NCBI RefSeq assembly: GCF_000967965.1
Contig: NZ_LACC01000009.1
Location: forward strand, 1 to 64,000
Source: Pseudomonas fluorescens
GTDB lineage: Bacteria; Pseudomonadota; Gammaproteobacteria; Pseudomonadales; Pseudomonadaceae
Direction of reading: 5' to 3'
DNA: 64,000 bases
The translations under genes were made by a program, and so were the position numbers. Shown one piece after another: positions 1 to 64,000 of this stretch; positions within the stretch are counted from its first letter, which is position 1, and each line of letters begins with the position of its first letter. The notes below the pieces were generated by a model. It was not told the DNA's origin. It was given only the letters and a program-made list of their open reading frames with translations, and searched no databases.

Positions 1-90
1 GAGGACTTTCACCTCCAAGTCACCAGCGAGGCCACCACAGCCAAGCTGGTTGCGCTTACGCGCAACGCGCCATGCCTGGCGCACAAATGA
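1..90 (+). CDS. C-terminal end of an unidentified protein (partial)
   Basis: An open frame enters from the left edge and reads 29 residues, ending NAPCLAHK before a TGA at 88-90. A perfect hairpin terminator starts immediately after the stop, which supports this as the real 3' end of a gene convergent with galU. Too little is present to name a family. An OsmC/Ohr-like tail is a weak possibility (a Cys near the end followed by a basic residue), but I would not annotate it as such. Confidence 0.45.
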   Translation, partial: EDFHLQVTSEATTAKLVALTRNAPCLAHK

Positions 91-114
91 AAAAGCCACC
101 CGAAGGTGGCTTTT
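91..114. terminator. Bidirectional hairpin terminator between the left-edge gene and galU
   Basis: Perfect 10-bp stem AAAAGCCACC / GGTGGCTTTT with a CGAA loop. It gives a U-tract on both strands, so it can end the left-edge gene and galU, which converge on it. Confidence 0.85.
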
Positions 115-137
115 CAATACAGGCAGGTCGAAAGCGA

Positions 138-977
138 TCAGTACGCCTTGCCCGTCTTGTAGAAGTTCTCGAAGCAGAAGTTGGTCGCGTCGATGTAGCC
201 TTCGGCGCCACCGCAGTCGAAACGCTTGCCCTTGAACTTGTAGGCAATCACGCAACCATCCTGCGCCTGTTTCATCAGGGCGTCAGTGATCTGGATCTCG
301 CCACCTTTGCCTGGCTCGGTTTGCTCGATCAGGCTGAAGATGTCCGGCGTCATGATGTAACGACCGATGATCGCCAGGTTCGACGGGGCATCTTCCGGCT
401 TTGGCTTCTCGACCATGTTGCGCACGCGGTACAGGTCGTCACCAATCAGGTCGCCGGCAATCACACCGTACTTGCTGGTTTCTTGCGGATCGACTTCCAT
501 GATCGCGACGATGGTGCAGCGATACTGCTTGTACAACTTGACCATCTGCTTCAGTACGCCGTCACCTTCCAGGTTGACGCACAGGTCATCCGCCAACACC
601 ACGGCGAACGGCTCGTCGCCGATCAGTGGACGACCGGTCAGGATCGCATGACCCAAACCTTTCATTTCAGTCTGGCGAGTGTAGGAGAACGAGCACTCAT
701 CCAACAGGCGGCGGATGCCGACCAGGTATTTCTCCTTGTCGGTGCCCTTGATCTGGTTTTCCAGCTCGTAGCTGATGTCGAAGTGGTCTTCCAAGGCGCG
801 CTTGCCGCGACCGGTGACGATGGAGATTTCGTTCAAGCCGGCATCCAGTGCTTCTTCGACGCCGTACTGGATCAGTGGCTTGTTCACCACCGGCAGCATT
901 TCTTTGGGCATGGCTTTAGTCGCTGGCAGGAAGCGAGTACCGTAACCGGCTGCTGGGAACAAGCATTTCTTGATCAT
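138..977 (-). CDS. galU: UTP--glucose-1-phosphate uridylyltransferase
   Basis: Makes UDP-glucose from UTP and glucose-1-phosphate in the cytoplasm, feeding LPS, exopolysaccharide and trehalose/glucan synthesis. The protein has 279 residues, the normal GalU length. The nucleotidyltransferase signature lies at residues 11-28 (GYGTRFLPATKAMPKEML), and the downstream VLADD and EKPKPEDAPSN segments are typical of the family. It ends in the shared hairpin terminator at 91-114 and stands alone. The ~290 bp upstream of its start carry no gene that I can see and should hold its promoter. Family assignment is secure. Confidence 0.97.
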   Translation of the reverse strand: MIKKCLFPAAGYGTRFLPATKAMPKEMLPVVNKPLIQYGVEEALDAGLNEISIVTGRGKRALEDHFDISYELENQIKGTDKEKYLVGIRRLLDECSFSYTRQTEMKGLGHAILTGRPLIGDEPFAVVLADDLCVNLEGDGVLKQMVKLYKQYRCTIVAIMEVDPQETSKYGVIAGDLIGDDLYRVRNMVEKPKPEDAPSNLAIIGRYIMTPDIFSLIEQTEPGKGGEIQITDALMKQAQDGCVIAYKFKGKRFDCGGAEGYIDATNFCFENFYKTGKAY

Positions 978-1266
978 ATAAGTCCTTGAAAGGGCTGTGT
1001 GTACGAGTTTCGGCGCAGTCTAATCAGGCGGCGTGCACCTTACAATGCCCCGCGCTGGCTAACCGATGTCAACATAGAGAAATATTCTTGCCGATAGTTC
1101 CCTGCGAGAGTGCGCAGGTCGCTGCACAGCCTCTTATGCATAGCAGAGACTTGCACAATTGCACGGCTTTCTACCGCCCGAAACCCATCACCATACGCCC
1201 ATCGGCACCCCTTGAGTGCGTTTGGCGGTATCATGGCGCGATTGAACCAGACAACGAGGCAAGTAG

Positions 1267-1455
1267 ATGTCGGCAGTAAAAAGCGTCAACGGATTCCTGA
1301 TCAATCAGGAGAAAGACGGCCAATGGTGGGTGGCCAGTGTCTCCGGTGAAAATATCGCCGGGCCTTTCCCTTCCGAAGCCCTGGCAATCGAAGTGGCCTC
1401 GGTGCTGGAGCTTGAGCACCCGGAACCCAAGCGACGCGGCAAGGACAAGAGCTGA
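1267..1455 (+). CDS. Small conserved hypothetical protein (62 aa)
   Basis: Reads MSAVKSVNGFLINQEKD and then a short compact domain that includes QWWVASVSGENIAGPF. It has no signal peptide or membrane segment and ends in a basic tail (PKRRGKDKS). A GAGG stretch lies about 8 bases before the ATG, and a strong terminator follows at 1471-1500, so this is a complete single-gene transcript. I do not recognise a function; the pattern is that of a small cytoplasmic Pseudomonas protein. Confidence 0.7.
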   Translation: MSAVKSVNGFLINQEKDGQWWVASVSGENIAGPFPSEALAIEVASVLELEHPEPKRRGKDKS

Positions 1456-1470
1456 TCGACGCTCGATGGG

Positions 1471-1500
1471 AAAAGCCCTGCCATGGCGCAGGGCTTTTTT
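1471..1500 (+). terminator. Rho-independent terminator
   Basis: Stem GCCCTGC / GCAGGGC with a short loop, followed by TTTTTT. It sits 16 bp after the stop of the 62-residue gene. Confidence 0.88.
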
Positions 1501-1592
1501 ATGAAAAACGAAAAAGAAGTGGCCTTTGGCTATAACCTTTTGATTACGGCGCTGTCTCAGCCTTAGCCCACCCCCCTGACGATGATCAAGCC

Positions 1593-1874
1593 ATGAATAA
1601 AATTTTGCCTTTGCTAACGGTATTGGCCCTGAGCGGCTGCGCAACGTCGGAACAAACCTACCTCGCTAACGGAGAGCAAGGTCTATCGATTGACTGCTCC
1701 GGGGAAGCCAACTCCTGGGCTGCGTGCTACGAAAAGGCCGATGCGTCCTGCGCGGGCACCGGTTACAAGATTGTCGGGACCGATGGCACCCCCGCGCTCA
1801 AGGAGAGCGAAAAGACCCTCGGCGCCGACGTCGGCAACTACAAGAGCCGCAACGTCGTGGTGATCTGCAAGTAA
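1593..1874 (+). CDS. Small putative lipoprotein (93 aa)
   Basis: Short signal peptide with a lipobox (LALSGC, lipidated Cys at about residue 17), so the product should be secreted and membrane-anchored. The mature part carries four further cysteines (DCSGE, AACYEK, ASCAG, final VICK), which could form two disulfides. The ribosome site before the ATG is weak. The small 1886-2116 gene on the opposite strand converges on it. No function can be assigned. Confidence 0.72.
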   Translation: MNKILPLLTVLALSGCATSEQTYLANGEQGLSIDCSGEANSWAACYEKADASCAGTGYKIVGTDGTPALKESEKTLGADVGNYKSRNVVVICK

Positions 1875-1885
1875 GGCACCACGCC

Positions 1886-2116
1886 CTACAAATGGATTTC
1901 GGCGAATTTGATTCCAAGCCCGCGCACGGTATCGATCAGATCATCAAGGCGGCTGAAGGACTCGACTTCATCATTGTCATCCACCAGGAAATAGCTGCGC
2001 CCGGCGCTTTTCTTGAAAAACACGATCCATTCCCCCAGCTCCGCCGGGTTCTGAATCACGTGGGTGGCAGAGATCAAACCCTCTGCATGGCGCTCCCGGA
2101 CTTGCTCTCGCTTCAT
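1886..2116 (-). CDS. Conserved hypothetical protein (76 aa)
   Basis: I start the gene at the ATG at 2116 (MKREQVRERHAEGL) because CTGGAG lies about 8 bases upstream; an in-frame start 10 codons earlier has no such site. The protein is small, soluble and acidic at its C-terminus. The segment WIVFFKKSAGRSYFLVDDND resembles a short beta-hairpin domain. It is not secreted and its function is unknown. Confidence 0.65.
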   Translation of the reverse strand: MKREQVRERHAEGLISATHVIQNPAELGEWIVFFKKSAGRSYFLVDDNDEVESFSRLDDLIDTVRGLGIKFAEIHL

Positions 2117-2188
2117 GTTCGACTCCAGAAATGACGATGCCGCCAAAGCAGGGCTTGGGCGGCATCGGTGCTGATGGTCGATAGTCTA

Positions 2189-2545
2189 TCAGCCGGAAAT
2201 GCACTCGTTGGCAGCATTCTGTACGTCCTTTGGCCGCACCGGGACATTGGACATGCTCTCGTGCAGCTTGATGCTGCTGCCGCCGGAGCGTTCTTCAATG
2301 TCAAACACGGCAGACGGACCGGAGGAGTACTTGAGCGGCACGATCACGCGCAAGCCATCCTTGTGCGGCTGGATCTGCAAGGCACCACGGCTGGCGGCCA
2401 GCTTTTCGCTCAGGCATTGCGCGTATTCATGGGGCTTCTTGCCGGAAATCACGTTCATCGTCGGCAAGGACTCGTTGATCTCCGAGACGTTCGCGCAACC
2501 ACTGATCGTCAATGCCATCGGCAACAACCACAAACCCCACTTCAT
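2189..2545 (-). CDS. Putative lipoprotein (118 aa)
   Basis: The start is at 2545 (MKWGLWLLPMALTISGCAN), with an excellent GGAGG nine bases upstream; a longer frame from 2602 adds residues before the signal peptide and is unlikely. The lipobox is ISGC. The mature protein is about 100 residues with two cysteines (AQCLSEK, NECISG) that may pair. There is no recognised domain. It lies 72 bp upstream of the 76-residue gene on the same strand. Confidence 0.75.
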   Translation of the reverse strand: MKWGLWLLPMALTISGCANVSEINESLPTMNVISGKKPHEYAQCLSEKLAASRGALQIQPHKDGLRVIVPLKYSSGPSAVFDIEERSGGSSIKLHESMSNVPVRPKDVQNAANECISG

Positions 2546-2746
2546 ACCAAACCTCCGATAAAGAAGCTCGGACAGCGCAACTGCGATTTTTCTCCGAGAC
2601 AAACTGCTTTATCGCTCATCAAATGTGAAATAAGCGTTTTTTATTGTCGAAGCGGCCGGATAATAAGGCGTTCGGGCTGATAAACTGCGCCAATCGCCCA
2701 TGCTATCGTTTTGATTTTGTAGAAAAAGCCCTTCTGGAGGCGCCTC

Positions 2747-3049
2747 ATGAAATTTATCCATCAGCGCGAGCACCTCAATGAAGACGACATCGTCGTCATT
2801 CAATGCTCCCAAATGTGCAACATCCGCTTGATGAACGACGCCAACTTCCGCAGCTTCAAGAATGGCGGCCGTCACACCTATCACGGCGGTGCATTCGACA
2901 CCTTTCCGGCCCGCATCACCGCCCCTAGCACCGGCTTCTGGAACATCACGATCGACACCGTCAACCACCGCGCCATCAGCGTGACGCGCAAACCCACCCT
3001 GACGCACTCGATCAAAATCATTCGCCGTTCCAGCACGAAACTGAGCTGA
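2747..3049 (+). CDS. DUF1883 domain protein (100 aa)
   Basis: The whole protein matches the DUF1883 pattern as I know it: MKFIHQREHL, two cysteines at QCSQMCN, then NFRSFKNGGRHTYHGGAF and GFWNITIDTV. A good ribosome site (CTGGAGG) precedes the ATG. DUF1883 proteins are small beta-rich proteins of unknown role that in some bacteria are fused to TIR or other signalling domains; here the domain is alone. A 55-residue GTG-started gene follows 37 bp later and may be co-transcribed. Confidence 0.85.
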   Translation: MKFIHQREHLNEDDIVVIQCSQMCNIRLMNDANFRSFKNGGRHTYHGGAFDTFPARITAPSTGFWNITIDTVNHRAISVTRKPTLTHSIKIIRRSSTKLS

Positions 3050-3086
3050 TCAGCGAACCCGAAACACAAGACAGGCAGATACAACC

Positions 3087-3254
3087 GTGGCCCAAACGAC
3101 CAAGTACGTCATCAAATACAAACTCAACGGTGAGCGCCGCTTCGAGTTTGCCCAGCTTGAAAACGGCACCCCGGAAGAAGCCAAAGCGGCGCTGGATGCC
3201 CTTCATGGGCAGGACGATGTCATCAGCGACATCAGCGTCAGCAAAGCGCTGTAA
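3087..3254 (+). CDS. Small hypothetical protein, GTG start (55 aa)
   Basis: The open frame starts at a GTG and reads VAQTTKYVIKYKLNGERRFE, ending in DISVSKAL before TAA. Composition and codon use match the neighbouring genes, and the text reads as a compact alpha/beta mini-domain. It follows the DUF1883 gene by 37 bp on the same strand. A longer opposite-strand frame covering it (3018-3272) looks like a shadow. The ribosome site is modest. Function unknown. Confidence 0.6.
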   Translation: MAQTTKYVIKYKLNGERRFEFAQLENGTPEEAKAALDALHGQDDVISDISVSKAL

Positions 3255-3371
3255 CGCGATCCGGAGCGACAATGGACGTCGCCTCCCACTCGCAGTTCGA
3301 CCGCAAGCACCGGAGTGCCAGCTTCATCCTTGCCTTGCAGACTGGCCACCTCAACAACAAGAGGCCCGGCA

Positions 3372-4076
3372 ATGAGCGAGCAATATCTGGACCGGCTGGA
3401 CTGGCCCCGGCTGGAGCAGCAACTTGATCAGGACGGCTACGCCGTCATCCCGTCACTGCTGAGCCACAAGGCTTGCGGCCAAGTCAGCGCCCTGTACCCT
3501 CGAACCGAACTGTTTCGCTCCCACGTGGTGATGGCTCGTCACGGGTTCGGCCGAGGCGAGTACAAATATTTCAGCTACCCGTTGCCGGAACTGGTGGCCC
3601 GCTTGCGTAGCGCGCTTTACCCACGACTGGTGCCCATCGCCAATCGCTGGCAGGAACAGATGGGGTTGCCGGACCGTTTTCCTGAAGCCCATCCCGCCTT
3701 CCTCGAACGCTGCCATGCCGCCGGTCAGAACCGTCCGACACCCTTGTTGCTGCAATATGGTCCGCAGGACTACAACTGTTTGCATCAGGATCTATACGGT
3801 GAACACGTGTTCCCGCTGCAAGTGGCGATCCTGCTGTCAGACCCGGATCAAGACTTCACCGGCGGTGAGTTTGTCCTGACTGAACAGCGCCCGCGAATGC
3901 AGTCACGCCCGATGGTCATCGGCCTGAAGCAAGGTGACGGGTTGATCTTTGCGGTCAATCAACGGCCGGTCAAAGGGACTCGCGGTTACTACCGCGTGAC
4001 CCTGCGTCACGGCGTGAGTCGCCTGCACAGCGGCAAACGGCATACCCTTGGAATCATCTTTCACGATGCATCATGA
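3372..4076 (+). CDS. 2OG-Fe(II) oxygenase (prolyl-hydroxylase-like)
   Basis: The start is MSEQYLDRLDW at 3372, with AGAGG just upstream. The 234-residue protein carries the iron/2-oxoglutarate signature of the prolyl-4-hydroxylase-like fold: an HxD at LHQDLYGEHVF (near residue 155), a later His in the LRHGVSRLHSGKR stretch, and the Arg that would bind 2-oxoglutarate. The substrate is unknown. Its stop lies 4 bp before the AlkB start, so the two are almost certainly one transcript, which suggests a role in alkylation damage or in modifying a repair or translation factor (inference). Confidence 0.82.
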   Translation: MSEQYLDRLDWPRLEQQLDQDGYAVIPSLLSHKACGQVSALYPRTELFRSHVVMARHGFGRGEYKYFSYPLPELVARLRSALYPRLVPIANRWQEQMGLPDRFPEAHPAFLERCHAAGQNRPTPLLLQYGPQDYNCLHQDLYGEHVFPLQVAILLSDPDQDFTGGEFVLTEQRPRMQSRPMVIGLKQGDGLIFAVNQRPVKGTRGYYRVTLRHGVSRLHSGKRHTLGIIFHDAS

Positions 4077-4080
4077 ACCC

Positions 4081-4746
4081 ATGAATCCGCTGACTTTCGA
4101 TCTGTTTGCCGATGCAGAGCCCGAGCAACAGCCCAGGCGCGAGCAGATCGGCGAACAGTCCTACGTACTCAGGGGCTTCGCCCTGCCCTGGCTGGAGCGC
4201 TTGCTGCCTGCCCTGGAAGAAGTGCTGGTGGCCGCGCCATTTCGGCAAATGGTCACACCCGGCGGTTTCACCATGTCGGTTGCCTTGAGCAGTTGTGGCA
4301 CATTCGGCTGGACCACGGACCGCAGCGGCTATCGGTACACCCGCGACGACCCACAGACCGGCCGGCCCTGGCCAATGATGCCCGAGGTGTTTTTCCAACT
4401 GGCACAAGCGGCGGCGCAGGCAGCAGGGTTTACCGGTTTTGCGCCGGACTCCTGCCTGATCAACCGCTATATCCCCGGGGCAAAAATGTCATTGCACCAG
4501 GACAAAGACGAACATTCCTACGCAGCCCCCATCGTTTCGGTATCCCTGGGCTTGCCGGCGATGTTCCTGTTCGGCGGCTTTGCACGCGGCGACAAAAGTC
4601 AGCGCGTCCCCCTGTTCCACGGCGACATCGTGGTCTGGGGTGGCGTCGATCGCCTGCGTTATCACGGTGTGTTGCCGATCAAGGACGGTCATCATCCGAA
4701 ACTCGGCGAGCAACGCATCAACTTCACCTTCCGTACCGCTGGATAA
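4081..4746 (+). CDS. alkB: Alpha-ketoglutarate-dependent dioxygenase AlkB
   Basis: Oxidatively demethylates 1-methyladenine and 3-methylcytosine in DNA. I start it at MNPLTFDLFADAEP (4081), because E. coli AlkB begins with the same DLFADAEP block. Visible landmarks are the nucleotide-binding segment SCGTFGWTTDRSGYRY, the iron ligands HQDKDE and the His of LRYHGVLPI, and the terminal RINFTFR with the 2-oxoglutarate arginines. At 221 residues it has normal length. It lies between another 2OG oxygenase and ada, so the three form a probable damage-induced operon. Confidence 0.95.
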   Translation: MNPLTFDLFADAEPEQQPRREQIGEQSYVLRGFALPWLERLLPALEEVLVAAPFRQMVTPGGFTMSVALSSCGTFGWTTDRSGYRYTRDDPQTGRPWPMMPEVFFQLAQAAAQAAGFTGFAPDSCLINRYIPGAKMSLHQDKDEHSYAAPIVSVSLGLPAMFLFGGFARGDKSQRVPLFHGDIVVWGGVDRLRYHGVLPIKDGHHPKLGEQRINFTFRTAG

Positions 4747-4833
4747 AGACTTCGAATTTGACCGCAAGCGCCGGAGTGTGTGGGAATCGCCCCATGGTTA
4801 ATGTGCAGGCAACCCCTCAATGGACGTGACGCC

Positions 4834-5898
4834 ATGACAACCCAATCGACCAAGATCACCATCGAAAACGATCCGCGCTGGGCCGCCGTGGTCGCGCGCG
4901 ATCCCAAGGCTGACGGACAGTTTGTCTATGCCGTAAAGACCACAGGCATCTACTGCAATCCCAGCAGCCATGCGCGCTTGCCCAAACCACAGAATGTCGA
5001 ATTCTTCGATAGCGCCGAACAGGCCCTGGCCGCGGGTTATCGTCCGAGCAAGCGCGCGACGAAGGATCAGAGCGAACTCGCCGCGCAACATGCCGCCACC
5101 GTGGCCGCTGCGTGCCGCCAGATCGAAAGCGCGCAAACACTGCCTGCCCTGGGCGAATTGGCCGAGGCGGCGGGCCTTAGCAGCTTCCACTTCCATCGCG
5201 TGTTCAAAGCCGTCACCGGCCTGACGCCCAAGGGCTACGCCGATGCCCATCGCTCACGCAAGGTGCGCGAGCGCCTGGCGGACGGCGGCTCGGTGACCGA
5301 TGCCCTGTATGACGCCGGCTTCAACTCCAACAGCCGGTTTTATGAAGCGGCAGACCAGTTGCTGGGAATGAAACCCGGGGACTACCGCGCGGCCGGTCAA
5401 AACAACGACATTCGTTTTGCCGTCGGCCAGTGTTCGCTGGGCGCGATTCTGGTGGCGCAGAGTGAGCGCGGGGTCTGCGCGATCCTGCTGGGCGATGACC
5501 CGAATCAACTGGTCTGCGATCTGCAAGACAAATTCCGCCGCGCCAACCTGATAGGTGCCGATCATGAATTCGAGCAGTTGATTGCCAGGGTCGTCGGCTT
5601 TATCGAGGCGCCGGCCATTGGCCTTGATTTGCCCCTGGACGTACGCGGCACGGCGTTTCAGGAGCGTGTCTGGCAAGCGCTGCGGGAGATTCCCGTGGGC
5701 AGCACTGCCAGCTACGCCGATGTCGCCCAGCGCATCGGTCAACCAAAAGCCGTTCGCGCCGTGGCCCAGGCCTGCGGTGCGAACAACCTGGCGGTGGCGA
5801 TCCCTTGCCATCGCGTGGTGCGCAGCGATGGCAATCTGTCGGGCTATCGCTGGGGTGTCGAGCGCAAACGGCAGTTGCTGGAGCGCGAGTCGCAGTGA
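4834..5898 (+). CDS. ada: Ada-type O6-methylguanine-DNA methyltransferase/AraC regulator with a degenerate zinc site
   Basis: The start is MTTQSTKITIENDPRW (354 aa). Domain order: N-terminal Ada zinc-type domain (about 1-75), AraC-type helix-turn-helix (about 90-185) and C-terminal methyltransferase with the suicide cysteine in IPCHRVVRSDG. The zinc domain is altered. The methyl-acceptor cysteine is present (GIYCNPSS), but the other three ligands of E. coli Ada (Cys42, Cys69, Cys72) are Ser, Ser and Ala (CNPSS; RPSKRA). The O6-methylguanine activity should be intact. The phosphotriester-triggered activator switch probably does not work as in E. coli. It lies 87 bp after alkB on the same strand. 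Confidence 0.93.
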   Translation: MTTQSTKITIENDPRWAAVVARDPKADGQFVYAVKTTGIYCNPSSHARLPKPQNVEFFDSAEQALAAGYRPSKRATKDQSELAAQHAATVAAACRQIESAQTLPALGELAEAAGLSSFHFHRVFKAVTGLTPKGYADAHRSRKVRERLADGGSVTDALYDAGFNSNSRFYEAADQLLGMKPGDYRAAGQNNDIRFAVGQCSLGAILVAQSERGVCAILLGDDPNQLVCDLQDKFRRANLIGADHEFEQLIARVVGFIEAPAIGLDLPLDVRGTAFQERVWQALREIPVGSTASYADVAQRIGQPKAVRAVAQACGANNLAVAIPCHRVVRSDGNLSGYRWGVERKRQLLERESQ

Positions 5899-6882
5899 TC
5901 AGCGATTCACATCCACCACTACGCGCCCACGCAACTGCCCGGCCAGCAAGCGCGGCGCGGCTTCAATGGCCTCACTCAAGCCGATTTCGTGACTGATCAG
6001 CGGCAACAGGGTGAAGTCCAGATCCCGGGCCAGGCGATTCCAGGCTTCCACGCGCTTGGCTTTGGGCTGGGTCACGCTGTTGATGCCGGCCAGGGTCACG
6101 CCGCGCAAGATGAACGGCGCCACGGATGCCGGAAAGTCCATGCCCTGGGCCAGACCGCAGGCCGCGACGGTGCCATTGGCCTTGGTGCTGGCGCACGCGT
6201 TGGCCAGGGTGTGGCTGCCGACCGAATCGATGACGGCCGCCCAGCGCTCCTTGGCCAGCGGCTTGCCCGGCTCGGACAAGGTGGCGCGATCGATGATTTC
6301 GCCGGCCCCCAGTTGCTTCAGGTAGTCGTGCTCCGAGGTCCGTCCGGTGGACGCGACCACCCGGTAGCCGAGCCGGCTCAACAAGGCGATGGCGAAACTG
6401 CCGACGCCACCGTTGGCGCCGGTCACCAGAACTTCACCCTGCCCGGGCGTCACGCCGTTGTGCTCCAGCGCCAGGATGCACAGCATGGCCGTGTAGCCCG
6501 CCGTACCGATGGCCATCGCCTGGGCAGCGCTAAACGCCTTGGGTAGCGGGATCAGCCAGTCACCGTTAAGGCGAGCCTTCTGCGCCAATCCACCCCAATG
6601 CCCTTCGCCCACACCCCAGCCATTGAGCAGGACCGGGTCACCGACCTTGTAGTCCGGATGCCCGCTGGCTTCGACGACACCGGCCAGGTCGATGCCCGGC
6701 ACCATCGGGAATTTGCGCACCACCGGACTGCTGCCGGTAATCGCCAGGCCATCCTTGAAGTTCAGCGTGCTGTAGGCAACACGCACCGTGACATCGCCCT
6801 CGGGTAACTGATCGTCCTGGATCTCCTGCAGTGTGGCCCGGTAACCGCTGTCGTCTTTGTCGATCAAAATGCCTTTGAACAT
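5899..6882 (-). CDS. acuI: Acrylyl-CoA reductase (NADPH), AcuI/YhdH family
   Basis: A medium-chain dehydrogenase/reductase of 327 residues. It has the N-terminal GroES-like catalytic fold (YSTLNFKDGLAITG, PGIDLAGVV) and the Rossmann motif at 151-162 (VLVTGANGGVGS), and it lacks the zinc-site cysteines, as expected for the quinone-oxidoreductase branch. AcuI reduces toxic acrylyl-CoA to propionyl-CoA, for example during DMSP or 3-hydroxypropionate breakdown. Its stop abuts the ada stop, so the two genes converge with no spacer. Subfamily assignment is by overall text; other quinone-reductase activities are possible. Confidence 0.87.
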   Translation of the reverse strand: MFKGILIDKDDSGYRATLQEIQDDQLPEGDVTVRVAYSTLNFKDGLAITGSSPVVRKFPMVPGIDLAGVVEASGHPDYKVGDPVLLNGWGVGEGHWGGLAQKARLNGDWLIPLPKAFSAAQAMAIGTAGYTAMLCILALEHNGVTPGQGEVLVTGANGGVGSFAIALLSRLGYRVVASTGRTSEHDYLKQLGAGEIIDRATLSEPGKPLAKERWAAVIDSVGSHTLANACASTKANGTVAACGLAQGMDFPASVAPFILRGVTLAGINSVTQPKAKRVEAWNRLARDLDFTLLPLISHEIGLSEAIEAAPRLLAGQLRGRVVVDVNR

Positions 6883-7061
6883 TACGGCCTCTCAATGGAA
6901 TCAGTCTGGTGGTGGAGCATTTGAAATAACACATGGCCACGGATTGCCGTACCCGATTTTAAGCCAATCAGGCAAACCGCCGAGCGTTTTCATTGACGGC
7001 AGCTATGCTTTTTCGCAACCCTGAAGTACCGCAACAAACTGTCTTGTCGATGGAGCTGACA

Positions 7062-9506
7062 ATGCCTCAACTGCGTTTATTCACCGTTTTACTGATGCTC
7101 TGCATGATTCCGCTCAGCGGCGTCCAGGCAGCCGAGCAACCCGCCCAACCTCCCGCGAATCAGGCGCCGGCCTCACCCAGTTGGCCACAGGTGCTGGCTG
7201 CCGGCGACACCAAATTGACCATCTACCAGCCACAACTGGACAGTTGGGACGGTTACACTCTGCACGCGCGGGCTGCCGTGGAGGCCACGGACACCGATGG
7301 AAAATCCACCTACGGCATCGTGCAGTTCAGCGCCCACACCCTGGTCGACAAGGCCTCCCGCTGGGTGGCGCTCGACCAGTACACCATCACCAAGGCCGAC
7401 TTCCCCGACGGCGCCACCAAGGCTGACAGCTGGGTCGCCGCGGTGAAGCAAGACGCCGAGAACCGCACGAAAACCATTTCCCTCGACCAGCTCGAAGCTG
7501 CGCTCGGCGTCATCGCCGCCGAGCAAAAGTCCAACAGCGAGCCGCTGAAAAATACCCCGCCGACCATTGTTTCGTCCGAGGTACCCGCGCTGCTGGTGTA
7601 CATCGATGGCGAGCCTGCCTATCGCCCCGTTGATGGCACCTCGCTGCAGCGGGTGATCAACACCCGGCCGTTGCTGCTCAAGGATGCACAGGGCAAGCAT
7701 TACCTGCACGTGTTCGATGGCTGGATGGTCGCGGACAACCTGGGCGGACAATATGCGCCACTGCCCTCGCCTTCGGCCGAGCTGGAAAAAGCCAAGAAAG
7801 CTGCGATCCAGGGTCACCAGGTTGACCTGCTGACAGGCCAGAGCGATCCGAAGGACAAGATACCGACGCTGGCCAAGCCGCCGATTCCGCAGATCTATAT
7901 CGCCACGGTGCCGACCGAGCTGATCGTCACAGACGGCGCGCCGCAATGGCAGCCGATCCAGAACACCAAGCTGCTGTATGTGACCAACACCACCGGGCAT
8001 ATTTTCAAGGAGATCGGCGACCAGGACAGCTACGTGCTGATCTCGGGGCGCTGGTTCCGCGCCGGTGACATGAAAGGCCCCTGGACCTTCGTGGGGGCAG
8101 ACAAGTTGCCGGCGGACTTCGCCAACATTCCCGATGACAGCCCCAAGGAAAACGTAAAAGCCTCGGTGGCCGGTACGCCCCAGGCCAAGGAAGCGGCCAT
8201 TGCAGCGACCATTCCACAGACCTCGGCGATCAAGAAAAGCCAGGTGAAAATGACCAGGCCGACTTTTGACGGCGAGCCGCAACTCAAGGCCATCAAGGGC
8301 ACGCCCCTGCAATATGTAGTCAACAGCCCAATGCCGATCATCATGGTCGATGCACAAAGCTGGTACGCAGTGGAGAACGGTATCTGGTTCGTGGCCACCT
8401 CGGTTCAAGGCCCCTGGACGGTCGCCTCTTCGGTGCCGGCGGTGATCTATTCGATTCCGCCCAGTTCACCGATGCACTACGTCACTTATGTGAAAGTCTA
8501 CGAAGCCAGTGGCGATACGGTCGTCGTCGGTTACACGCCGGGGTACCAGGGTTCGACGCTGGACCCTGACAGCGGTGTGGTGGTGTATGGCACCGGTTAT
8601 CCGTATACGCCGTGGGTGGGCAGTGTCTGGTATGGCCCGCCAGTGACCTATGGCTTTGGTGTGGCGATGCGCTACACACCCTGGACGGGCTGGACCTTCG
8701 GCTTCGGCTTCGGCTGGAGTTGGGGTGGCAGCACGGTCGCCGTGGGTTGGGGCTGGGGCGCTTATCCGTGGTGGGGCAATTACGGCTGGGGTTACGCCTG
8801 GGGCCCGCACCTGTACCCGGCGCCAATGCCCTGGGGCGGTGCCGCTTACGGCTATCATGGCGGCGCCGTCGCCTGGGGCCCCAGTGGTTGGGCCGGCACG
8901 ACCGGCAATATCTACCGCCAATGGGGCGACCGGGCTTCGGTCAGCCGCTATGGCGGCGGTTACAACGCCTGGACCGGCAATCGCTGGGCCGGCCAGGTAG
9001 GCGCCTCCTACAACTCGCGTACCGGCATCGCTGCGGCAGGCCAGCGCGGCGCGGTACATAACGTCTACAACGGCAACTATGCCGCTGGCCGCAGCGGTGT
9101 GGCCGTCGGCCCGAACGGCGGGGCCATCGCCGGCCAGCATGTGACCGCCGGCAACGTCCGCACCGGCACCCAGGTCACCGCCAATCGCGGGGCCGTCTAC
9201 AACCCCAATACCGGCAACACCACCCAGTACGGTGGTATCCATGATCGCAACGGTGGCGTGGCGCATGTCGGCGACAACGTGTACGCCGGCCATGATGGCA
9301 ACGTTTACAAGAGGACCGACAGCGGCTGGCAATCGATGGTCCAGGGCGGTGCAACCCGTCTTGATTCGGCCAACACGGCCCAGGTCCAGAATCTCAACCG
9401 GGAATACGATGCGCGCTCCTTCGGCAATGATCGCTTCAACAGTTATCACGACTCGTCCCGGTTCATGAATCACTCCTTCGGGGGTGGCGGCTTCCACCGA
9501 CGCTGA
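7062..9506 (+). CDS. Large exported Gly/Trp/Tyr-rich protein (carbohydrate-binding family V/XII-like)
   Basis: I start it at MPQLRLFTVLL (7062), which has GGAG seven bases upstream; 814 residues. A signal peptide ends near VQAAEQPA. Residues about 30-480 form a repeated beta-type region in which similar blocks recur (PTIVSSEVPALLVYIDGEP, PIPQIYIATVPTELIVTDG and later MPIIMVDAQSWYAV), each followed by a W-rich turn. Residues about 510-620 are extremely rich in Gly, Trp and Tyr (GFGFGWSWGG, GWGWGAYPWWGNYGWG). The tail repeats GN/GAVYN motifs. Pseudomonas homologues are, as I recall, called carbohydrate-binding V/XII; the binding function is unproven. Confidence 0.72.
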   Translation: MPQLRLFTVLLMLCMIPLSGVQAAEQPAQPPANQAPASPSWPQVLAAGDTKLTIYQPQLDSWDGYTLHARAAVEATDTDGKSTYGIVQFSAHTLVDKASRWVALDQYTITKADFPDGATKADSWVAAVKQDAENRTKTISLDQLEAALGVIAAEQKSNSEPLKNTPPTIVSSEVPALLVYIDGEPAYRPVDGTSLQRVINTRPLLLKDAQGKHYLHVFDGWMVADNLGGQYAPLPSPSAELEKAKKAAIQGHQVDLLTGQSDPKDKIPTLAKPPIPQIYIATVPTELIVTDGAPQWQPIQNTKLLYVTNTTGHIFKEIGDQDSYVLISGRWFRAGDMKGPWTFVGADKLPADFANIPDDSPKENVKASVAGTPQAKEAAIAATIPQTSAIKKSQVKMTRPTFDGEPQLKAIKGTPLQYVVNSPMPIIMVDAQSWYAVENGIWFVATSVQGPWTVASSVPAVIYSIPPSSPMHYVTYVKVYEASGDTVVVGYTPGYQGSTLDPDSGVVVYGTGYPYTPWVGSVWYGPPVTYGFGVAMRYTPWTGWTFGFGFGWSWGGSTVAVGWGWGAYPWWGNYGWGYAWGPHLYPAPMPWGGAAYGYHGGAVAWGPSGWAGTTGNIYRQWGDRASVSRYGGGYNAWTGNRWAGQVGASYNSRTGIAAAGQRGAVHNVYNGNYAAGRSGVAVGPNGGAIAGQHVTAGNVRTGTQVTANRGAVYNPNTGNTTQYGGIHDRNGGVAHVGDNVYAGHDGNVYKRTDSGWQSMVQGGATRLDSANTAQVQNLNREYDARSFGNDRFNSYHDSSRFMNHSFGGGGFHRR

Positions 9507-9528
9507 AAAAGCCTGAACCGCTGAAAAG

Positions 9529-9551
9529 ACGACTGGCCTTGCGCCAGTCGT
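9529..9551 (+). terminator. Possible terminator hairpin
   Basis: Perfect 9-bp stem ACGACTGGC / GCCAGTCGT with a five-base loop, 22 bp after the exported-protein stop. There is no U-tract, so it may be an attenuating hairpin rather than an intrinsic terminator. Confidence 0.45.
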
Positions 9552-9610
9552 TGCGTTACAAATTCTGTTCTACCGTCCCTGCCCGGATCCAACGTCGGAG
9601 AACACAGCAC

Positions 9611-10678
9611 ATGAACCAATGGCCAGATACCCGCATTCTTGACCTGCTCGGGATCGAACTGCCGATCATTCAGGGGCCGATGGCCGGTGCCACGAACTCG
9701 TCCATGGTGATTGCCGCCTGCAATGCCGGCGGCCTGGGCTCGATGCCAGCGGCGATGCTCAGCACCGAACAACTGCGCGAAGAGCTCAAAACCATCCGCC
9801 AACACACTCGGCGCCCGATCAACGTCAACTTCTTCTGTCATCAGCCTCCAGCTCCGGATGAGCAACGCGCACAGGACTGGAAAAACCTGCTGCAACCCTA
9901 CTACCAGGAGCTCGGCATCGACTTCGATGCGCCGACGCCGGTGTCCAACCGGGCGCCGTTCGATAACGCGGCCTGCGAAGTGGTCGAAGCGTTTCGCCCG
10001 GAAGTGGTGAGCTTTCACTTTGGCCTGCCGGAAAAATCCCTGCTCGACCGGGTCAAAGCCACCGGTGCGAAAGTGCTGTCCTCGGCCACCACCGTCGCAG
10101 AAGCGGTGTGGCTTGAGCAGCATGGTTGCGATGCAATCATCGCCATGGGCTACGAGGCCGGGGGCCATCGCGGGATGTTTCTCAGCGATGACCTGAGCAG
10201 TCAGGTGGGGACTTTCGCCCTGGTGCCCCAAGTCGTCGATGCGGTGAAAGTGCCGGTGATTGCCGCCGGCGGCATCGCTGACGCACGAGGCGTCGCCGCC
10301 GCCTTCATGCTGGGCGCTTCGGCGGTACAGGTGGGAACGGCGTACCTGTTCACCCCAGAGGCCAAGGTCAGCCCGTCCCATCACAAAGCCTTGCGCACCG
10401 CCAGGGAAAGCGAGACGGCCGTCACCAACGTGTTCACCGGTCGCCCGGCCCGGGGCATCCTCAATCGGGTGATGCGTGAACTGGGCCCCATGAGCGCCAA
10501 GGCCCCGGCCTTCCCCCTTGCCGGTGGCGCGCTGATGCCGTTGCGGGCCAAAGGTGAAGCGGACTTCAGCAACCTCTGGGCCGGCCAGGCCTTTACCCTC
10601 GGCGTCGATTTGACCAGCGAGGCACTGACTCGAAAACTGGCTGAAGAAGGATTAGCGAGGCTGCTAGGTCGCTCCTGA
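9611..10678 (+). CDS. Nitronate monooxygenase (FMN-dependent)
   Basis: Oxidises alkyl nitronates such as propionate-3-nitronate with FMN. The start is MNQWPDTRILDLLGIELPII, giving 355 residues, normal for class I enzymes. Family marks in order: IQGPMAGATNS (N-terminal FMN loop), NVNFFCHQPP, GYEAGGHRG (catalytic His region) and the phosphate-binding IAAGGIADARGVAAAFMLGA with GTAYLFTPEA. It appears to be a single gene. It is followed by the ~120-bp modA promoter region. Confidence 0.92.
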   Translation: MNQWPDTRILDLLGIELPIIQGPMAGATNSSMVIAACNAGGLGSMPAAMLSTEQLREELKTIRQHTRRPINVNFFCHQPPAPDEQRAQDWKNLLQPYYQELGIDFDAPTPVSNRAPFDNAACEVVEAFRPEVVSFHFGLPEKSLLDRVKATGAKVLSSATTVAEAVWLEQHGCDAIIAMGYEAGGHRGMFLSDDLSSQVGTFALVPQVVDAVKVPVIAAGGIADARGVAAAFMLGASAVQVGTAYLFTPEAKVSPSHHKALRTARESETAVTNVFTGRPARGILNRVMRELGPMSAKAPAFPLAGGALMPLRAKGEADFSNLWAGQAFTLGVDLTSEALTRKLAEEGLARLLGRS

Positions 10679-10695
10679 GCATCAGTTTTGTTAAA

Positions 10696-10707
10696 ATTGT
10701 ATACAAT
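10696..10707. promoter_or_regulatory. Perfect palindrome ATTGTATACAAT
   Basis: A 12-bp perfect inverted repeat between the nitronate monooxygenase stop and the ModE-type site. It matches the TTGTATACAA core typical of FadR/FCD-type GntR operators, and no GntR gene lies nearby. It could also include part of a promoter -10 region. Confidence 0.4.
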
Positions 10708-10736
10708 ACTGCGACAACACATTCCGTTCAAAGGCA

Positions 10737-10765
10737 ATTCGCTATATATTTAAGTACATAACGAT
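10737..10765. promoter_or_regulatory. ModE-type molybdate operator upstream of modA
   Basis: Reads ATTCGCTATATA, a 6-bp spacer, then TACATAACGAT. This is very close to the E. coli ModE consensus (CGCTATATA-N6/7-TATATAACG), with a single mismatch in the right arm. It lies about 40 bp before the modA ATG, where a repressor would block transcription when molybdate is plentiful. No modE gene is in the window. Confidence 0.82.
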
Positions 10766-10790
10766 TTACCCCTGCCGCAATTGCCTTTAA

Positions 10791-11570
<780 letters not shown>

Positions 11571-12251
11571 ATGTCGCTATCGAGTGCCGATTTTTCCGCC
11601 ATCTGGCTGACCCTGAAACTGGCGTCCCTGACGACCGTTATCCTGCTGATTGTCGGCACTCCGATTGCGTTATGGCTGTCGCGCACCCGCTCCTGGTTGC
11701 GCGGCCCGGTCGGGGCGATTGTCGCCCTGCCCCTGGTGCTGCCACCGACAGTGATTGGCTTTTATCTGTTGCTGGCCCTCGGCCCTCATGGGTTCCTGGG
11801 CCAGCTCACCCAGTCACTCGGCCTTGGTACTCTCACGTTCAGTTTTGCGGGGCTGGTCATCGGCTCGGTGTTGTACTCGATGCCGTTTGTGGTCCAGCCG
11901 CTGCAAAACGCTTTTTCCGCCATCGGTACGCGCCCGCTCGAAGTGGCCGCGACCTTGCGGGCCAATCCCTGGGACACCTTTTTCAGCGTGACGCTGCCCC
12001 TGGCCCGGCCTGGTTTCATTACCGCGGCCATTCTCGGTTTCGCCCACACCGTCGGCGAGTTCGGCGTGGTGCTGATGATCGGCGGCAATATTCCCGAGAA
12101 GACCCGCGTGGTCTCGGTGCAGATCTACGATCACGTAGAAGCCATGGAATATGCCCAGGCCCATTGGCTGGCCGGGGCGATGCTGGTGTTCTCGTTTGTC
12201 GTCCTGCTGGCGCTGTATTCCAGCCGTAAAACCAAAGCGGGCTGGAGCTGA
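11571..12251 (+). CDS. modB: Molybdate ABC transporter permease
   Basis: Inner-membrane permease of 226 residues with five or six hydrophobic segments and the EAA loop that contacts ModC ([30 protein letters not shown]). The ATG follows the modA stop with no gap, implying translational coupling. The segment [18 protein letters not shown] is characteristic of ModB. Confidence 0.96.
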
Positions 12252-12254
12252 TCG

Positions 12255-13334
12255 ATGATTCATATGCGTTTGAAACTACGTTATTCAGGCTTCGCCCTGG
12301 ACGTCGACCTGCAGCTGCCCGGCCGAGGCGTCACTGCGCTTTACGGTCATTCCGGCTCGGGCAAGACCACTTGCCTGCGCTGCATCGCCGGCCTGGAACG
12401 GGCCGATCAAGGCTTTATCCAGGTCAACGATGAAGTCTGGCAAGACAGCAACAACCGGATCTTCGTCGCGCCGCACAAACGCGCGCTGGGCTACGTGTTC
12501 CAGGAAGCCAGCCTGTTTCCCCATCTGTCGGTGCTGGCCAATCTTGAGTTCGGCCTCAAGCGCATTCCCAAGCCGCAGCGTCGGGTCGACATGGCCCACG
12601 CCACCGAATTGCTGGGCATCGGCCATTTGCTGGACCGGCACCCGCAACACCTTTCAGGCGGTGAGCGACAACGCGTCGGCATCGCCCGCGCCTTGCTCAC
12701 CAGCCCGAAACTGCTGTTGATGGACGAGCCACTGGCGGCGCTGGATGCCCAACGCAAAAGTGAAATCCTGCCCTACTTGCAACGCCTGCACGACGAACTC
12801 GAGATCCCGGTGCTGTACGTCAGCCACTCCCAGGATGAAGTCGCGCGGCTGGCCGACCATATCGTGTTGCTCAGCAACGGCAAGGCACTGGCCAGCGGCC
12901 CGATCGGCCAGACCCTGGCACGCCTCGACTTGCCGCTGGCAATGGGCGATGACGCCGGGGTGGTGATCGAAGGTCGCGTCAGCGCCTATGACGCCGACTA
13001 TCAATTGCTGAGCCTGCAACTGCCCGACACCGCCCTCGAAATTCGCGTGCCGCATACGCCAATGGACGTGGGCCAGGCACTGCGCTGCAAGGTCCAGGCG
13101 CGGGATGTGAGCCTGAGCCTGGACAATGCCGGGCACAGCAGCATTCTCAATCGGCTGCCGGTCACCGTGGTCAGTGAGATGAACGCCGACAACGCCGCCC
13201 ATGTGCTGATTCGCCTGGACGCCGCTGGCACGCCACTGCTTGCGCGGATCACGCGCTATTCCCGTGATCAACTGAACGTCCATCCCGGCCAGCCACTCTG
13301 GGCGCAAATAAAAGCGGTCGCGGTGCTGGCGTAA
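12255..13334 (+). CDS. modC: Molybdate ABC transporter ATP-binding protein
   Basis: Energises molybdate uptake. In order: Walker [10 protein letters not shown] (31-39), Q-loop, ABC signature LSGGERQRV (~132-140), Walker [13 protein letters not shown], the H-loop His (VSHSQDEV), then a C-terminal molybdate-binding TOBE domain (from about residue 290), which gives the 359-residue length. CTGGAG before the ATG overlaps the modB end, three bases upstream. It is the last gene of modABC. Confidence 0.96.
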
Positions 13335-13460
13335 ATCCGAAAGCACGACTGCACCGGGCAGAGGTCAGCGCCTGAACCGACGAATTGACCTGCCTATTTT
13401 TTGCACGATCAGCAATGGCTTCTATAGTTGAACTGAACACGAATCCGCTGCGGAGACGCC

Positions 13461-13682
13461 ATGGAAGACATTTTCGTCGTGAAGCGTTGCAACAAGATCA
13501 TCATCCATGGCCGCCGTGCGGGTGAATACAGCCACCTGCCACCGGATGCCTCGGTCTGGTATCGCATCGCCGATACCCGCACCCAAGGCTTCATCGGCGA
13601 TGGCTACGAGGTTGAAGAAGACGCCGTGCGTGTTTGCCGTCAGTTGAACGCTAAATCACAAGTGACAGCCCGACAAAGTTGA
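13461..13682 (+). CDS. Conserved hypothetical protein (73 aa)
   Basis: Starts MEDIFVVKRCNKIIIHGRRA with GCGGAG upstream. It is soluble, of mixed charge, with two cysteines. The segment SVWYRIADTRTQGFIGDGYE suggests a small beta-rich fold. No family is recognised. It is followed by a hairpin terminator at 13750-13774, so it is a complete single transcript. Confidence 0.65.
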   Translation: MEDIFVVKRCNKIIIHGRRAGEYSHLPPDASVWYRIADTRTQGFIGDGYEVEEDAVRVCRQLNAKSQVTARQS

Positions 13683-13749
13683 GGAGTGTCACCACTTTTT
13701 AACGGGTCTATACTGAAATGGCTGAAGGATCAGTAACCCATTCGGCAGA

Positions 13750-13774
13750 AAGCTCGCTCCCGGCGGGCTTTTTG
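13750..13774 (+). terminator. Rho-independent terminator
   Basis: Stem AAGCTCGC / GCGGGCTT (one G-T pair) with a CTCCC-type loop, followed by a short T-tract. Confidence 0.7.
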
Positions 13775-13810
13775 CTGCCACACCAGGTTTCTTGAACGGA
13801 GGTGTCTCCC

Positions 13811-14041
13811 ATGTCCGAAAAAGAGTCCATCACCACCCTGCTCACCTTGCTGGACTCCCGTCAGGCCCGCCTGGCCGCAGCCTGCAAGGAAATCGCCGAC
13901 TGGGTCGATCATCAAGGCGGACACCCCACCGCCCTCAGAATCCGTGATCGCCTGAACGACATCGAAAAGGACACGCCGCTGATCCGGAACACGCTGTCGT
14001 CTCTCCAGCCTGTCGACCGGCCTCTGCCTCGGTTCAGATGA
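13811..14041 (+). CDS. Small hypothetical protein, helical (76 aa)
   Basis: The ATG at 13811 has GGAGGTG at ideal spacing; a GTG three codons earlier overlaps that site and is unlikely. The protein (MSEKESITTLLTLLDSRQAR) is predicted to be mostly helical, ending PVDRPLPRFR. There is no signal peptide. It lies upstream of a terminator at 14152 and convergent to the TetR gene. Function unknown. Confidence 0.62.
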   Translation: MSEKESITTLLTLLDSRQARLAAACKEIADWVDHQGGHPTALRIRDRLNDIEKDTPLIRNTLSSLQPVDRPLPRFR

Positions 14042-14151
14042 TCCGTCACGGATTCGCGGTGCGAGGACAGGCCCGATTCGGGCAGCATGATCGGTGACAC
14101 TGACGTCTCCGAACCTTTGGCTGCCTGCTGGATTTCCATCCTTTCTCACAA

Positions 14152-14175
14152 CCCGGCCTGGTGTCGGGATTTTTT
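14152..14175 (+). terminator. Rho-independent terminator
   Basis: Stem CCCGGC / GTCGGG (one G-T pair) with loop CTGGT, followed by ATTTTTT. It ends the transcript of the 76-residue gene. Confidence 0.7.
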
Positions 14176-14243
14176 GTTGCGCAAAACCAATCGAACGCCC
14201 CCGATCACGTGGAGTCAACCGGTCACATGTCACGAAGGAGACG

Positions 14244-14906
14244 TTACTTGTCGACGCCCTTGCGCGCCGGCTCCATGACCTCGCGCAGGGACATGCGTTT
14301 GAACGCCTCGACCAGCGCTCGCCCCTCCTTGGGAGCACAAGTGACAGCCAACCGCATGGTTGCCTCGCCCAGGTGCCAGATCAAAAACGCGGACTCCTCG
14401 ACCTGTTGTTCGTCGCAATCGGGATACACACGAAGCATCGCCTGGGCCAGCAGCGCTCCGGCAACCCGACTCTCCTCCAGCTCCAGCTGCAACAACTGCT
14501 TGTCGGCCTGCATGCCGGACCAGATGTCACGCATCACCGGTGTAGCCATCACGATCTCGTAATACAGGTCGAGCAACTGCGAATAGGCAGCCTGCAACCC
14601 CCGAGCATCCTCGACGGCCTCCATTGCCTCTGCAATGCAACGACGGCTCTCAGCGTTATAGCGCTCGGCCAACGTACGGATCACTGAACCCTTGTCGGGG
14701 AAATACTGATAAAGGGAACCGATCGAGATCTCGGAGCGCTCGGCGATTTCACTCATCTTGAGTTGATCGCTGCCCTTGTCCGCGATCAATTGAGTCGCCA
14801 TGGCCAGAATCCGCTCCTGACGATCGCGGCTGCGCTGTTGCGTGGGATTGCGTCGAACCGGCTCTGCAGCAGGCTGTTCGAGGGTTTCAGAGGGCTTTTT
14901 GCGCAC
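14244..14906 (-). CDS. TetR-family transcriptional repressor
   Basis: N-terminal helix-turn-helix: RDRQERILAMATQLIADKGS then LKMSEIAERSEISIGSLYQY. The rest is a helical ligand domain. I start it at a GTG (14906); a TTG six codons upstream is the alternative, and neither has a strong ribosome site. It is divergent from the NmrA-family gene at 15084. The intergenic DNA holds two similar imperfect dyads over a promoter, so the likely job is repression of that gene, relieved by an unknown small molecule. Confidence 0.88.
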   Translation of the reverse strand: MRKKPSETLEQPAAEPVRRNPTQQRSRDRQERILAMATQLIADKGSDQLKMSEIAERSEISIGSLYQYFPDKGSVIRTLAERYNAESRRCIAEAMEAVEDARGLQAAYSQLLDLYYEIVMATPVMRDIWSGMQADKQLLQLELEESRVAGALLAQAMLRVYPDCDEQQVEESAFLIWHLGEATMRLAVTCAPKEGRALVEAFKRMSLREVMEPARKGVDK

Positions 14907-15008
14907 GAGTGAATTCCCGATCAAAAACGTGACATGTACTCACCTTAGCATCACCACTCCCTATGCCCAACAACAGATGCCACACGTCGGGGAATTCGAT
15001 CTGATGGG

Positions 15009-15060
15009 TTGACGATAAAACATGAGCATCTATCATCTTTTAAACGTGAGCATCACTCAC
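15009..15060 (+). promoter_or_regulatory. Promoter with two tandem operator-like dyads for the NmrA-family gene
   Basis: TTGACG at 15009-15014, a 16-bp spacer and TATCAT at 15031-15036 form a plausible sigma-70 promoter. Two related dyads sit on it: ATGAGCATCTATCAT (15022-15036) over the -10, and GTGAGCATCACTCAC (15046-15060) just downstream. They share TGAGCATC..TCA, 24 bp apart start to start. They are good candidates for binding by the divergent TetR protein. Confidence 0.6.
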
Positions 15061-15083
15061 ATTACCCGATGGAGATGAACGCA

Positions 15084-15926
15084 ATGAACACGACTCAACC
15101 AATCACGCTGGTCCTCGGCGCCACCGGTAAAACCGGACGGCGCATCACACAACGACTCGAAGCCGCCGGCCTGCCCGTCCGCCGGGGTTCCCGCGACGCC
15201 AATCCACCCTTCGACTGGGAAGATCGATCAACCTGGGACGCAGTGATCGATGGCGTTCATTCTGTCTACATTTCCTTTCAACCGGATCTCGCCGTTCCGG
15301 GCGCCCTTGAAACCATCCAGGCGTTCACCGACCTGGCGGTGAAAAGCGGCGCCCGCAAACTGGTCTTGTTATCCGGGCGCGGCGAAGTGGAAGCCGAACA
15401 GGCCGAACGCGTCGTACAGGACAGCGGGATTGACTGGACGATTCTGCGGGCCAGTTGGTTCTGCCAGAATTTCAGCGAGGCACACTTTCTTGAGCCCATT
15501 GTGCAAGGTGAACTCGCACTCCCCGTCGGTCAGGTCGCCGAGCCCTTTGTCGATGTAGAAGACATCGCCGAGTGTGCCGTCGCGGCACTCACCCAACCCG
15601 AGCACACTGGCCAACTCTATGAACTGACCGGCCCTCGGGCGTTGACCTTTGCTCAAGCTGTCACCGAGATTGCCCGCACCACCGATCGCAACATCGAATT
15701 CGTTGCCGTACCGCCGGACGCCTATCGACAGGCAATGGAACAGGAACAACTTCCCCCGGCCTTGATCGATCTGGTGTTGTATCTGTTCACGACTGTGCTG
15801 GACGGGCGCAACACACCCGTGGCCGATGGCGTACAGCGGGCACTGGGACGCCCGGCGCGCGACTTTAGCGACTACGTACAACGCACTGCCGCTACGGGCA
15901 TCTGGGGCAATGGCAGTCCGACGTAA
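15084..15926 (+). CDS. NmrA/NAD(P)-binding atypical SDR protein
   Basis: The start is MNTTQPITLVLGATGKTGRR (280 aa), with GGAG upstream. The glycine-rich dinucleotide motif is LGATGKTG near residue 12. A second landmark is the LVLLSGRGEVEAE strand and loop. It lacks the YxxxK of classical SDRs and has a WTILRASWFCQNF segment, typical of NmrA/QOR2-like proteins such as the YtfG quinone reductase family. The adjacent divergent TetR regulator suggests it is induced by an electrophile or quinone (inference). Confidence 0.85.
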   Translation: MNTTQPITLVLGATGKTGRRITQRLEAAGLPVRRGSRDANPPFDWEDRSTWDAVIDGVHSVYISFQPDLAVPGALETIQAFTDLAVKSGARKLVLLSGRGEVEAEQAERVVQDSGIDWTILRASWFCQNFSEAHFLEPIVQGELALPVGQVAEPFVDVEDIAECAVAALTQPEHTGQLYELTGPRALTFAQAVTEIARTTDRNIEFVAVPPDAYRQAMEQEQLPPALIDLVLYLFTTVLDGRNTPVADGVQRALGRPARDFSDYVQRTAATGIWGNGSPT

Positions 15927-16018
15927 CGCAGTGGCGGTAACCCGCTTCGTCGACTAGGGTTTTGGACGTATCGAAATGCGGCGCCTTTATTGGCAGGAGC
16001 CTGATTAAGGAGGAACCC

Positions 16019-16213
16019 ATGTCACCCAATCGTAGTGCTGAACAAACCTACCGCCAGTGGTCGACCCCGATCCTGTTGGAACTCAAGGAGCGAGAACATC
16101 AGATGGCCCCGTCAGACCGCCAGGCCCTGGAAAACGTACTGCTGGAAAGAAGACTGATCGATACCGGCAATCCGGCCGGCAGCGATCGTCGCAAGGCAGG
16201 CCCGGCGTCCTGA
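16019..16213 (+). CDS. Small hypothetical protein (64 aa)
   Basis: The ATG at 16019 follows a near-perfect AAGGAGG ribosome site. The product (MSPNRSAEQTYRQWSTPILL) is charged and helical, with a basic C-terminal tail (DRRKAGPAS). No family is recognised. It lies alone, and a long-stem hairpin follows about 50 bp after its stop. Confidence 0.62.
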   Translation: MSPNRSAEQTYRQWSTPILLELKEREHQMAPSDRQALENVLLERRLIDTGNPAGSDRRKAGPAS

Positions 16214-16264
16214 AAGCATCAGGCAACCACGATCAAAGATAGAAATTAATGAAGCAGAAACAAA

Positions 16265-16300
16265 CAAGGGCTTGCATCCGCTTTCGCTTGCAAGCCCTTG
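16265..16300. terminator. Hairpin between convergent genes
   Basis: Perfect 11-bp stem CAAGGGCTTGC / GCAAGCCCTTG with a 14-base loop, between the 64-residue gene and the convergent transglycosylase gene. There is no long T-tract on either strand. It probably acts as a shared transcription end. Confidence 0.6.
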
Positions 16301-16318
16301 CTCCTCGATGATGCCGCG

Positions 16319-16924
16319 CTAAAACCACCCGCTACGATCATCTTCCAGTTCCTGGCGACACTGCTTGAGCTGGGCGCTGTAGACCTCTGACTGCTTTTGC
16401 ACTTTCTGGGCAACCTGCATCAGCCACGGTTTACTGCGATAGGTATTGCGGCTGAAGCCCCCTCGCCCCTCGTGATAAGCCAGGTACTGATTGTAGGTGT
16501 CCCATTTGGAGATTCCGAGCTGACGTTGGGTGCCAGTGGTGTACCAACCGATAAACATGATCGCGTCGTCGAAGCTGTCACGCGAACCACCGTTGCCAGT
16601 ATTGTCCCTGTACTCACCCCACACCGGGTCCTGAGCCTGCGCATAACCGTAGGCCGAACTGACTCGCCCCCAGGGGATCACCCATAGCAGGTAGTCACGA
16701 GGCGGCAATGCGTCCGCCACGTAGCTGCTTTCCTGCTTCATGATCGCCATGGCCACATGCAGCGGCGTCCCATATTCACTCTGCATTTGCAGCGAGTCCT
16801 CATACCAGTCGGGATACTCACGGAAGATGCTGCAGAGATTGCCTTGGTCTTTTGGCGGCGTAGTCGTGCAACCCGTTAAAAACATAATCAACAAAGCCAA
16901 CAGCAGAACTTGTCCTTGTTTCAT
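16319..16924 (-). CDS. Lytic transglycosylase-like lipoprotein
   Basis: 201 residues. A signal peptide ends in the lipobox FLTGC (Cys 19). The SLT/lysozyme-like fold shows MAIMKQESSY with the catalytic Glu, then SAYGYAQAQDPVWGEY and a NGGSRDSFDDAIMFIGWY region. It should cleave peptidoglycan from the inner face of the outer membrane. There is no partner gene next to it. The closest type I know is the short EmtA/MltE-like or Slt-domain lipoproteins; the exact subfamily is uncertain. Confidence 0.82.
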   Translation of the reverse strand: MKQGQVLLLALLIMFLTGCTTTPPKDQGNLCSIFREYPDWYEDSLQMQSEYGTPLHVAMAIMKQESSYVADALPPRDYLLWVIPWGRVSSAYGYAQAQDPVWGEYRDNTGNGGSRDSFDDAIMFIGWYTTGTQRQLGISKWDTYNQYLAYHEGRGGFSRNTYRSKPWLMQVAQKVQKQSEVYSAQLKQCRQELEDDRSGWF

Positions 16925-17140
16925 TCATTACCCTCAAGAATAAGGGCATAGGTACCCTCCGTTTACTGCAAGGAGCCTGAGTCAGGCAGGTGCAGGCAAA
17001 AACCTCAGAAGACCTCCGGCTTGACCGCGTCACCCTTATCGAGAGGCTTCTTTGTAAGTCCCTATTGCACGGCGACCTGACGCAAGCCCTGAGCTCTGAT
17101 TGAATGCTCACAGCCGTGGGCGTGAACTCCGGATTTCGAT

Positions 17141-17652
17141 CTAGAGCATTTTCTCCAGGCCGATCTTGTCGCTGGGCTCCTTGCGCAAGGTCTGCAGGCG
17201 ACCGTCGTCCTCGGTGAGCCAGACGATTTCGCCGTTTTCCAGTCGGGCCTGGTAACTCATGGCCGGCGCCATACCCTCAAGCGCCAGCTGACGCACCTGG
17301 CCGGCGAGTTCGGGACTATCGACCAGCACCCCGACTTCAGTATTCCAGAACACTGAACGCGGGTCGAAATTGAACGAGCCAATGAACACTTTCTTCTTGT
17401 CCAGGATCATGGCCTTGGTGTGCAGGCTGGAGTCCGAGCCGCCACTGAAACCAAACGAAGAGCTGCGGCCGGGATCGTCTGGCTGGCGTCGCAGCTCATA
17501 GAGTTTCACGTCATGTTCGAGCAGAGTCTTGCGATACGGTGCATAGCCGCCATGCACCGCCGGCACATCGGTGGCTTCCAGTGAGTTGAGCGCGTGGTGG
17601 CGCAACCGACGAGCAGCAGCGCGAACAGCATGGCGGGGAGGAACCGGGACAT
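17141..17652 (-). pseudogene. Phospholipase D family gene with large internal deletion and frameshift
   Basis: The 5' end is intact: at 17652 a frame starts MSRFLPAMLFALLLVGCATTR, a lipoprotein signal. The 3' end is intact in another frame, reading NSLEATDVPAVHGGYAPYRK and then the second HKD motif (HTKAMILDKKKVFIGSFNFDPRS). The two frames meet near 17590-17605. A full PLD/cardiolipin-synthase-like protein is about 500 residues with two HKD motifs; here the first HKD and roughly 300 residues are missing. The remaining C-terminal piece (154 aa from 17605) lacks a credible start, so the gene is most likely dead. Confidence 0.8.
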
Positions 17653-17917
17653 GGGCAAGGGCTGGTCCTCAACCTCGACGGGTAGTTTTGCACTCGGCAT
17701 CCAGCCAGTACTGGCTGCCGAGAACATGCAGCCCTCGGTAATCTGCACGACTTGTTCCAGTAAAGCCCGTTTCAAGCAGCGTGTCGAAATTTCCCGGCAG
17801 CTGCGCCCGGAGCATGAAAGCGCCCCGGTGCCTCGTCGCGCTACTGATCCGACGGCAGATTCGCTACTATGTTTACCCGCCTTCCCTGTCTGCGGATTTC
17901 TTCATTCTGGAGCCCGA

Positions 17918-18739
17918 ATGCCTAGTCAAAAGGACATCGCCGCCGAAAGCGGCGCACCGATGATCCCTGAGCAGCGCCGTGAATTGATGCTGCGACAGTT
18001 GCGCAAGCATCAGGTGCTGAGCGTTCATCAATTGATGGAAATGTTCGACTGCTCGCACATGACCATACGCCGCGACATTGCGTTGCTGGAGCAGGAAGGT
18101 CGTGCTTACTCGGTAACGGGTGGGGTGCGGATCGCCAGCCAGCTGCACAGCGAACCCAGCCATCAGATCAAGGCGGTGGTGGAGTTGCCGCAGAAACAGG
18201 CCATGGCCAGGCTCGCTGCCCGGCTGCTGCATGCCGACATGACGATTTACCTGGATGCGGGAACCAGCACGCTGGAAATCGTCCCCTACATCAAGGCGCT
18301 GTCCGGCATGACCGTGGTGACCAATGACTTCGGCATTGTCCAGGCACTGATCGAAGCGCCCCATGTCACGGTGATTCATACCGGAGGACAGCTGGATCAC
18401 TCCAATCAATCGTGCGTGGGCGGCCTGGCGGTTGCCACTTTGCGTCAGGTGGTCACCGACATCGCGTTCATATCGACCAGCTCCTGGGATTTGCGGCGCG
18501 GCCTCACAACCCCTTCGGCGCTGAAGGTTGAGGTCAAGCAAGCCGCGATGCAATCGGCTTCGCAAGTGGTGCTGGTGGCCAGCAGCTCGAAATACGGCAC
18601 CTTCAGCATGTACAGGATCGCCGGACTCGAGCAGTTCGACATCATCCTCAGCGACGACGCATTGACCCCTGCGGCGGCCGATGGCATCCGCAAGCAGGGT
18701 GTCGAGTTGTTGTTGCCGGCTGACAACACACCAGCGTGA
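17918..18739 (+). CDS. DeoR/GlpR-family transcriptional regulator
   Basis: 273 residues, started at MPSQKDIAAESGAP (17918), with CTGGAG just upstream. DeoR-type helix-turn-helix: RRELMLRQLRKHQVLSVHQL then FDCSHMTIRRDIALLEQEG. The C-terminal sensor domain of the sugar-phosphate-isomerase-like type starts near residue 90, with the phosphate-contact TIYLDAGTSTLE. It ends 44 bp from the convergent otnI stop, so it is the obvious local regulator of the threonate operon, probably answering to a phosphorylated intermediate (inference). Confidence 0.9.
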   Translation: MPSQKDIAAESGAPMIPEQRRELMLRQLRKHQVLSVHQLMEMFDCSHMTIRRDIALLEQEGRAYSVTGGVRIASQLHSEPSHQIKAVVELPQKQAMARLAARLLHADMTIYLDAGTSTLEIVPYIKALSGMTVVTNDFGIVQALIEAPHVTVIHTGGQLDHSNQSCVGGLAVATLRQVVTDIAFISTSSWDLRRGLTTPSALKVEVKQAAMQSASQVVLVASSSKYGTFSMYRIAGLEQFDIILSDDALTPAAADGIRKQGVELLLPADNTPA

Positions 18740-18783
18740 AACGACGGGTTCCTGCATCCAGTGGAGCCCGTCGCCACCCTTCC

Positions 18784-19572
18784 CTATAGTGCCCGCGCTT
18801 TCCAGTCGCGCAACCACTGCAAGCCGGCAGACGTGTTGCCTCGTGGCCGATATTCGCACCCTACCCAGCCGTCATAACCCAACTGGTCGATCAGCTCGAA
18901 CAGATAGGGATAATTGACTTCCCCCAGGTCCGGTTCATGCCGATCCGGCACGCCGGCGATCTGGATATGGCCGATACCCTCGAAGTCGCGACGCAGTTTG
19001 GTTGCCAGGTCACCCTCGACGATTTGGCAGTGGTAGCAGTCGAACTGAACCTTCAGGTTGCTGGCGCCCACTTCCTTGCAGATGGCCTGGGCCTGATCCT
19101 GGCGGTTGAGGAAAAAGCCTGGCATGTCTCGTGTATTGATCGGTTCGAGCAATACGGTGACGCCTGCCTTGGCCGCCTGGGTGGTGGCGTAGGCGAGGTT
19201 CTCCAGGTACACACCGTGATGCCTTGGGCGATCGCTTTCCGACGGCAACAGCCCGGCCATGACATGGATGCGCGAATTGCCCAGCACACCGGCGTAATCC
19301 AGAGCGCGATCAAAACCGCTACGAAATTCACCCTCCCGACCGGGCAACGACACCGTGCCCCGCTCCCCCGCAGCCCAATCACCGGGCGGCGCGTTGAACA
19401 GTGCCTGCACCAGGCCGTTGTCGCTCAAGCGTTGCTTGAGTTCTTCAGCGCCGTAGTCGTAGGGGAACAGATATTCCACCGCTTCGAAACCGTCAGAGGC
19501 AGCGGCGGCGAAGCGATCCAGAAACTCATGTTCCGGGTAGAGCATGCTGAGGTTGGCAGCAAAACGAGGCAT
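18784..19572 (-). CDS. otnI: 2-oxo-tetronate isomerase (hydroxypyruvate isomerase family)
   Basis: TIM-barrel isomerase of the xylose-isomerase-like/Hyi family, 262 residues. Metal ligands are visible in [14 protein letters not shown] (Glu), [10 protein letters not shown] (Asp, His), [14 protein letters not shown] and the final GCEYRP (Glu). In the DUF1537-kinase pathways for acid sugars, OtnI interconverts 2-oxo- and 3-oxo-tetronate before phosphorylation. It is the last gene of the minus-strand operon, 21 bp after gntP. Confidence 0.88.
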
Positions 19573-19593
19573 GGTAGCTCCTGAGATAAAGGG

Positions 19594-21054
19594 TTAGACA
19601 AAGGGCCAGATCAGCAGGGTAATACAGAAACCCAAGGTGCCGAGCAAAGTGGTCATCACCGTCCAGGTGCGCAGACCGTCGGCCACGTTCAGGCCTGACA
19701 GCTTGGTGAAGATCCAGTAACCGGCGTCATTGATATGGGACATGGCCAACCCGCCACCGCCCATGGCCAGGCACAGCAAGGCCATGTGGTTCGGGGTGAG
19801 ATCGAGGGTCGCAATCAGCGGGCTGATGATGCCGGCAGTGGTCACCAGCGCCACCGTGGTCGAGCCCTGCACCGCGCGCAACAACATGGTCAGCAGAAAG
19901 CCCAGGGCCAGCACCGGCAGACCGGTGGTGCGCAGCATGTCGGAGACCACGGCACCGATTCCGGTATCCACCAGCACCTTGCCGAACACACCGCCGGCAC
20001 CGGCAATCAGGATCACCATGGCCACACCAGGCAAGGCCGAACCGATCACGTCGGACACCTGAGTGCGGCTCCAGCCCCGACGCGAACCCAGCAGCCAGGC
20101 ACACAGCAAGGTGTCGATCAGCAGCGCCACCAGCGGCGCACCGAGCACGGTCATGATGCCGCGCAGAGTCGATTCGGCAGGCAGCAACGAGGTAGACAGA
20201 GTCCCCAGCAGAATCAGAATGATCGGCAGCAGGATCAGGCTGACGATCAGGCCAAAACCCGGTGCGGGGGCCGGCGGCAATTTGGAAACGATGCTGCTGG
20301 TCGACTCTTCCAGGCCCATGTGTGATACGGCTTCAGCCGCTCGATCAGCGCTGATGTCGTTGCCATTGGACCAGGCAGCCAGATCCTCGTTGGTGACATG
20401 CGGGCCATAGACCTCGGCACGAATATCGTCGGTCATCGGGTACGCCCGACGGGTCATGCGCCCGGCCACGCGGTAGCCGACATAGCAAAGGAACGCGGTG
20501 ATCGGCAAACCGAACATCAGCACGCGGCCCAGGTCCGCGCCCAATTGGCTGGCAGCGGCCACTGCACCCGGGTGCGGTGGCAAAAAGGCGTGTACGGTCA
20601 ACAACGCAGCACACATCGGCAACGCAAACACCAACAGCGGCTTGCGCGCACGCCGGGCAATACCATAGGCCAACGGCATGAGGATGATCACGCCAACCTC
20701 GAAAAATACCGGCACCCCGACCATGAAGCCGGCAATCGTCAACGCCAGGGGCGTACGCCGGTTGCCGAAACGGGTGATCAGCGTCTTGGCCAGCGCCTCG
20801 GCACCACCGGAAAGCTCGATGATCCGCCCGATCATCGCGCCCAGGGCAATGATGATTGCGATATGACCCAGGGTCTTGCCCATGCCGCCTTCGATGGTGG
20901 CAACCAGATCGGCCGGTTTCACCCCGGCCACCAGCGCCACCAGAATGCTCACCAGCATCAAGGCCACGAAGGGCTGGAACTTGTACTTGAGCACCAGGAA
21001 CAACAACAGCGCGATGCCTGCCCCAGCGGTAACCATCAGGATTAACGGGCTCAT
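19594..21054 (-). CDS. GntP-family acid-sugar:H+ symporter
   Basis: 486 residues with about 12-14 membrane segments. GntP family marks: GAGIALLLFLVLKYKFQPFV at the N-terminus, GGMGKTLGHIAIIIALGAM, VFFEVGVIILMPL, the AFLPPHPGAVA loop, and the C-terminal NDAGYWIFTKLSG. The context (kinase, aldolase, dehydrogenase, isomerase for tetronates) makes a four-carbon acid sugar such as L-threonate the likely substrate rather than gluconate. A 189-bp spacer separates it from otnC, wide enough for a secondary promoter, though I see no clear one. Confidence 0.9.
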   Translation of the reverse strand: MSPLILMVTAGAGIALLLFLVLKYKFQPFVALMLVSILVALVAGVKPADLVATIEGGMGKTLGHIAIIIALGAMIGRIIELSGGAEALAKTLITRFGNRRTPLALTIAGFMVGVPVFFEVGVIILMPLAYGIARRARKPLLVFALPMCAALLTVHAFLPPHPGAVAAASQLGADLGRVLMFGLPITAFLCYVGYRVAGRMTRRAYPMTDDIRAEVYGPHVTNEDLAAWSNGNDISADRAAEAVSHMGLEESTSSIVSKLPPAPAPGFGLIVSLILLPIILILLGTLSTSLLPAESTLRGIMTVLGAPLVALLIDTLLCAWLLGSRRGWSRTQVSDVIGSALPGVAMVILIAGAGGVFGKVLVDTGIGAVVSDMLRTTGLPVLALGFLLTMLLRAVQGSTTVALVTTAGIISPLIATLDLTPNHMALLCLAMGGGGLAMSHINDAGYWIFTKLSGLNVADGLRTWTVMTTLLGTLGFCITLLIWPFV

Positions 21055-21243
21055 TTCACAAGCCCTCCACGGAGGGTAAATGAAAGGGTACTGCCACTGG
21101 ATCTGAACATGCCGCAGTGAAGGTGAGTCATGCTTGGATTTCCTGTTGTTATTGTTTTTTCAGGCAAGCCGGGGCCGTCGAGAGTCCCTGTGCGTTTCCC
21201 GGGTAGTGCCTGTGTTATCGATCTGTCGTGTTAAGGCAATGCG

Positions 21244-21894
21244 TTACCAGTGCGCACCAAAGGTTGCTCGCAGTTCGTCCAGCGCCACCTGATCGAGCGG
21301 TTCCGGCTTGGGATTACTCATCAGCCACAGCCGCGCGGTTTCCTCGAGCTCTTCCAGGGCGTAGCTGGCCCTGGAGACCGAACTCTCCCAGACCACCGGC
21401 CCCAGCCGTTCGAGCATCACGCCGCGAACGCTGTTGGCCAGCAGCGCGACCTGTTCGGCAACCTTCGGCGAACCGGGTCGCTGGTAGGCAATCAACGGGA
21501 TATGCCCGACTTTCATGACCTGATACGGCGTCAGCGGCGGCAGAATGTCGTCCGTCTGCCAGACACCGGCCAGCGTCAAAGCCACCAGATGGGTGGAGTG
21601 GGTATGCACCACGCCGCCGACATTCGGGTTGCGGTCGTAGACCTGGCGATGCAACGCCAGGGTCTTTGAAGGCTTGTCACCGGACACCCATTCACCCGCC
21701 AGATTGACCTTGGCGATGGTTGCCGGATCGAGACGCCCGAGGCAGACATCCGTCGGCGTGATCAACCAGCCATCATCCAGGCGTGCGCTGATATTACCGG
21801 CGCTGCCGACGGTGTATCCGCGCTCGTAAAGGCTGCGGCCAACCTCACAGATTTCTTCGCGCAGGGCGTTCTCGTTGCTCATTGCGCAGCTCAT
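21244..21894 (-). CDS. otnC: 3-oxo-tetronate 4-phosphate decarboxylase (class II aldolase family)
   Basis: 216 residues of the AraD/FucA zinc aldolase fold: GSAGNISARLDDGWLITPT phosphate loop, zinc ligands in VVHTHSTHLVAL and a later His in KVGHIPLIAY. OtnC releases CO2 from 3-oxo-tetronate 4-phosphate to give dihydroxyacetone phosphate. Its ATG overlaps the otnK stop by four bases (ATGA), so translation is coupled. Confidence 0.9.
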   Translation of the reverse strand: MSCAMSNENALREEICEVGRSLYERGYTVGSAGNISARLDDGWLITPTDVCLGRLDPATIAKVNLAGEWVSGDKPSKTLALHRQVYDRNPNVGGVVHTHSTHLVALTLAGVWQTDDILPPLTPYQVMKVGHIPLIAYQRPGSPKVAEQVALLANSVRGVMLERLGPVVWESSVSRASYALEELEETARLWLMSNPKPEPLDQVALDELRATFGAHW

Positions 21895-23189
21895 TTTTCA
21901 CCCCCGGCCTGGGCGAGTTGGTTCAAGGCTTTACTGAAGAAATCCCGGCCACCGAAGTTGCCCGATTTGAGTGCCAGCGCCAAAGGCTCCTCGGTACTGC
22001 TGACGGTCGCCGGAACACCCGGATCAATCTGCGCGCCGATCTGCAACAGCTGTACACCCAGGGCCTGAACCACAGCACCCGAGGTTTCTCCGCCGGCGAT
22101 CACGAAACGGCGCACGCCACTCTGGCGCAAGCCCTGTGCAATTTCGCCAAAGGCGTTTTCCACCAGGCTACCGGCCTGCTCGACGCCCAGTTGCTGTTGC
22201 ACCAGCTTGACCTCTTGCGGTGAGCTGGTGGCGTAGATCAATACGGTTTGCTCGTTATCACGGGCGAAGGCCAGGGCTTGCGCCACCACCGCTTCGCCCG
22301 CTGCCAAGGCCAACGGATCAATCCGCAAAGCCGGACGGCCGGCTTCGAGCCAGGCGGCCACTTGCCCATTGGTGGCGATCGAAGCACTACCGGCCAACAC
22401 CGCTTCCCCGCCGGACACCGCCGGGAGTTTCGAGGCGTCGAGGTCGCGTAGCTTGCCGGCACGACGGAAGTTTTCCGGCAGGCCCAGGGCCAACCCCGAA
22501 CCACCCGTCAACAACGGCAAATCGGCGCAGGCGCTACCCAGGGTGTACAGATCGCTGTCCGACAAGGCATCGGCGATGGCCATGCCGACACCTTGAGCCC
22601 TCAGCTCGGCGATTCGCGCCTGCACCTGCTCAGCGCCCTGGGCAATCGTGTCGTAGCGCAACAGGCCGACATTCAGGCGGGTCTGCGATTGCAGGACGCG
22701 CACCAGATTGGCATCGGTCATTGGCGTCAGCGGATGGTTCTGCATGCCCGACTCGCTGAGCAGTTGATCCTGCACAAACAGATGGCCGCGAAAGATCGTC
22801 CGGCCATTCTCCGGGAACGCCGGGCACGCAAGGGTAAAGTCGCTACCCAGTGCGGCCAGCAGTGCTTCGCTGACCTGGCCGATATTGCCGGCCGCGGTGG
22901 AGTCGAACGTCGAGCAATACTTGAAAAAAATCTGCTCGCAGCCTTGTTCACGCAGCCAGGCCAGCGCGGCGAGGGACTGCTCGACTGCTTCGGCGACCGG
23001 CGTAGTACGCGACTTCAGGGCAATGACAATCGCATCGGCATCAAGCCCGGCCGCAACTTCCGCGCTCGGGATACCAATGCTTTGCACGGTGCGCATACCG
23101 CCGCGTACCAGCATGTTGGCCAGGTCCGTGGCGCCGGTGAAATCGTCGGCGATGCAGCCCAGTAACGGGCGTGCGGTGGAGGTAGTCAT
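21891..23189 (-). CDS. otnK: 3-oxo-tetronate kinase (DUF1537/four-carbon acid sugar kinase)
   Basis: 432 residues. The N-terminal substrate domain has the family signature CIADDFTGATDLANML (residues ~12-27). The C-terminal nucleotide domain carries FVIAGGETSGAVVQALG and the GNFGGRDFF end. It phosphorylates 3-oxo-tetronate at C4. It lies 10 bp after ltnD and overlaps otnC. Family assignment is strong; the stereochemistry of the substrate (L-threonate or D-erythronate) cannot be read here. Confidence 0.92.
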   Translation of the reverse strand: MTTSTARPLLGCIADDFTGATDLANMLVRGGMRTVQSIGIPSAEVAAGLDADAIVIALKSRTTPVAEAVEQSLAALAWLREQGCEQIFFKYCSTFDSTAAGNIGQVSEALLAALGSDFTLACPAFPENGRTIFRGHLFVQDQLLSESGMQNHPLTPMTDANLVRVLQSQTRLNVGLLRYDTIAQGAEQVQARIAELRAQGVGMAIADALSDSDLYTLGSACADLPLLTGGSGLALGLPENFRRAGKLRDLDASKLPAVSGGEAVLAGSASIATNGQVAAWLEAGRPALRIDPLALAAGEAVVAQALAFARDNEQTVLIYATSSPQEVKLVQQQLGVEQAGSLVENAFGEIAQGLRQSGVRRFVIAGGETSGAVVQALGVQLLQIGAQIDPGVPATVSSTEEPLALALKSGNFGGRDFFSKALNQLAQAGGEK

Positions 23190-23199
23190 GGGGTGTTCC

Positions 23200-24105
23200 T
23201 CAAACAGGCTCAGGCTTGGCAGTCGGCAATTCGATGCCAGGGAAAATCTTGATTACCGCCGAGTCGTCCTCACGGCCGAAGCCGGCACTGGATGCCTGCA
23301 TGAACATCTGGTGAGCGGTGGCCGACAGCGGCAACGGGAATTTGCTGGCCCGGGCGGTATCCAGCACCAGGCCCAGGTCCTTGACGAAAATATCCACCGC
23401 GGACAACGGCGTGTAGTCCGCCTTGAGAATGTGCGGCACGCGGTTTTCGAACATCCAGGAATTACCGGCGCTGTGGGTGATCACCTCATACAGCGCATCG
23501 GCATCGACCCCTTCACGCAGGCCCAGCGCCATGGCTTCGGCAGAAGCGGCAATATGCACCCCGGCCAGCAGTTGATTGATGATCTTGACCTTCGAACCCA
23601 GGCCATGGACGTCACCCAGGCGATACACCTTACCGGCCATGCCAGCCAGGATCGACTCAGCCTTGGCGTAGGCGTCGGCCGGGCCCGAGGTCATCATGGT
23701 CATCTCGCCAGCGGCAGCCTTCGCCGCGCCACCGGAAATCGGTGCATCCAGATACAGCAGGCCCAGTGCGGCCAGGCGCTGGCCAAGATCCACGGCGTAG
23801 GTCGGAGCGACTGTAGCGCAGCCGATCACCAGGCTGCCCGGCCGCAGAGAGGCCACGGCTCCACCCTCACCAAACAATACGGTCTCGGTCTGCTCGGCGT
23901 TGACCACCACGGTAATGATCACGTCACACTCAGCGGCCATGTGCGACGGTGACAGGCAAGCCACACCGCCCTCCCCGGCGAACTGCTCCGTTACGACAGT
24001 GCGCACATCACAGGCATGCACATTAAAACCGCTGCGCAACAACGAGCGGGCAATGCCCAGCCCCATCGCGCCCAGACCGACTACACCGACATTTTTGTTA
24101 TTCAT
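23200..24105 (-). CDS. ltnD: L-threonate dehydrogenase (beta-hydroxyacid dehydrogenase family)
   Basis: 301 residues. Rossmann motif GLGAMGLGIARSLLRSGFNV near the start, substrate loop DAPISGGAAKAAAGEMTMM, and the catalytic Lys in GLGSKVKIINQLLAG. Enzymes of this subgroup oxidise L-threonate to 2-oxo-tetronate, the first step of the ltnD-otnI-otnK-otnC route. It is the first gene of the operon. Upstream lie nested inverted repeats at 24300-24327. The related 2-hydroxy-3-oxopropionate reductases are the main alternative, but the neighbours favour LtnD. Confidence 0.9.
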   Translation of the reverse strand: MNNKNVGVVGLGAMGLGIARSLLRSGFNVHACDVRTVVTEQFAGEGGVACLSPSHMAAECDVIITVVVNAEQTETVLFGEGGAVASLRPGSLVIGCATVAPTYAVDLGQRLAALGLLYLDAPISGGAAKAAAGEMTMMTSGPADAYAKAESILAGMAGKVYRLGDVHGLGSKVKIINQLLAGVHIAASAEAMALGLREGVDADALYEVITHSAGNSWMFENRVPHILKADYTPLSAVDIFVKDLGLVLDTARASKFPLPLSATAHQMFMQASSAGFGREDDSAVIKIFPGIELPTAKPEPV

Positions 24106-24299
24106 GGGGTACTCCAGTGGAAAGCAGCGACTGCCGCCTGCGAGGCACAGGCGTTGGCCGCGTTGTGAATAGGGCTAGACAGAATCAGCACCGTGCGGAC
24201 CAACCAGCTGAGGGACGTTGTGATACAGGACGTGAGTCGAGTTCTCATTGAACATCAAGGCCATCCTGTTTTTGTCGTGTTATCAGGTTGTCATACCGG

Positions 24300-24327
24300 C
24301 TGGTACAGATCATCTACCAGTGATCTG
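24300..24327. promoter_or_regulatory. Nested inverted repeats upstream of ltnD (putative operator)
   Basis: Two overlapping dyads: CTGGTA-N9-TACCAG (24300-24320) and CAGATCA-N8-TGATCTG (24306-24327). They lie about 200 bp upstream of the ltnD ATG. The convergent DeoR regulator is the local candidate to bind. Confidence 0.5.
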
Positions 24328-24616
24328 ATTATGTGAAGTATTTTTTATTAATAACATTTTTTAACATCGGTTTGTCACGCAGGAACGAGATACGGCCTCC
24401 CTACGGATTACAAGCGGCCAAAAGCACTCGGGGTGCAAAGAGAGGCTCGCCCTGAGTGATGTGGGACTGGCTCGAAAGACTGGGCACTGGATTAGATCGA
24501 CGTGCCTGGTGGTCATGGAACCGGGCAGCCGATGACCACTGGAGTGCACAGGAACAGGTTTGATGTCGCGAGGGAGGCAGTCGTTAGCGAATTGCGGAAA
24601 GGATTTTTTGATTGCG
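24328..24616. other. Gene-free stretch before the left island repeat
   Basis: AT-rich at first (ATTTTTTATTAATAACATTTT near 24345), then GC-richer DNA with no convincing gene. A 62-residue minus-strand frame (24361-24549) has no ribosome site and no recognisable content. This is probably the chromosome that once lay directly downstream of tRNA-Leu. Confidence 0.5.
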
Positions 24617-24724
24617 GAAAAAACTAAGGGCCTGCATGAGGTATCTCACACAAGCCCTTGATATTCATGGTGCCAAAGTCGGAATCGAACCAGCACGCCC
24701 TTACGAGCGGGGGATTTTAAGTCC
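24617..24724. repeat. Left copy of island-flanking direct repeat (displaced tRNA-Leu 3' end plus terminator)
   Basis: Aligns over ~108 bp with 25687-25795, with about five differences and one missing base. It contains a tRNA terminator hairpin and 57 nt of the 3' part of tRNA-Leu (24668-24724), and stops within the anticodon arm. Small changes (CCAAAGTC for CCCGAAGCC, CCAGC for CCGGC) break acceptor and T-stem pairs, so this is a decayed attachment site and not a functional tRNA. Confidence 0.85.
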
Positions 24725-25018
24725 ATTCGATATCTTCATATAATTCAATAGCTTAGACGAATATTCCTGCCTCAATTCTTTCCGAGGCACGCCGCCACAA
24801 GCCTTATACCCAGTGGTTTGAGATTTTTTGCGGCATCTTCTCGGGGTCGTATCGAGATATGGCAAAAATTAGGACATACGTTCTGTAACACGATGAATTA
24901 CAGGGTGATTTTCAGGTTCTTACTTTCTGGTCATCCACCGTCTGGCTAGATGTCTACTTCAGCGCCAAGTCCAGGCCGGGGTCCATGACGCTCTATAATT
25001 TAGTGTAGGGGGACCGTC
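24725..25018. other. Island remnant DNA without recognisable gene
   Basis: Noticeably AT-richer than its surroundings, with stops in all frames. A minus-strand stretch (about 24730-24870) reads a basic, Cys-containing frame without a start; I could not assign it. A TATAAT at 24994-24999 may be the -10 of the repeat-protein gene, but no good -35 is seen 17 bp upstream. Confidence 0.5.
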
Positions 25019-25030
25019 GGAGGTGGCGCT

Positions 25031-25588
25031 ATGCGTATCTTCAAGCAGCTCCTGCTCCTTGTCGCGGGGCTTTTGGCAAGCAACCTCTCCCTGGAGGCAA
25101 TCAGCGGTGGCAGCCCAGGTCAAAATCCTTACCCGGCTGTTCTGGTCAGTGGGCAGCCACAGCAATGCGGGCAATTCCACCATTCCCACACGGGCCCGTT
25201 TCATATGGGAAACCGGCATTTCGTATCAATGAACAACCGACATTTCGCACCAATGAACAACCGGCATTTCGTACCAATGAACAACCGACATTTCGTACCA
25301 ATGAACAACCGGCATTTCGTACCAATGAACAACCAGCATTTCGTACCAATCAACAACCAGCATTTCGTACCAATCAACAACCAGCATTTCGTACCAATAG
25401 ATAACCGGCATTTCGTACCAATGGATAACCGGCATTTCATACCGATCCACCGGATGGACAGCTTCAAGGTGATCAGAGGGCCCGGGGTCAGCGATCAGCC
25501 CTTCGGTTCCAGGCACGTTCACTTTGTGCGCCACTTCGATCCGCGGACGGGGCAGTTTCTGAGTCAACCGGCAACATCCGGGAGGTAA
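25031..25588 (+). CDS. Exported protein with ten tandem 8-residue repeats
   Basis: 185 residues with a strong GGAGG eight bases before the ATG. An N-terminal signal peptide (RIFKQLLLLVAGLLASNLSL) is followed by a linker with one Cys. Residues 59-138 are ten copies of an 8-mer of the type (M/I)NN(R/Q)HFVP. The C-terminal 40 residues (SFKVIRGPGVSDQPFG) are non-repetitive. One His per repeat suggests a metal- or surface-binding role, but this is a guess. It lies inside the tRNA-Leu island scar and its 3' end overlaps the integrase relic in another frame. I know no family for it. Confidence 0.65.
   Translation: MRIFKQLLLLVAGLLASNLSLEAISGGSPGQNPYPAVLVSGQPQQCGQFHHSHTGPFHMGNRHFVSMNNRHFAPMNNRHFVPMNNRHFVPMNNRHFVPMNNQHFVPINNQHFVPINNQHFVPIDNRHFVPMDNRHFIPIHRMDSFKVIRGPGVSDQPFGSRHVHFVRHFDPRTGQFLSQPATSGR
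25205..25444. repeat. 24-bp tandem repeat array (10 units) inside a coding region
   Basis: Ten head-to-tail 24-bp units, each of the form ATGAACAACCGGCATTTCG plus five bases. The central units are nearly identical at DNA level, so the array is young or being homogenised. Since 24 is a multiple of three, unit gain or loss keeps the frame. Confidence 0.95.
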
Positions 25589-25674
25589 TGGACCAGCTTG
25601 GTCACACCACCGTAGTGATGACTGAGCAATACATCCGCAACCGCAAAGGGAGGAAGGTGACGTCTACAAAATAG
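25561..25674 (+). pseudogene. C-terminal relic of a tyrosine integrase
   Basis: The frame reads ESTGNIREVMDQLGHTTVVM and then TEQYIRNRKGRKVTSTK before TAG at 25672. LGHTT followed after about nine residues by Y is the end of a phage-type tyrosine recombinase (LGH box and nucleophile Tyr). Everything upstream of the last ~38 codons is gone, replaced by the repeat-protein gene in another frame. Its position, 12 bp from the repeat at tRNA-Leu and pointing at it, is where an island integrase normally sits. Confidence 0.82.
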
Positions 25675-25686
25675 GAATTGCGGCAA

Positions 25687-25729
25687 GAAAAAACTAAGGG
25701 CCTGCATGAGGTATCTCACGCAAGCCCTT
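25687..25729 (-). terminator. Terminator of tRNA-Leu
   Basis: On the minus strand: AAGGGCTTGC, a 14-base loop, GCAGGCCCTT, then AGTTTTTTC. It starts 9 bp after the tRNA CCA end. Confidence 0.85.
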
Positions 25730-25795
25730 GATATTCATGGTGCCCGAAGCCGGAATCGAACCGGCACGCCCTTACGAGCGGGGGATTTTAAGTCC
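25687..25795. repeat. Right copy of island-flanking direct repeat (within tRNA-Leu and its terminator)
   Basis: 109 bp that include the tRNA-Leu terminator and the 3' 58 nt of the intact tRNA gene. It pairs with 24617-24724. The arrangement (intact tRNA at one end, displaced 3' fragment at the other) is the classic product of site-specific integration into a tRNA gene. Confidence 0.85.
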
Positions 25796-25824
25796 CATGC
25801 GTCTACCAGTTTCGCCATTCGGGC
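25738..25824 (-). tRNA. tRNA-Leu (UAA anticodon)
   Basis: 87 nt with encoded CCA. Acceptor GCCCGAA pairs with TTCGGGC. D-loop, long variable arm (CGCTCGTAAGGGCG) and T-arm (CCGGTTCGATTCCGG) are present. The anticodon loop reads CTTAAAA with TAA, as in class II tRNA-Leu. Its 3' end is the integration site of the remnant island. Confidence 0.96.
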
Positions 25825-25973
25825 GGTAGCGCGGTGAAGCGTCCAGGTTTTGCCAGATAACGATCTGGCAGATCTGACGCTTGTGCAGCAGAGGTGGAAA
25901 TATATACATCCCGCCCCGGTGAAGCAAGTTCGCAAATACCCTTTTCAAGACTAAATCTTGCAGGCTATTGCAA

Positions 25974-26010
25974 ATAAAAAAGCTCCGTAAATCATAGATC
26001 TACGGAGCTT
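25974..26010 (-). terminator. Terminator downstream of tRNA-Cys
   Basis: On the minus strand: AAGCTCCGTA, 11-base loop, TACGGAGCTT, then TTTTATT. It sits 10 bp after the tRNA-Cys CCA, ending the Gly-Cys tRNA transcript and implying that tRNA-Leu has its own promoter or depends on read-through. Confidence 0.85.
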
Positions 26011-26019
26011 GTTTATTAG

Positions 26020-26093
26020 TGGAGGCCGAGGTCGGAATCGAACCGGCGTAGGCGGATTTGCAATCCGCTGCATAACCATTTTGCTACTCGGCC
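26020..26093 (-). tRNA. tRNA-Cys (GCA anticodon)
   Basis: 74 nt with encoded CCA. Acceptor GGCCGAG / CTCGGCC, anticodon arm GCGGATTGCAAATCCGC with GCA, T-arm CCGGTTCGATTCCGA. It lies 46 bp downstream of tRNA-Gly in the same direction. Confidence 0.97.
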
Positions 26094-26139
26094 TCAAAAC
26101 ATTTGCTGTCAGTAGCGCGACATCAAATGCGTACAAACT

Positions 26140-26215
<76 letters not shown>

Positions 26216-26278
26216 GTCTTGGTGTGGCGCATTCTATAGAATCCAGAAGCCCCGTCAACCCCTTGATTCAAAAAAGTT

Positions 26279-26839
26279 TTATTTCTTTTCAACGTCGGTC
26301 TTCAGATGTGGCCAGGCAGCCCGCAGGTACTGGACCATCGACCACAAAGTCAGGCCGGCCGACACCATCAGCAAGGTGTAGCCCAGCAAGACCCAGAAAC
26401 TGAAATCCTTGGGATTGGCCAGCAGGATCACCAGCGCCAGCATTTGCGCGGCGGTTTTCCATTTGCCCAGGTTCGATACGGCAACGTGGGCACGAGCGCC
26501 CAGTTCGGCCATCCATTCGCGCAGTGCCGAGACGACAATCTCGCGACCGATGATCACGGCAGCTGGCAGCGTGAGCCACAGGTTGCCGTGTTCCTGCACC
26601 AACAGGACCAATGCAACCGCTACCATCAGCTTGTCGGCAACCGGATCGAGGAAAGCCCCGAACGGTGTGCTTTGTTCCAGGCGGCGGGCCAGGTACCCGT
26701 CCAGCCAGTCGGTCGCGGCAGCGAATGCGAAGACCGAGGCGGAGGCCATGTAGCTCCACTGGTAAGGCAGGTAGAACAGCAAAATGAAGATCGGTATGAG
26801 CAGAACGCGTAGAACGGTAATCAGATTAGGGATATTCAT
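26279..26839 (-). CDS. pgsA: CDP-diacylglycerol--glycerol-3-phosphate 3-phosphatidyltransferase
   Basis: Makes phosphatidylglycerophosphate, the committed step of phosphatidylglycerol and cardiolipin synthesis, in the inner membrane. The start is [16 protein letters not shown] (186 aa); a GTG two codons earlier is possible. The CDP-alcohol phosphotransferase motif is complete ([13 protein letters not shown], then [11 protein letters not shown]). About four or five hydrophobic helices. It lies 32 bp after uvrC in the order gacA-uvrC-pgsA-tRNAs, which as I recall is conserved in Pseudomonas. Confidence 0.96.
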
Positions 26840-26871
26840 CGGCACAACTGGCTACGAGGTGAGGGGGCATT

Positions 26872-28695
26872 CTACTCGCTGTGCAGATTTGCATAAATCA
26901 ACTCTGCGAGCTTTTTACTGATCCCGGGGGCTTTGGCAATTTCTTCGATGCTTGCACGAGACAGCTCCTGCAATCCACCAAAATGTTTCAACAGATCACG
27001 CCGACGTGTGGGTCCGACGCCGGCGACGCCTTCCAGTGTAGACGTCCGACGGGTTTTTCCACGCCGGGCGCGGTGCCCGGTAATGGCAAACCGGTGGGCT
27101 TCGTCGCGAATCTGCTGGATCAGGTGCAGCGCGGGAGAATCGCCGCGCAACGTGAATTCATGTGCAGCGTCGTTCAGGTACAGGGTTTCGAAACCGGCCT
27201 TTCGCGTCGCGCCTTTTGCCACGCCCAGCAGAATCAGGTCAGGTACGGACAATTCATCGAGCACGTCGCGGGCCATGGACAACTGACCTTTACCGCCATC
27301 CACCAGCAGGATATCCGGCAGCTTGCCCTCCCCGTCCTTCAGTTTGCTGAAGCGTCGGGTCAGCGCCTGGTGCATCGCCGCGTAATCATCGCCGGGCGTA
27401 ACGCCCTCGATGTTGTACCGGCGGTAATCGGCCTTGATCGGACCTTCGGGGCCGAAGACCACGCAGGACGCCACCGTCGCCTCGCCACTGGAGTGGCTGA
27501 TGTCGTAGCACTCAAGGCGCTGCGGAGGCTCATCGAGCTTCAGCACCTCGGCCAGCGCATCGAAGCGCGCCGTAATGTGCTGACGATTCGCCAGGCGCGC
27601 ACTCAGTGCCTGCTCGGCATTGGTCACCGCCAATTGCTGCCAGCGCGCCCGCGTACCCCGCACGCGATGGCTGATGGTCAGTTCACGACCGCGCAGCTCG
27701 TCGATGGCGGCGATCAGTGTGGGAAAGTCATCGTGGACCACATTGACGATCAGTTCGCTGGGCAAGTCGCGTTCAGGACTGCTGATGAAGTACTGACCGA
27801 GAAACGCGGCCATGACTTCAGAAACGTCTTCTTCAATACCGACCTGAGGGAAGAAGTTCTTGCTGCCCAGTACCCGCCCGCCCCGCACACTGATCAGGTG
27901 AACACAGGCGCCGCCCGGATTGACGAAGGCGGCAATCACGTCGACGTCCCCAGTCCCGCCTTCCATGCTCTGTTGATCCTGGACCCGGCGCAGTAACGCA
28001 ATCTGGTCCCGCAACTCGGCTGCTCGCTCGAATTCGAGATTGATCGCCGCCTCTTCCATCCCGGCGGACAACTCGTCAGTCAGTGCATTGCTGCGCCCTT
28101 CAAGAAACATCACCGAATGGCGTACATCCTCGGCGTACACCTGGGGTTCCACCAGCCCGACACAGGGCGCCTTGCAGCGTTTGATCTGGTATTGCAGGCA
28201 AGGGCGCGTGCGGTTCTTGTAATAACTGTCTTCGCATTGGCGAACGAAAAACGTCTTTTGCAGCAGGCTCAGGCTTTCGCGGATCGCACCGGCGCTCGGG
28301 TAAGGCCCGAAGTATTTGCCTTTGGCCTTTTTCGCGCCGCGATGGATGCTCAGGCGCGGAAACTCTCCGTCGGAGAGAAAGACGTAGGGGTAGGATTTAT
28401 CGTCGCGCAGCAGGATGTTGTAGGGCGGGCGCCATTCCTTGATCAGCGTCTGCTCAAGCAGCAAGGCTTCAGTTTCGTTGGCGGTGATCGTCGTCTCGAC
28501 CTGGGCGATACGCGCTACCAGCGCGGCGGTCTTGGGGGCAAGCCCGGTCTTGCGAAAGTAACTCGACAGGCGATTCTTGAGGTTCTTCGCCTTGCCGACG
28601 TAGAGCAACCGCGCTTCGCTGTCGAACATGCGGTACACGCCGGGGCGCCCGCTAACGGTCGACAGAAAGGCGCTAGGATCAAAGGTGTCGTTCAT
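26872..28695 (-). CDS. uvrC: Excinuclease ABC subunit C
   Basis: 607-residue dual nuclease of nucleotide excision repair; it cuts on both sides of UvrAB-bound lesions. N-terminal GIY-YIG domain ([20 protein letters not shown]), cysteine-containing middle with the UvrB-binding UVR motif ([20 protein letters not shown]), C-terminal RNase H-like endonuclease ([11 protein letters not shown]), and terminal helix-hairpin-helix repeats ([16 protein letters not shown]). Its ATG is 2 bp from the gacA stop, consistent with the classical gacA-uvrC operon. Confidence 0.98.
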
Positions 28696-28697
28696 TT

Positions 28698-29339
28698 TCA
28701 GAGGCTGGCGTCGACCATGCCATGACGAACCGCCAACAGCGTCAACTCGACATCACTGCTGATCGAAAGCTTTTCGAAGATGCGGTAACGGTAGGTGTTC
28801 ACGGTTTTCGGGGACAGGCACAATTTGTCGGAAATGATCTGCACTTTCTGGCAGCCAACGATCATCAGCGCGATCTGGATTTCCCGTTCCGACAAGGCAT
28901 CGAAAGGCGAATCGTTGGTGGGCTGGAAGGACTTGATCGCCAGTTGCTGGGCAATTTGCGGGCTGATGTAGCGTTGCCCGGCAAACACCAGGCGGATGGC
29001 CTGGACCATTTCCGGCAAACCTGCCCCCTTGGTCAGGTACCCGGCCGCACCGGCCTGCAACAGCCGAGTAGGAAACGGGTCCTCTTCACACACGGTCACC
29101 GCGACGACCTTGATATCCGGATGACTGCGCAATAATTTGCGAGTGGCTTCAAGACCGCCGATACCCGGCATCTTGACGTCCATCAGCACCACATCGGGTT
29201 TCAGCTCACGCGCCTTGAGCAGGGATTCCTCACCCGACTCGGCCTGGCCGACTACTTGCAGGCCATCGATGTCAGCCAGCATTCGTGTAATGCCTGTACG
29301 AACGAGATCATGGTCATCGACTACTAGCACCCTAATCAA
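28698..29339 (-). CDS. gacA: Response regulator GacA (TTG start)
   Basis: NarL/FixJ-type regulator of the Gac/Rsm cascade, which controls secondary metabolites and biofilm through rsmX/Y/Z RNAs. 213 residues: receiver domain with phospho-acceptor Asp54 ([10 protein letters not shown]) and C-terminal LuxR helix-turn-helix ([13 protein letters not shown], then [13 protein letters not shown]). The start codon is TTG (TTGATTAGGGTG), with GAGGTG upstream; the same rare start is, to my knowledge, known for gacA in fluorescent pseudomonads. The sequence looks intact; gacA is often mutated in laboratory lines. Confidence 0.97.
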
Positions 29340-29436
29340 GCAGACACCTCGCGATATGGTCTTATTGGTTTGCCAGACACCTTAGCAAAAAGCATCTGGC
29401 AGACCTAGCGGAAAGCGTCAGATTAAAAGTTTCAAT

Positions 29437-29913
29437 TCATCTTGAAAGGCTTGTCGCAAGCGTGTCGCAGCAATCCAGGCCGGGGATATCCAGTTGCATC
29501 CTCAGGAAACATTCGTCCTTGCCCACCACCCTTAATCCCTTGAGCTCGTACAACGCTTGCGCCGGGTTGTTTTCGAAAACCGTCAGGCGTAACGCCGAGC
29601 GCCGTTCCTGGCGCGCCAGAGCCAATACCTGATCGATCGCCCAGGATCCGGCGCCCTGCCCACGAAACGCTTCGACGATATGCAATTCGCGGATATACAA
29701 GGCTCTGGCATCACGGCTCAGGCTGACATAACCCAGCACTTTGTCGCCCCATGCAATCACGCGGTTGTCGCGCCCGGCCCAGGCCACGTCAAACGCTTCG
29801 TCCTGCCACAACAGGTCATGCTCAATGTAGTAGCGCAGCATGCCTCTACAGGTCAGTTCGCGGGCGAATTCGAGGTCATCCGGTGTTGCCGGACGCCATT
29901 GGCGTTCCATCAT
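29437..29913 (-). CDS. GNAT-family N-acetyltransferase
   Basis: 158 residues from MMERQWRPATPDDLEFAREL. GNAT motif A is visible as LYIRELHIVEAFRGQGAGSW (acetyl-CoA pyrophosphate loop, R/QGxGxW) and motif B as RLTVFENNPAQALYELKGLRVV. Its first ATG overlaps the stop of the upstream nitrilase-type gene by four bases (ATGA), so the two are co-translated. Substrate unknown. Confidence 0.85.
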   Translation of the reverse strand: MMERQWRPATPDDLEFARELTCRGMLRYYIEHDLLWQDEAFDVAWAGRDNRVIAWGDKVLGYVSLSRDARALYIRELHIVEAFRGQGAGSWAIDQVLALARQERRSALRLTVFENNPAQALYELKGLRVVGKDECFLRMQLDIPGLDCCDTLATSLSR

Positions 29914-30668
29914 TCCAGTTCCACCGCCAATACCTCCCCGGTCCAGCCCGCGGGATTGCGCCGGGCAACCACCATCAGGTTGCCAGTACCGGAGGCGGCC
30001 GCAATCAGCGAACCGTCCGACGCCCACACTGCGCTACGTCCTGCCGACTCCCAACCACCCGTTGCACCGCCATGGTTGGCCATCAACACCACCATCGAAT
30101 GGCCAGCGGCGTAGCCCTGCAACAAGGCGGTATCCGGGTCGTAGCCTTTTTCCGTGACCAGCACACCCGCAGCATATATGCCAGCGCCTTTCAGTGCGGC
30201 CAGGGCCGCATGATCGGCATGGTTGAAATCGGCGCACACGGACAACGCAATAGTATCCACGCCGATTGTCAGAGGCTCGCCTCCCGCTCCCGGCGCAAAT
30301 ACCACCTCCTCCCCCGGATGCAGATGTTGCTTGCTGTAGACCGCGAGAGAACCATCGGCGCCGAGTATCATCGCGCCAATCAGCACCGGCGATGTGTCCG
30401 TCAGCCGAATCGGCATGCCGACGACGGCCGTCACGCCGACCTCCTTGGCAAAATCACGCAGCGGTTGCAGTACGGCCGCGTCCGGCGCAACAGCCAATTG
30501 CGCCGCAAGCCCCCGTTCATATCCGGTCAGCGACAATTCAGGGAACACCAGCAATTGCACGCCCTGCTCCGCAGCCACCTGCAAGAAAAGTTGATGTCTG
30601 GCGATGTTGCCGGCGAGATCTCCGGCGATGGAGATCGATTGCGCGGCGGCGAGGGTCAGTGCCGTCAT
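29910..30668 (-). CDS. Carbon-nitrogen hydrolase (nitrilase superfamily)
   Basis: The start is MTALTLAAAQSISIAGD (252 aa). The Glu-Lys-Cys triad is complete: Glu in VFPELSLTGYE, Lys in VYSKQHLHPGEE, Cys in ALSVCADFNH. It hydrolyses an amide or nitrile; this group includes NIT2-like and N-carbamoyl or formamidase-like enzymes, and I cannot choose between them. It is coupled to the GNAT gene, which may act on the same metabolite. Confidence 0.85.
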   Translation of the reverse strand: MTALTLAAAQSISIAGDLAGNIARHQLFLQVAAEQGVQLLVFPELSLTGYERGLAAQLAVAPDAAVLQPLRDFAKEVGVTAVVGMPIRLTDTSPVLIGAMILGADGSLAVYSKQHLHPGEEVVFAPGAGGEPLTIGVDTIALSVCADFNHADHAALAALKGAGIYAAGVLVTEKGYDPDTALLQGYAAGHSMVVLMANHGGATGGWESAGRSAVWASDGSLIAAASGTGNLMVVARRNPAGWTGEVLAVELE

Positions 30669-30827
30669 GATGCGTCCTTGTGACGATATGTTTGTTGAAG
30701 CGCAGAGTGTGTCACAACCTTCGGGGCACTCAGGCGATAGAAAGTGCCTTCGTTGGCCGATAGCATTTTCTGATTGAATCTGCGTACCGGCCTCTAGTAA
30801 GCTCGACCCATCCATCGGAGACAGACC

Positions 30828-30956
30828 ATGTTCAACACCCTCTTACAGCTTCGTACCGCCAGCGCCCTGCGCTCGGTTGCGGCTGCCCGGGTGAACGACG
30901 GTTGTGCTCCGGTCAGTTTTTATTTTGGGTATTGGTTTAGCCACTGGCGCGCCTGA
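30828..30956 (+). CDS. Aromatic-rich leader peptide 1 (42 aa)
   Basis: ATG with GGAG nine bases upstream. Near its C-terminus it reads SFYFGYWFSHWRA: seven aromatic codons (3 Phe, 2 Tyr, 2 Trp) within ten (30918-30947). The stop lies about 48 bp before a perfect GC-rich terminator at 31004. This is the layout of ribosome-mediated attenuation: starvation for aromatic aminoacyl-tRNA would stall the ribosome and prevent the terminator from forming. The gene controlled is the DAHP synthase at 31294. Confidence 0.8.
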   Translation: MFNTLLQLRTASALRSVAAARVNDGCAPVSFYFGYWFSHWRA

Positions 30957-31003
30957 TACCCACACGGCGCCCACTTTAAACGGGTCGCCACCAGAGAATT
31001 CTC

Positions 31004-31042
31004 AACCCCCGGTCGGCCTCCCGACCGGGGGTTTTGTTTTTT
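31004..31042 (+). terminator. Attenuator terminator upstream of DAHP synthase
   Basis: 13-bp perfect stem AACCCCCGGTCGG / CCGACCGGGGGTT with a CCTC loop, followed by TTGTTTTTT. It sits between the first leader frame and the second, about 250 bp before the structural gene, so it must be bypassed for expression from an upstream promoter. Confidence 0.9.
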
Positions 31043-31091
31043 CAGCCCCAAGACTTTTAGCGACACACCAGACATTCAGAGGATTCAAAAC

Positions 31092-31244
31092 ATGAACTAC
31101 GCCACTTATTACCGTTACGACAGTTTTACCGCCTGGCGATTTACCACCCTCCGCTCGGGACAGCCTGCCGCCTCCGATCGGTCACCCACAGGTGGCAAGC
31201 ACACACACGCAGCCAATCCGGCCAATTGTCGAACACCCCAGTAG
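31092..31244 (+). CDS. Second aromatic-rich short frame (50 aa)
   Basis: ATG with AGAGGA upstream. The N-terminus reads MNYATYYRYDSFTAWRF: four Tyr, two Phe and one Trp in 17 codons; the remainder is ordinary. It ends 49 bp before the DAHP synthase ATG. A weak GCGGG / CCCGC hairpin (31255-31270) follows, without a U-tract. It may be a second regulatory leader acting by stalling or by translational coupling, distinct from the classical attenuator upstream. Confidence 0.6.
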   Translation: MNYATYYRYDSFTAWRFTTLRSGQPAASDRSPTGGKHTHAANPANCRTPQ

Positions 31245-31293
31245 GGCCGAGCGCGCGGGCACGAACCCGCCACCAGCCCAGGAAGCCTTGAAT

Positions 31294-32373
31294 ATGAACT
31301 CGTCCGTCTCTGCACTGCCGCTGTCCACCTTGAGCCCTGCCAATGAAGCGCTGACCCTGCGCCTGCCCAGCTCATTGCATCTCAAACAGCAATTGCCCCT
31401 CAGCAACGCCCTGACCCGGCAAGTCACCGCCCACCGTCAGGCGGTTCGCGCGATCCTCAACGGCGAAGATTCCCGCTTGCTGGTCATCGTCGGCCCCTGC
31501 TCGATACACGATCCGAAATCAGCTCTCGAATACGCCGGCAACCTTGCCCGCCTCTCCGCCGAAGTCAGCGACGAAATGCTGCTGGTGATGCGCGCGTACG
31601 TCGAAAAACCCCGTACCACGGTTGGCTGGAAAGGCCTTGCCTACGACCCGCACCTCGATGGCAGCGATGACATGGCCGCCGGCCTGACGCTGTCCCGCGA
31701 ACTGATGCGCGAAATGCTTCGCCTGGGTTTGCCCGTTGCCACTGAACTGTTGCAACCGATGGCGGCCGGCTACCTCGACGATCTGTTGAGCTGGGTGGCG
31801 ATTGGCGCCCGGACCACGGAGTCGCAGATCCACCGGGAAATGGCCAGCGGCCTGGGCATGCCGGTAGGGTTCAAAAACGGGACTGACGGCGGTGTCGGCG
31901 TCGCCAGCGACGCCATGCGCTCCGCCGCCCATCCCCATCGCCATTTCGGTGTCGATAGCCAGGGACATCCGGCGATCATCCAAACCATGGGCAATGCGGA
32001 CACCCACCTGGTATTGCGCGGCGGCCATCGCGGGCCGAACTACGACAGCGCCAGCATTGCCCAGGTGAACAGCGACCTGACCAGGCTCAGGATTCCGGCT
32101 CGAATCATGGTCGATTGCAGTCACGCCAACAGCGGCAAAGACCCGCTGCGCCAGCCAGCCGTGTTCCAGGAGGTACTTGAACAGCGTCTGCAAGGTGATC
32201 GTTCGCTGATCGGCATGATGATCGAGAGTCATTTATTCGAGGGCTGCCAGCCGTTGGGTTCGACACTACAATACGGTGTGTCGGTGACCGATGGTTGCCT
32301 CGGTTGGGCCGGGACAGAACAGTTGTTGCTTGAGGCGGCAGATCGGCTGCGAGCCTCAAACAACGCCCGATAA
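31294..32373 (+). CDS. 3-deoxy-7-phosphoheptulonate (DAHP) synthase, class I
   Basis: First step of the shikimate pathway: PEP plus erythrose-4-phosphate to DAHP. The start is MNSSVSALPLSTLSP, with CAGGAAG upstream; 359 residues, normal for AroF/G/H-type enzymes. Landmarks: VGPCSIHD (metal Cys), YVEKPRTTVGWKG (PEP-binding KPRT), IGARTTESQIHRE, GFKNGTDG and DCSHANSGK, with the metal ligands in the C-terminal half (ESHLFEG). Two aromatic-rich leader frames and a terminator precede it. Which amino acid inhibits the enzyme cannot be read with certainty. Confidence 0.95.
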   Translation: MNSSVSALPLSTLSPANEALTLRLPSSLHLKQQLPLSNALTRQVTAHRQAVRAILNGEDSRLLVIVGPCSIHDPKSALEYAGNLARLSAEVSDEMLLVMRAYVEKPRTTVGWKGLAYDPHLDGSDDMAAGLTLSRELMREMLRLGLPVATELLQPMAAGYLDDLLSWVAIGARTTESQIHREMASGLGMPVGFKNGTDGGVGVASDAMRSAAHPHRHFGVDSQGHPAIIQTMGNADTHLVLRGGHRGPNYDSASIAQVNSDLTRLRIPARIMVDCSHANSGKDPLRQPAVFQEVLEQRLQGDRSLIGMMIESHLFEGCQPLGSTLQYGVSVTDGCLGWAGTEQLLLEAADRLRASNNAR

Positions 32374-32430
32374 TCAGCATCCTCCATGCGCCCTCCGGTC
32401 TTCATGCGAAGACTGGAGGGCAAATGACAA

Positions 32431-33495
32431 TCAATGTCCCATCAGGGACTGCACCTGAACCAGTGTCACCCCCGATTGCTGGCGGGTACCGTCAAGGCGC
32501 TCGACTGAGCAGGAAACACGGATCGCGGAGTCTCGATGATCCCTCCAGAACGGGTAGGGAACGATGAACACCAACGGTTCGCCCGCGGTGTCCCGGGTTA
32601 TTTCGCGGTCGTCACCGTGATTGAATTTCTCCCCGTCGCATGTCAGGTAGATCCGTTCTCCTTTTTCAGCGCTGGCGTTTTCGATGATGACGGTCACGCC
32701 ATCCTGCGCATCTTGCAGATCCACCCAAGCTTCGTTGGCTTCCAGTACAGTGGGTGCTCGCAGTGGTCGCCGCTCCAGGATGCCAATCATCAGTGCCGTT
32801 ACTTCAGAATAACGAGGACCCTGCCCTGCCTGCTTGACGCAATAGTCGACGGACACCGAGGAGCCCAGATTGAGCGTAATGCACTCCGGACTGACCCAAA
32901 ACGACAGTTCGTCCCCCACAGCGAACGACTCGACCTTGAGTGCATCACTGAAACTTGCTTCGACCGAAACGCCCGCCCAGGTCAGTAGCACCAAGTCGCC
33001 CGCCGCCATGCGCGCATAGGGCTTGATCGTAACGATCGCCCCTTCCTTCACCCAATCCGGATCAAGCGTTCTGCCCACCGCATCGTTCACCGTCGCGGGC
33101 AACAGGTCCGATTGCACATCTCCGACACTCAGTTGCAACCTTTGGGAATGCACGGGCTCGGCCAATCGGGTGCTCGTGAGTGAGTAACCGATTTCCAGTG
33201 AACCACCCTCAAGCGCCGCGATATGTGCGCTACCTACGGCAAAGATTATGTCCTCGCCGACCCGGTCCTCACTGACAAAACGCGCCACCTGGTGATTGCA
33301 GGCGAGGCCATCGGCATCCAGCCCCGCCCAACTCAACAACAATTTGTCGCCGCAGGTCATGCCGGGATAAGGCAGGACCCTGATGACGGCTTTTTTGTCA
33401 GAGGGATTCAGAACGCCGTTTTGCGCCTGCTCAAGCATGGGAGGTGGTAATGGTTGCTGCGCGAGATTCAAGGTGTCGGGTTCATAAACAGTCAT
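32431..33495 (-). CDS. Hypothetical protein with three Ig-like repeats (354 aa)
   Basis: No signal peptide. After an N-terminal leader (LPPPMLEQAQNG) the sequence holds three related blocks of about 100 residues, at about 28-130, 135-240 and 245-345. Blocks 1 and 2 share a pattern of GDxxLLxWAG, then an exposed loop and EDIIFAV or DELSFWV, closing with a strand of alternating residues; block 3 is more diverged (GERIYLTCDGEKF). This looks like tandem beta-sandwich domains. GGAG precedes the ATG. Such proteins occur in fluorescent pseudomonads without known function; an adhesin-like or toxin-associated role is speculative. Confidence 0.7.
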   Translation of the reverse strand: MTVYEPDTLNLAQQPLPPPMLEQAQNGVLNPSDKKAVIRVLPYPGMTCGDKLLLSWAGLDADGLACNHQVARFVSEDRVGEDIIFAVGSAHIAALEGGSLEIGYSLTSTRLAEPVHSQRLQLSVGDVQSDLLPATVNDAVGRTLDPDWVKEGAIVTIKPYARMAAGDLVLLTWAGVSVEASFSDALKVESFAVGDELSFWVSPECITLNLGSSVSVDYCVKQAGQGPRYSEVTALMIGILERRPLRAPTVLEANEAWVDLQDAQDGVTVIIENASAEKGERIYLTCDGEKFNHGDDREITRDTAGEPLVFIVPYPFWRDHRDSAIRVSCSVERLDGTRQQSGVTLVQVQSLMGH

Positions 33496-33824
33496 TCATT
33501 CGCTCCATTCCCTGGAATAAACGCCGGACAGCAGGCCGGCTCTTGAAGACTATTTAACCGCATGACGAACAGTCGTGATGTCGGCCTCTCACTCCGGCCC
33601 GCTCGGAAAATCGATACATGCAAAGTAGGTCTTTGATCAGCAGCAAGCTGATTGCCGCGAAAAGTCCTCGAACTATTCCGACAAAGGCTTCAGCCACTCT
33701 TGAGCATTCGCACTTGTTCTATTCCGTTTTCCGCAAATTTCGGCGGACTTTTCATACATCGCGCCAACCTCGAGTGTTTTAGAGTGAAGCGCCATGCAGT
33801 CCCAATGAACTTCTGCGTAAAGGT
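33496..33824. other. Gene-free divergent intergenic region
   Basis: 329 bp between two divergent genes, so it should hold both promoters. I see no convincing -35/-10 pair, RNA gene or terminator. Confidence 0.5.
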
Positions 33825-34709
33825 ATGAACATGCAAAGGAATGCAAGCACTCGTTACCCAATACTGCTGGTCCACGGCCTTTTCGGTTTCGAAAAAATCG
33901 GCAAGTTCGAGCTCTTTCACGACGTCAGGCAGGCGCTGAGGAACGCCGGAGCCCGGGTGTTCGTCCCCCACTTGTCGGCCATCCATGACAACGAGATACG
34001 CGGAGACCAATTGCTCGCACAGATCGAGCGGGTACTGGAAGGAACCGGTGCACGCAAAGTCAACCTCATAGGCCATAGCCAGGGCGCACTGACCGCACGT
34101 TATGCCGCAGCGATTGCGCCACACAGCGTGGCGTCGGTCACCTCCGTCAGCGGGCCGAACCATGGTTCGGAACTGGCCGATTTCCTGCGCAAGGCATTGA
34201 CGCCGGGCTGCCTGCCGGAACATGTGGCCGAGACGGTGGTGACCCTGTTCGCCGACTTCCTCGCGACCTTGAGCGACAATCGGTATCAACCGCGAAACGC
34301 CATTGCCGCCCTCAATGCGCTGACCACCGAAGGCGTAGGCGCATTCAACGACAAATACCCGCAAGGACTGCCCACCACCTGGGGCGGCAAGGGCTGCGAA
34401 CAGGTCAACGGTGTTCGTTACTACTCGTGGGGTGGCGTGCTGGCGTCGAATGTTCTCGAAGAAGGGCTCTACGCGCTCGATCCGCTCAACGCCTTTTGCC
34501 GGGCCCTTTCCGGTTACTTCGTCACGGAAAGCGAGAACGACGGTCTGGTCGGTCGCTTCAGTTCCCACCTGGGCACGGTTATCCGGTCCGACTATGCGCT
34601 GGATCATCTGGACTCCATTGGCCAGCCGACCGGCCAGCTGCGCACAGGTGTCGACCCGATTGATCTGTATGTCCAGCATGCCAGGCGTTTGAGGGACGCC
34701 GGCCTTTGA
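33825..34709 (+). CDS. Triacylglycerol lipase, family I.1-like, without signal peptide
   Basis: 294 residues. Alpha/beta-hydrolase landmarks: oxyanion loop LLVHGLFGF (residues ~13-21), nucleophile elbow GHSQG, catalytic Asp in SENDGLVGRFSSHLG, and His in ALDHLDSIGQ with the nearby calcium-site Asp. It resembles Pseudomonas family I.1 lipases, but the chain begins directly with the fold and has no secretion signal. No lipase foldase (lif) gene is adjacent. It is either cytoplasmic, like the P. fragi-type lipases, or exported by an unrecognised route. Confidence 0.88.
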   Translation: MNMQRNASTRYPILLVHGLFGFEKIGKFELFHDVRQALRNAGARVFVPHLSAIHDNEIRGDQLLAQIERVLEGTGARKVNLIGHSQGALTARYAAAIAPHSVASVTSVSGPNHGSELADFLRKALTPGCLPEHVAETVVTLFADFLATLSDNRYQPRNAIAALNALTTEGVGAFNDKYPQGLPTTWGGKGCEQVNGVRYYSWGGVLASNVLEEGLYALDPLNAFCRALSGYFVTESENDGLVGRFSSHLGTVIRSDYALDHLDSIGQPTGQLRTGVDPIDLYVQHARRLRDAGL

Positions 34710-34816
34710 GGTGCCACCTGCCGTGGATCCCGCGCGGAACGGAACTTTGAGGAGAAATCGCTCACTGAATCCGGTAGGCTCAGCACTTTATCGAGTATTG
34801 AAAGGAGTATTTCCCC

Positions 34817-35098
34817 ATGGCTAAAGCCACTGCCCGTCACATCCTTGTTGCCTCCGAAGCCAAGTGCAACGAACTCAAGGCCCAAATCGAGGCTGGCGCC
34901 GATTTCGCCGAAGTTGCCAAGGCAAACTCCACTTGCCCATCCAGCCGTCAGGGCGGTGACCTGGGTTCGTTCGGTCCGGGCCAGATGGTCAAGGAATTCG
35001 ACACCGTGGTCTTCAGCGCACCGATCAATGTGGTCCAGGGCCCGGTCAAGACCCAGTTCGGTTTCCACCTGTTGGAAGTGACCAGCCGTCAGGACTGA
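34817..35098 (+). CDS. ppiC: Parvulin-type peptidyl-prolyl isomerase (93 aa)
   Basis: Single rotamase domain protein: ARHILVASEAKCNELKAQIE, the loop STCPSSRQGGDLGSFGPGQM, and the C-terminal strand QFGFHLLEVTSRQD. It has the size and conserved His/Cys of cytoplasmic PpiC/Par10. AAAGGAG precedes the ATG, and a hairpin terminator follows at 35122. A second copy of this family lies at 49697. Confidence 0.95.
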   Translation: MAKATARHILVASEAKCNELKAQIEAGADFAEVAKANSTCPSSRQGGDLGSFGPGQMVKEFDTVVFSAPINVVQGPVKTQFGFHLLEVTSRQD

Positions 35099-35121
35099 TC
35101 GACGCCTGAGCTATTCACACG

Positions 35122-35148
35122 ACGGCCCGCCTATTGGTGGGCCGTTGT
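35122..35148 (+). terminator. Terminator after ppiC
   Basis: Stem ACGGCCCGCC / GGTGGGCCGT (one mismatch) with a TATT loop, followed by a T-rich stretch (TGTGTTTG). Confidence 0.72.
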
Positions 35149-35233
35149 GTTTGTGACGCGCAATACGGCTGGCGAGGGACGCGCCGCTAGCGTACAAATT
35201 GTCGTTAACGACCACCCGGCTCTAAGGCTGACA

Positions 35234-37102
35234 ATGCGACTGGCTTTCCCTACCTTGCTGTTCACGGCCGCGGCCCTGCTGATGGGTGTCTCGGGTGTGA
35301 ATGCGGCACCGCAACCGGCAATGACCGTGTACGGCGAACCGGCGAAATACCCTGCTGGCTTCAGTCATTTTGCCTACACCAACCCGCAGGCTCCCAAGGG
35401 TGGCACGATGCGGCGCTCGGCGATCGAAATCGGTCAGTTCGACCATGTCTTGCCTTACATCGACAAAGGCATCGGCGTTACACAGATAGACGGCTTGCTC
35501 TATTCGCCGCTGGCCCAGCGCTCGTTGGACGAGCCTTACACCGTGTACGGTCTGGTGGCTGAGAAGATGGAGCGCTCCGAGGACGGCCTGTCCCTGCGCT
35601 TTTACCTCAACCCCAAGGCGTGTTTTGCCGATGGCAAACCGATTACCGCCCAGGACGTGCGCTACACCTTCGACCTGCTGATGACCCAGGGCAGCCTGCG
35701 CTACCGTACCCAGTTCGCTGACGTCAAAAGCGTCGAAGTGGAATCGCCACTGACCATCCGTTTTGAATTCAAGAACAACGAAAATCGCACCCTGCCCCTG
35801 GATATCGCGACCTTGCCGGTGTTTCCCGAACACTGGTGGAAGAGCCGCGATTTCGCCGGTGGCGGCGGCTATGAAGCGCCCTTGGGCAGCGGCCCCTATA
35901 AAGTCGGCAAGATCGATTCGGGGCGCAGCATCACCTTCGAGCGCAATCCCGACTGGTGGGGCAAGGACCTGCCGGTCAGTCGTGGCCTGTACAACTTCGA
36001 TCATTTCAGCATCGAGTACTTCGGCGATACCGACGTGGCGCGCCAGGTGTTGCGCGGCGGCGCCTTTGACTACAATCGCGAATTTTCCGCCACCGCTTAC
36101 TCCATCGGCTACGAAAGCCCGGCCCTGAGCGATGGTCGCCTGCAAAAAGCCCACCTCGCCACCGAGGCACCGCAGCCGGCCCAGGGTTTTGTGTTCAATC
36201 TGCAAAAGCCCATGTTCCAGGATCGCCGCGTGCGTCAGGCACTGGTGATGCTGTGGGACTTCGAGTGGAGCAACCGGCAGATGATGCGTGATATGTACAT
36301 CCGCCAGCAGAGCTTCTTCTCCAACACCGACCTCGCGGCCCGGCAATTGCCGGATGCCGGTGAGCTGGCGATTCTCGAACCGCTGCGCGGGCAGATTCCC
36401 GACGAAGTCTTCACCCAGGTGTTCGAGGCACCGAAGACCGACGGCAGTGGCGTGATTCGCGACAAGCAGCTGCAAGCCCTGGACTTGCTCGAACAGGCCG
36501 GCTGGAAACCCGATGGCGACCAACTGGTCAATGCCGACGGCGAGCCGCTGAGCTTCACCTTCCTGGTCAGCCAGAACGGCATGGACCGTCTGCTGCTGCC
36601 CTATAAACGCACGTTGAAACAGATCGGCATCGACCTGAACATCCGCCGCATCGACTCGTCCCAGTACGTCAATCGCCTGATGAGCCGCGACTACGACATG
36701 ATCGTCACCGGCTACCCGGTCACCACCTCCCCGGGGGGCGAACTGGTCAATTACTTCGGTTCGGCGGCGGCCACTGACCCTGGTTCCAACAACTACATGG
36801 TGTTGAAGAACCCGGCGGTGGACACCCTGATCACCGGGCTGATCCGCGCCAATACCCAGGCTGACATGCTGCATTACGCCCATGCCCTGGACCGGGTGCT
36901 GCAATGGAATTACTACTGGATTCCCAACTATTACCCGCCGGGCACCTCGACGGTGTGGTGGAACCGCTTCGGTATCCCGAACGTGCAAGCGAGCAATGAC
37001 GAAGCCATCGAGAGCTGGTGGGAGATGAGTACCACGCCATTGACCAACCAACAGATGACGGCCGAGCGTATCAGCCGAGGCAAACCCGGAGGGCCGCACT
37101 GA
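35234..37102 (+). CDS. yejA: Extracellular solute-binding protein of peptide ABC transporter (YejA-like)
   Basis: The start is [16 protein letters not shown] (622 aa), with a signal peptide ending near NAAPQ. It is a cluster-C (family 5) periplasmic oligopeptide-binding protein. The YejA-type features are the opening [20 protein letters not shown] and the size; [13 protein letters not shown] and [13 protein letters not shown] are typical of the fold. It is the first gene of a four-gene operon; its TGA overlaps the next ATG by one base. In E. coli, YejABEF imports peptides including microcin C. Confidence 0.93.
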
Positions 37103-38163
37103 TGTGGGCTTACATATTGCGGCGCCTGCTGCTGATCATTCCGACGCTGGTGATCATTCTCCTGGTCAACTTTGTCATCGTCCAGGCCGCGCCAGGCGGG
37201 CCGGTCGAACAGGCCATCGCGCACCTGCAAGGCATTGGCGGCGCCGCGGTTGGCGGCGGTTCCGGCGAAGCCATGAGCGGCAAGTCCCGGGCCAGTCGCG
37301 GGCTTGATCCGCAGCTGATCAAGGACATTGAAAAACAGTACGGCTTCGACAAACCGGCACACGAACGCCTCTGGCTGATGCTCACCAGCTACGCGCGCCT
37401 GGACTTCGGCAAGAGTTTCTTCCGCGGTGCCACCGTCACTGACCTGATCCTCGAAAAAATGCCCGTGACCATTTCCCTCGGACTCTGGGCGACGCTGATC
37501 ACTTACCTGGTGTCGATTCCCCTGGGCATCCGCAAGGCGGTGCACCATGGCAGCCATTTCGACATCTGGAGCAGTACCGCGATCATCATCGGTTATGCCA
37601 TGCCGGCGTTCCTGTTCGCGATGTTCCTGATCGTGGTCTTTGCCGGCGGCACTTCGCTGAACTGGTTTCCGGTTCGCGGGTTGGTCTCGGACAACTTCGA
37701 ATCGCTGTCGACCCTTGGCAAGGTGGCCGACTACTTCTGGCACCTGGTGTTGCCGGTGACCTCGCTGGTGATCGGCGGCTTCGCCACACTGACCATCCTG
37801 ACCAAGAACTCGTTCCTCAATGAGATCACCCGCCAGTACGTGGTCACTGCCCGGGCCAAGGGCTTGAGTGAGCGACGGGTGCTCTATGGACACGTGTTCC
37901 GCAACGCCATGCTGCTGGTGGTGTCGGGCATTCCCCAAGCGTTCATCAGCGTGTTTTTTGCCGGCTCCCTGCTGATCGAGGTGATCTTCTCCCTCGACGG
38001 CCTGGGTCGCATGAGCTACGAAGCGGCAGTATCCCGGGACTATCCGGTGGTGTTCGGCTCGCTGTTTATCTTCACCCTGTTCGGCCTTCTGATAAAACTG
38101 GTCGGCGACCTCTGCTACACCCTGGTCGACCCGCGTATCGACTTCGCCGCGAGGAACGCCTGA
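37102..38163 (+). CDS. yejB: Peptide ABC transporter permease (YejB-like)
   Basis: 353 residues with six membrane segments. N-terminal helix [20 protein letters not shown]. The loop carrying [17 protein letters not shown] is typical of YejB. The EAA-type cytoplasmic loop [20 protein letters not shown] contacts the ATPase. It overlaps its neighbours at both ends by TGATG, so the operon is tightly coupled. Confidence 0.94.
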
Positions 38164-39185
38164 TGCTCAAGCTTTCACCGCTGGCGCGTCGCCGCTTCGA
38201 GCGCTTCAAGAAAAACCGTCGGGGCTGGTGGTCGCTCTGGCTGTTTATCGGCCTGTTCCTGATGACCCTGGGCGGCGAACTGATCGCCAACGACAAACCG
38301 CTAGTGGTCAGCTATCAGGGCCAGTGGTACTTCCCGGTCTTCAAGCGCCACACCGAACAGGCGTTCGGCGGGCAACTGCCGTTCCAGGCCGACTACCGCA
38401 GCGACTACGTGCAGAAACTGATCAAGAAGGATGGCGGCTGGTTGCTGTTTCCACCGATTCCGTTCAGTGACGACACACCCAACTACGACCTGAACACACC
38501 TGCCCCAAGCCCGCCCTCCAGCGTCAACTGGCTGGGCACCGACGACCAGGCACGGGACGTTCTGGCCCGGGTGATCTTCGGGGCCCGGGTGTCAATCCTG
38601 TTTGCCTTGATGCTGACCTTTGTCAGTGCCCTGATCGGCATCGCTGCAGGAGCCCTGCAAGGCTATTACGGTGGCTGGGTGGATTTGCTCGGCCAGCGTC
38701 TGCTGGAGGTGTGGTCCGGGTTGCCGGTGCTGTACCTGCTGATCATCCTGTCGGGCTTCGTCGAGCCGAATTTCTGGTGGCTGCTGGGGATCATGGCGCT
38801 GTTTACCTGGCTGGCCCTGGTGGACGTGGTGCGCGCCGAGTTCCTGCGCGGGCGCAACCTGGAGTACGTCAAGGCCGCCCGCGCGTTGGGCCTGACCGAC
38901 CGCAAGGTCATCGTGCGGCACATTCTGCCCAACGCCATGAACGCAACCTTGAGCTACCTGCCGTTCATTCTGACCGGGGCGATCTCCACCCTGACGGCAC
39001 TGGACTTCCTCGGCTTCGGCATGCCTGCCGGTAGTGCGTCCCTGGGCGAACTTATTGGCCAGGGCAAGCAGAACCTGCAAGCGCCATGGCTGGGGCTGAC
39101 GGCGTTCTTCACCCTGGCGTTGATTCTTTCTTTACTGGTGTTCATTGGCGAAGCCTTGCGCGACGCCTTTGATCCGCGCTCTTGA
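38163..39185 (+). CDS. yejE: Peptide ABC transporter permease (YejE-like)
   Basis: 340 residues. A long N-terminal periplasmic insertion after the first helix (KPLVVSYQGQWYFPVFKRHT) is typical of YejE. There are five further helices and an EAA loop (GRNLEYVKAARALGLTDRKV). The ATG overlaps the yejB stop. Heterodimeric partner of YejB. Confidence 0.94.
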   Translation: MLKLSPLARRRFERFKKNRRGWWSLWLFIGLFLMTLGGELIANDKPLVVSYQGQWYFPVFKRHTEQAFGGQLPFQADYRSDYVQKLIKKDGGWLLFPPIPFSDDTPNYDLNTPAPSPPSSVNWLGTDDQARDVLARVIFGARVSILFALMLTFVSALIGIAAGALQGYYGGWVDLLGQRLLEVWSGLPVLYLLIILSGFVEPNFWWLLGIMALFTWLALVDVVRAEFLRGRNLEYVKAARALGLTDRKVIVRHILPNAMNATLSYLPFILTGAISTLTALDFLGFGMPAGSASLGELIGQGKQNLQAPWLGLTAFFTLALILSLLVFIGEALRDAFDPRS

Positions 39186-39199
39186 TTCGGAATGTAGAG

Positions 39200-40777
39200 A
39201 TGACCAACCTGATCGAAATCCGTGACCTCAGCGTGGCCTTCAGCGGCCAGACCGTAGTGCGCAATCTGTGCCTGGACATCCGCCCCGGCGAGTGCCTGGC
39301 GCTGGTGGGCGAATCAGGCTCGGGCAAGTCGGTGACGGCCCACTCGATCCTGCAACTGCTGCCGCAATCCGATACCGAGACGACGGGCAGCATCCGCTAT
39401 CGCGGCCAGGAACTGGTGGGTGCCGATGCCGGCAAGTTGCGACAACTGCGCGGCAATCGCATCACGATGATTTTCCAGGAGCCGATGACTTCCCTCAACC
39501 CGCTGCACAGCATCGAAAAACAGATCGGTGAAACCTTGCTGGTGCACAAAGGCCTGGCGGGCAAGGCTGCGCAAGCGCGGATCCTCGAATTGCTGCACCT
39601 GGTGGGCATCCAGAAACCCGAGGAACGCCTCAAGGCCTACCCCCATCAGTTGTCCGGCGGGCAGCGCCAGCGGGTGATGATCGCCATGGCCCTGGCGTGC
39701 GAACCGGAGCTGCTGATTGCCGACGAACCGACCACCGCGCTGGATGTGACGGTGCAGCGCAAGATCCTGCTGCTGCTCAAATCCCTGCAACAGCGGTTGG
39801 GCATGTCACTGTTGCTGATCAGCCATGACCTCAATCTGGTGCGCAGCATCGCCCAGCGCGTGTGTGTGATGAAGGCCGGGGAAATCGTCGAACAGGCGCC
39901 TTGCGAAACACTCTTCACCGAGCCCAAGCACCCTTACAGCTGCGTATTGCTGCACGCCGAACCCGAGGGCGAAGCCTTGCCCCGGGACGAGCGCGAAAAC
40001 GTACTGGAGGTGGACAACCTGCAGGTGCGGTTTCCCGTCGGGGGAGGCCTGTTCCAGCGCAAGACCTGGTTGCGTGCCGTCGATGGCATCAGCCTGAATA
40101 TTCAGCGCGGCAAGACCCTGGGCATCGTTGGCGAGTCCGGCTCGGGCAAGTCCACGCTCGGCCAGGCGATCCTGCGCTTGCTCGACTCCGAAGGCGGCAT
40201 CCGCTTTCAGGGCCAGGCCCTGGATGGCCTGACGCAAAAACAGCTACGGCCATGGCGCAAGAAAATGCAGGTGGTGTTCCAGGACCCTTTTGGCAGCCTC
40301 AGCCCGCGAATGTCGGTCGCGCAGATCATCAGCGAAGGCCTGGAAGTGCACAGCCAGTTGAGCACTGAAGAGTGCAATGCCGAAGTGATCCGGGCACTGA
40401 CCGAAGTCGGCCTTGACCCCCAAAGTCGCCATCGCTATCCCCACGAATTTTCCGGCGGCCAGCGTCAGCGCATCGCCATCGCCCGGGCGCTGGTGCTGAA
40501 GCCAGCGCTGATCCTGCTCGACGAACCGACCTCGGCGCTGGACCGCACAGTGCAGAAACAAGTGGTTGCCCTGCTCCGCCAGCTTCAGGAAAAATACGGA
40601 CTGACCTATCTGTTCATCAGCCATGACCTGGCAGTGGTCCGCGCCCTGGCCCACGACATGATCGTGATCAAGGACGGCAAAGTGGTGGAACGCGGCGCCA
40701 GCCACGAGGTGTTTGACTCACCACAGCATCCGTACACCAAGGAGCTGTTGGCGGCGGCGATGTTGGGGCAGGCATAA
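39200..40777 (+). CDS. yejF: Peptide ABC transporter ATP-binding protein, two ABC domains (YejF-like)
   Basis: The start is [17 protein letters not shown] (525 aa). Two complete ABC units: Walker A GESGSGKS in both, signatures LSGGQRQRV (first half) and FSGGQRQRI (second half), and Walker [10 protein letters not shown] and LDEPTSALD. The fusion of both ATPase domains in one chain is the YejF/GsiA pattern. It is the last gene of the operon, followed by a REPIN. Confidence 0.95.
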
Positions 40778-40805
40778 TCCGTTGCATGAAGTTGGACCGA
40801 GGCGC

Positions 40806-40892
40806 GGCCATCGCGAGCAGGCTCGCTCCCACAGTTGATCTGTGTCGTTCACAAATCCCCTGTAGGAGCGAGCCTGCTCGCGAAGAGGCCGG
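40806..40892. repeat. REPIN (paired inverted REP sequences)
   Basis: Two inverted copies of a REP with core GCGAGCAGGCTCGCTCC: 40811-40834 and its complement 40860-40885, about 25 bp apart. It lies between yejF and hbcR. Confidence 0.88.
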
Positions 40893-40923
40893 CACAGGCA
40901 AAACATAATCAGGATCAGCCCCC

Positions 40924-42330
40924 ATGAACACCACCGAAAGCCTCAAGGACTACCAGCGCGTTCGCCTGCTGGCGATCCGTTCGTTGTTCGAAATCATCGA
41001 GCAATCGAGTGAAGGCACGGTGATTGTCGACCGCGATGCCAACATCGTCTGGATGAATGAGCGCTACGCCCGGCGCTTCGGCCTGCAATCGGCCGAGGTC
41101 GCGATCGGCAAGCCCTGCGAAAGCGTGATCCCCGGCAGCCTGCTGCGTGAGGTGGTGCGCACCGGCCGACCGATTCTGCTGGATATGCAAGACACCTCTA
41201 AAGAGCCGCTGGTGGTCATGCGCCTGCCGATTCACGACGATGCCGGCGTGGTGATCGGCGCTATCGGGTTCGCCCTGTTCGACGAGTTGCGCAGCCTGTC
41301 GCCAATGCTCAAGCGCTACATGAACATGCAGGAAGAACTGGCCTCCACCCGCTCGCTGCTGCGGGCGCGGCAGACCAAATACAACTTCGCCCACTTCATC
41401 GGCACCAGCGCCGCCAGCCTGGAAGTCAAACGCCGCGCCCGACGCAGTGCAAGCACCGAATCGCCGGTGCTGCTGCTCGGCGAAACCGGCACCGGCAAGG
41501 AACTGCTGGCCCAGGCGATCCACAATGCCTCGCCCCGCGCGCACAAGGCATTCGTGAGCATCAACAGCGCGGCGATCCCTGAATCGTTGCTGGAAGCCGA
41601 GTTCTTCGGCACCGCCCCGGGTGCGTTTACCGGTGCCGACCGCAGGGGCCGCGCCGGCAAATTGCAGATCGCCCAAGGCGGCACACTGTTCTTGGACGAA
41701 ATCGGCGACATGCCACTGCCCCTGCAAAGCAAACTGTTGCGGGTGTTGCAGGAAAAGGAATTCGAACCGGTGGGCTCCAACGAAGTGATCCAGAGCGATG
41801 TGCGAGTGATCGCCGCGACCTCAACGGACCTTGAGGCCGCGATCAAACGCGGCGAATTCCGTGCCGACTTGTACTACCGGCTCAACGTGCTGCCGATCCA
41901 GGTTCCGCCCCTGCGCGACCGCCTCGATGACGTGCCGGCGCTCAGTGAAGCGATTCTCGAAGAACTGCGCAGCCAGCATGAACTGCACCACGAAGCCCTG
42001 GAACTGTTGGGCCAACACGCCTGGCCGGGGAACATCCGGGAGCTACGCAATGTGCTGGAGCGGGCCGCGCTGCTCAGTGATGACTTGCGCCTGACGACCG
42101 CGGATATCCGCGCGGCGATTGGTACGTTCACGCCGGTGGAACGCGTGGCGCCATTGACCATCGAACCGCTTGCCCATGAAACGTTCAGTGCAGCGCGGGA
42201 GCGATTTGACCGGCAATTGATCGAAACCACCCTCGCGCAATGCGGGGGCAAGGTGGTTGATGCAGCGACGCGGCTGGGGCTGGGCCGGTCGACGTTGTAC
42301 AAGAAGATGGTGGCGTTGGGGATTGCCTAA
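40924..42330 (+). CDS. hbcR: Sigma-54-dependent regulator of 3-hydroxybutyrate catabolism
   Basis: 468 residues: N-terminal PAS-type sensor (residues ~15-125), AAA+ domain with Walker A GETGTGKE (~186), the RNA-polymerase-contacting GAFTGA loop, Walker B GGTLFLDEIGDM and the LYYRLNVLPI segment, and C-terminal Fis-type helix-turn-helix (VVDAATRLGLGRSTLYKKM). It sits directly upstream of a sigma-54 promoter and the permease-hbdH genes; the P. aeruginosa counterpart (PA2005, HbcR) controls (R)-3-hydroxybutyrate use. The local promoter at 42553 fits. Confidence 0.9.
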   Translation: MNTTESLKDYQRVRLLAIRSLFEIIEQSSEGTVIVDRDANIVWMNERYARRFGLQSAEVAIGKPCESVIPGSLLREVVRTGRPILLDMQDTSKEPLVVMRLPIHDDAGVVIGAIGFALFDELRSLSPMLKRYMNMQEELASTRSLLRARQTKYNFAHFIGTSAASLEVKRRARRSASTESPVLLLGETGTGKELLAQAIHNASPRAHKAFVSINSAAIPESLLEAEFFGTAPGAFTGADRRGRAGKLQIAQGGTLFLDEIGDMPLPLQSKLLRVLQEKEFEPVGSNEVIQSDVRVIAATSTDLEAAIKRGEFRADLYYRLNVLPIQVPPLRDRLDDVPALSEAILEELRSQHELHHEALELLGQHAWPGNIRELRNVLERAALLSDDLRLTTADIRAAIGTFTPVERVAPLTIEPLAHETFSAARERFDRQLIETTLAQCGGKVVDAATRLGLGRSTLYKKMVALGIA

Positions 42331-42366
42331 TCTCCATAAAGAGACACATATCTCCATTGTTAGACA

Positions 42367-42456
42367 GACCATCGCGATCAGGCTCGCTCCTGCAAGAGAC
42401 CACACTCTACTGATCAGCTCGGTCAACTGTAGGAGCGAGCCTGCTCGCGAAGAGGC
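42367..42456. repeat. REPIN
   Basis: Inverted pair: CGCGATCAGGCTCGCTCC (one change from the usual core) near 42372 and its complement near 42428-42452. It lies between hbcR and the sigma-54 promoter. Confidence 0.85.
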
Positions 42457-42518
42457 CAGCACTGCCAAAGAAAGTCTCAAACTAGAGACAAAAACACCTG
42501 ACCAGCTCACAGAACTTT

Positions 42519-42536
42519 AAATATATCCTTATATTT
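42519..42536. promoter_or_regulatory. AT-rich inverted repeat upstream of the sigma-54 promoter
   Basis: AAATATA-TCCT-TATATTT, 17 bp before the -24 element. It is a candidate site for HbcR or IHF, although enhancer sites usually lie further away. Confidence 0.4.
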
Positions 42537-42552
42537 CAACAACTTAAGCATA

Positions 42553-42568
42553 TGGCACAAAACTCGCT
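42553..42568 (+). promoter_or_regulatory. Sigma-54 promoter for the 3-hydroxybutyrate operon
   Basis: TGGCACAAAACTCGCT: perfect -24 TGGCAC, correct spacing, and -12 TCGC with one change from the TTGC consensus. The permease ATG lies 57 bp downstream. Confidence 0.8.
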
Positions 42569-42624
42569 ATACGCCTCTCCTACCAGGCTTCACCCAACAA
42601 AAATAACAACCCAGGAGACACACC

Positions 42625-44016
42625 ATGAGTGTGATCATTGCCTTGGCAGCCCTCGCGCTGCTGATGCTGGCTGCCTACCGTGGCTACAGCGTTATCCTTT
42701 TTGCCCCGATTGCCGCCCTCGGCGCTGTCCTGCTGACTGACCCGTCTGCCGTCGCCCCCGCTTTCACCGGGGTGTTCATGGAAAAAATGGTCGGTTTCAT
42801 CAAGCTGTATTTCCCGGTATTCCTGCTCGGCGCGGTGTTCGGCAAGCTGATCGAACTGTCCGGTTTCTCGCGCTCCATCGTCGCGGCAGCGATTCGCCTG
42901 CTCGGCACCCGCCAGGCGATGCTGGTGATCGTGCTGGTCTGCGCCCTGCTGACCTACGGCGGCGTATCGTTGTTTGTGGTGGTGTTCGCGGTCTATCCGT
43001 TTGCCGCTGAAATGTTCCGCCAGAGCAACATCCCCAAGCGGCTGATCCCGGCGACCATTGCCCTGGGCGCCTTCTCGTTCACCATGGACGCCCTGCCCGG
43101 CACCCCGCAGATCCAGAACATCATCCCCAGCACCTTCTTCAACACCACCGCCTGGGCGGCGCCGTGGCTGGGTGTGATCGGCACGATCTTCGTGTTCTGC
43201 GCCGGCATGCTGTTTCTCCAGCGCCAGCGCAACAGGGCTCAGCGCTCCGGTGAAGGCTATGGTTCGGACCTGCGCAACGAACCGGAAACCGCCGCCGACC
43301 TCAAGCTGCCCAACCCGTGGCTGGCGCTCTCGCCGCTGCTGGCGGTGGGCATCATGAACCTTTTGTTCACTCACTGGATTCCCCAGGTATACGGCAAGAC
43401 CCACAGCCTCGCGCTGCCGGGCATGGTCGCTCCGGTGACCACGGACATCGCCAAACTCACGGCGATCTGGGCCGTACAGGCTGCGCTGTTGGTAGGCATC
43501 CTCATGGTGCTGGCGTTCGGCTACAAGGCGATCAGCCGCAAGCTGGCCGAAGGCAGTAAAAGTGCGGTCAGCGGTGCGCTGCTGGCGGCGATGAACACCG
43601 CTTCGGAATATGGTTTCGGTGCCGTGATCGCGTCCTTGCCGGGCTTTCTGGTGCTGGCCGACTGGCTCAAGAGCATTCCCAACCCACTGGTCAACGAAGC
43701 GATTACCGTGACCCTGCTGGCCGGCATTACCGGCTCCGCCTCGGGCGGCATGAGCATCGCGCTGGCGGCAATGTCCGAGCAGTTCATCAGCGCCGCCCAT
43801 GCGGCGAACATTCCCCTGGAAGTGCTGCACCGGGTCGCTGCGATGGCCAGCGGCGGCATGGACACCCTGCCGCACAACGGCGCGGTGATTACCCTGCTGG
43901 CGGTCACCGGGTTGACCCACCGCGAGGCTTACAAAGACATTTTCTGTATTACGCTGATCAAGACCCTGGCGGTTTTCGTGGTGATCGGCACCTTCTACGC
44001 CACTGGCATTGTGTGA
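42625..44016 (+). CDS. GntP-type permease, probably for 3-hydroxybutyrate
   Basis: 463 residues, about 11-12 hydrophobic segments. Family marks: FGKLIELSGFSRSIVAAAI, the LPGTPQIQNIIPSTFF loop, and GGMDTLPHNGAVITLLAV near the end. It differs clearly from the threonate-cluster GntP protein. It is the first gene behind the sigma-54 promoter and hbdH follows at 8 bp, so uptake of (R)-3-hydroxybutyrate (or acetoacetate) is the likely role, as with the PA2004-type permease of P. aeruginosa. Confidence 0.86.
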   Translation: MSVIIALAALALLMLAAYRGYSVILFAPIAALGAVLLTDPSAVAPAFTGVFMEKMVGFIKLYFPVFLLGAVFGKLIELSGFSRSIVAAAIRLLGTRQAMLVIVLVCALLTYGGVSLFVVVFAVYPFAAEMFRQSNIPKRLIPATIALGAFSFTMDALPGTPQIQNIIPSTFFNTTAWAAPWLGVIGTIFVFCAGMLFLQRQRNRAQRSGEGYGSDLRNEPETAADLKLPNPWLALSPLLAVGIMNLLFTHWIPQVYGKTHSLALPGMVAPVTTDIAKLTAIWAVQAALLVGILMVLAFGYKAISRKLAEGSKSAVSGALLAAMNTASEYGFGAVIASLPGFLVLADWLKSIPNPLVNEAITVTLLAGITGSASGGMSIALAAMSEQFISAAHAANIPLEVLHRVAAMASGGMDTLPHNGAVITLLAVTGLTHREAYKDIFCITLIKTLAVFVVIGTFYATGIV

Positions 44017-44023
44017 GGTATTC

Positions 44024-44797
44024 ATGACGACTCTTTCCGGCAAGACCGCACTGGTCACCGGCTCCACCAGCGGCATCGGTCTGGGGATCGCCCTCAGCCT
44101 GGCCAAGGCCGGGGCCGACCTGATCCTCAACGGCTTTGGCGATGCCTCCCAAGTGATCACCCAAGTGCAACAGTTCGGCGGCAAGGTCGGCCATCACCCG
44201 GCCGATGTCAGCGATCCGGCACAAATTGCCGACATGATCGCCTACGCCGAGCGCGAGTTCGGTGGCGTCGACATTCTGGTCAACAACGCAGGCATTCAAC
44301 ACGTTGCAGCGGTGGATGAGTTCCCGGTGGAGCGCTGGGACTCGATCATCGCCATCAACCTGTCGTCGGTGTTCCACAGCACCCGCTTGAGCTTGCCGGG
44401 CATGCGCGCCAAGGGCTGGGGCCGGGTGATCAACATTGCCTCGGTGCATGGTCTGGTCGGTTCGGTGGGCAAGTCAGCCTATGTCGCCGCCAAGCACGGG
44501 GTGATCGGCTTGACCAAAGTGGTCGCGCTGGAAACCGCGACCACCCAGGTCACCTGCAACGCAATTTGCCCAGGCTGGGTATTGACGCCGCTGGTGCAGA
44601 AGCAGATTGATGATCGTGCCGCCAACGGGGTTGACCCGCAGCAGGCGCAACATGATTTGCTCGCGGAAAAGCAGCCATCGCTGGAATTCGTGACACCGCC
44701 GCAGCTGGGTGAACTGGTGTTGTTCCTGTGCAGCGAAGCCGGCAGCCAGGTGCGGGGTGCGGCGTGGAATGTTGATGGTGGGTGGTTGGCGCAGTGA
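44024..44797 (+). CDS. hbdH: D-3-hydroxybutyrate dehydrogenase
   Basis: Classical short-chain dehydrogenase, 257 residues, from MTTLSGKTALVTGST. NAD motif TGSTSGIG, structural NNAG, catalytic Ser in INIASVHGLVGS and YVAAK. The sequence AKHGVIGLTKVVALE and TCNAICPGWVLTPLV is typical of bacterial HBDH. It oxidises (R)-3-hydroxybutyrate to acetoacetate, which the downstream synthetase activates to acetoacetyl-CoA. Confidence 0.95.
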   Translation: MTTLSGKTALVTGSTSGIGLGIALSLAKAGADLILNGFGDASQVITQVQQFGGKVGHHPADVSDPAQIADMIAYAEREFGGVDILVNNAGIQHVAAVDEFPVERWDSIIAINLSSVFHSTRLSLPGMRAKGWGRVINIASVHGLVGSVGKSAYVAAKHGVIGLTKVVALETATTQVTCNAICPGWVLTPLVQKQIDDRAANGVDPQQAQHDLLAEKQPSLEFVTPPQLGELVLFLCSEAGSQVRGAAWNVDGGWLAQ

Positions 44798-44810
44798 CTG
44801 TCGTTTGCTT

Positions 44811-44937
44811 TTGTGGCGAGGGAGCTTGCTCCCGCTGGGTGGCGAAGCCGCCCCATAAGTCTCACAGACAAAAACCGGTTGTCTGGATTTGCGACTGCTA
44901 CGCAGCCGAGCGGGAGCAAGCTCCCTCGCCACAAGAG
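44811..44937. repeat. REPIN of the GGCGAGGGAGCTTGCTCCC type
   Basis: Two inverted REPs: 44813-44840 and 44910-44936, each with core GAGGGAGCTTGCTCCCGC. It lies between hbdH and the acetoacetyl-CoA synthetase gene and may modulate read-through. Confidence 0.88.
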
Positions 44938-44986
44938 CCTGTTCCACATCAGCCTGTGTGAAGGCATAAAAAAGAAGAGGCAAACC

Positions 44987-46942
44987 ATGTCCGACATCCT
45001 CTGGCAACCCGACGCCAAACGCATTGGCAAGACCCGCATGGAGGCCTTTCGGCGCTTCGTCAATCAGCGATACCACCTCAAGATCGACGACTACCCGGCC
45101 CTGCACCAGTGGTCCATCGAGCAACGCCCGGACTTCTGGCAGGCCATCGTCGATTTCTTCGACATCCGCTTCCACGAGCAACCCGACGCCGTGCTGCTCG
45201 AAGGCCCGCAGATGCCCAGCGCCCAATGGTTCCCCGGTGCAACGCTGAACTTTGCCGAACACCTGCTACAGCGTCGCGACGATGCGATCGCCGTGATAGC
45301 CGTTGGCGAAAACGGTCAGCGTGACCATTTGACCTGGGCCGAACTGGCCGAACAGGTCGCCGGTTTTCAGAATGGCTTGATCGCCGCCGGCGTCGGTGTA
45401 GGCGACCGGGTCGCAGCGTGCATGCCCAACACCTGGCAAACCCTGGTGGCCATGCTCGCCACCACCAGCCTTGGCGCTATCTGGTCCTGTTCTTCGCCGG
45501 ACTTCGGCACCCAAGGGGTGGTTGACCGGTTCGGCCAGATCGAACCGAAAGTGCTGGTGACTTGCGCCGGTTATCGCTACGCCGGCAAGGAGATCAACCA
45601 GACCGCCAAGGTCAACGAAATCCTCGAGCGCCTGCCTTCCCTGCAACAGTTGATCGTCGTGCCTTACGCACGTCCACACGCACACATCGAAGAATTCCGC
45701 ACCCAGGCCAATGTGACGCTGTGGGACGATTTCTACGAACCCGGCGGCGAACCGGATTTCGTCCCGGTGCCCTTCGCCCATCCGCTGTACATCCTCTATT
45801 CCAGCGGTACCACCGGCGTGCCCAAATGCATCATCCACAGTACCGGCGGCGTGTTGCTGCAACACGTCAAGGAGCACGGCCTGCATGGCGATCTCGGCCC
45901 CGGTGAACGGCTGTTCTACTACACGACCTGTGGCTGGATGATGTGGAACTGGCTGGTGTCGGCGCTGGCGACAGGCAGCTCCGTGGTGCTGTACGACGGC
46001 TCGCCGTTCCAGCCCGAGCCGCAACGCCTGATCGACCTGATCGACGACGAACGCGTCAGCGTCTTCGGCACCAGCCCCAAATACCTCGCGACCCTGGAAA
46101 GCAGCGGTATCAAGCCGCGTGAAAGTCATGACCTGAGCAGCCTCAAGACGTTGCTCTGCACCGGCTCGGCGCTGTCGCCGCAGAGTTACGACTACGTCTA
46201 TCGCGACTTCAAGGCTGACGTGTGCCTGGCCTCGATGTCCGGCGGTACCGACATCGTCTCGTGCTTCGTCAACGGCAACCCGATGTCACCCGTGCGGCGC
46301 GGTGAAATCATGGGCAAGAGCCTGGGCATGGCCGTCGAAGTGTGGAACGACGAAGGCCACCCGGTGATCGGCGAAAAAGGTGAGCTGGTCTGCACCCGGC
46401 ATTTCCCGGCGATGCCCATTGGCCTGTGGAACGACCCCGACGACGAGAAACTGCGCCAATCCTATTTCAGCCTGTTCCCCGGCGTCTGGGCCCAAGGGGA
46501 TTACGCCGAACAACTGCCCCATGGCGGGATGATGATCCACGGTCGCTCCGATGCCGTGCTCAACCCCGGTGGCGTGCGCATCGGCACGGCGGAAATCTAT
46601 CGCCAGGTGGAGAAAGTCCCCCAGGTGCTCGACAGCGTGGCGATCGGCCAACAGTGGCAGGATGACGTGCGGGTGGTGCTGTTCGTACGCTTGCGCGACG
46701 GGTTCGAACTGGACGAGGCACTGCAACAGCAGATCCGCGAGACGATTCGCGCCAACACCACGCCCCGTCATGTGCCGGCGAAGATTGTCGCGGTGACGGA
46801 CATCCCCCGGACCATCAGCGGCAAGGTCGTTGAGTTGGCGGTGCGCAATGTGGTGCATGGGCAGAAGGTGAAAAACACCGATGCGCTGGCCAACCCCGAA
46901 GCGCTGGAGCAGTACCGAAACAGACCCGAACTCCAGGATTGA
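44987..46942 (+). CDS. aacS: Acetoacetyl-CoA synthetase
   Basis: 651-residue ANL-superfamily ligase: acetoacetate + ATP + CoA to acetoacetyl-CoA. The start is MSDILWQPDAKRIG; a longer upstream frame runs through the REP and is not real. AMP-binding motif YSSGTTGVPKCI (~270), A5 region MSGGTDIVSCF, A8 GGMMIHGRSDAVLNPGGVRIG and the A10 lysine region IPRTISGKVVELAV. It completes the 3-hydroxybutyrate route: permease, HbdH, AacS. Confidence 0.95.
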   Translation: MSDILWQPDAKRIGKTRMEAFRRFVNQRYHLKIDDYPALHQWSIEQRPDFWQAIVDFFDIRFHEQPDAVLLEGPQMPSAQWFPGATLNFAEHLLQRRDDAIAVIAVGENGQRDHLTWAELAEQVAGFQNGLIAAGVGVGDRVAACMPNTWQTLVAMLATTSLGAIWSCSSPDFGTQGVVDRFGQIEPKVLVTCAGYRYAGKEINQTAKVNEILERLPSLQQLIVVPYARPHAHIEEFRTQANVTLWDDFYEPGGEPDFVPVPFAHPLYILYSSGTTGVPKCIIHSTGGVLLQHVKEHGLHGDLGPGERLFYYTTCGWMMWNWLVSALATGSSVVLYDGSPFQPEPQRLIDLIDDERVSVFGTSPKYLATLESSGIKPRESHDLSSLKTLLCTGSALSPQSYDYVYRDFKADVCLASMSGGTDIVSCFVNGNPMSPVRRGEIMGKSLGMAVEVWNDEGHPVIGEKGELVCTRHFPAMPIGLWNDPDDEKLRQSYFSLFPGVWAQGDYAEQLPHGGMMIHGRSDAVLNPGGVRIGTAEIYRQVEKVPQVLDSVAIGQQWQDDVRVVLFVRLRDGFELDEALQQQIRETIRANTTPRHVPAKIVAVTDIPRTISGKVVELAVRNVVHGQKVKNTDALANPEALEQYRNRPELQD

Positions 46943-46955
46943 AATGGGATTACCG

Positions 46956-46978
46956 GTGGGAGCGAGCTTGCTCCCACA
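46956..46978. repeat. Single REP palindrome
   Basis: GTGGGAGC-GAGCTT-GCTCCCAC, a self-complementary single unit just after aacS. It could also act as a weak transcription stop. Confidence 0.75.
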
Positions 46979-47079
46979 GGGTACCGTGTCGCCTACCGCT
47001 CACCCTGACGGGTCCTCCACAATCGACCACCTGTGCAAGAATAGACGCCAGCTATAGCGAATTGGCGCAGGACTCCCAG

Positions 47080-49617
47080 ATGAACGCAACACCAACCGCC
47101 AGCGATGCCCAGGCCTTGATCGCCCGAATCGACTGGGCCAGCAGCCCGCTGGGCGCTGCCAGCACTTGGCCACAAAGCCTGCGAACCGCCGTGGACATCG
47201 TCATTCACTCACCGATGCCGATGCTGCTGCTATGGGGTCCGCAACTGACGCAGATCTATAACGACGGCTTTGCCCTGCTCGCCGGAAGCAAGCATCCACA
47301 CGCCTTTGGACAACCGGCACACCTGATCTGGCCAGAGTTGCAAGACTTTACCGACCCGATCTACGACGCCGTCCTGCAAGGTCAGGTGCGAACCTACAGC
47401 GAGCAGCGCTTTACCCTGCAACGCGGGGGCCGGGAATCCGACTTCTGGCTCGACCTGACCTACAGCCCGATCCGCGACGAAAGTGCCGAGGTGTCCGGGA
47501 TCCTGGTCACCGCCATCGAAACCAACGAACGCCGGCGCATCGCCCTCGAACTCGAACAGCGCTCGGCGGCCAGCCTCAAGGCTCAGCGTGAAACCGAGGA
47601 GCGCCTGCAACTGGCCCTCGCCGCCACCGATGCGGTCGGTACCTGGGACTGGGACATCAGTGAGGACCGTTTCATCGCCGATGCGCATTTTGCCCAGCTG
47701 CACGGCATCGACCCGGCCATGGCCAGTCAGTTACCGATCACTGAATACCTGCACGGTGTACACCCCGAAGACCGCGCCCTGATCGCCCGCAGCATCAAGC
47801 ATTGCATCACCCACGGCAGCGAATACGCCGAGGAGTATCGCCTGCTGCAAACCGACGGCCAGATGCGCTGGGTGTTTGCCCGCGGTCGCTGCTACAAGGA
47901 TCACCATGGCCGGCCGATGCGCTTCCTCGGCGCGGCCCTGGACCTGACCGAGCGCAAACACACCGAACAGGCCTTGCGCCAAAGCCAGACCGAGCTGCAA
48001 CTGATCATCAACGCCATGCCGATCCTGATCAGCTACGTCGACCGCGAAGAACGCTTTCGCCTGAACAATGCGGCGTACCTGGACTGGTACGGGCTGACGC
48101 CGCAAGAGCTTTACGGGCGAACCATTCTTGAAGTGCTCGGCGAAGAAGCCTATGCACTGCGCGCCCCGCACATCACTGAGGCGCTGTCCGGCCGGCCCTG
48201 CTGCTTCAGCATCAGCACGCCACACCGCGACGGCAGCGTCCGCCAGGCCCTAACGAATTACTTGCCACGCCATGGTGCGGATGGCGCGGTGAACGGTTTC
48301 TACATCTTCGTGATCGACGAAACCGAACGCAAAAAGACCGAAGAAGCCCTGCTCAACCTCAACGAAACCCTTGAGGAACGGGTTGTCGCGCGCACCCGCC
48401 AACTCGCCGAAGCCAACGAGCGCCTGCAGAACGAGATGTGCGAGCGCGAGCGTGCCGAAGAGGCCTTGCGCCATGCGCAGAAAATGGAAGCGGTCGGCCA
48501 GCTTACCGGTGGCATCGCCCATGACTTCAACAACATGCTCACCGGCATCATCGGCAGCCTCGACCTGATGCAACGCTACATTGCCGACGGCCGCGCCAGC
48601 GAGATCGGTCGTTTCACCGAAGCGGCCGTGTCCTCGGCCAACCGTGCCGCCGCCCTCACCCATCGCTTGCTGGCGTTCTCCCGGCGTCAGTCGCTCAACC
48701 GCAAGCCGCTGAACCCCAACGAGTTGATTCACTCGCTCGTAGACTTGTTCAGGCGTACCAAGGGCGACCACATCGAACTCAACGTGCAACTGGCCGAGGA
48801 CATCTGGCGGGTCAGTACCGATGTCAGCCAGCTGGAAAACGCCTTGCTAAACCTGGTGATCAACGCCCGGGACGCCATGCCCGATGGTGGCGAGTTGCAG
48901 ATCGAAACCGCCAACCTGTACCTCGACGGCAGCGACATCACCACCCTGGAGCCGGTCAAGGCCGGTGACTACGTGATGATTGCCGTCAGCGACAACGGCA
49001 CCGGCATGACGCCCTCGGTTCTGGCCAAGGCATTCGACCCGTTCTTCACCACCAAGCCCATCGGCCAGGGCACCGGTTTGGGCTTGTCGATGATTTACGG
49101 TTTTGCCCAGCAAACGGGGGGCCACGTCAGTCTGTTCAGCCTGCCCGGACGGGGCACCAGCGTGCGCTTGTACCTGCCGCGCCTGCATTCAACCGAACCG
49201 GATCAAGTCCTGTCGCCCGTCGTCGGCGAAGCACCGGCGGCGATTGCCGGCGAAACCGTGATGCTGGTCGAGGACGATGCGGCGGTACGCATGCTGGTGC
49301 TGGACCTGCTCAAGGAGCTCGGTTACCGCGCCCATGAAGCCGAAGATGCCAAGGGCGCCCTGCCGCTGCTGGAGTCGGACCTGCGGGTGGACCTGCTGGT
49401 GACCGACGTCGGGTTGCCGGGCATGAACGGCCGCCAACTGGCGGAAATCGCCCGTCAGCATCGTCCCGAACTGAAAGTGCTGTTCATGACCGGTTACGCC
49501 GAGATCGCCGCCGAGCGCCAGGGTTTCCTCGAAGAAGGCATGGACATGGTGGCCAAGCCGTTTTCCATCGACCTGCTGGCCAACAAGATTCGCACGATGA
49601 TCAGTCAACCGGACTGA
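47080..49617 (+). CDS. PAS-domain hybrid sensor histidine kinase/response regulator
   Basis: The start is [17 protein letters not shown] (845 aa). In order: an N-terminal PAS-like region ([20 protein letters not shown]), two further PAS/PAC modules (about 185-305 and 310-435), a coiled coil ([20 protein letters not shown]), HisKA with phospho-His in [13 protein letters not shown] (~480), HATPase ([26 protein letters not shown]), and a C-terminal receiver with Asp in [13 protein letters not shown] (~775). There are no membrane helices, so it senses a cytoplasmic cue. The signal is unknown. It is a lone gene after a REP. Confidence 0.93.
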
Positions 49618-49696
49618 GTTGAGGCATAATCGCGCGCCCCCCCGCTGCCACACCCATAGCCACCCTCATAGCCACCACCGTTGCAAGGTACCGCCG

Positions 49697-49972
49697 ATGA
49701 AAGCTCAAGCCCGCCATATTCTGGTGAAAACCTCGGAAGAAGCCGAGCAGCTCAAACAACGCATCGCCAAGGGCGAAGCGTTCGATGTGCTGGCCAAGAA
49801 GTATTCTACCTGCCCATCGGGCAAGCGCGGCGGCGATCTCGGCGAAGTGCGACCGGGGCAGATGGTTGGCGTGATCGATGCGGTGATCTTCAAGAAACCA
49901 CTGCGGGTGGTGCATGGGCCTATCAAGAGCAAGTTCGGGTATCACCTGGTGCAGGTGTTTTACCGGGATTGA
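49697..49972 (+). CDS. ppiC: Parvulin-type peptidyl-prolyl isomerase, second copy (91 aa)
   Basis: Same family as the 34817 gene: ARHILVKTSEEAEQLKQRIA, STCPSGKRGGDLGEVRPGQM, KFGYHLVQVFYRD. I start it at MKAQARHILV because the longer frame upstream is His/Pro-rich without a ribosome site. The two parvulins differ at many positions and are not a recent duplication. Confidence 0.93.
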   Translation: MKAQARHILVKTSEEAEQLKQRIAKGEAFDVLAKKYSTCPSGKRGGDLGEVRPGQMVGVIDAVIFKKPLRVVHGPIKSKFGYHLVQVFYRD

Positions 49973-49988
49973 GTGGCTGGTCAGGCCC

Positions 49989-50125
49989 CTGTGGCGACGG
50001 GGCTTGCCCCCGCTCGGCTGCGCAACAGTCGCAAACCCTGCACAGTCGGTGTGTCATCAAAATCAGATCCAGCAGGTTTTGGGGCTGCTTCGCAACCCAA
50101 CGGGGGCAAGCCCCCTCGCCACAAA
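49989..50125. repeat. REPIN
   Basis: Inverted pair: GGCGACGGGGCTTGCCCCCG (49993-50012) and CGGGGGCAAGCCCCCTCGCC (50101-50120), separated by ~90 bp. It lies between ppiC and the convergent kdgK. Confidence 0.85.
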
Positions 50126-50150
50126 AGCTCCTTCGCCACAGATAATGGAT

Positions 50151-51086
50151 TCAATCCCGTGGGATCAGTGCCCCCGGCACCTGAATCACCCGGCTCGCCA
50201 ACCGATGCCCGGCCTCGGCAGCTTGCGATGGGCTGCCGCCCTTGAGCCGCGAAGCCAGATACGCCGCACTGAAAGAATCCCCCGCCGCCGTGGTGTCCAC
50301 CACCCGCTCGACCTTCTGCGCCGGCACCTCGAATGACTCGCCATCACAACGAATCAGGCACGCCTGGGCGCCGCGCTTGAGCACCACTTCCGGCGTACCG
50401 ATCTGCTCATACGCGGCAAACACTGCGTCACAATCGGCATAGCCAAACAACGCCTGTTCGTCCTCCACCGTCAGCAACGCCATGTCGACATGTGGCAGCA
50501 CGCTGCGATATGCCGCCCGGGCATCCTCGACCGATGCCCACAGCCGTGGCCGGTAGTTGTTGTCGAAGACGATCCGCGCATCGCGCTGACGAGCTTCGAT
50601 CAGGGTTTCCAGCAATTTTTCCCGACCTTGCACACCGAGTACCGCCAGAGTGATGCCGCTGAAGTACAGCACGTCGTAATCCGGCAGCGCAGCGAGGATC
50701 GGCGCGGCGGCCGGGGTGGTGAAGCAATCGCGTACCGCCGCTTCGTTGCGCCAGTACAGAAAGCGTCGCTCACCGGCGGCGTCAGTCTGGATGCAATACA
50801 AACCCGGCAGGCGTCCGGGCAGACGCTGAACCATGCCGAGCCCGATATTTTCCGCAGCCCAACTCTGGCACATCGCGTCGCTGAAACTGTCATCGCCCAG
50901 GGCGGTGACGTAGTCCACGGAGCCGTCCTCTCCCAGTTCCCGGGACAGGTACACCGCCGTATTCAAGGTGTCGCCGCCGAAGCTTTGTTGCAGGCTGCCG
51001 TCGGCGCGATGCTGCAACTCGATCATGCACTCGCCGATCAGGGCGATGCGTGGAGTGTTGGGGCCCAGGGTGTTGATGGTGTTCAT
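50151..51086 (-). CDS. kdgK: 2-dehydro-3-deoxygluconokinase (PfkB family)
   Basis: 311 residues. N-terminal PfkB signature IALIGECMIELQ with the substrate-contact SFGGDTLNTAVYLSRELG. C-terminal signature VVDTTAAGDSFSAAYLASRL with the catalytic Asp in AAGD. It phosphorylates 2-keto-3-deoxygluconate (KDG) to KDPG for the Entner-Doudoroff aldolase. It is the last gene of a minus-strand group; a KDG kinase beside an ammonia-lyase fits D-glucosaminate breakdown, whose deamination product is KDG. Confidence 0.9.
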   Translation of the reverse strand: MNTINTLGPNTPRIALIGECMIELQHRADGSLQQSFGGDTLNTAVYLSRELGEDGSVDYVTALGDDSFSDAMCQSWAAENIGLGMVQRLPGRLPGLYCIQTDAAGERRFLYWRNEAAVRDCFTTPAAAPILAALPDYDVLYFSGITLAVLGVQGREKLLETLIEARQRDARIVFDNNYRPRLWASVEDARAAYRSVLPHVDMALLTVEDEQALFGYADCDAVFAAYEQIGTPEVVLKRGAQACLIRCDGESFEVPAQKVERVVDTTAAGDSFSAAYLASRLKGGSPSQAAEAGHRLASRVIQVPGALIPRD

Positions 51087-51128
51087 TGTTGTGGGGTCTC
51101 TGGTGTTTCTTTGTTGTCTGGTTGGGCC

Positions 51129-51196
51129 TCATCGCGAGCAAGCTCGCTCCCACATTGGAATGCGTTCCCCTGTGGGAGTGAGTCTGCTCGCGATGG
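51129..51196. repeat. REPIN
   Basis: Inverted pair with cores GCGAGCAAGCTCGCTCCCAC (51134-51153) and GTGGGAGTGAGTCTGCTCGC (51172-51191), between kdgK and the ammonia-lyase gene. Confidence 0.85.
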
Positions 51197-51216
51197 CCGC
51201 GCCTCGGTCCTGAGCC

Positions 51217-52434
51217 TTAGAAACAGGTTTCCATGGTCTCGATGACATTCAGTTGCTCATCCACCAGGCAACCGACACGCCACTTGTCGAACGTCAGGCA
51301 CGGGTGCGAAGTGCCGAACGAAATGATGTCGCCCACCCGCAGATCAACCCCCGGCGCCACGGTCATGAATGCATGCTGGTCCATCACCGCGGTCACCTTG
51401 CAGGCGCTCACATCATCGCCGTTGGCTGGCACCACGCCCGCCTTGTAGCGCAACAACGGCACCGGCAAACCGGCGTCGTAGGCCACATCGCGCTTGCCCA
51501 GGGCAATCACCGCAAACCCCGGCTCCGGCAACGACTGCACGTGCGCCCACACTTCCAGCGCAGGACGCAGGCCTTCGTGCAGGTCGCTGCGACGGTCGAG
51601 CACGCAGCACTGCGCTTCCTTGTAGATGCCATGGTCGTGAGCCACATAGCTGCCGGGACGCAGCACGCTGAGGAAACGCCCTGCGGCGTTCTGCGCTTCG
51701 AAGGACTCGGCAATCAGGTCATACCAGGCCGAACCCGACGCGGTGATGATCGGCTTGGCAATGGCGAAGGCTCCGCTGTCCTGCAACTGCACCGCCAGGC
51801 GCACCAGTGATGCGGCGAAATCGCGAATGCCGGTCACCGCATGATCGCCATGGATCACGCCTTCGTAGCCTTCGATCCCGGTCAGGGCCAGCGCCGGTTG
51901 CGCGCCGATGGCCTTGGCCAGATCGAGCACTTCCTGTTCGCTGCGGCAACCGCAACGACCACCGACCACGCCGTATTCGATCATGACGTTCAGGCGCACG
52001 CCGCGGGAGGCGAAATAGGCGCCGAGGTCGGCGACGTTGTCCGGGTGATCGACCATGCAATAGAAGTCGAACGTCGGGTCGGCCAGCAGGTCGGCGATCA
52101 GCGCCATGTTCGGCGTGCCGACCAACTGGTTGGCCATCAGTACCCGGTGTACACCATGGGCGTAGGCCGCACGGGTTTGCGTGGCGCTGGCCAGGGTGAT
52201 GCCCCAGGCACCGGCGTCCAGTTGGCGGCGGAACAACGCCGGAGTCATGCTGGTTTTGCCATGGGGCGCCAGTTCGGCGCCGCTGTCGCTGACGAACGCC
52301 TGCATCCAGCGGATGTTGTGTTCCAGCGCCTCGCGGTGCAGTACCAGCGCAGGCAGGCTGACGTCACGCACCAGGCTGGCGCCAATGGGTGCGGTGCCTT
52401 TTTCCACGGTGGCAGTATTGGGGGCAGAAGACAT
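51217..52434 (-). CDS. Fold-III PLP amino-acid deaminase, probably D-glucosaminate dehydratase
   Basis: 405 residues of the alanine-racemase-N/D-serine-dehydratase (DSD1) type. PLP lysine at 60 (LAPHGKTSMTP). The C-terminal zinc-type pair His-x-Cys is visible in FGTSHPCLTFDKW. Such enzymes eliminate ammonia from beta-hydroxy D-amino acids. The genes around it (RidA, KDG kinase, ABC importer) suggest D-glucosaminate to KDG plus NH3; P. fluorescens is known to have a PLP-dependent glucosaminate ammonia-lyase of about this subunit size. D-serine or D-threonine are alternative substrates. Confidence 0.8.
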   Translation of the reverse strand: MSSAPNTATVEKGTAPIGASLVRDVSLPALVLHREALEHNIRWMQAFVSDSGAELAPHGKTSMTPALFRRQLDAGAWGITLASATQTRAAYAHGVHRVLMANQLVGTPNMALIADLLADPTFDFYCMVDHPDNVADLGAYFASRGVRLNVMIEYGVVGGRCGCRSEQEVLDLAKAIGAQPALALTGIEGYEGVIHGDHAVTGIRDFAASLVRLAVQLQDSGAFAIAKPIITASGSAWYDLIAESFEAQNAAGRFLSVLRPGSYVAHDHGIYKEAQCCVLDRRSDLHEGLRPALEVWAHVQSLPEPGFAVIALGKRDVAYDAGLPVPLLRYKAGVVPANGDDVSACKVTAVMDQHAFMTVAPGVDLRVGDIISFGTSHPCLTFDKWRVGCLVDEQLNVIETMETCF

Positions 52435-52473
52435 GGTCGAACTCCTCGTTCACGCGGCCGCAGGCAGCCGCTG

Positions 52474-53238
52474 TTATTCGTTGATGCGACGGGCCAGGCT
52501 GTTGGCGCTTTCGATCAGCACCCGGCGGTAGTCGTTGTAGTTTTTCTTCGCATCGGCCCGTGGCGCGACGATGCACAGGGTCGCGATGGCCACGCCGTTG
52601 GGGTCTTTGACCGGCGCGGCGAAGCAATGGGTAAAGGTGTCGGCGACGCTATCGAAGGAAAAGAAACCATCCATACCGGCCTGACGGATTTCCTTGAGAA
52701 ACTGCGCAAGTTCCAAGCGTTCGCCATTGGGCAGGATGAAGTCGTCGTGGTCGATCAGGTCGACGATTGCCTGGTCGCTCAAGTGCGCCAGCAACAGGCG
52801 CCCGGACGCGGTCCAGGGGATGGGCGCGTTTTCGCCGATGTCTGAGGAAATGCGGAAATGCCGCTCACCTTCCTTCATCAGCGCCACGGTGTATTTGCGC
52901 CCGTTGAGCAGGCACATCTGCGCGGTTTCATGGGTCTGGCTGACGATGTCCTGCAAGGCGTGATCGGCCTCGCGGGTCAGGTCGAAATGGCGCAAGTGAG
53001 CCTGCCCGAGAAAATACAACTGGCGACCGAGGTAGACATGACCGTCCTTGCCCACCGGCTCCAGGATCCGACGCTCCAGCAGCGAGGCCACCAGTTCGTA
53101 GACCGTGGATTTGGGGCTGCCGATGCCGTTGGCGATGTCGTTCGGGCGCAGGGGCTGGCCGATTTCCTTGAGGAAATCGAGGATATCGAACGCCCGGTCC
53201 AGACCGCGTGCCCGGCGCTTGATGGTGTCTTCGGTCAT
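52474..53238 (-). CDS. IclR-family transcriptional regulator
   Basis: I start it at MTEDTIKRRARGLDRAFDIL (254 aa); an ATG five codons earlier is possible. N-terminal winged helix (LRPNDIANGIGSPKSTVYEL), C-terminal IclR effector domain with TASGRLLLAHLSD and the closing CIVAPRADAKKNYND. It lies within the catabolic group between ridA and the ammonia-lyase gene, so it probably senses a pathway metabolite and controls these genes (inference). Confidence 0.9.
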   Translation of the reverse strand: MTEDTIKRRARGLDRAFDILDFLKEIGQPLRPNDIANGIGSPKSTVYELVASLLERRILEPVGKDGHVYLGRQLYFLGQAHLRHFDLTREADHALQDIVSQTHETAQMCLLNGRKYTVALMKEGERHFRISSDIGENAPIPWTASGRLLLAHLSDQAIVDLIDHDDFILPNGERLELAQFLKEIRQAGMDGFFSFDSVADTFTHCFAAPVKDPNGVAIATLCIVAPRADAKKNYNDYRRVLIESANSLARRINE

Positions 53239-53292
53239 TTCAGTGCTTCCCATTCATAGTCGCCGGGAGTTTACCCAGAGTGTCGCGCTGAC

Positions 53293-53682
53293 TCAGGCCT
53301 TTTTCTTGTACGCAATACAGTCGATCTCGACCTTGCAGTCGACCATCATGTTCGCCTGCACGCAGGCCCGGGCCGGGGCGTGTTCGGGTTTGAAGTACTC
53401 GGAGAAGACCTTGTTGAAACTCGTGAAATCCCGCGGATCCTCCAGCCACACGCCAGCACGCACCACGTCTTCCAGGCCGAAACCTGCCTCTTCGAGAATC
53501 GCGATCAGGTTCTTCATGGTCTGGTGGGTCTGTTCGACAATGCCGCCAGTAATGATCTCGCCGTCCACCGCCGGCACCTGCCCGGAAACGTGCAGCCAGC
53601 CATCGGCTTCAACGGCGCGGGCGAAAGGGCGAGGCTGACCGCCAGCGGCGGTGCTGCCGGTGCCGTAACGAGTAATGCTCAT
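53293..53682 (-). CDS. ridA: RidA-family enamine/imine deaminase
   Basis: 129 residues from MSITRYGTGSTAAGGQPRPF. Yjgf/RidA marks: WLHVSGQVPAVDGEI and the conserved Arg in HAPARACVQANMM with VEIDCIAYKKKA at the end. RidA proteins hydrolyse the reactive 2-amino-acrylate-type imines released by PLP dehydratases, which fits its place between the importer and the ammonia-lyase. It is separated from the ABC ATPase gene by 29 bp. Confidence 0.9.
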   Translation of the reverse strand: MSITRYGTGSTAAGGQPRPFARAVEADGWLHVSGQVPAVDGEIITGGIVEQTHQTMKNLIAILEEAGFGLEDVVRAGVWLEDPRDFTSFNKVFSEYFKPEHAPARACVQANMMVDCKVEIDCIAYKKKA

Positions 53683-53711
53683 GGGTGTTTCTCCTGTTTG
53701 AAAATTGAAGG

Positions 53712-54502
<791 letters not shown>

Positions 54503-54506
<4 letters not shown>

Positions 54507-55165
54507 GGCAAAGCCACCCGCTTTTCAATGTGCCGGCCGAGTAACTCGATGCCGTAGTTGATGACGAAGAACAGGAAACCGGCGAACAGGTAAAACTCCA
54601 GGGTCATGAACGTCCGGGCAATGATCTGCTGGGTGCTGAGCAGCAATTCCGCCACGCCGATCACCGACAACAGGGTCGAGGCCTTGACGATCTCGGTGGA
54701 CGAGTTGACCCAGGTCGGCAGGATCTGCCGCAACGCCTGGGGCAACAGCACGTAGCCGAGAGCCTGGTAGAACGTCAGGCCGATGGCCTTGCTCGCCTCC
54801 ATCTGCCCGCGCGGCAATGCCTGCAACGCACCGCGCACGATCTCGGCGACATGGGAGCCGCAGAACAGCGTCAAACCCAGTGCACCGGCCTGGAACGCGC
54901 TGATCTGCCAGCCCAGTGCCGGCGCCATGTAAAAGCACGCCAGCACCAGCACGAACACCGGCGTACCGCGAATCACATCGACATAAAAACGAAACGGTGC
55001 GCGCATCCAGAATTTGCCGTAGGTCAACACCAGACCGGTGACGACGCCAACGAGCGTGCCGAGCAGAATCGCCAGCACCGACACCTGGACACTGGTCAGA
55101 AAGCCCTGCCACAGCACTTCCCGCGCCACCCACAACTCATGCAACCAACTGGGGGATTCGTACAT
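54503..55165 (-). CDS. Polar amino-acid-type ABC transporter permease 2
   Basis: 220 residues of the HisM/GlnP type, five hydrophobic segments, N-terminal [20 protein letters not shown] and the EAA loop [34 protein letters not shown] is typical of the family. It is 9 bp after permease 1 and pairs with it. Confidence 0.93.
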
Positions 55166-55174
55166 GGGGGCCTC

Positions 55175-55837
55175 CTATCGGCGAATCGCCAGACGCTGTT
55201 CGAGGTAACGCAGCATCATGGCAATGAGGTAACAGGCCGCCACATACAGCGCCGTGGTCACCAGCCAGGTTTCTATCACCCGGTAGCTCTCGACATTGAT
55301 CTTGCGCGCGTAATAGGTCAGCTCCGGTACCGCAATCGCGGCCGCCAGCGAGGTGTCCTTGAACAGCGAAATGAAGTTGTTCGACAGCGCCGGCAATACA
55401 TTGCGCAGCATCACCGGCACGGTGACGTAGGCCTTGACCTGCCACTCGCCCAGGCCAATGGCCAACCCGGCTTCACGCAGGCCCTTGGGAATGCTCAGCA
55501 AACCGCCACGGAACACTTCGGTCAGGTACGCCCCGGCATACAGCGACAGGGTGATGATGAACGAGGGGATCTTGTCCAGCCGGATCCCCAGGCTCGGCAA
55601 CGCAAAGTAGATCAACAGGATCAATACCAGGATCGGCGTGTTACGAATCACCGTGACATACACCGACGCCAGCACCCGCAATGCGCGGTGCTTGGACAGC
55701 AAAGCAAACGCCATCATCAGGCCGATCACGCAGCCGATGGCGATCGACACCAGGGCCAGTTCAAGGCCCATACCGAGCCCCGCCAGCAAAGTGTCGAAAT
55801 CGCGCCACACGGCGGCAAAGTTCAACTGATAGTTCAT
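55175..55837 (-). CDS. Polar amino-acid-type ABC transporter permease 1
   Basis: 220 residues with the HisQ/M family pattern: GLGMGLELALVSIAIGCVIG, VIRNTPILVLILLIYF and the EAA loop GLREAGLAIGLGEWQVKAYV. It lies directly after the substrate-binding gene (51-bp gap) and before permease 2. Confidence 0.93.
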   Translation of the reverse strand: MNYQLNFAAVWRDFDTLLAGLGMGLELALVSIAIGCVIGLMMAFALLSKHRALRVLASVYVTVIRNTPILVLILLIYFALPSLGIRLDKIPSFIITLSLYAGAYLTEVFRGGLLSIPKGLREAGLAIGLGEWQVKAYVTVPVMLRNVLPALSNNFISLFKDTSLAAAIAVPELTYYARKINVESYRVIETWLVTTALYVAACYLIAMMLRYLEQRLAIRR

Positions 55838-55888
55838 GGTCAGCAGTACCTTGAGCGGGGCGCATTTGGGCGCCCTGCTCTCACGGGA

Positions 55889-56737
55889 TCATTTGAATTC
55901 GACTGGGAAACCGATGGCCGGGGTCGGCAGGTCTACACCGAACCATTGCTTGAACGACGCCGCGTAAGTCGGGAACTCAACGCCGGTCATGGCTTCATGC
56001 AGGGTGGTGTTGACGAAGTTCAGCCAGTCCTGATCGCCGCGTTTGACCGCGCAGGCATAGGTCTGCGGGCTCCAGGCGTAGGCCGGGCTGCGATAACGGC
56101 CAGGGTTCTGCACCATCAGGTACTTCACCGAAGACTGGTCAGTGGCCGCCGCGTCGGCGCGGCCGGAGTTCACGGCCTGGTACATCAGATCCACGCTGTC
56201 GTACTGATCGACCTTGGCCTTGGGCAGCGCCTGGTGCACCAATTCCTCGGCATAGACGTTTTGCAGCACCGCCACGGTGAGACTGTCACCGGCGGCTTTC
56301 ATGTCATCGATTTCCTTGTACTTGCTGTTCGCCGGCAGCAGCAGGCCGACACCTTCGCGGTAGTACGGCAGGGTGAACGCCACTTGCTGCGCGCGGCTGG
56401 CCGTCACGGTGATGAACTGGCAACTGATGTCGACCTTGTCGGTCAGCAGGTTGGGAATCCGCGCATCGGACGACTGCACCACGTACTCGACCTTGGTCGG
56501 GTCGTTGAACAAACCCTTGGCGATCATGTGTCCGATATCGATATCGAACCCCTGCAACTTGCCGTCCGCGCCCTGGAAGTGCCACGGAGCGTTAGTGCTG
56601 CCGGTGCCTACAATCAGTTTGCCGCGGGCCAGAACGCTATCGAGCTTACTGTCCGCCGCCTGGGCCACGCCCACGGCAGCGGCGGTAGCCGCGAATAGAA
56701 AAACACACGCTTTGAACAAGGAAGGACGGCGATGCAT
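55889..56737 (-). CDS. Polar amino-acid-type ABC transporter substrate-binding protein
   Basis: The start is MHRRPSLFKACVFLFAAT (282 aa), with GGAG eight bases upstream; signal peptide to about VAQAADS. SBP family 3 fold: GKLIVGTGSTNAPWHFQGAD at the start of the mature chain, GFDIDIGHMIAKGL, and DISCQFITVTASRAQQV. It is the first gene of the eight-gene minus-strand run ending at kdgK; the 267 bp upstream should carry the promoter. I recall fitness data linking a similar P. fluorescens transporter to glucosaminate, but could not check it here. Confidence 0.92.
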   Translation of the reverse strand: MHRRPSLFKACVFLFAATAAAVGVAQAADSKLDSVLARGKLIVGTGSTNAPWHFQGADGKLQGFDIDIGHMIAKGLFNDPTKVEYVVQSSDARIPNLLTDKVDISCQFITVTASRAQQVAFTLPYYREGVGLLLPANSKYKEIDDMKAAGDSLTVAVLQNVYAEELVHQALPKAKVDQYDSVDLMYQAVNSGRADAAATDQSSVKYLMVQNPGRYRSPAYAWSPQTYACAVKRGDQDWLNFVNTTLHEAMTGVEFPTYAASFKQWFGVDLPTPAIGFPVEFK

Positions 56738-57004
56738 GGCAAGCACTCCAGGGTGATGTTTATTCCGCTATACCGGAACATGGTATGTAACAACGGAATA
56801 GACAGCAGAAAGTGTGCCACAGGATGTGGAGGGAATGTGAGGGAGATTGAAATTTGTTTTGAATCAGAGGGATGCATGCAAACTGGAAAAAACGTTACCA
56901 AACGCACGGAACCCTGACCGCTACCGTTGGCTACAAAGGGCGGGTATCTGGTTCACAACCGGGCGTTTGGAGGGCCGGTACGCCGATGAGCAATCCGTTC
57001 TGAC

Positions 57005-57409
57005 CTAGTGCTTGAATGACGTCATCACCCGCTCGGCATTTTCATCGCAACTCATGCCTTCGGGCCGGGCCTGGATGGTGTCGATCCAGCCCAGCAACTG
57101 CGCCTTGCTATGGGCCAGGTGTCGTTGCATCTCTTCGATCTGCTCGATCTTGCGATGCAGGCCGGCCATCAACTCATCGTGCTTGAACGATCCCGTCACA
57201 TTATCTGGCAGTAACTGCTTGAGTTCTTCCAGACTGAAACCCGCTTGCTGCGCGCACTGGATGATTTGCAGGGTTTGCAGCGCCTGTTGCGAGTAACGCC
57301 GATAACCGTTGGCAGAGCGCTCGACCTGGCGGATCAACCCTTGAGACTCGTAAAAACGGATCCGCGATGCGGTCAACCCGCTCAACTGCGCCAATTCACC
57401 AATCTTCAT
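57005..57409 (-). CDS. MerR-family transcriptional regulator
   Basis: 134 residues. MerR winged helix MKIGELAQLSGLTASRIRFY then NGYRRYSQQALQTLQIIQ; the dimerisation coiled coil spans about residues 75-110. Only one C-terminal cysteine (MSCDENAERV), so a metal site of the MerR/CueR kind is unlikely. It is divergent from the flavin oxidoreductase, whose promoter has the MerR-type 19-bp spacer with a perfect dyad. Confidence 0.92.
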   Translation of the reverse strand: MKIGELAQLSGLTASRIRFYESQGLIRQVERSANGYRRYSQQALQTLQIIQCAQQAGFSLEELKQLLPDNVTGSFKHDELMAGLHRKIEQIEEMQRHLAHSKAQLLGWIDTIQARPEGMSCDENAERVMTSFKH

Positions 57410-57428
57410 TGCGACCTCGTTTACCTGC

Positions 57429-57459
57429 TTGACATTAAAGTTAACTTTAAGCTTAGCCT
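57429..57459 (+). promoter_or_regulatory. MerR-type promoter with 19-bp spacer and 16-bp palindrome
   Basis: TTGACA (57429-57434), 19-bp spacer containing the perfect palindrome TTAAAGTTAACTTTAA (57435-57450), then TAGCCT (57454-57459). An overlong spacer with the dyad between -35 and -10 is the hallmark of MerR-activated promoters. It faces the oxidoreductase gene. Confidence 0.8.
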
Positions 57460-57485
57460 CTACTCATCACTACGAGGAGTCAAGC

Positions 57486-58709
57486 ATGTCGCCCTTTCAA
57501 GCGTTGAATTTGCCCAACGGCCAGACCATCGGCAATCGCATTGCCAAAGCCGCGATGGAAGAGAACCTCGCCAATACCGACCAAGTGCCCGACCAGGCGC
57601 TGTTTCGCCTGTACCAGGCCTGGGCCGAGGGCGAGGCCGGCTTGTTGCTGTCCGGTAATGTAATGATCGACCGCCGCGCCATGACCGGCCCCGGCGGTGT
57701 AGCACTGGAAGACGAACGCCACCTGGAGCGCTTCCGCCAGTGGGCCAGCGCCGGTCGGGCCGGCGGTGCGCATTTCTGGGTACAGCTCAACCATCCTGGC
57801 CGCCAGACTATGGCCAACCTGGGCCAGCAAGCCTTGGCGCCGTCGGCGGTTGCGCTGGATCTGGGCCAGTTCTCGAAGATGTTCGCCGAACCCAAGCCCA
57901 TGAGCGAGGACGATATCCAGGAAGTGATCCGACGCTTCGCCACCAGTGCCGCACTGGCCGAGAAAGCCGGTTTTACCGGCGTGCAGATCCACGCCGCCCA
58001 CGGCTACCTGATCAGCCAGTTCCTATCGCCGCTCACCAATCGGCGTACCGATCAATGGGGCGGATCCCTGGAAAATCGTGCGCGCCTGCTGTTGTCGGTT
58101 GTCGAAGCGGTTCGCCAAGCGGTGTCGCCGCAATTTTGTGTTTCGGTAAAACTCAACTCGGCGGATTTCCAGCGCGGTGGTTTCGATGCCGATGATGCAC
58201 GGCAAGTGATCCAGTGGCTCAACGAACAAGCGATCGACCTGCTGGAACTCTCCGGCGGCAGTTACGAAGCACCGGCCATGCAAGGCGAAGCCCGCGACGG
58301 CCGGACCCTGGCACGGGAAGCGTACTTTCTGGAAATGGCCGGTGAACTGGCCAGCGTGGCGCGCATGCCGGTGATGGTGACGGGCGGAATCCGGCGTTTG
58401 GCAATCGTCGAACAGGTGCTCGACAGCGGCATCGCCATGGCCGGCATCGGCACTGCGCTGGCCGTGGAGCCGCACCTGGTCAAGCACTGGCGCGAAGGCC
58501 AGGACAGCCATCCGCAACTGCCGCCGATCCGCTGGAAGCGCAAGCCTCTGGCAGCGCTGGCGAGCATGGCGGTGGTCAAGTTTCAGCTGAATCGCTTGAG
58601 CCGTGGGCGCAAGCCCCGGCCTGAAGTCTCGGCGTTGTGGGCGTTGATTTTCGATCAGTTGTACATTGGCAAGCGTACCCGGCAGTACCGGCAGGCGATG
58701 GGTAAGTAA
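57486..58709 (+). CDS. NADH:flavin oxidoreductase (Old Yellow Enzyme family)
   Basis: 407 residues from MSPFQALNLPNGQTIGN, with GAGGAG upstream. FMN TIM-barrel marks: NHPGRQTM (phosphate and substrate loop), QIHAAHGYLISQFLSPLTNR with RTDQWGGSLENRARL, and a late GGIRRLAIVEQVL. It is longer than simple ene-reductases by a C-terminal helical tail (KRKPLAALASMAVVKFQLNR). It probably reduces an electrophilic enone or quinone sensed by the MerR regulator (inference). Confidence 0.9.
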   Translation: MSPFQALNLPNGQTIGNRIAKAAMEENLANTDQVPDQALFRLYQAWAEGEAGLLLSGNVMIDRRAMTGPGGVALEDERHLERFRQWASAGRAGGAHFWVQLNHPGRQTMANLGQQALAPSAVALDLGQFSKMFAEPKPMSEDDIQEVIRRFATSAALAEKAGFTGVQIHAAHGYLISQFLSPLTNRRTDQWGGSLENRARLLLSVVEAVRQAVSPQFCVSVKLNSADFQRGGFDADDARQVIQWLNEQAIDLLELSGGSYEAPAMQGEARDGRTLAREAYFLEMAGELASVARMPVMVTGGIRRLAIVEQVLDSGIAMAGIGTALAVEPHLVKHWREGQDSHPQLPPIRWKRKPLAALASMAVVKFQLNRLSRGRKPRPEVSALWALIFDQLYIGKRTRQYRQAMGK

Positions 58710-58732
58710 CCCGAAACCTGTGGTGGCTAATA

Positions 58733-58835
58733 CATCGCCTTCGCGGGCAAGCCCGCTCCCACAGGTTTCGCGCTGAACACAAATTTTGTGTAAATCACCA
58801 ACCACTGTGGGAGCGGGCTTACCCGCGAAGATGGC
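58733..58835. repeat. REPIN of the CGCGGGCAAGCCCGC type
   Basis: Inverted pair: TTCGCGGGCAAGCCCGCTCC (58740-58759) and GGAGCGGGCTTACCCGCGAA (58810-58829). It lies between the oxidoreductase and the convergent VWA gene. Confidence 0.88.
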
Positions 58836-58854
58836 GGCATGAACAGCCCAGAAT

Positions 58855-59499
58855 TCAGCCAGGAAGCAGCTCGTCAATATGACGATACTCAGCCTGCAAC
58901 TGCGCCGCCAACACCCTGCTGCGCCCAAGCCGAATCGGCCCGCGTTCGATGTCGATCAGCACCCCCGGGCACTCCAGCACGGGCAACAACGGCCAGTCCT
59001 TCAGCCGGCCATCGGTCACCAGCAGCAACCGCTGCTGCTCTGCCGGAAAACGCTTTTGCCGTGCCGCAAGCCATCGCCCTGCTTCGCCCAACGCGGCCAG
59101 CAACGGCGTGCCGCCCCCGGCGCCAAGGCCATCGAGCCAATGGCGCAACCCGGTCGAGGCCTTCAACCCCTGCACCTGCCACCTGGGTGCAGCACCACTG
59201 GCCGTGAGCAACGCCAGTCGCGCACGCTGGCGATAGGCATCGTCGAACAACTGCGCCAGCAAGCCCTTGGCATCGCTCAAGGCCTGATGACGACGGGTCG
59301 AAGCGGAGGCGTCAACGATCACTAGCCACAGTTCATGGGGCGAGCGAGTGCGCAGGTGAAACAACAGGTCGTCGCGCTGACGCGGTCGGCCGTTGAGCAA
59401 AGTACCAGGCCAGTTGACCAAGCCGCTGCGCGCCGTGTGACGCTTGCCCTGTTTTCCGTGGCCCAGCCGCCCGGCACGGGGTCTGGCATTCGCCCCCAC
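58855..59499 (-). CDS. VWA-domain protein (magnesium-chelatase D-like)
   Basis: 214 residues, GTG start just after the ChlI-type gene. von Willebrand A domain with a MIDAS site: DASAS in LWLVIVDASASTRRH, a Thr in GAGGGTPLLAALGEAGRW, and the LLLVTDGRLKDWP Asp. It is much shorter than ChlD/BchD because it lacks the AAA+ half. It probably forms, with the ChlI-type ATPase, the motor for CobN, replacing CobS/CobT (inference from context). Confidence 0.87.
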   Translation of the reverse strand: MGANARPRAGRLGHGKQGKRHTARSGLVNWPGTLLNGRPRQRDDLLFHLRTRSPHELWLVIVDASASTRRHQALSDAKGLLAQLFDDAYRQRARLALLTASGAAPRWQVQGLKASTGLRHWLDGLGAGGGTPLLAALGEAGRWLAARQKRFPAEQQRLLLVTDGRLKDWPLLPVLECPGVLIDIERGPIRLGRSRVLAAQLQAEYRHIDELLPG

Positions 59500-59519
59500 G
59501 TCTGAGCGAGGGCGAATGC

Positions 59520-60527
59520 CTAGGGCTTTTTTGGCCAGCTCGGCACTTCACGTCGTGCGCCGACCGCCAGCGGCTGGGCAGGCAACTCGCCCCACTGGCC
59601 TTGCCCTTCGCTCGGGTTGGCGTTTTGCGGCACCGATTGTTGCGCAGCCTGGGATGGCTGAGGTGCCGGTGGAGAATGTTCGCGACGACGATGGCGCAAG
59701 GCGAACTCGGCAACGGCGTCAATATTTTCCTCGGCGATCGCGTTCGCCCCGCGCCAGGCGGCGTGCGCCCGGGCGGCGCGCAGCCAGACCAGGTCGGCGC
59801 GCAAACCATCGACACCGGCTGCAAAGCAGCGTTCAGTGATGTGTTCCAGCGCCTGATCATCGAGGGGAATGTTTGCCAGTGCGTTGCGTGCGTTCTGGCA
59901 ACGTTCGCGCAGAGACGCTTGCGCGGATTCCCATTCGGCGCAGAAGCCTTGCGGATCGCTGTCGAAATCCAGGCGACGGCGGATGATCTGGCCGCGCTCG
60001 GCCGGCGCGGTGTGGCCACCGAGGGCGACGTTCAAGCCGAAACGGTCAAGCAATTGCGGACGCAGTTCACCCTCCTCCGGGTTCATGGTGCCAATCAGCA
60101 CGAACTTCGCCGAATGCCGATGGGAAATGCCGTCACGCTCCACCAAATTGGTGCCACTGGCGGCCACATCGAGCAGCAGGTCAACGAGGTGATCTGGCAA
60201 CAGATTGACCTCGTCGACATAGAGCACGCCACCGTCAGCCTTGGCCAGTACGCCAGGGGAAAACTGCGCGCGACCTTCGCCCAGTGCCGCGTCGAGATCG
60301 AGGGTGCCGACCAGGCGCTCTTCGGTGGCGCCCAACGGCAAGGTGACGAACTGACCGCTGGCCAGCAGGTCCGCCAGACCGCGGGCCAGGGTCGACTTGG
60401 CCATGCCTCGCGGGCCTTCGATCAGCACACCGCCGATTTTCGGGTCGATGGCGGTCAGGTACAGGGCCAGCTTCAAATCGTCGGCGCCGACCACGGCGGA
60501 GAGCGGGAAATGCGGGGTGTCGGTCAT
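59520..60527 (-). CDS. ChlI/BchI-type AAA+ ATPase
   Basis: 335 residues from MTDTPHFPLSAVVGADDLKL. Walker A GPRGMAKSTLARGLADL (~38), Walker B GGVLYVDEVNLLPDHLV, sensor-1 FVLIGTMNPEEGELRPQLLD, and a Pro/Gln-rich C-terminal linker (SPPAPQPSQAAQQS). It is the motor subunit of a metal chelatase. It lies between cobN and the VWA gene, so cobalt insertion into hydrogenobyrinic acid diamide is the likely process. The linker leading to the VWA gene suggests that the pair corresponds to a split ChlD. Confidence 0.9.
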   Translation of the reverse strand: MTDTPHFPLSAVVGADDLKLALYLTAIDPKIGGVLIEGPRGMAKSTLARGLADLLASGQFVTLPLGATEERLVGTLDLDAALGEGRAQFSPGVLAKADGGVLYVDEVNLLPDHLVDLLLDVAASGTNLVERDGISHRHSAKFVLIGTMNPEEGELRPQLLDRFGLNVALGGHTAPAERGQIIRRRLDFDSDPQGFCAEWESAQASLRERCQNARNALANIPLDDQALEHITERCFAAGVDGLRADLVWLRAARAHAAWRGANAIAEENIDAVAEFALRHRRREHSPPAPQPSQAAQQSVPQNANPSEGQGQWGELPAQPLAVGARREVPSWPKKP

Positions 60528-60587
60528 GTCAGGCGTCTCATTATGGTCGGTTGTGTCGATCAACAATCCAAAGGACAAACTTGAACT

Positions 60588-60723
60588 CTGTGGCGAGGGA
60601 GCTTGCTCCCGCTGGGGCGCGAAGCGGCCCTCGCATGTCCAGGAAAATCGGGTTATCCGGTTTTACGGCCGCTTCGCAGCCGAGCGGGACGGTGCGGCGT
60701 TCCGACAAGCTCCCTCGCCACAG
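60588..60723. repeat. REPIN with one interrupted arm
   Basis: Left REP GTGGCGAGGGAGCTTGCTCC at about 60590-60609 is intact. The right REP reads GAGCGGGA, then about 17 extra bases, then CAAGCTCCCTCGCCACA, so its stem is split. It lies between cobN and the ChlI-type gene. Confidence 0.78.
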
Positions 60724-60749
60724 GTTTGTGTTGGCCTCGGGCTTCTGTG

Positions 60750-63700
60750 TCAGCTGTCTTCTTCTATATCCAGCAACAAATTCTCCAGCGCCTCGCGGTA
60801 CTCGCCGGGTTCCTTCCACATCCCCCGTTGTTGCGCCTCGAGCATGCGCTCGGTCATGTCGCGCAAGGCATGGGGATTGTGCTCGCGGACAAAATCCCGG
60901 GTGTCCGGATCAAGCAAATAGGCATCGGCCAGCAACGCGTACTGGTGATCGTCGATCAACTGCGTTGTGGCGTCGAAGGCAAACAGGTTGTCGACCGTCG
61001 CGGCCATTTCGAACGCACCTTTGTAGCCGTGACGTTTAACACCTTCGAGCCACTTCGGATTGGCCGCCCGGGAGCGGATCACCCGGTTCAGTTCTTCTTT
61101 CAGGGTGCGAATCTTCGGCAGGTCCGGCTGGCTGTGGTCGCCATGATAGCTGGCCGCCGCCTCGCCTTTCAGGCTTTCCACCGCCGCGAGCATACCGCCC
61201 TGGAACTGGTAGTAATCGTTGGAGTCGAGCAAATCGTGCTCGTGGTTATCCTGGTTTTGCAGCACTGCCTGCACCTGGCTCAGGCGCTGGCTGAACTGTT
61301 CGCGGGCGGCGGTGCCCTCGTCGGAACCGCCATAAGCGTAGCCGCCCCAGTTGAGGTAAACCTCGGCCAAGTCCTCGCGGCTCTGCCACAGGCGACCATC
61401 GATAGCGCCCTGCACGCCTGCGCCGTAGGCACCGGGCTTGGCCCCGAAAATCCGCCAGCCAGCCTGACGCCGCGCAGCGTCTTCATCGAGCCCCGCCTCA
61501 AGCAGAGCTGTGCGCTCGGCACGTACCTTGGCCGCCAACGGATTGAGGTCATCCGGCTCATCGAGGTCGGCCACCGCTTGCACCGCCGCGTCGAACAAGC
61601 GAATCAGATTGGCAAAGGCATCGCGGAAGAAACCGGATACGCGCAAGGTCACGTCGACCCGAGGACGGTCAAGCAAACTCAACGGCAGGATCTCGAAATC
61701 ATCGACCCGCTGGCTGCCGGTGGCCCAGACCGGGCGCACGCCCATCAGCGCCATGGCCTGGGCGATGTCATCACCGCCGGTGCGCATGGTCGCGGTGCCC
61801 CACACCGACAGACCGAGCTGGCGCAAATGATCGCCGTGGTCTTGCAGGTGCCGTTCGAGAATCAGGTTGGCCGACTGGAACCCGATGCGCCACGCCGTGG
61901 TAGTCGGCAGATTGCGCACGTCCACCGAATAGAAGTTACGACCGGTGGGCAGCACGTCCAGGCGGCCACGACTCGGTGCGCCGCTGGGACCGGCCGGGAC
62001 GAAGCGACCGCTCAGGGCATCGAGCAATCCGCGCATTTCCGCCGGGCCGCAGGCGTCCAGACGCGGGGCAATGACGTCACGCAAACCATCGATAATGGCT
62101 TGTACCTCAATCCAGTCGGCCTCCTGTAGGAGCGAGCCCCCTCGCCACACAAGCCCGTTCCCAGAGGAGATTGGTGTGGTTTGAGCCTCTGGATTCAACG
62201 CGTCCGAAATCAACTGCGCGGCAAACAGCTCCAGGCGTTCGCGAGTATCGCCCGCCGTGCGCCAGGTCTCTTCGCTGATGCCCACAAGAAGCTCAGGGCG
62301 CGGCCCCGTCCACGGCTCGGCCAAGGCGCAATCGAGCGGATCGAACCCCAGCCCGAAAGCCTTGGCCAGTGCCCGCAGCAGACTCGACTGCGCGCCCCGG
62401 CCATCGCCCCGTGGAATGCGCAACAGCGCCAGCAAGGTATCGATACGCAAACGACCGGTGGGCGATTCGCCGAACACATGCAGGCCGTCGCGGATCTGCG
62501 ACTCTTTCAAATCGCACAGGTAAGTGTCGAGCCGTGGCAACCAGATCGCCGCGTCGGCATCGCTGTCGAGCTGTTCATCCAGTTGCAGTTCACGGTCGAT
62601 GTGGGTGTCGCGTACCAGTTGCAAGATATCGCGCTGCAACTCTCGGGCACGACGCGGGTCGAGCAACTGCGCTTCGTAATATTCGTCCGCCAACAGTTCG
62701 AGATTGCGTAGCGGGCCGTAGGTTTCGGCGCGGGTCAGCGGTGGCATCAGGTGATCGATGATCACGGCCTGGGTGCGCCGCTTGGCCTGGGCGCCCTCGC
62801 CCGGGTCGTTGACGATGAACGGATAGATGTTCGGCAGCGGCCCGAGCAACGCATCTGGCCAGCAATGTTCCGACAGCCCCACGCCCTTGCCCGGCAGCCA
62901 TTCGAGGTTGCCGTGCTTGCCGACGTGGATCACGCCGTGGGCGCCATACGTGTTGCGCAGCCAGAAGTAGAACGCCAGGTAACCGTGGGGCGGCACCAGG
63001 TCCGGGTCGTGATACACCGCGCTCGGGTCGACCTGATAACCCCGGGCAGGCTGAATGCCGACGAAGGTCAGGCCAAAACGCAGGCCGGCGATCATCATCC
63101 GTCCGCTGCGGCACATCGGGTCGCTTTCCGGCGCGCCCCAACGTTCGAGCACCGCCGCGCGGTTGGCTTCGGGCAGTGCATTGAACATCACCAGATAGTC
63201 ATCCATGCCCAGGCTTTGCTGGCACGGACGCTGGTCGAGAGTCTCGAGATCGTTGCTGACGCCGCCCAGCAACTGCTGGATCAACGCGGTGCCGCTGTCC
63301 GGTAACTCAGCCGGCAATGGATAACCTTCGGCATGCAGCGCCCGCAGGATATTCAGCGCCGCTGCCGGGGTGTCGAGGCCGACGCCGTTGCCGATGCGGC
63401 CGTCGCGGGTCGGGTAATTGGCGAGAATCAAGGCAATGCGTTTTTCAGCATTGGGCACCCGTGCCAGATCGACCCAGCGCCGGGCCAGTTCGGCGACGAA
63501 ATCCATGCGTTCCGGTTGTGGCCGGTAGCAAACCACATCCGACTGACTGCGCTCACTGCGCCACGCCAGGTCCTTGAAACTGATCGGGCGGCTGATGATG
63601 CGTCCGTCCAGCTCCGGCAAGGCAATGTGCATCGCCAGATCCCGAGGGCCAAGCCCCTGTTCGCTGGCGCGCCAGCCGGGTTCGTTATCCTGGGCGCAAA

Positions 63701-64000
63701 TCGCCTGGATCACCGGAATATTGCGGCGAAACGGGCGCAGATGCGGTGCTTCGGGACTGGATTGGGCGAAGCCGGTGGTGTTCAGGATCACCGAGACGCT
63801 GGCCTCATCCAGCCAGTCCTCGACCGCGCAAAGACAACCGGGCTCTTTCAGGCTGGCCAGCGCAATCGGCAGCGGATTCAACCCCGCCGCCTGCAAGCGC
63901 TGGCAAAAAACATCAATGAACGCGGTGTTCGCCGCCTGCAAATGCGAGCGGTAAAACAGCACCGCCGCCACCGGTTGATCGGCGTGCCAATCGGCTTGCC
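60750..64000 (-). CDS. cobN: Cobaltochelatase subunit CobN (partial, 5' end beyond window)
   Basis: Large porphyrin-binding subunit of aerobic cobaltochelatase (B12 synthesis). 1083 codons are in the window and the frame is still open at the right edge (QADWHADQPVAAVLFYRSHL), so the GTG at 63971 is not the true start. Family marks: VCYRPQPERMDF, YPTRDGRIGNGVGLDTPAA, the catalytic-domain HVGKHGNLEWLPGKGVGLS, GVRPVWATGSQRVDDFEILP, and the C-terminal MTERMLEAQQRGMWKEP. A REP-like 27-bp segment at 62124-62150 is translated as VWRGGSLLQ. Confidence 0.96.
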   Translation of the reverse strand, partial: QADWHADQPVAAVLFYRSHLQAANTAFIDVFCQRLQAAGLNPLPIALASLKEPGCLCAVEDWLDEASVSVILNTTGFAQSSPEAPHLRPFRRNIPVIQAICAQDNEPGWRASEQGLGPRDLAMHIALPELDGRIISRPISFKDLAWRSERSQSDVVCYRPQPERMDFVAELARRWVDLARVPNAEKRIALILANYPTRDGRIGNGVGLDTPAAALNILRALHAEGYPLPAELPDSGTALIQQLLGGVSNDLETLDQRPCQQSLGMDDYLVMFNALPEANRAAVLERWGAPESDPMCRSGRMMIAGLRFGLTFVGIQPARGYQVDPSAVYHDPDLVPPHGYLAFYFWLRNTYGAHGVIHVGKHGNLEWLPGKGVGLSEHCWPDALLGPLPNIYPFIVNDPGEGAQAKRRTQAVIIDHLMPPLTRAETYGPLRNLELLADEYYEAQLLDPRRARELQRDILQLVRDTHIDRELQLDEQLDSDADAAIWLPRLDTYLCDLKESQIRDGLHVFGESPTGRLRIDTLLALLRIPRGDGRGAQSSLLRALAKAFGLGFDPLDCALAEPWTGPRPELLVGISEETWRTAGDTRERLELFAAQLISDALNPEAQTTPISSGNGLVWRGGSLLQEADWIEVQAIIDGLRDVIAPRLDACGPAEMRGLLDALSGRFVPAGPSGAPSRGRLDVLPTGRNFYSVDVRNLPTTTAWRIGFQSANLILERHLQDHGDHLRQLGLSVWGTATMRTGGDDIAQAMALMGVRPVWATGSQRVDDFEILPLSLLDRPRVDVTLRVSGFFRDAFANLIRLFDAAVQAVADLDEPDDLNPLAAKVRAERTALLEAGLDEDAARRQAGWRIFGAKPGAYGAGVQGAIDGRLWQSREDLAEVYLNWGGYAYGGSDEGTAAREQFSQRLSQVQAVLQNQDNHEHDLLDSNDYYQFQGGMLAAVESLKGEAAASYHGDHSQPDLPKIRTLKEELNRVIRSRAANPKWLEGVKRHGYKGAFEMAATVDNLFAFDATTQLIDDHQYALLADAYLLDPDTRDFVREHNPHALRDMTERMLEAQQRGMWKEPGEYREALENLLLDIEEDS
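62124..62150. repeat. REP-like sequence inside cobN coding sequence
   Basis: TGTAGGAGCGAGCCCCCTCG plus CCACAC: the outer half of the GTAGGAGCGAGC REP joined to the inner half of the CCCCCTCGCCACA REP found elsewhere in this window. It is read in frame in CobN without a stop. Confidence 0.75.

Follow-up and report, generated by a model that had tools for sequence, protein, structure and literature searches.

Why should a single gene be preceded by two leader peptides that appear to read the same amino acids? DAHP synthase opens the pathway to every aromatic amino acid and is often engineered in bacteria for the production of aromatics. In the Pseudomonas fluorescens DNA that we analysed (GCF_000967965.1, NZ_LACC01000009.1, positions 1–64,000 of the forward strand; this whole stretch of 64,000 nucleotides is called the window below), the gene for such an enzyme follows two short, aromatic-rich reading frames with a terminator between them. 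The conservation of these two leaders in series suggests that aromatic supply is checked twice before the enzyme is made. On balance, we favor the view that they are two ribosome-read aromatic sensors placed in series before one DAHP synthase gene, the second of which acts on translation.

Architecture of the locus and the comparison set

All elements of the double leader lie on the forward strand. The enzyme (3-deoxy-7-phosphoheptulonate synthase, 359 amino acids, 31294–32373) was identified by its matches to PF00793 (257.7 bits) and TIGR00034 (439.3 bits), and sequence inspection places its Shine-Dalgarno (SD) element, AGGAAG, at 31280–31285. Upstream of it, the list of open reading frames gives leader ORF 1 (42 amino acids, 30828–30956) and leader ORF 2 (50 amino acids, 31092–31244). 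Neither leader peptide of the window has a Pfam or NCBIfam match up to an E-value of 1, leader 2 used as a query against plasmids gave no match, and a motif scan of the window found no promoter-like site at 30600–31400. Elsewhere in the window, a UvrY/SirA/GacA-family response regulator with a TTG start is encoded on the reverse strand (28698–29339; NF007018, 317.7 bits), and directly downstream of it lies a 607-amino acid ORF, which we take to be UvrC.

The locus was compared across 149 upstream regions from Pseudomonas, Halomonas and their relatives. These comprise 79 named loci (of the original 80, L073 was left out for having almost no upstream DNA), 60 chosen further loci of the genus, the window itself, and nine of 20 order-level places. 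In ten of the 119 genus genomes, the sole match seems to be of the paralogue type (best E 1e-113 to 1e-115), and this DAHP synthase is apparently missing, so the 60 loci were drawn from about 109; the set is not independent of the 79 named loci, as contigs of equal length (84457, 280946, 91601 and 87894 nt) occur in both, and some of the genomes are probably identical. The remaining 11 order-level DAHP synthases (50–54% identical) have neither a motif of the P15 type nor a W-R-F motif, the hallmarks of leaders 1 and 2 described below. Leader 2 was measured at 136 loci, with 127 distinct sequences among them. By type and length, these loci were divided into group A (92 loci, the fluorescens/putida type together with two outliers, L064 and L068, with a leader 2 of 45–54 amino acids except in L087), group B (30 loci of the citronellolis/stutzeri/Halopseudomonas type, 29–37 amino acids) and group C (14 loci of Halomonas and relatives). 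Across groups A and B, L087 aside, leader 2 ranges from 29 to 54 amino acids.

The second DAHP synthase of the P. fluorescens genome has no such leader in the upstream stretch inspected and no P15 match in an Rfam scan. A match to Rfam P14, a Pseudomonas sRNA, lies near the gene of this second enzyme (110.5 bits, L001:466–611, reverse strand). In another genome of the set (G025, C24:70148–71158), there is an additional DAHP synthase copy that is 61% identical to the enzyme of the window.

Leader 1 has the architecture of a transcription attenuator

The aromatic run FYFGYWFSHW of leader 1, in which the original prediction had counted seven aromatics in ten codons, is found at 30918–30947, and the 13-bp terminator expected behind the 42-amino acid frame is present at 31004–31042 as a hairpin with 13 counted pairs (31004–31033) and a T-rich tail. 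The Rfam model P15 (RF00627) matches the window at 30914–31031 over its full length (1–119 of 119), with 126 bits against a gathering score of 70 and an E-value of 1.7e-25. This match starts just ahead of the aromatic run, spans the internal helices and ends with the terminator stem.

An aromatic leader 1 frame precedes the enzyme in all 149 regions, 147 of which were detected by pattern; in the other two, L120 and L127, YWYS replaces YWFS, and P15 matches at 118.7 and 134.1 bits, respectively. Loss of the terminator in relatives would, by the original prediction, have weakened leader 1, and the comparison came out in its favor: of 16 relatives scanned with Rfam, ten match P15, a model that includes the terminator stem. 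Seven of these matches are above the gathering score and three (L064, L069 and L082) are under it. No P15 match was obtained up to an E-value of 0.01 in L060, L066, L070, L074, L076 and L079, all of which have leader 1 frames despite the missing match.

When the RNA is ended at the 5′ arm of the terminator, a ribosome placed on the Phe/Tyr codons rearranges the minimum-energy fold; the paired fraction of this arm hardly changes with ribosome position (0.58, 0.52 and 0.53), and the complete terminator forms at equilibrium in every ribosome state that was folded. The P15 model, the terminator and the conserved aromatic codons support the assignment of leader 1 as a probable attenuator-type leader. 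Its architecture is that of an attenuator, and it presumably switches in response to aromatic supply. P15 has been considered a possible riboswitch, judged from synteny (in an excerpt of PMC2527527), and it appears by name only in an excerpt of PMC2375449. Although filed as an sRNA, P15 is best interpreted as the 3′ portion of a DAHP synthase leader-peptide transcription attenuator, and its re-filing in Rfam from sRNA to attenuator would follow.

Leader 2 is a conserved aromatic frame

The second frame was originally predicted from its AGAGGA site, its Tyr-rich start and its end 49 bp before the enzyme, and its coordinates agree with this description. Leader 2 of the window comprises the SD element AGAGGA (31078–31083), a frame that contains MNYATYYRYDSFTAWRF and starts with MNYATYYRYDSF, and a TAG stop 49 nt ahead of the enzyme ATG at 31294. 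By the prediction, loss of the frame or of its Tyr codons in close relatives would have reduced leader 2 to chance, and the comparison came out in its favor: leader 2 follows leader 1 in 143 of the 149 regions. It was detected by the pattern TGGCG.TT[TC], and Trp-Arg-Phe is therefore built into the detected set, whereas an unguided list of ORFs gives the same frames. In each of the 60 further genus loci, the W-R-F core falls within an ATG-started frame ahead of the enzyme, and an SD element of at least four bases precedes leader 2 at all 136 loci measured (where several in-frame ATGs were available, the one with the best SD was taken; a single ATG is found within 110 nt at 118 of the 136 loci).

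The composition of leader 2 changes abruptly at this core. Up to and including W-R-F, aromatic amino acids account for 844 of 2358 residues (36%) at the 136 loci, and after it for 19 of 3937 (0.5%). The N-terminal codons display a pN/pS of 0.54–0.56 (61 distinct group A sequences), which points to moderate constraint on the residues that they encode; Tyr codons are frequent, and each is individually replaceable. Near the C-terminus, CGAACA(C/A) is present in 114 of the 136 tails, three times out of frame (in the window, CGAACAC occupies 31230–31236 and supplies an Arg codon as CGA). CGA accounts for 169 of the 203 Arg codons in the C-terminal part of leader 2, and its stop codons are TAG at 115 loci, TGA at 16 and TAA at five.

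Leader 2 is missing from four named Salinicola contigs (L058, L060, L061 and L066) and from L151 and L152, which have kept leader 1 and constitute a natural single-leader comparison; in L058, L060, L066, L151 and L152, the enzyme is found close behind the leader 1 terminator. L153 carries a degenerate leader 2 that, read by eye, contains a W-R-F-N core and a single Tyr. In L087 (genome G046), a frameshift after a Gly-Gly block extends the leader 2 frame past the enzyme start, a natural variant that bears on the importance of the leader 2 stop. Judged from its conservation, leader 2 is very probably a functional translated aromatic leader.

Leader 2 ends next to the enzyme start region

In groups A and B (L087 aside), the leader 2 stop is separated from the enzyme ATG by 28–50 nt, and in group C by −4 to +7 nt at nine of 14 loci and by 28–44 nt at the other five; as enzyme starts were reassigned upstream at many loci, single distances can be off, and those of L069 and L072 are uncertain. 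Single-sequence folds of the interval between stop and SD contain a hairpin of −8 kcal/mol or lower at 118 of the 121 loci examined in groups A and B, with a mean z-score against dinucleotide shuffles of −1.99 in group A (79 sequences) and −2.96 in group B (24 sequences). In the window, this GC-rich hairpin (31244–31279) adjoins the enzyme SD, which is itself outside the hairpin. The five group C spacers show no hairpin signal relative to shuffles (mean z −0.26). RNAalifold returned no structure from the stop-to-SD alignments of group A or of groups A and B combined (energy 0.0) and only four pairs from that of group B, and the case for the hairpin is thus made by the single-sequence folds and the shuffles.

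A scan of the window found no U-tract terminator on the forward strand between 31092 and 31294, and leader 2 therefore probably acts after transcription. Considering (i) the absence of such a terminator and (ii) the tie of the leader 2 stop to the enzyme start region, a translational second step is plausible, and we lean slightly towards leader 2 acting on translation of the enzyme.

A switch in which leader 2 governs sequestration of the ribosome binding site (RBS) was examined by folding and found no support. The RBS opening energy in group A does not depend on ribosome position (5.63 vs 5.74 kcal/mol, 45 loci), and a ribosome at the leader 2 stop makes access worse at 16 of these loci and better at 14, which lends no support to translational attenuation in its classical, sequestering form. 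The shift in group B is 1.2 kcal/mol, with a ribosome at the stop being worse for the enzyme (16 of 25 loci; the opposite holds at four). Over four ribosome states, the probability that the enzyme SD is unpaired is 0.34–0.42 in group A and 0.44–0.52 in group B; in group C, represented by few loci, the SD is more open with a ribosome at the stop (0.57 vs 0.31). The proposal that transcriptional control is followed by translational control thus stands in part: the serial conserved leaders agree with it, and folds of the main Pseudomonas group show no ribosome-dependent change at the RBS.

The same geometry would suit a coupling of leader 2 to the enzyme, with ribosomes reinitiating at the enzyme start once they have translated leader 2 and with the hairpin bringing stop and SD together in Pseudomonas. 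Aromatic shortage would then lower translation per transcript, as a brake or a quality check. Stop and start overlap or lie at most 7 nt apart at nine of the 14 group C loci, and the hairpin may make the distance spatially short at those loci of groups A and B that have it (118 of 121), both of which are in keeping with coupling. However, its sign is opposite to that of ordinary feedback and to that of leader 1, the L087 frameshift carries leader 2 beyond the enzyme start, and the enzyme SD is already partly unpaired in the group A and B folds (0.34–0.52). We consider coupling unlikely, and tentatively prefer the reading in which ribosomes at the end of leader 2 hinder, rather than feed, initiation at the enzyme.

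Leader 2 contains a near-invariant Trp-Arg-Phe core

The core of leader 2, TGGCGATTTA(C/G)C, occupies 31134–31145 in the window and encodes Trp-Arg(CGA)-Phe(TTT)-Thr/Ser. TGGCGATTTA is present at 135 of 136 loci, L057 being the single variant, with CGC for CGA; the two bases that follow are GC, CC or GT, and the residue after W-R-F is Ser or Thr at all 136. Leader 2 had been predicted to read mainly Tyr, a view at odds with a near-invariant part that is TGG CGA TTT and with L153, where the core is kept alongside one Tyr.

The core is specific about its codons as well. Its Arg is CGA at 135 of 136 loci, and its Phe is TTT at 136 of 136. In the enzyme gene, counted over the first 900 bases at 76 loci, CGA serves for 58 of 1735 arginines and TTT for 16 of 260 phenylalanines; for Phe elsewhere in ORF 2, TTT is used in 45 of 96 cases. 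Conservation of the core therefore exceeds what the peptide requires, in codons that are rare in the enzyme gene. No conserved intramolecular pairing partner of TGGCGATTTAGC was found at a fixed place in groups A, B and C, the best partner bin holding 13 of 88 distinct sequences in group A, 6 of 29 in group B and 6 of 14 in group C.

The exact core occurs three times in the P. fluorescens genome and is leader-like only at leader 2. The second copy overlaps the end of a 492-amino acid ORF, presumably ArgH, and the third is inside a 353-amino acid ORF resembling a membrane protein. A looser core pattern gave too many matches for a verdict in nine order-level genomes. At most loci, TGG..TTT followed by A is common to both leaders (TGGTTTA in leader 1, TGGCGATTTA in leader 2), which may reflect an old duplication or a common RNA-level constraint.

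Such features would also be expected if the core were a nucleic-acid signal, be it a ribonuclease or pause site or the target of a protein or sRNA, to which the aromatic codons are secondary. Ten near-invariant nucleotides in rare synonymous codons, the lack of a conserved partner within the RNA, the persistence of the core in L153, where the Tyr codons are nearly gone, and the TGG-TTT-A of leader 1 at most loci all point this way. Against this, the core shares its reading frame with an ATG that has an SD element ahead of it at 136 of 136 loci, and the aromatic codons precede the core in bulk, making this explanation a rather improbable one.

The constraint might otherwise reside in the peptide. 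TnaC and SpeFL are arrest peptides that sense ligands, and leader 2 could, by analogy, sense a free aromatic metabolite via W-R-F-S/T and shut the enzyme off in excess. Every leader 2 has Arg between Trp and Phe (the pattern demands it, and six of the 149 regions are without leader 2), Ser or Thr comes next at the 136 loci, and the one-Tyr relative L153 keeps W-R-F, there followed by Asn. However, the Arg and Phe codons are also fixed at their synonymous positions, which a peptide motif does not need, and the stretch ahead of the core varies in length and sequence. We give an arrest peptide little credence and tentatively prefer to see in the core a set of codons that would be decoded slowly when aromatic amino acids are short.

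A candidate pseudoknot follows the core

A 21-codon block that extends from the core to the Gly-Gly block is gap-free in most of groups A and C and is absent from group B. A helix scan of 71 distinct 63-mers yielded, as the two longest helices, stem 1 (31151–31181, where 31151–31158 pairs with 31174–31181) and stem 2 (31167–31196, where 31167–31172 pairs with 31191–31196), and these two helices cross in the manner of an H-type pseudoknot. Before the scan, four of the 108 sequences (L071, L074, L076 and L155) had been dropped for having no GG(C/T)GGC end at that place; by virtue of this filter, conservation of the 3′ arm of stem 2 is partly built in.

Covariation was evaluated with 41 of the 71 sequences, which differ by more than three bases. 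The outer pair of stem 1 takes six standard pair types and is paired in 40 of the 41 sequences, and three further pairs of this stem display double changes, although one of these, the fourth pair (31154/31178), is non-standard in 27 of 41. In stem 2, where 99.2% of the cells are paired, variation is largely confined to a single pair (G-U, A-U, G-C). The two-stem structure has a covariation score of 0.120 and 93.9% of its cells paired; a control slid by +3 columns scores nearly the same (0.114), but only 59.9% of its cells are paired. Stem 1 alone exceeds its slides (0.160 vs at most 0.078). The column covariation scan is noisy, and its top pair in group A is the outer pair of stem 1. We thus describe this element as a candidate H-type pseudoknot with covariation, located after the leader 2 core in groups A and C.

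Eight nucleotides separate stem 1 from the core Phe codon ahead of it so that, given the usual ribosome dimensions, a ribosome that has CGA in its P site would just make contact with the stem. The pseudoknot is not essential, for group B lacks the block and L074 has it in altered form. A fusion of leader 2 and the enzyme by frameshifting at the pseudoknot was considered and rejected: all three possible offsets between the two frames occur (remainders 0/1/2 at 34/27/31 loci in group A, 11/7/12 in B and 1/6/7 in C), and the enzyme frame is closed between the core and the ATG at 102 of 136 loci.

A proposed model for two-stage control of DAHP synthase

We propose the following model, in which the direction and steps of leader 2 action are tentative. 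At leader 1, a ribosome held at the Phe/Tyr/Trp codons would allow RNA polymerase to pass the terminator. Leader 2 would then sit on the read-through transcript and be translated there. When aromatic aminoacyl-tRNA is ample, ribosomes would cross leader 2 and linger at its slowly read end (the rare CGA codons and, in most cases, TAG), where, being next to the enzyme start region, they would hinder initiation. This hindrance would be direct at most Halomonas-type loci, in which the stop touches the start, and would be exerted in Pseudomonas via the stop-proximal hairpin region. When Tyr, Trp or Phe is short, ribosomes would stall further upstream, on the Tyr-rich stretch and on the W-R-F core (and, in two lineages, against the pseudoknot as well), and would leave the enzyme start free. 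The two stages would multiply, giving a steep response. Because occlusion would be relieved by stalling, its sign is as expected of feedback.

In its full form, the model holds that the same amino acids are read twice, at transcription and then at translation by a new kind of leader, that the core meets the pseudoknot at ribosome distance, and that the speed of decoding at three codons, not an RBS-sequestering switch, sets the synthesis of the enzyme. We put this forward as possible, at rather less than even chances. A ribosome on the leader 2 stop alone would not reach the enzyme SD in Pseudomonas, and overlap of stop and start more often signifies coupling, with the opposite sign, both of which argue against occlusion. 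Pure codon sensing does not fully explain a constraint on the core at the nucleotide level without a pairing partner, and six relatives live without leader 2.

Leader 2 might instead control Rho-dependent termination, with ribosome cover of its distal part deciding whether Rho loads. The distal part contains more C than G in groups A and B (C 0.35–0.38, G 0.19–0.25, compared to C 0.35 and G 0.29–0.32 in the gene), and no intrinsic terminator follows leader 2. Yet the excess of C over G reaches only the 76th (A), 82nd (B) and 64th (C) percentile of gene windows, and stalling would expose the Rho site rather than hide it, which is the wrong sign for feedback; this explanation is improbable. It is highly improbable that leader 2 arose by chance and has no function, for although short ORFs are common, nothing further was found in favor of chance, and the conservation in 143 of 149 regions, the sharp aromatic boundary and the placement of SD and stop all contradict it.

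If true, the double leader that we propose would explain a steep, supply-dependent response of one gene, and engineers who swap only the promoter or only lift feedback inhibition would miss it. Leader 2 would also provide a clean, testable case of codon constraint at the nucleotide level together with a pseudoknot in a leader, and one accessible in harmless laboratory strains.

Comparison with known leader systems

In excerpts of PMC2965389, no such double-leader case is described, and PA1750 appears in other contexts in excerpts of PMC4263517 and PMC7857532. A literature search conducted mostly outside subscription journals found no leader peptides described before a Pseudomonas DAHP synthase and no two serial leaders before any DAHP synthase. 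Within that literature, the original remark that this layout is not known as a described one holds.

Leader 1 covers positions 1–119 of the P15 model (RF00627), which Rfam types as a gene. Attenuators of the E. coli trpL/pheL type consist of a short control-codon ORF, internal helices and a U-tract terminator, and the operons that carry them are known with one leader each. Leader 1 resembles them in all three elements (names as in an excerpt of PMC11802643), whereas leader 2 is without a U-tract terminator.

In Corynebacterium glutamicum, the DAHP synthase operon aroF is preceded by aroR, a leader containing Phe-Tyr-Phe at which Phe limitation leads to ribosome stalling and a reported enhancement of transcription (excerpts of PMC11802643 and PMC4046766); the pair is also treated in an excerpt of PMC8632094. 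The likeness to our locus is an aromatic leader peptide ahead of a DAHP synthase. In contrast, aroR is one leader in an unrelated lineage, and these excerpts mention no second leader, W-R-F or pseudoknot.

The LEU element of Actinobacteria, as portrayed in an excerpt of PMC1262725, combines a control-codon leader ORF and a candidate pseudoknot ahead of a biosynthetic gene, as leader 2 may do in groups A and C. Its codon run pairs with the SD of the gene as a base stem, whereas the W-R-F core, scanned as 12 nt, has no conserved partner; it responds to leucine and not to aromatics, and a serial attenuator is unmentioned in that excerpt.

In ermB, control is by erythromycin-induced translational attenuation and not by amino acid supply, and a terminator between its leaders ermBL and ermBL2 is unmentioned in the excerpt of PMC8274638 from which this description comes. 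What ermB has in common with the DAHP synthase locus is the presence of two leader peptides on one gene.
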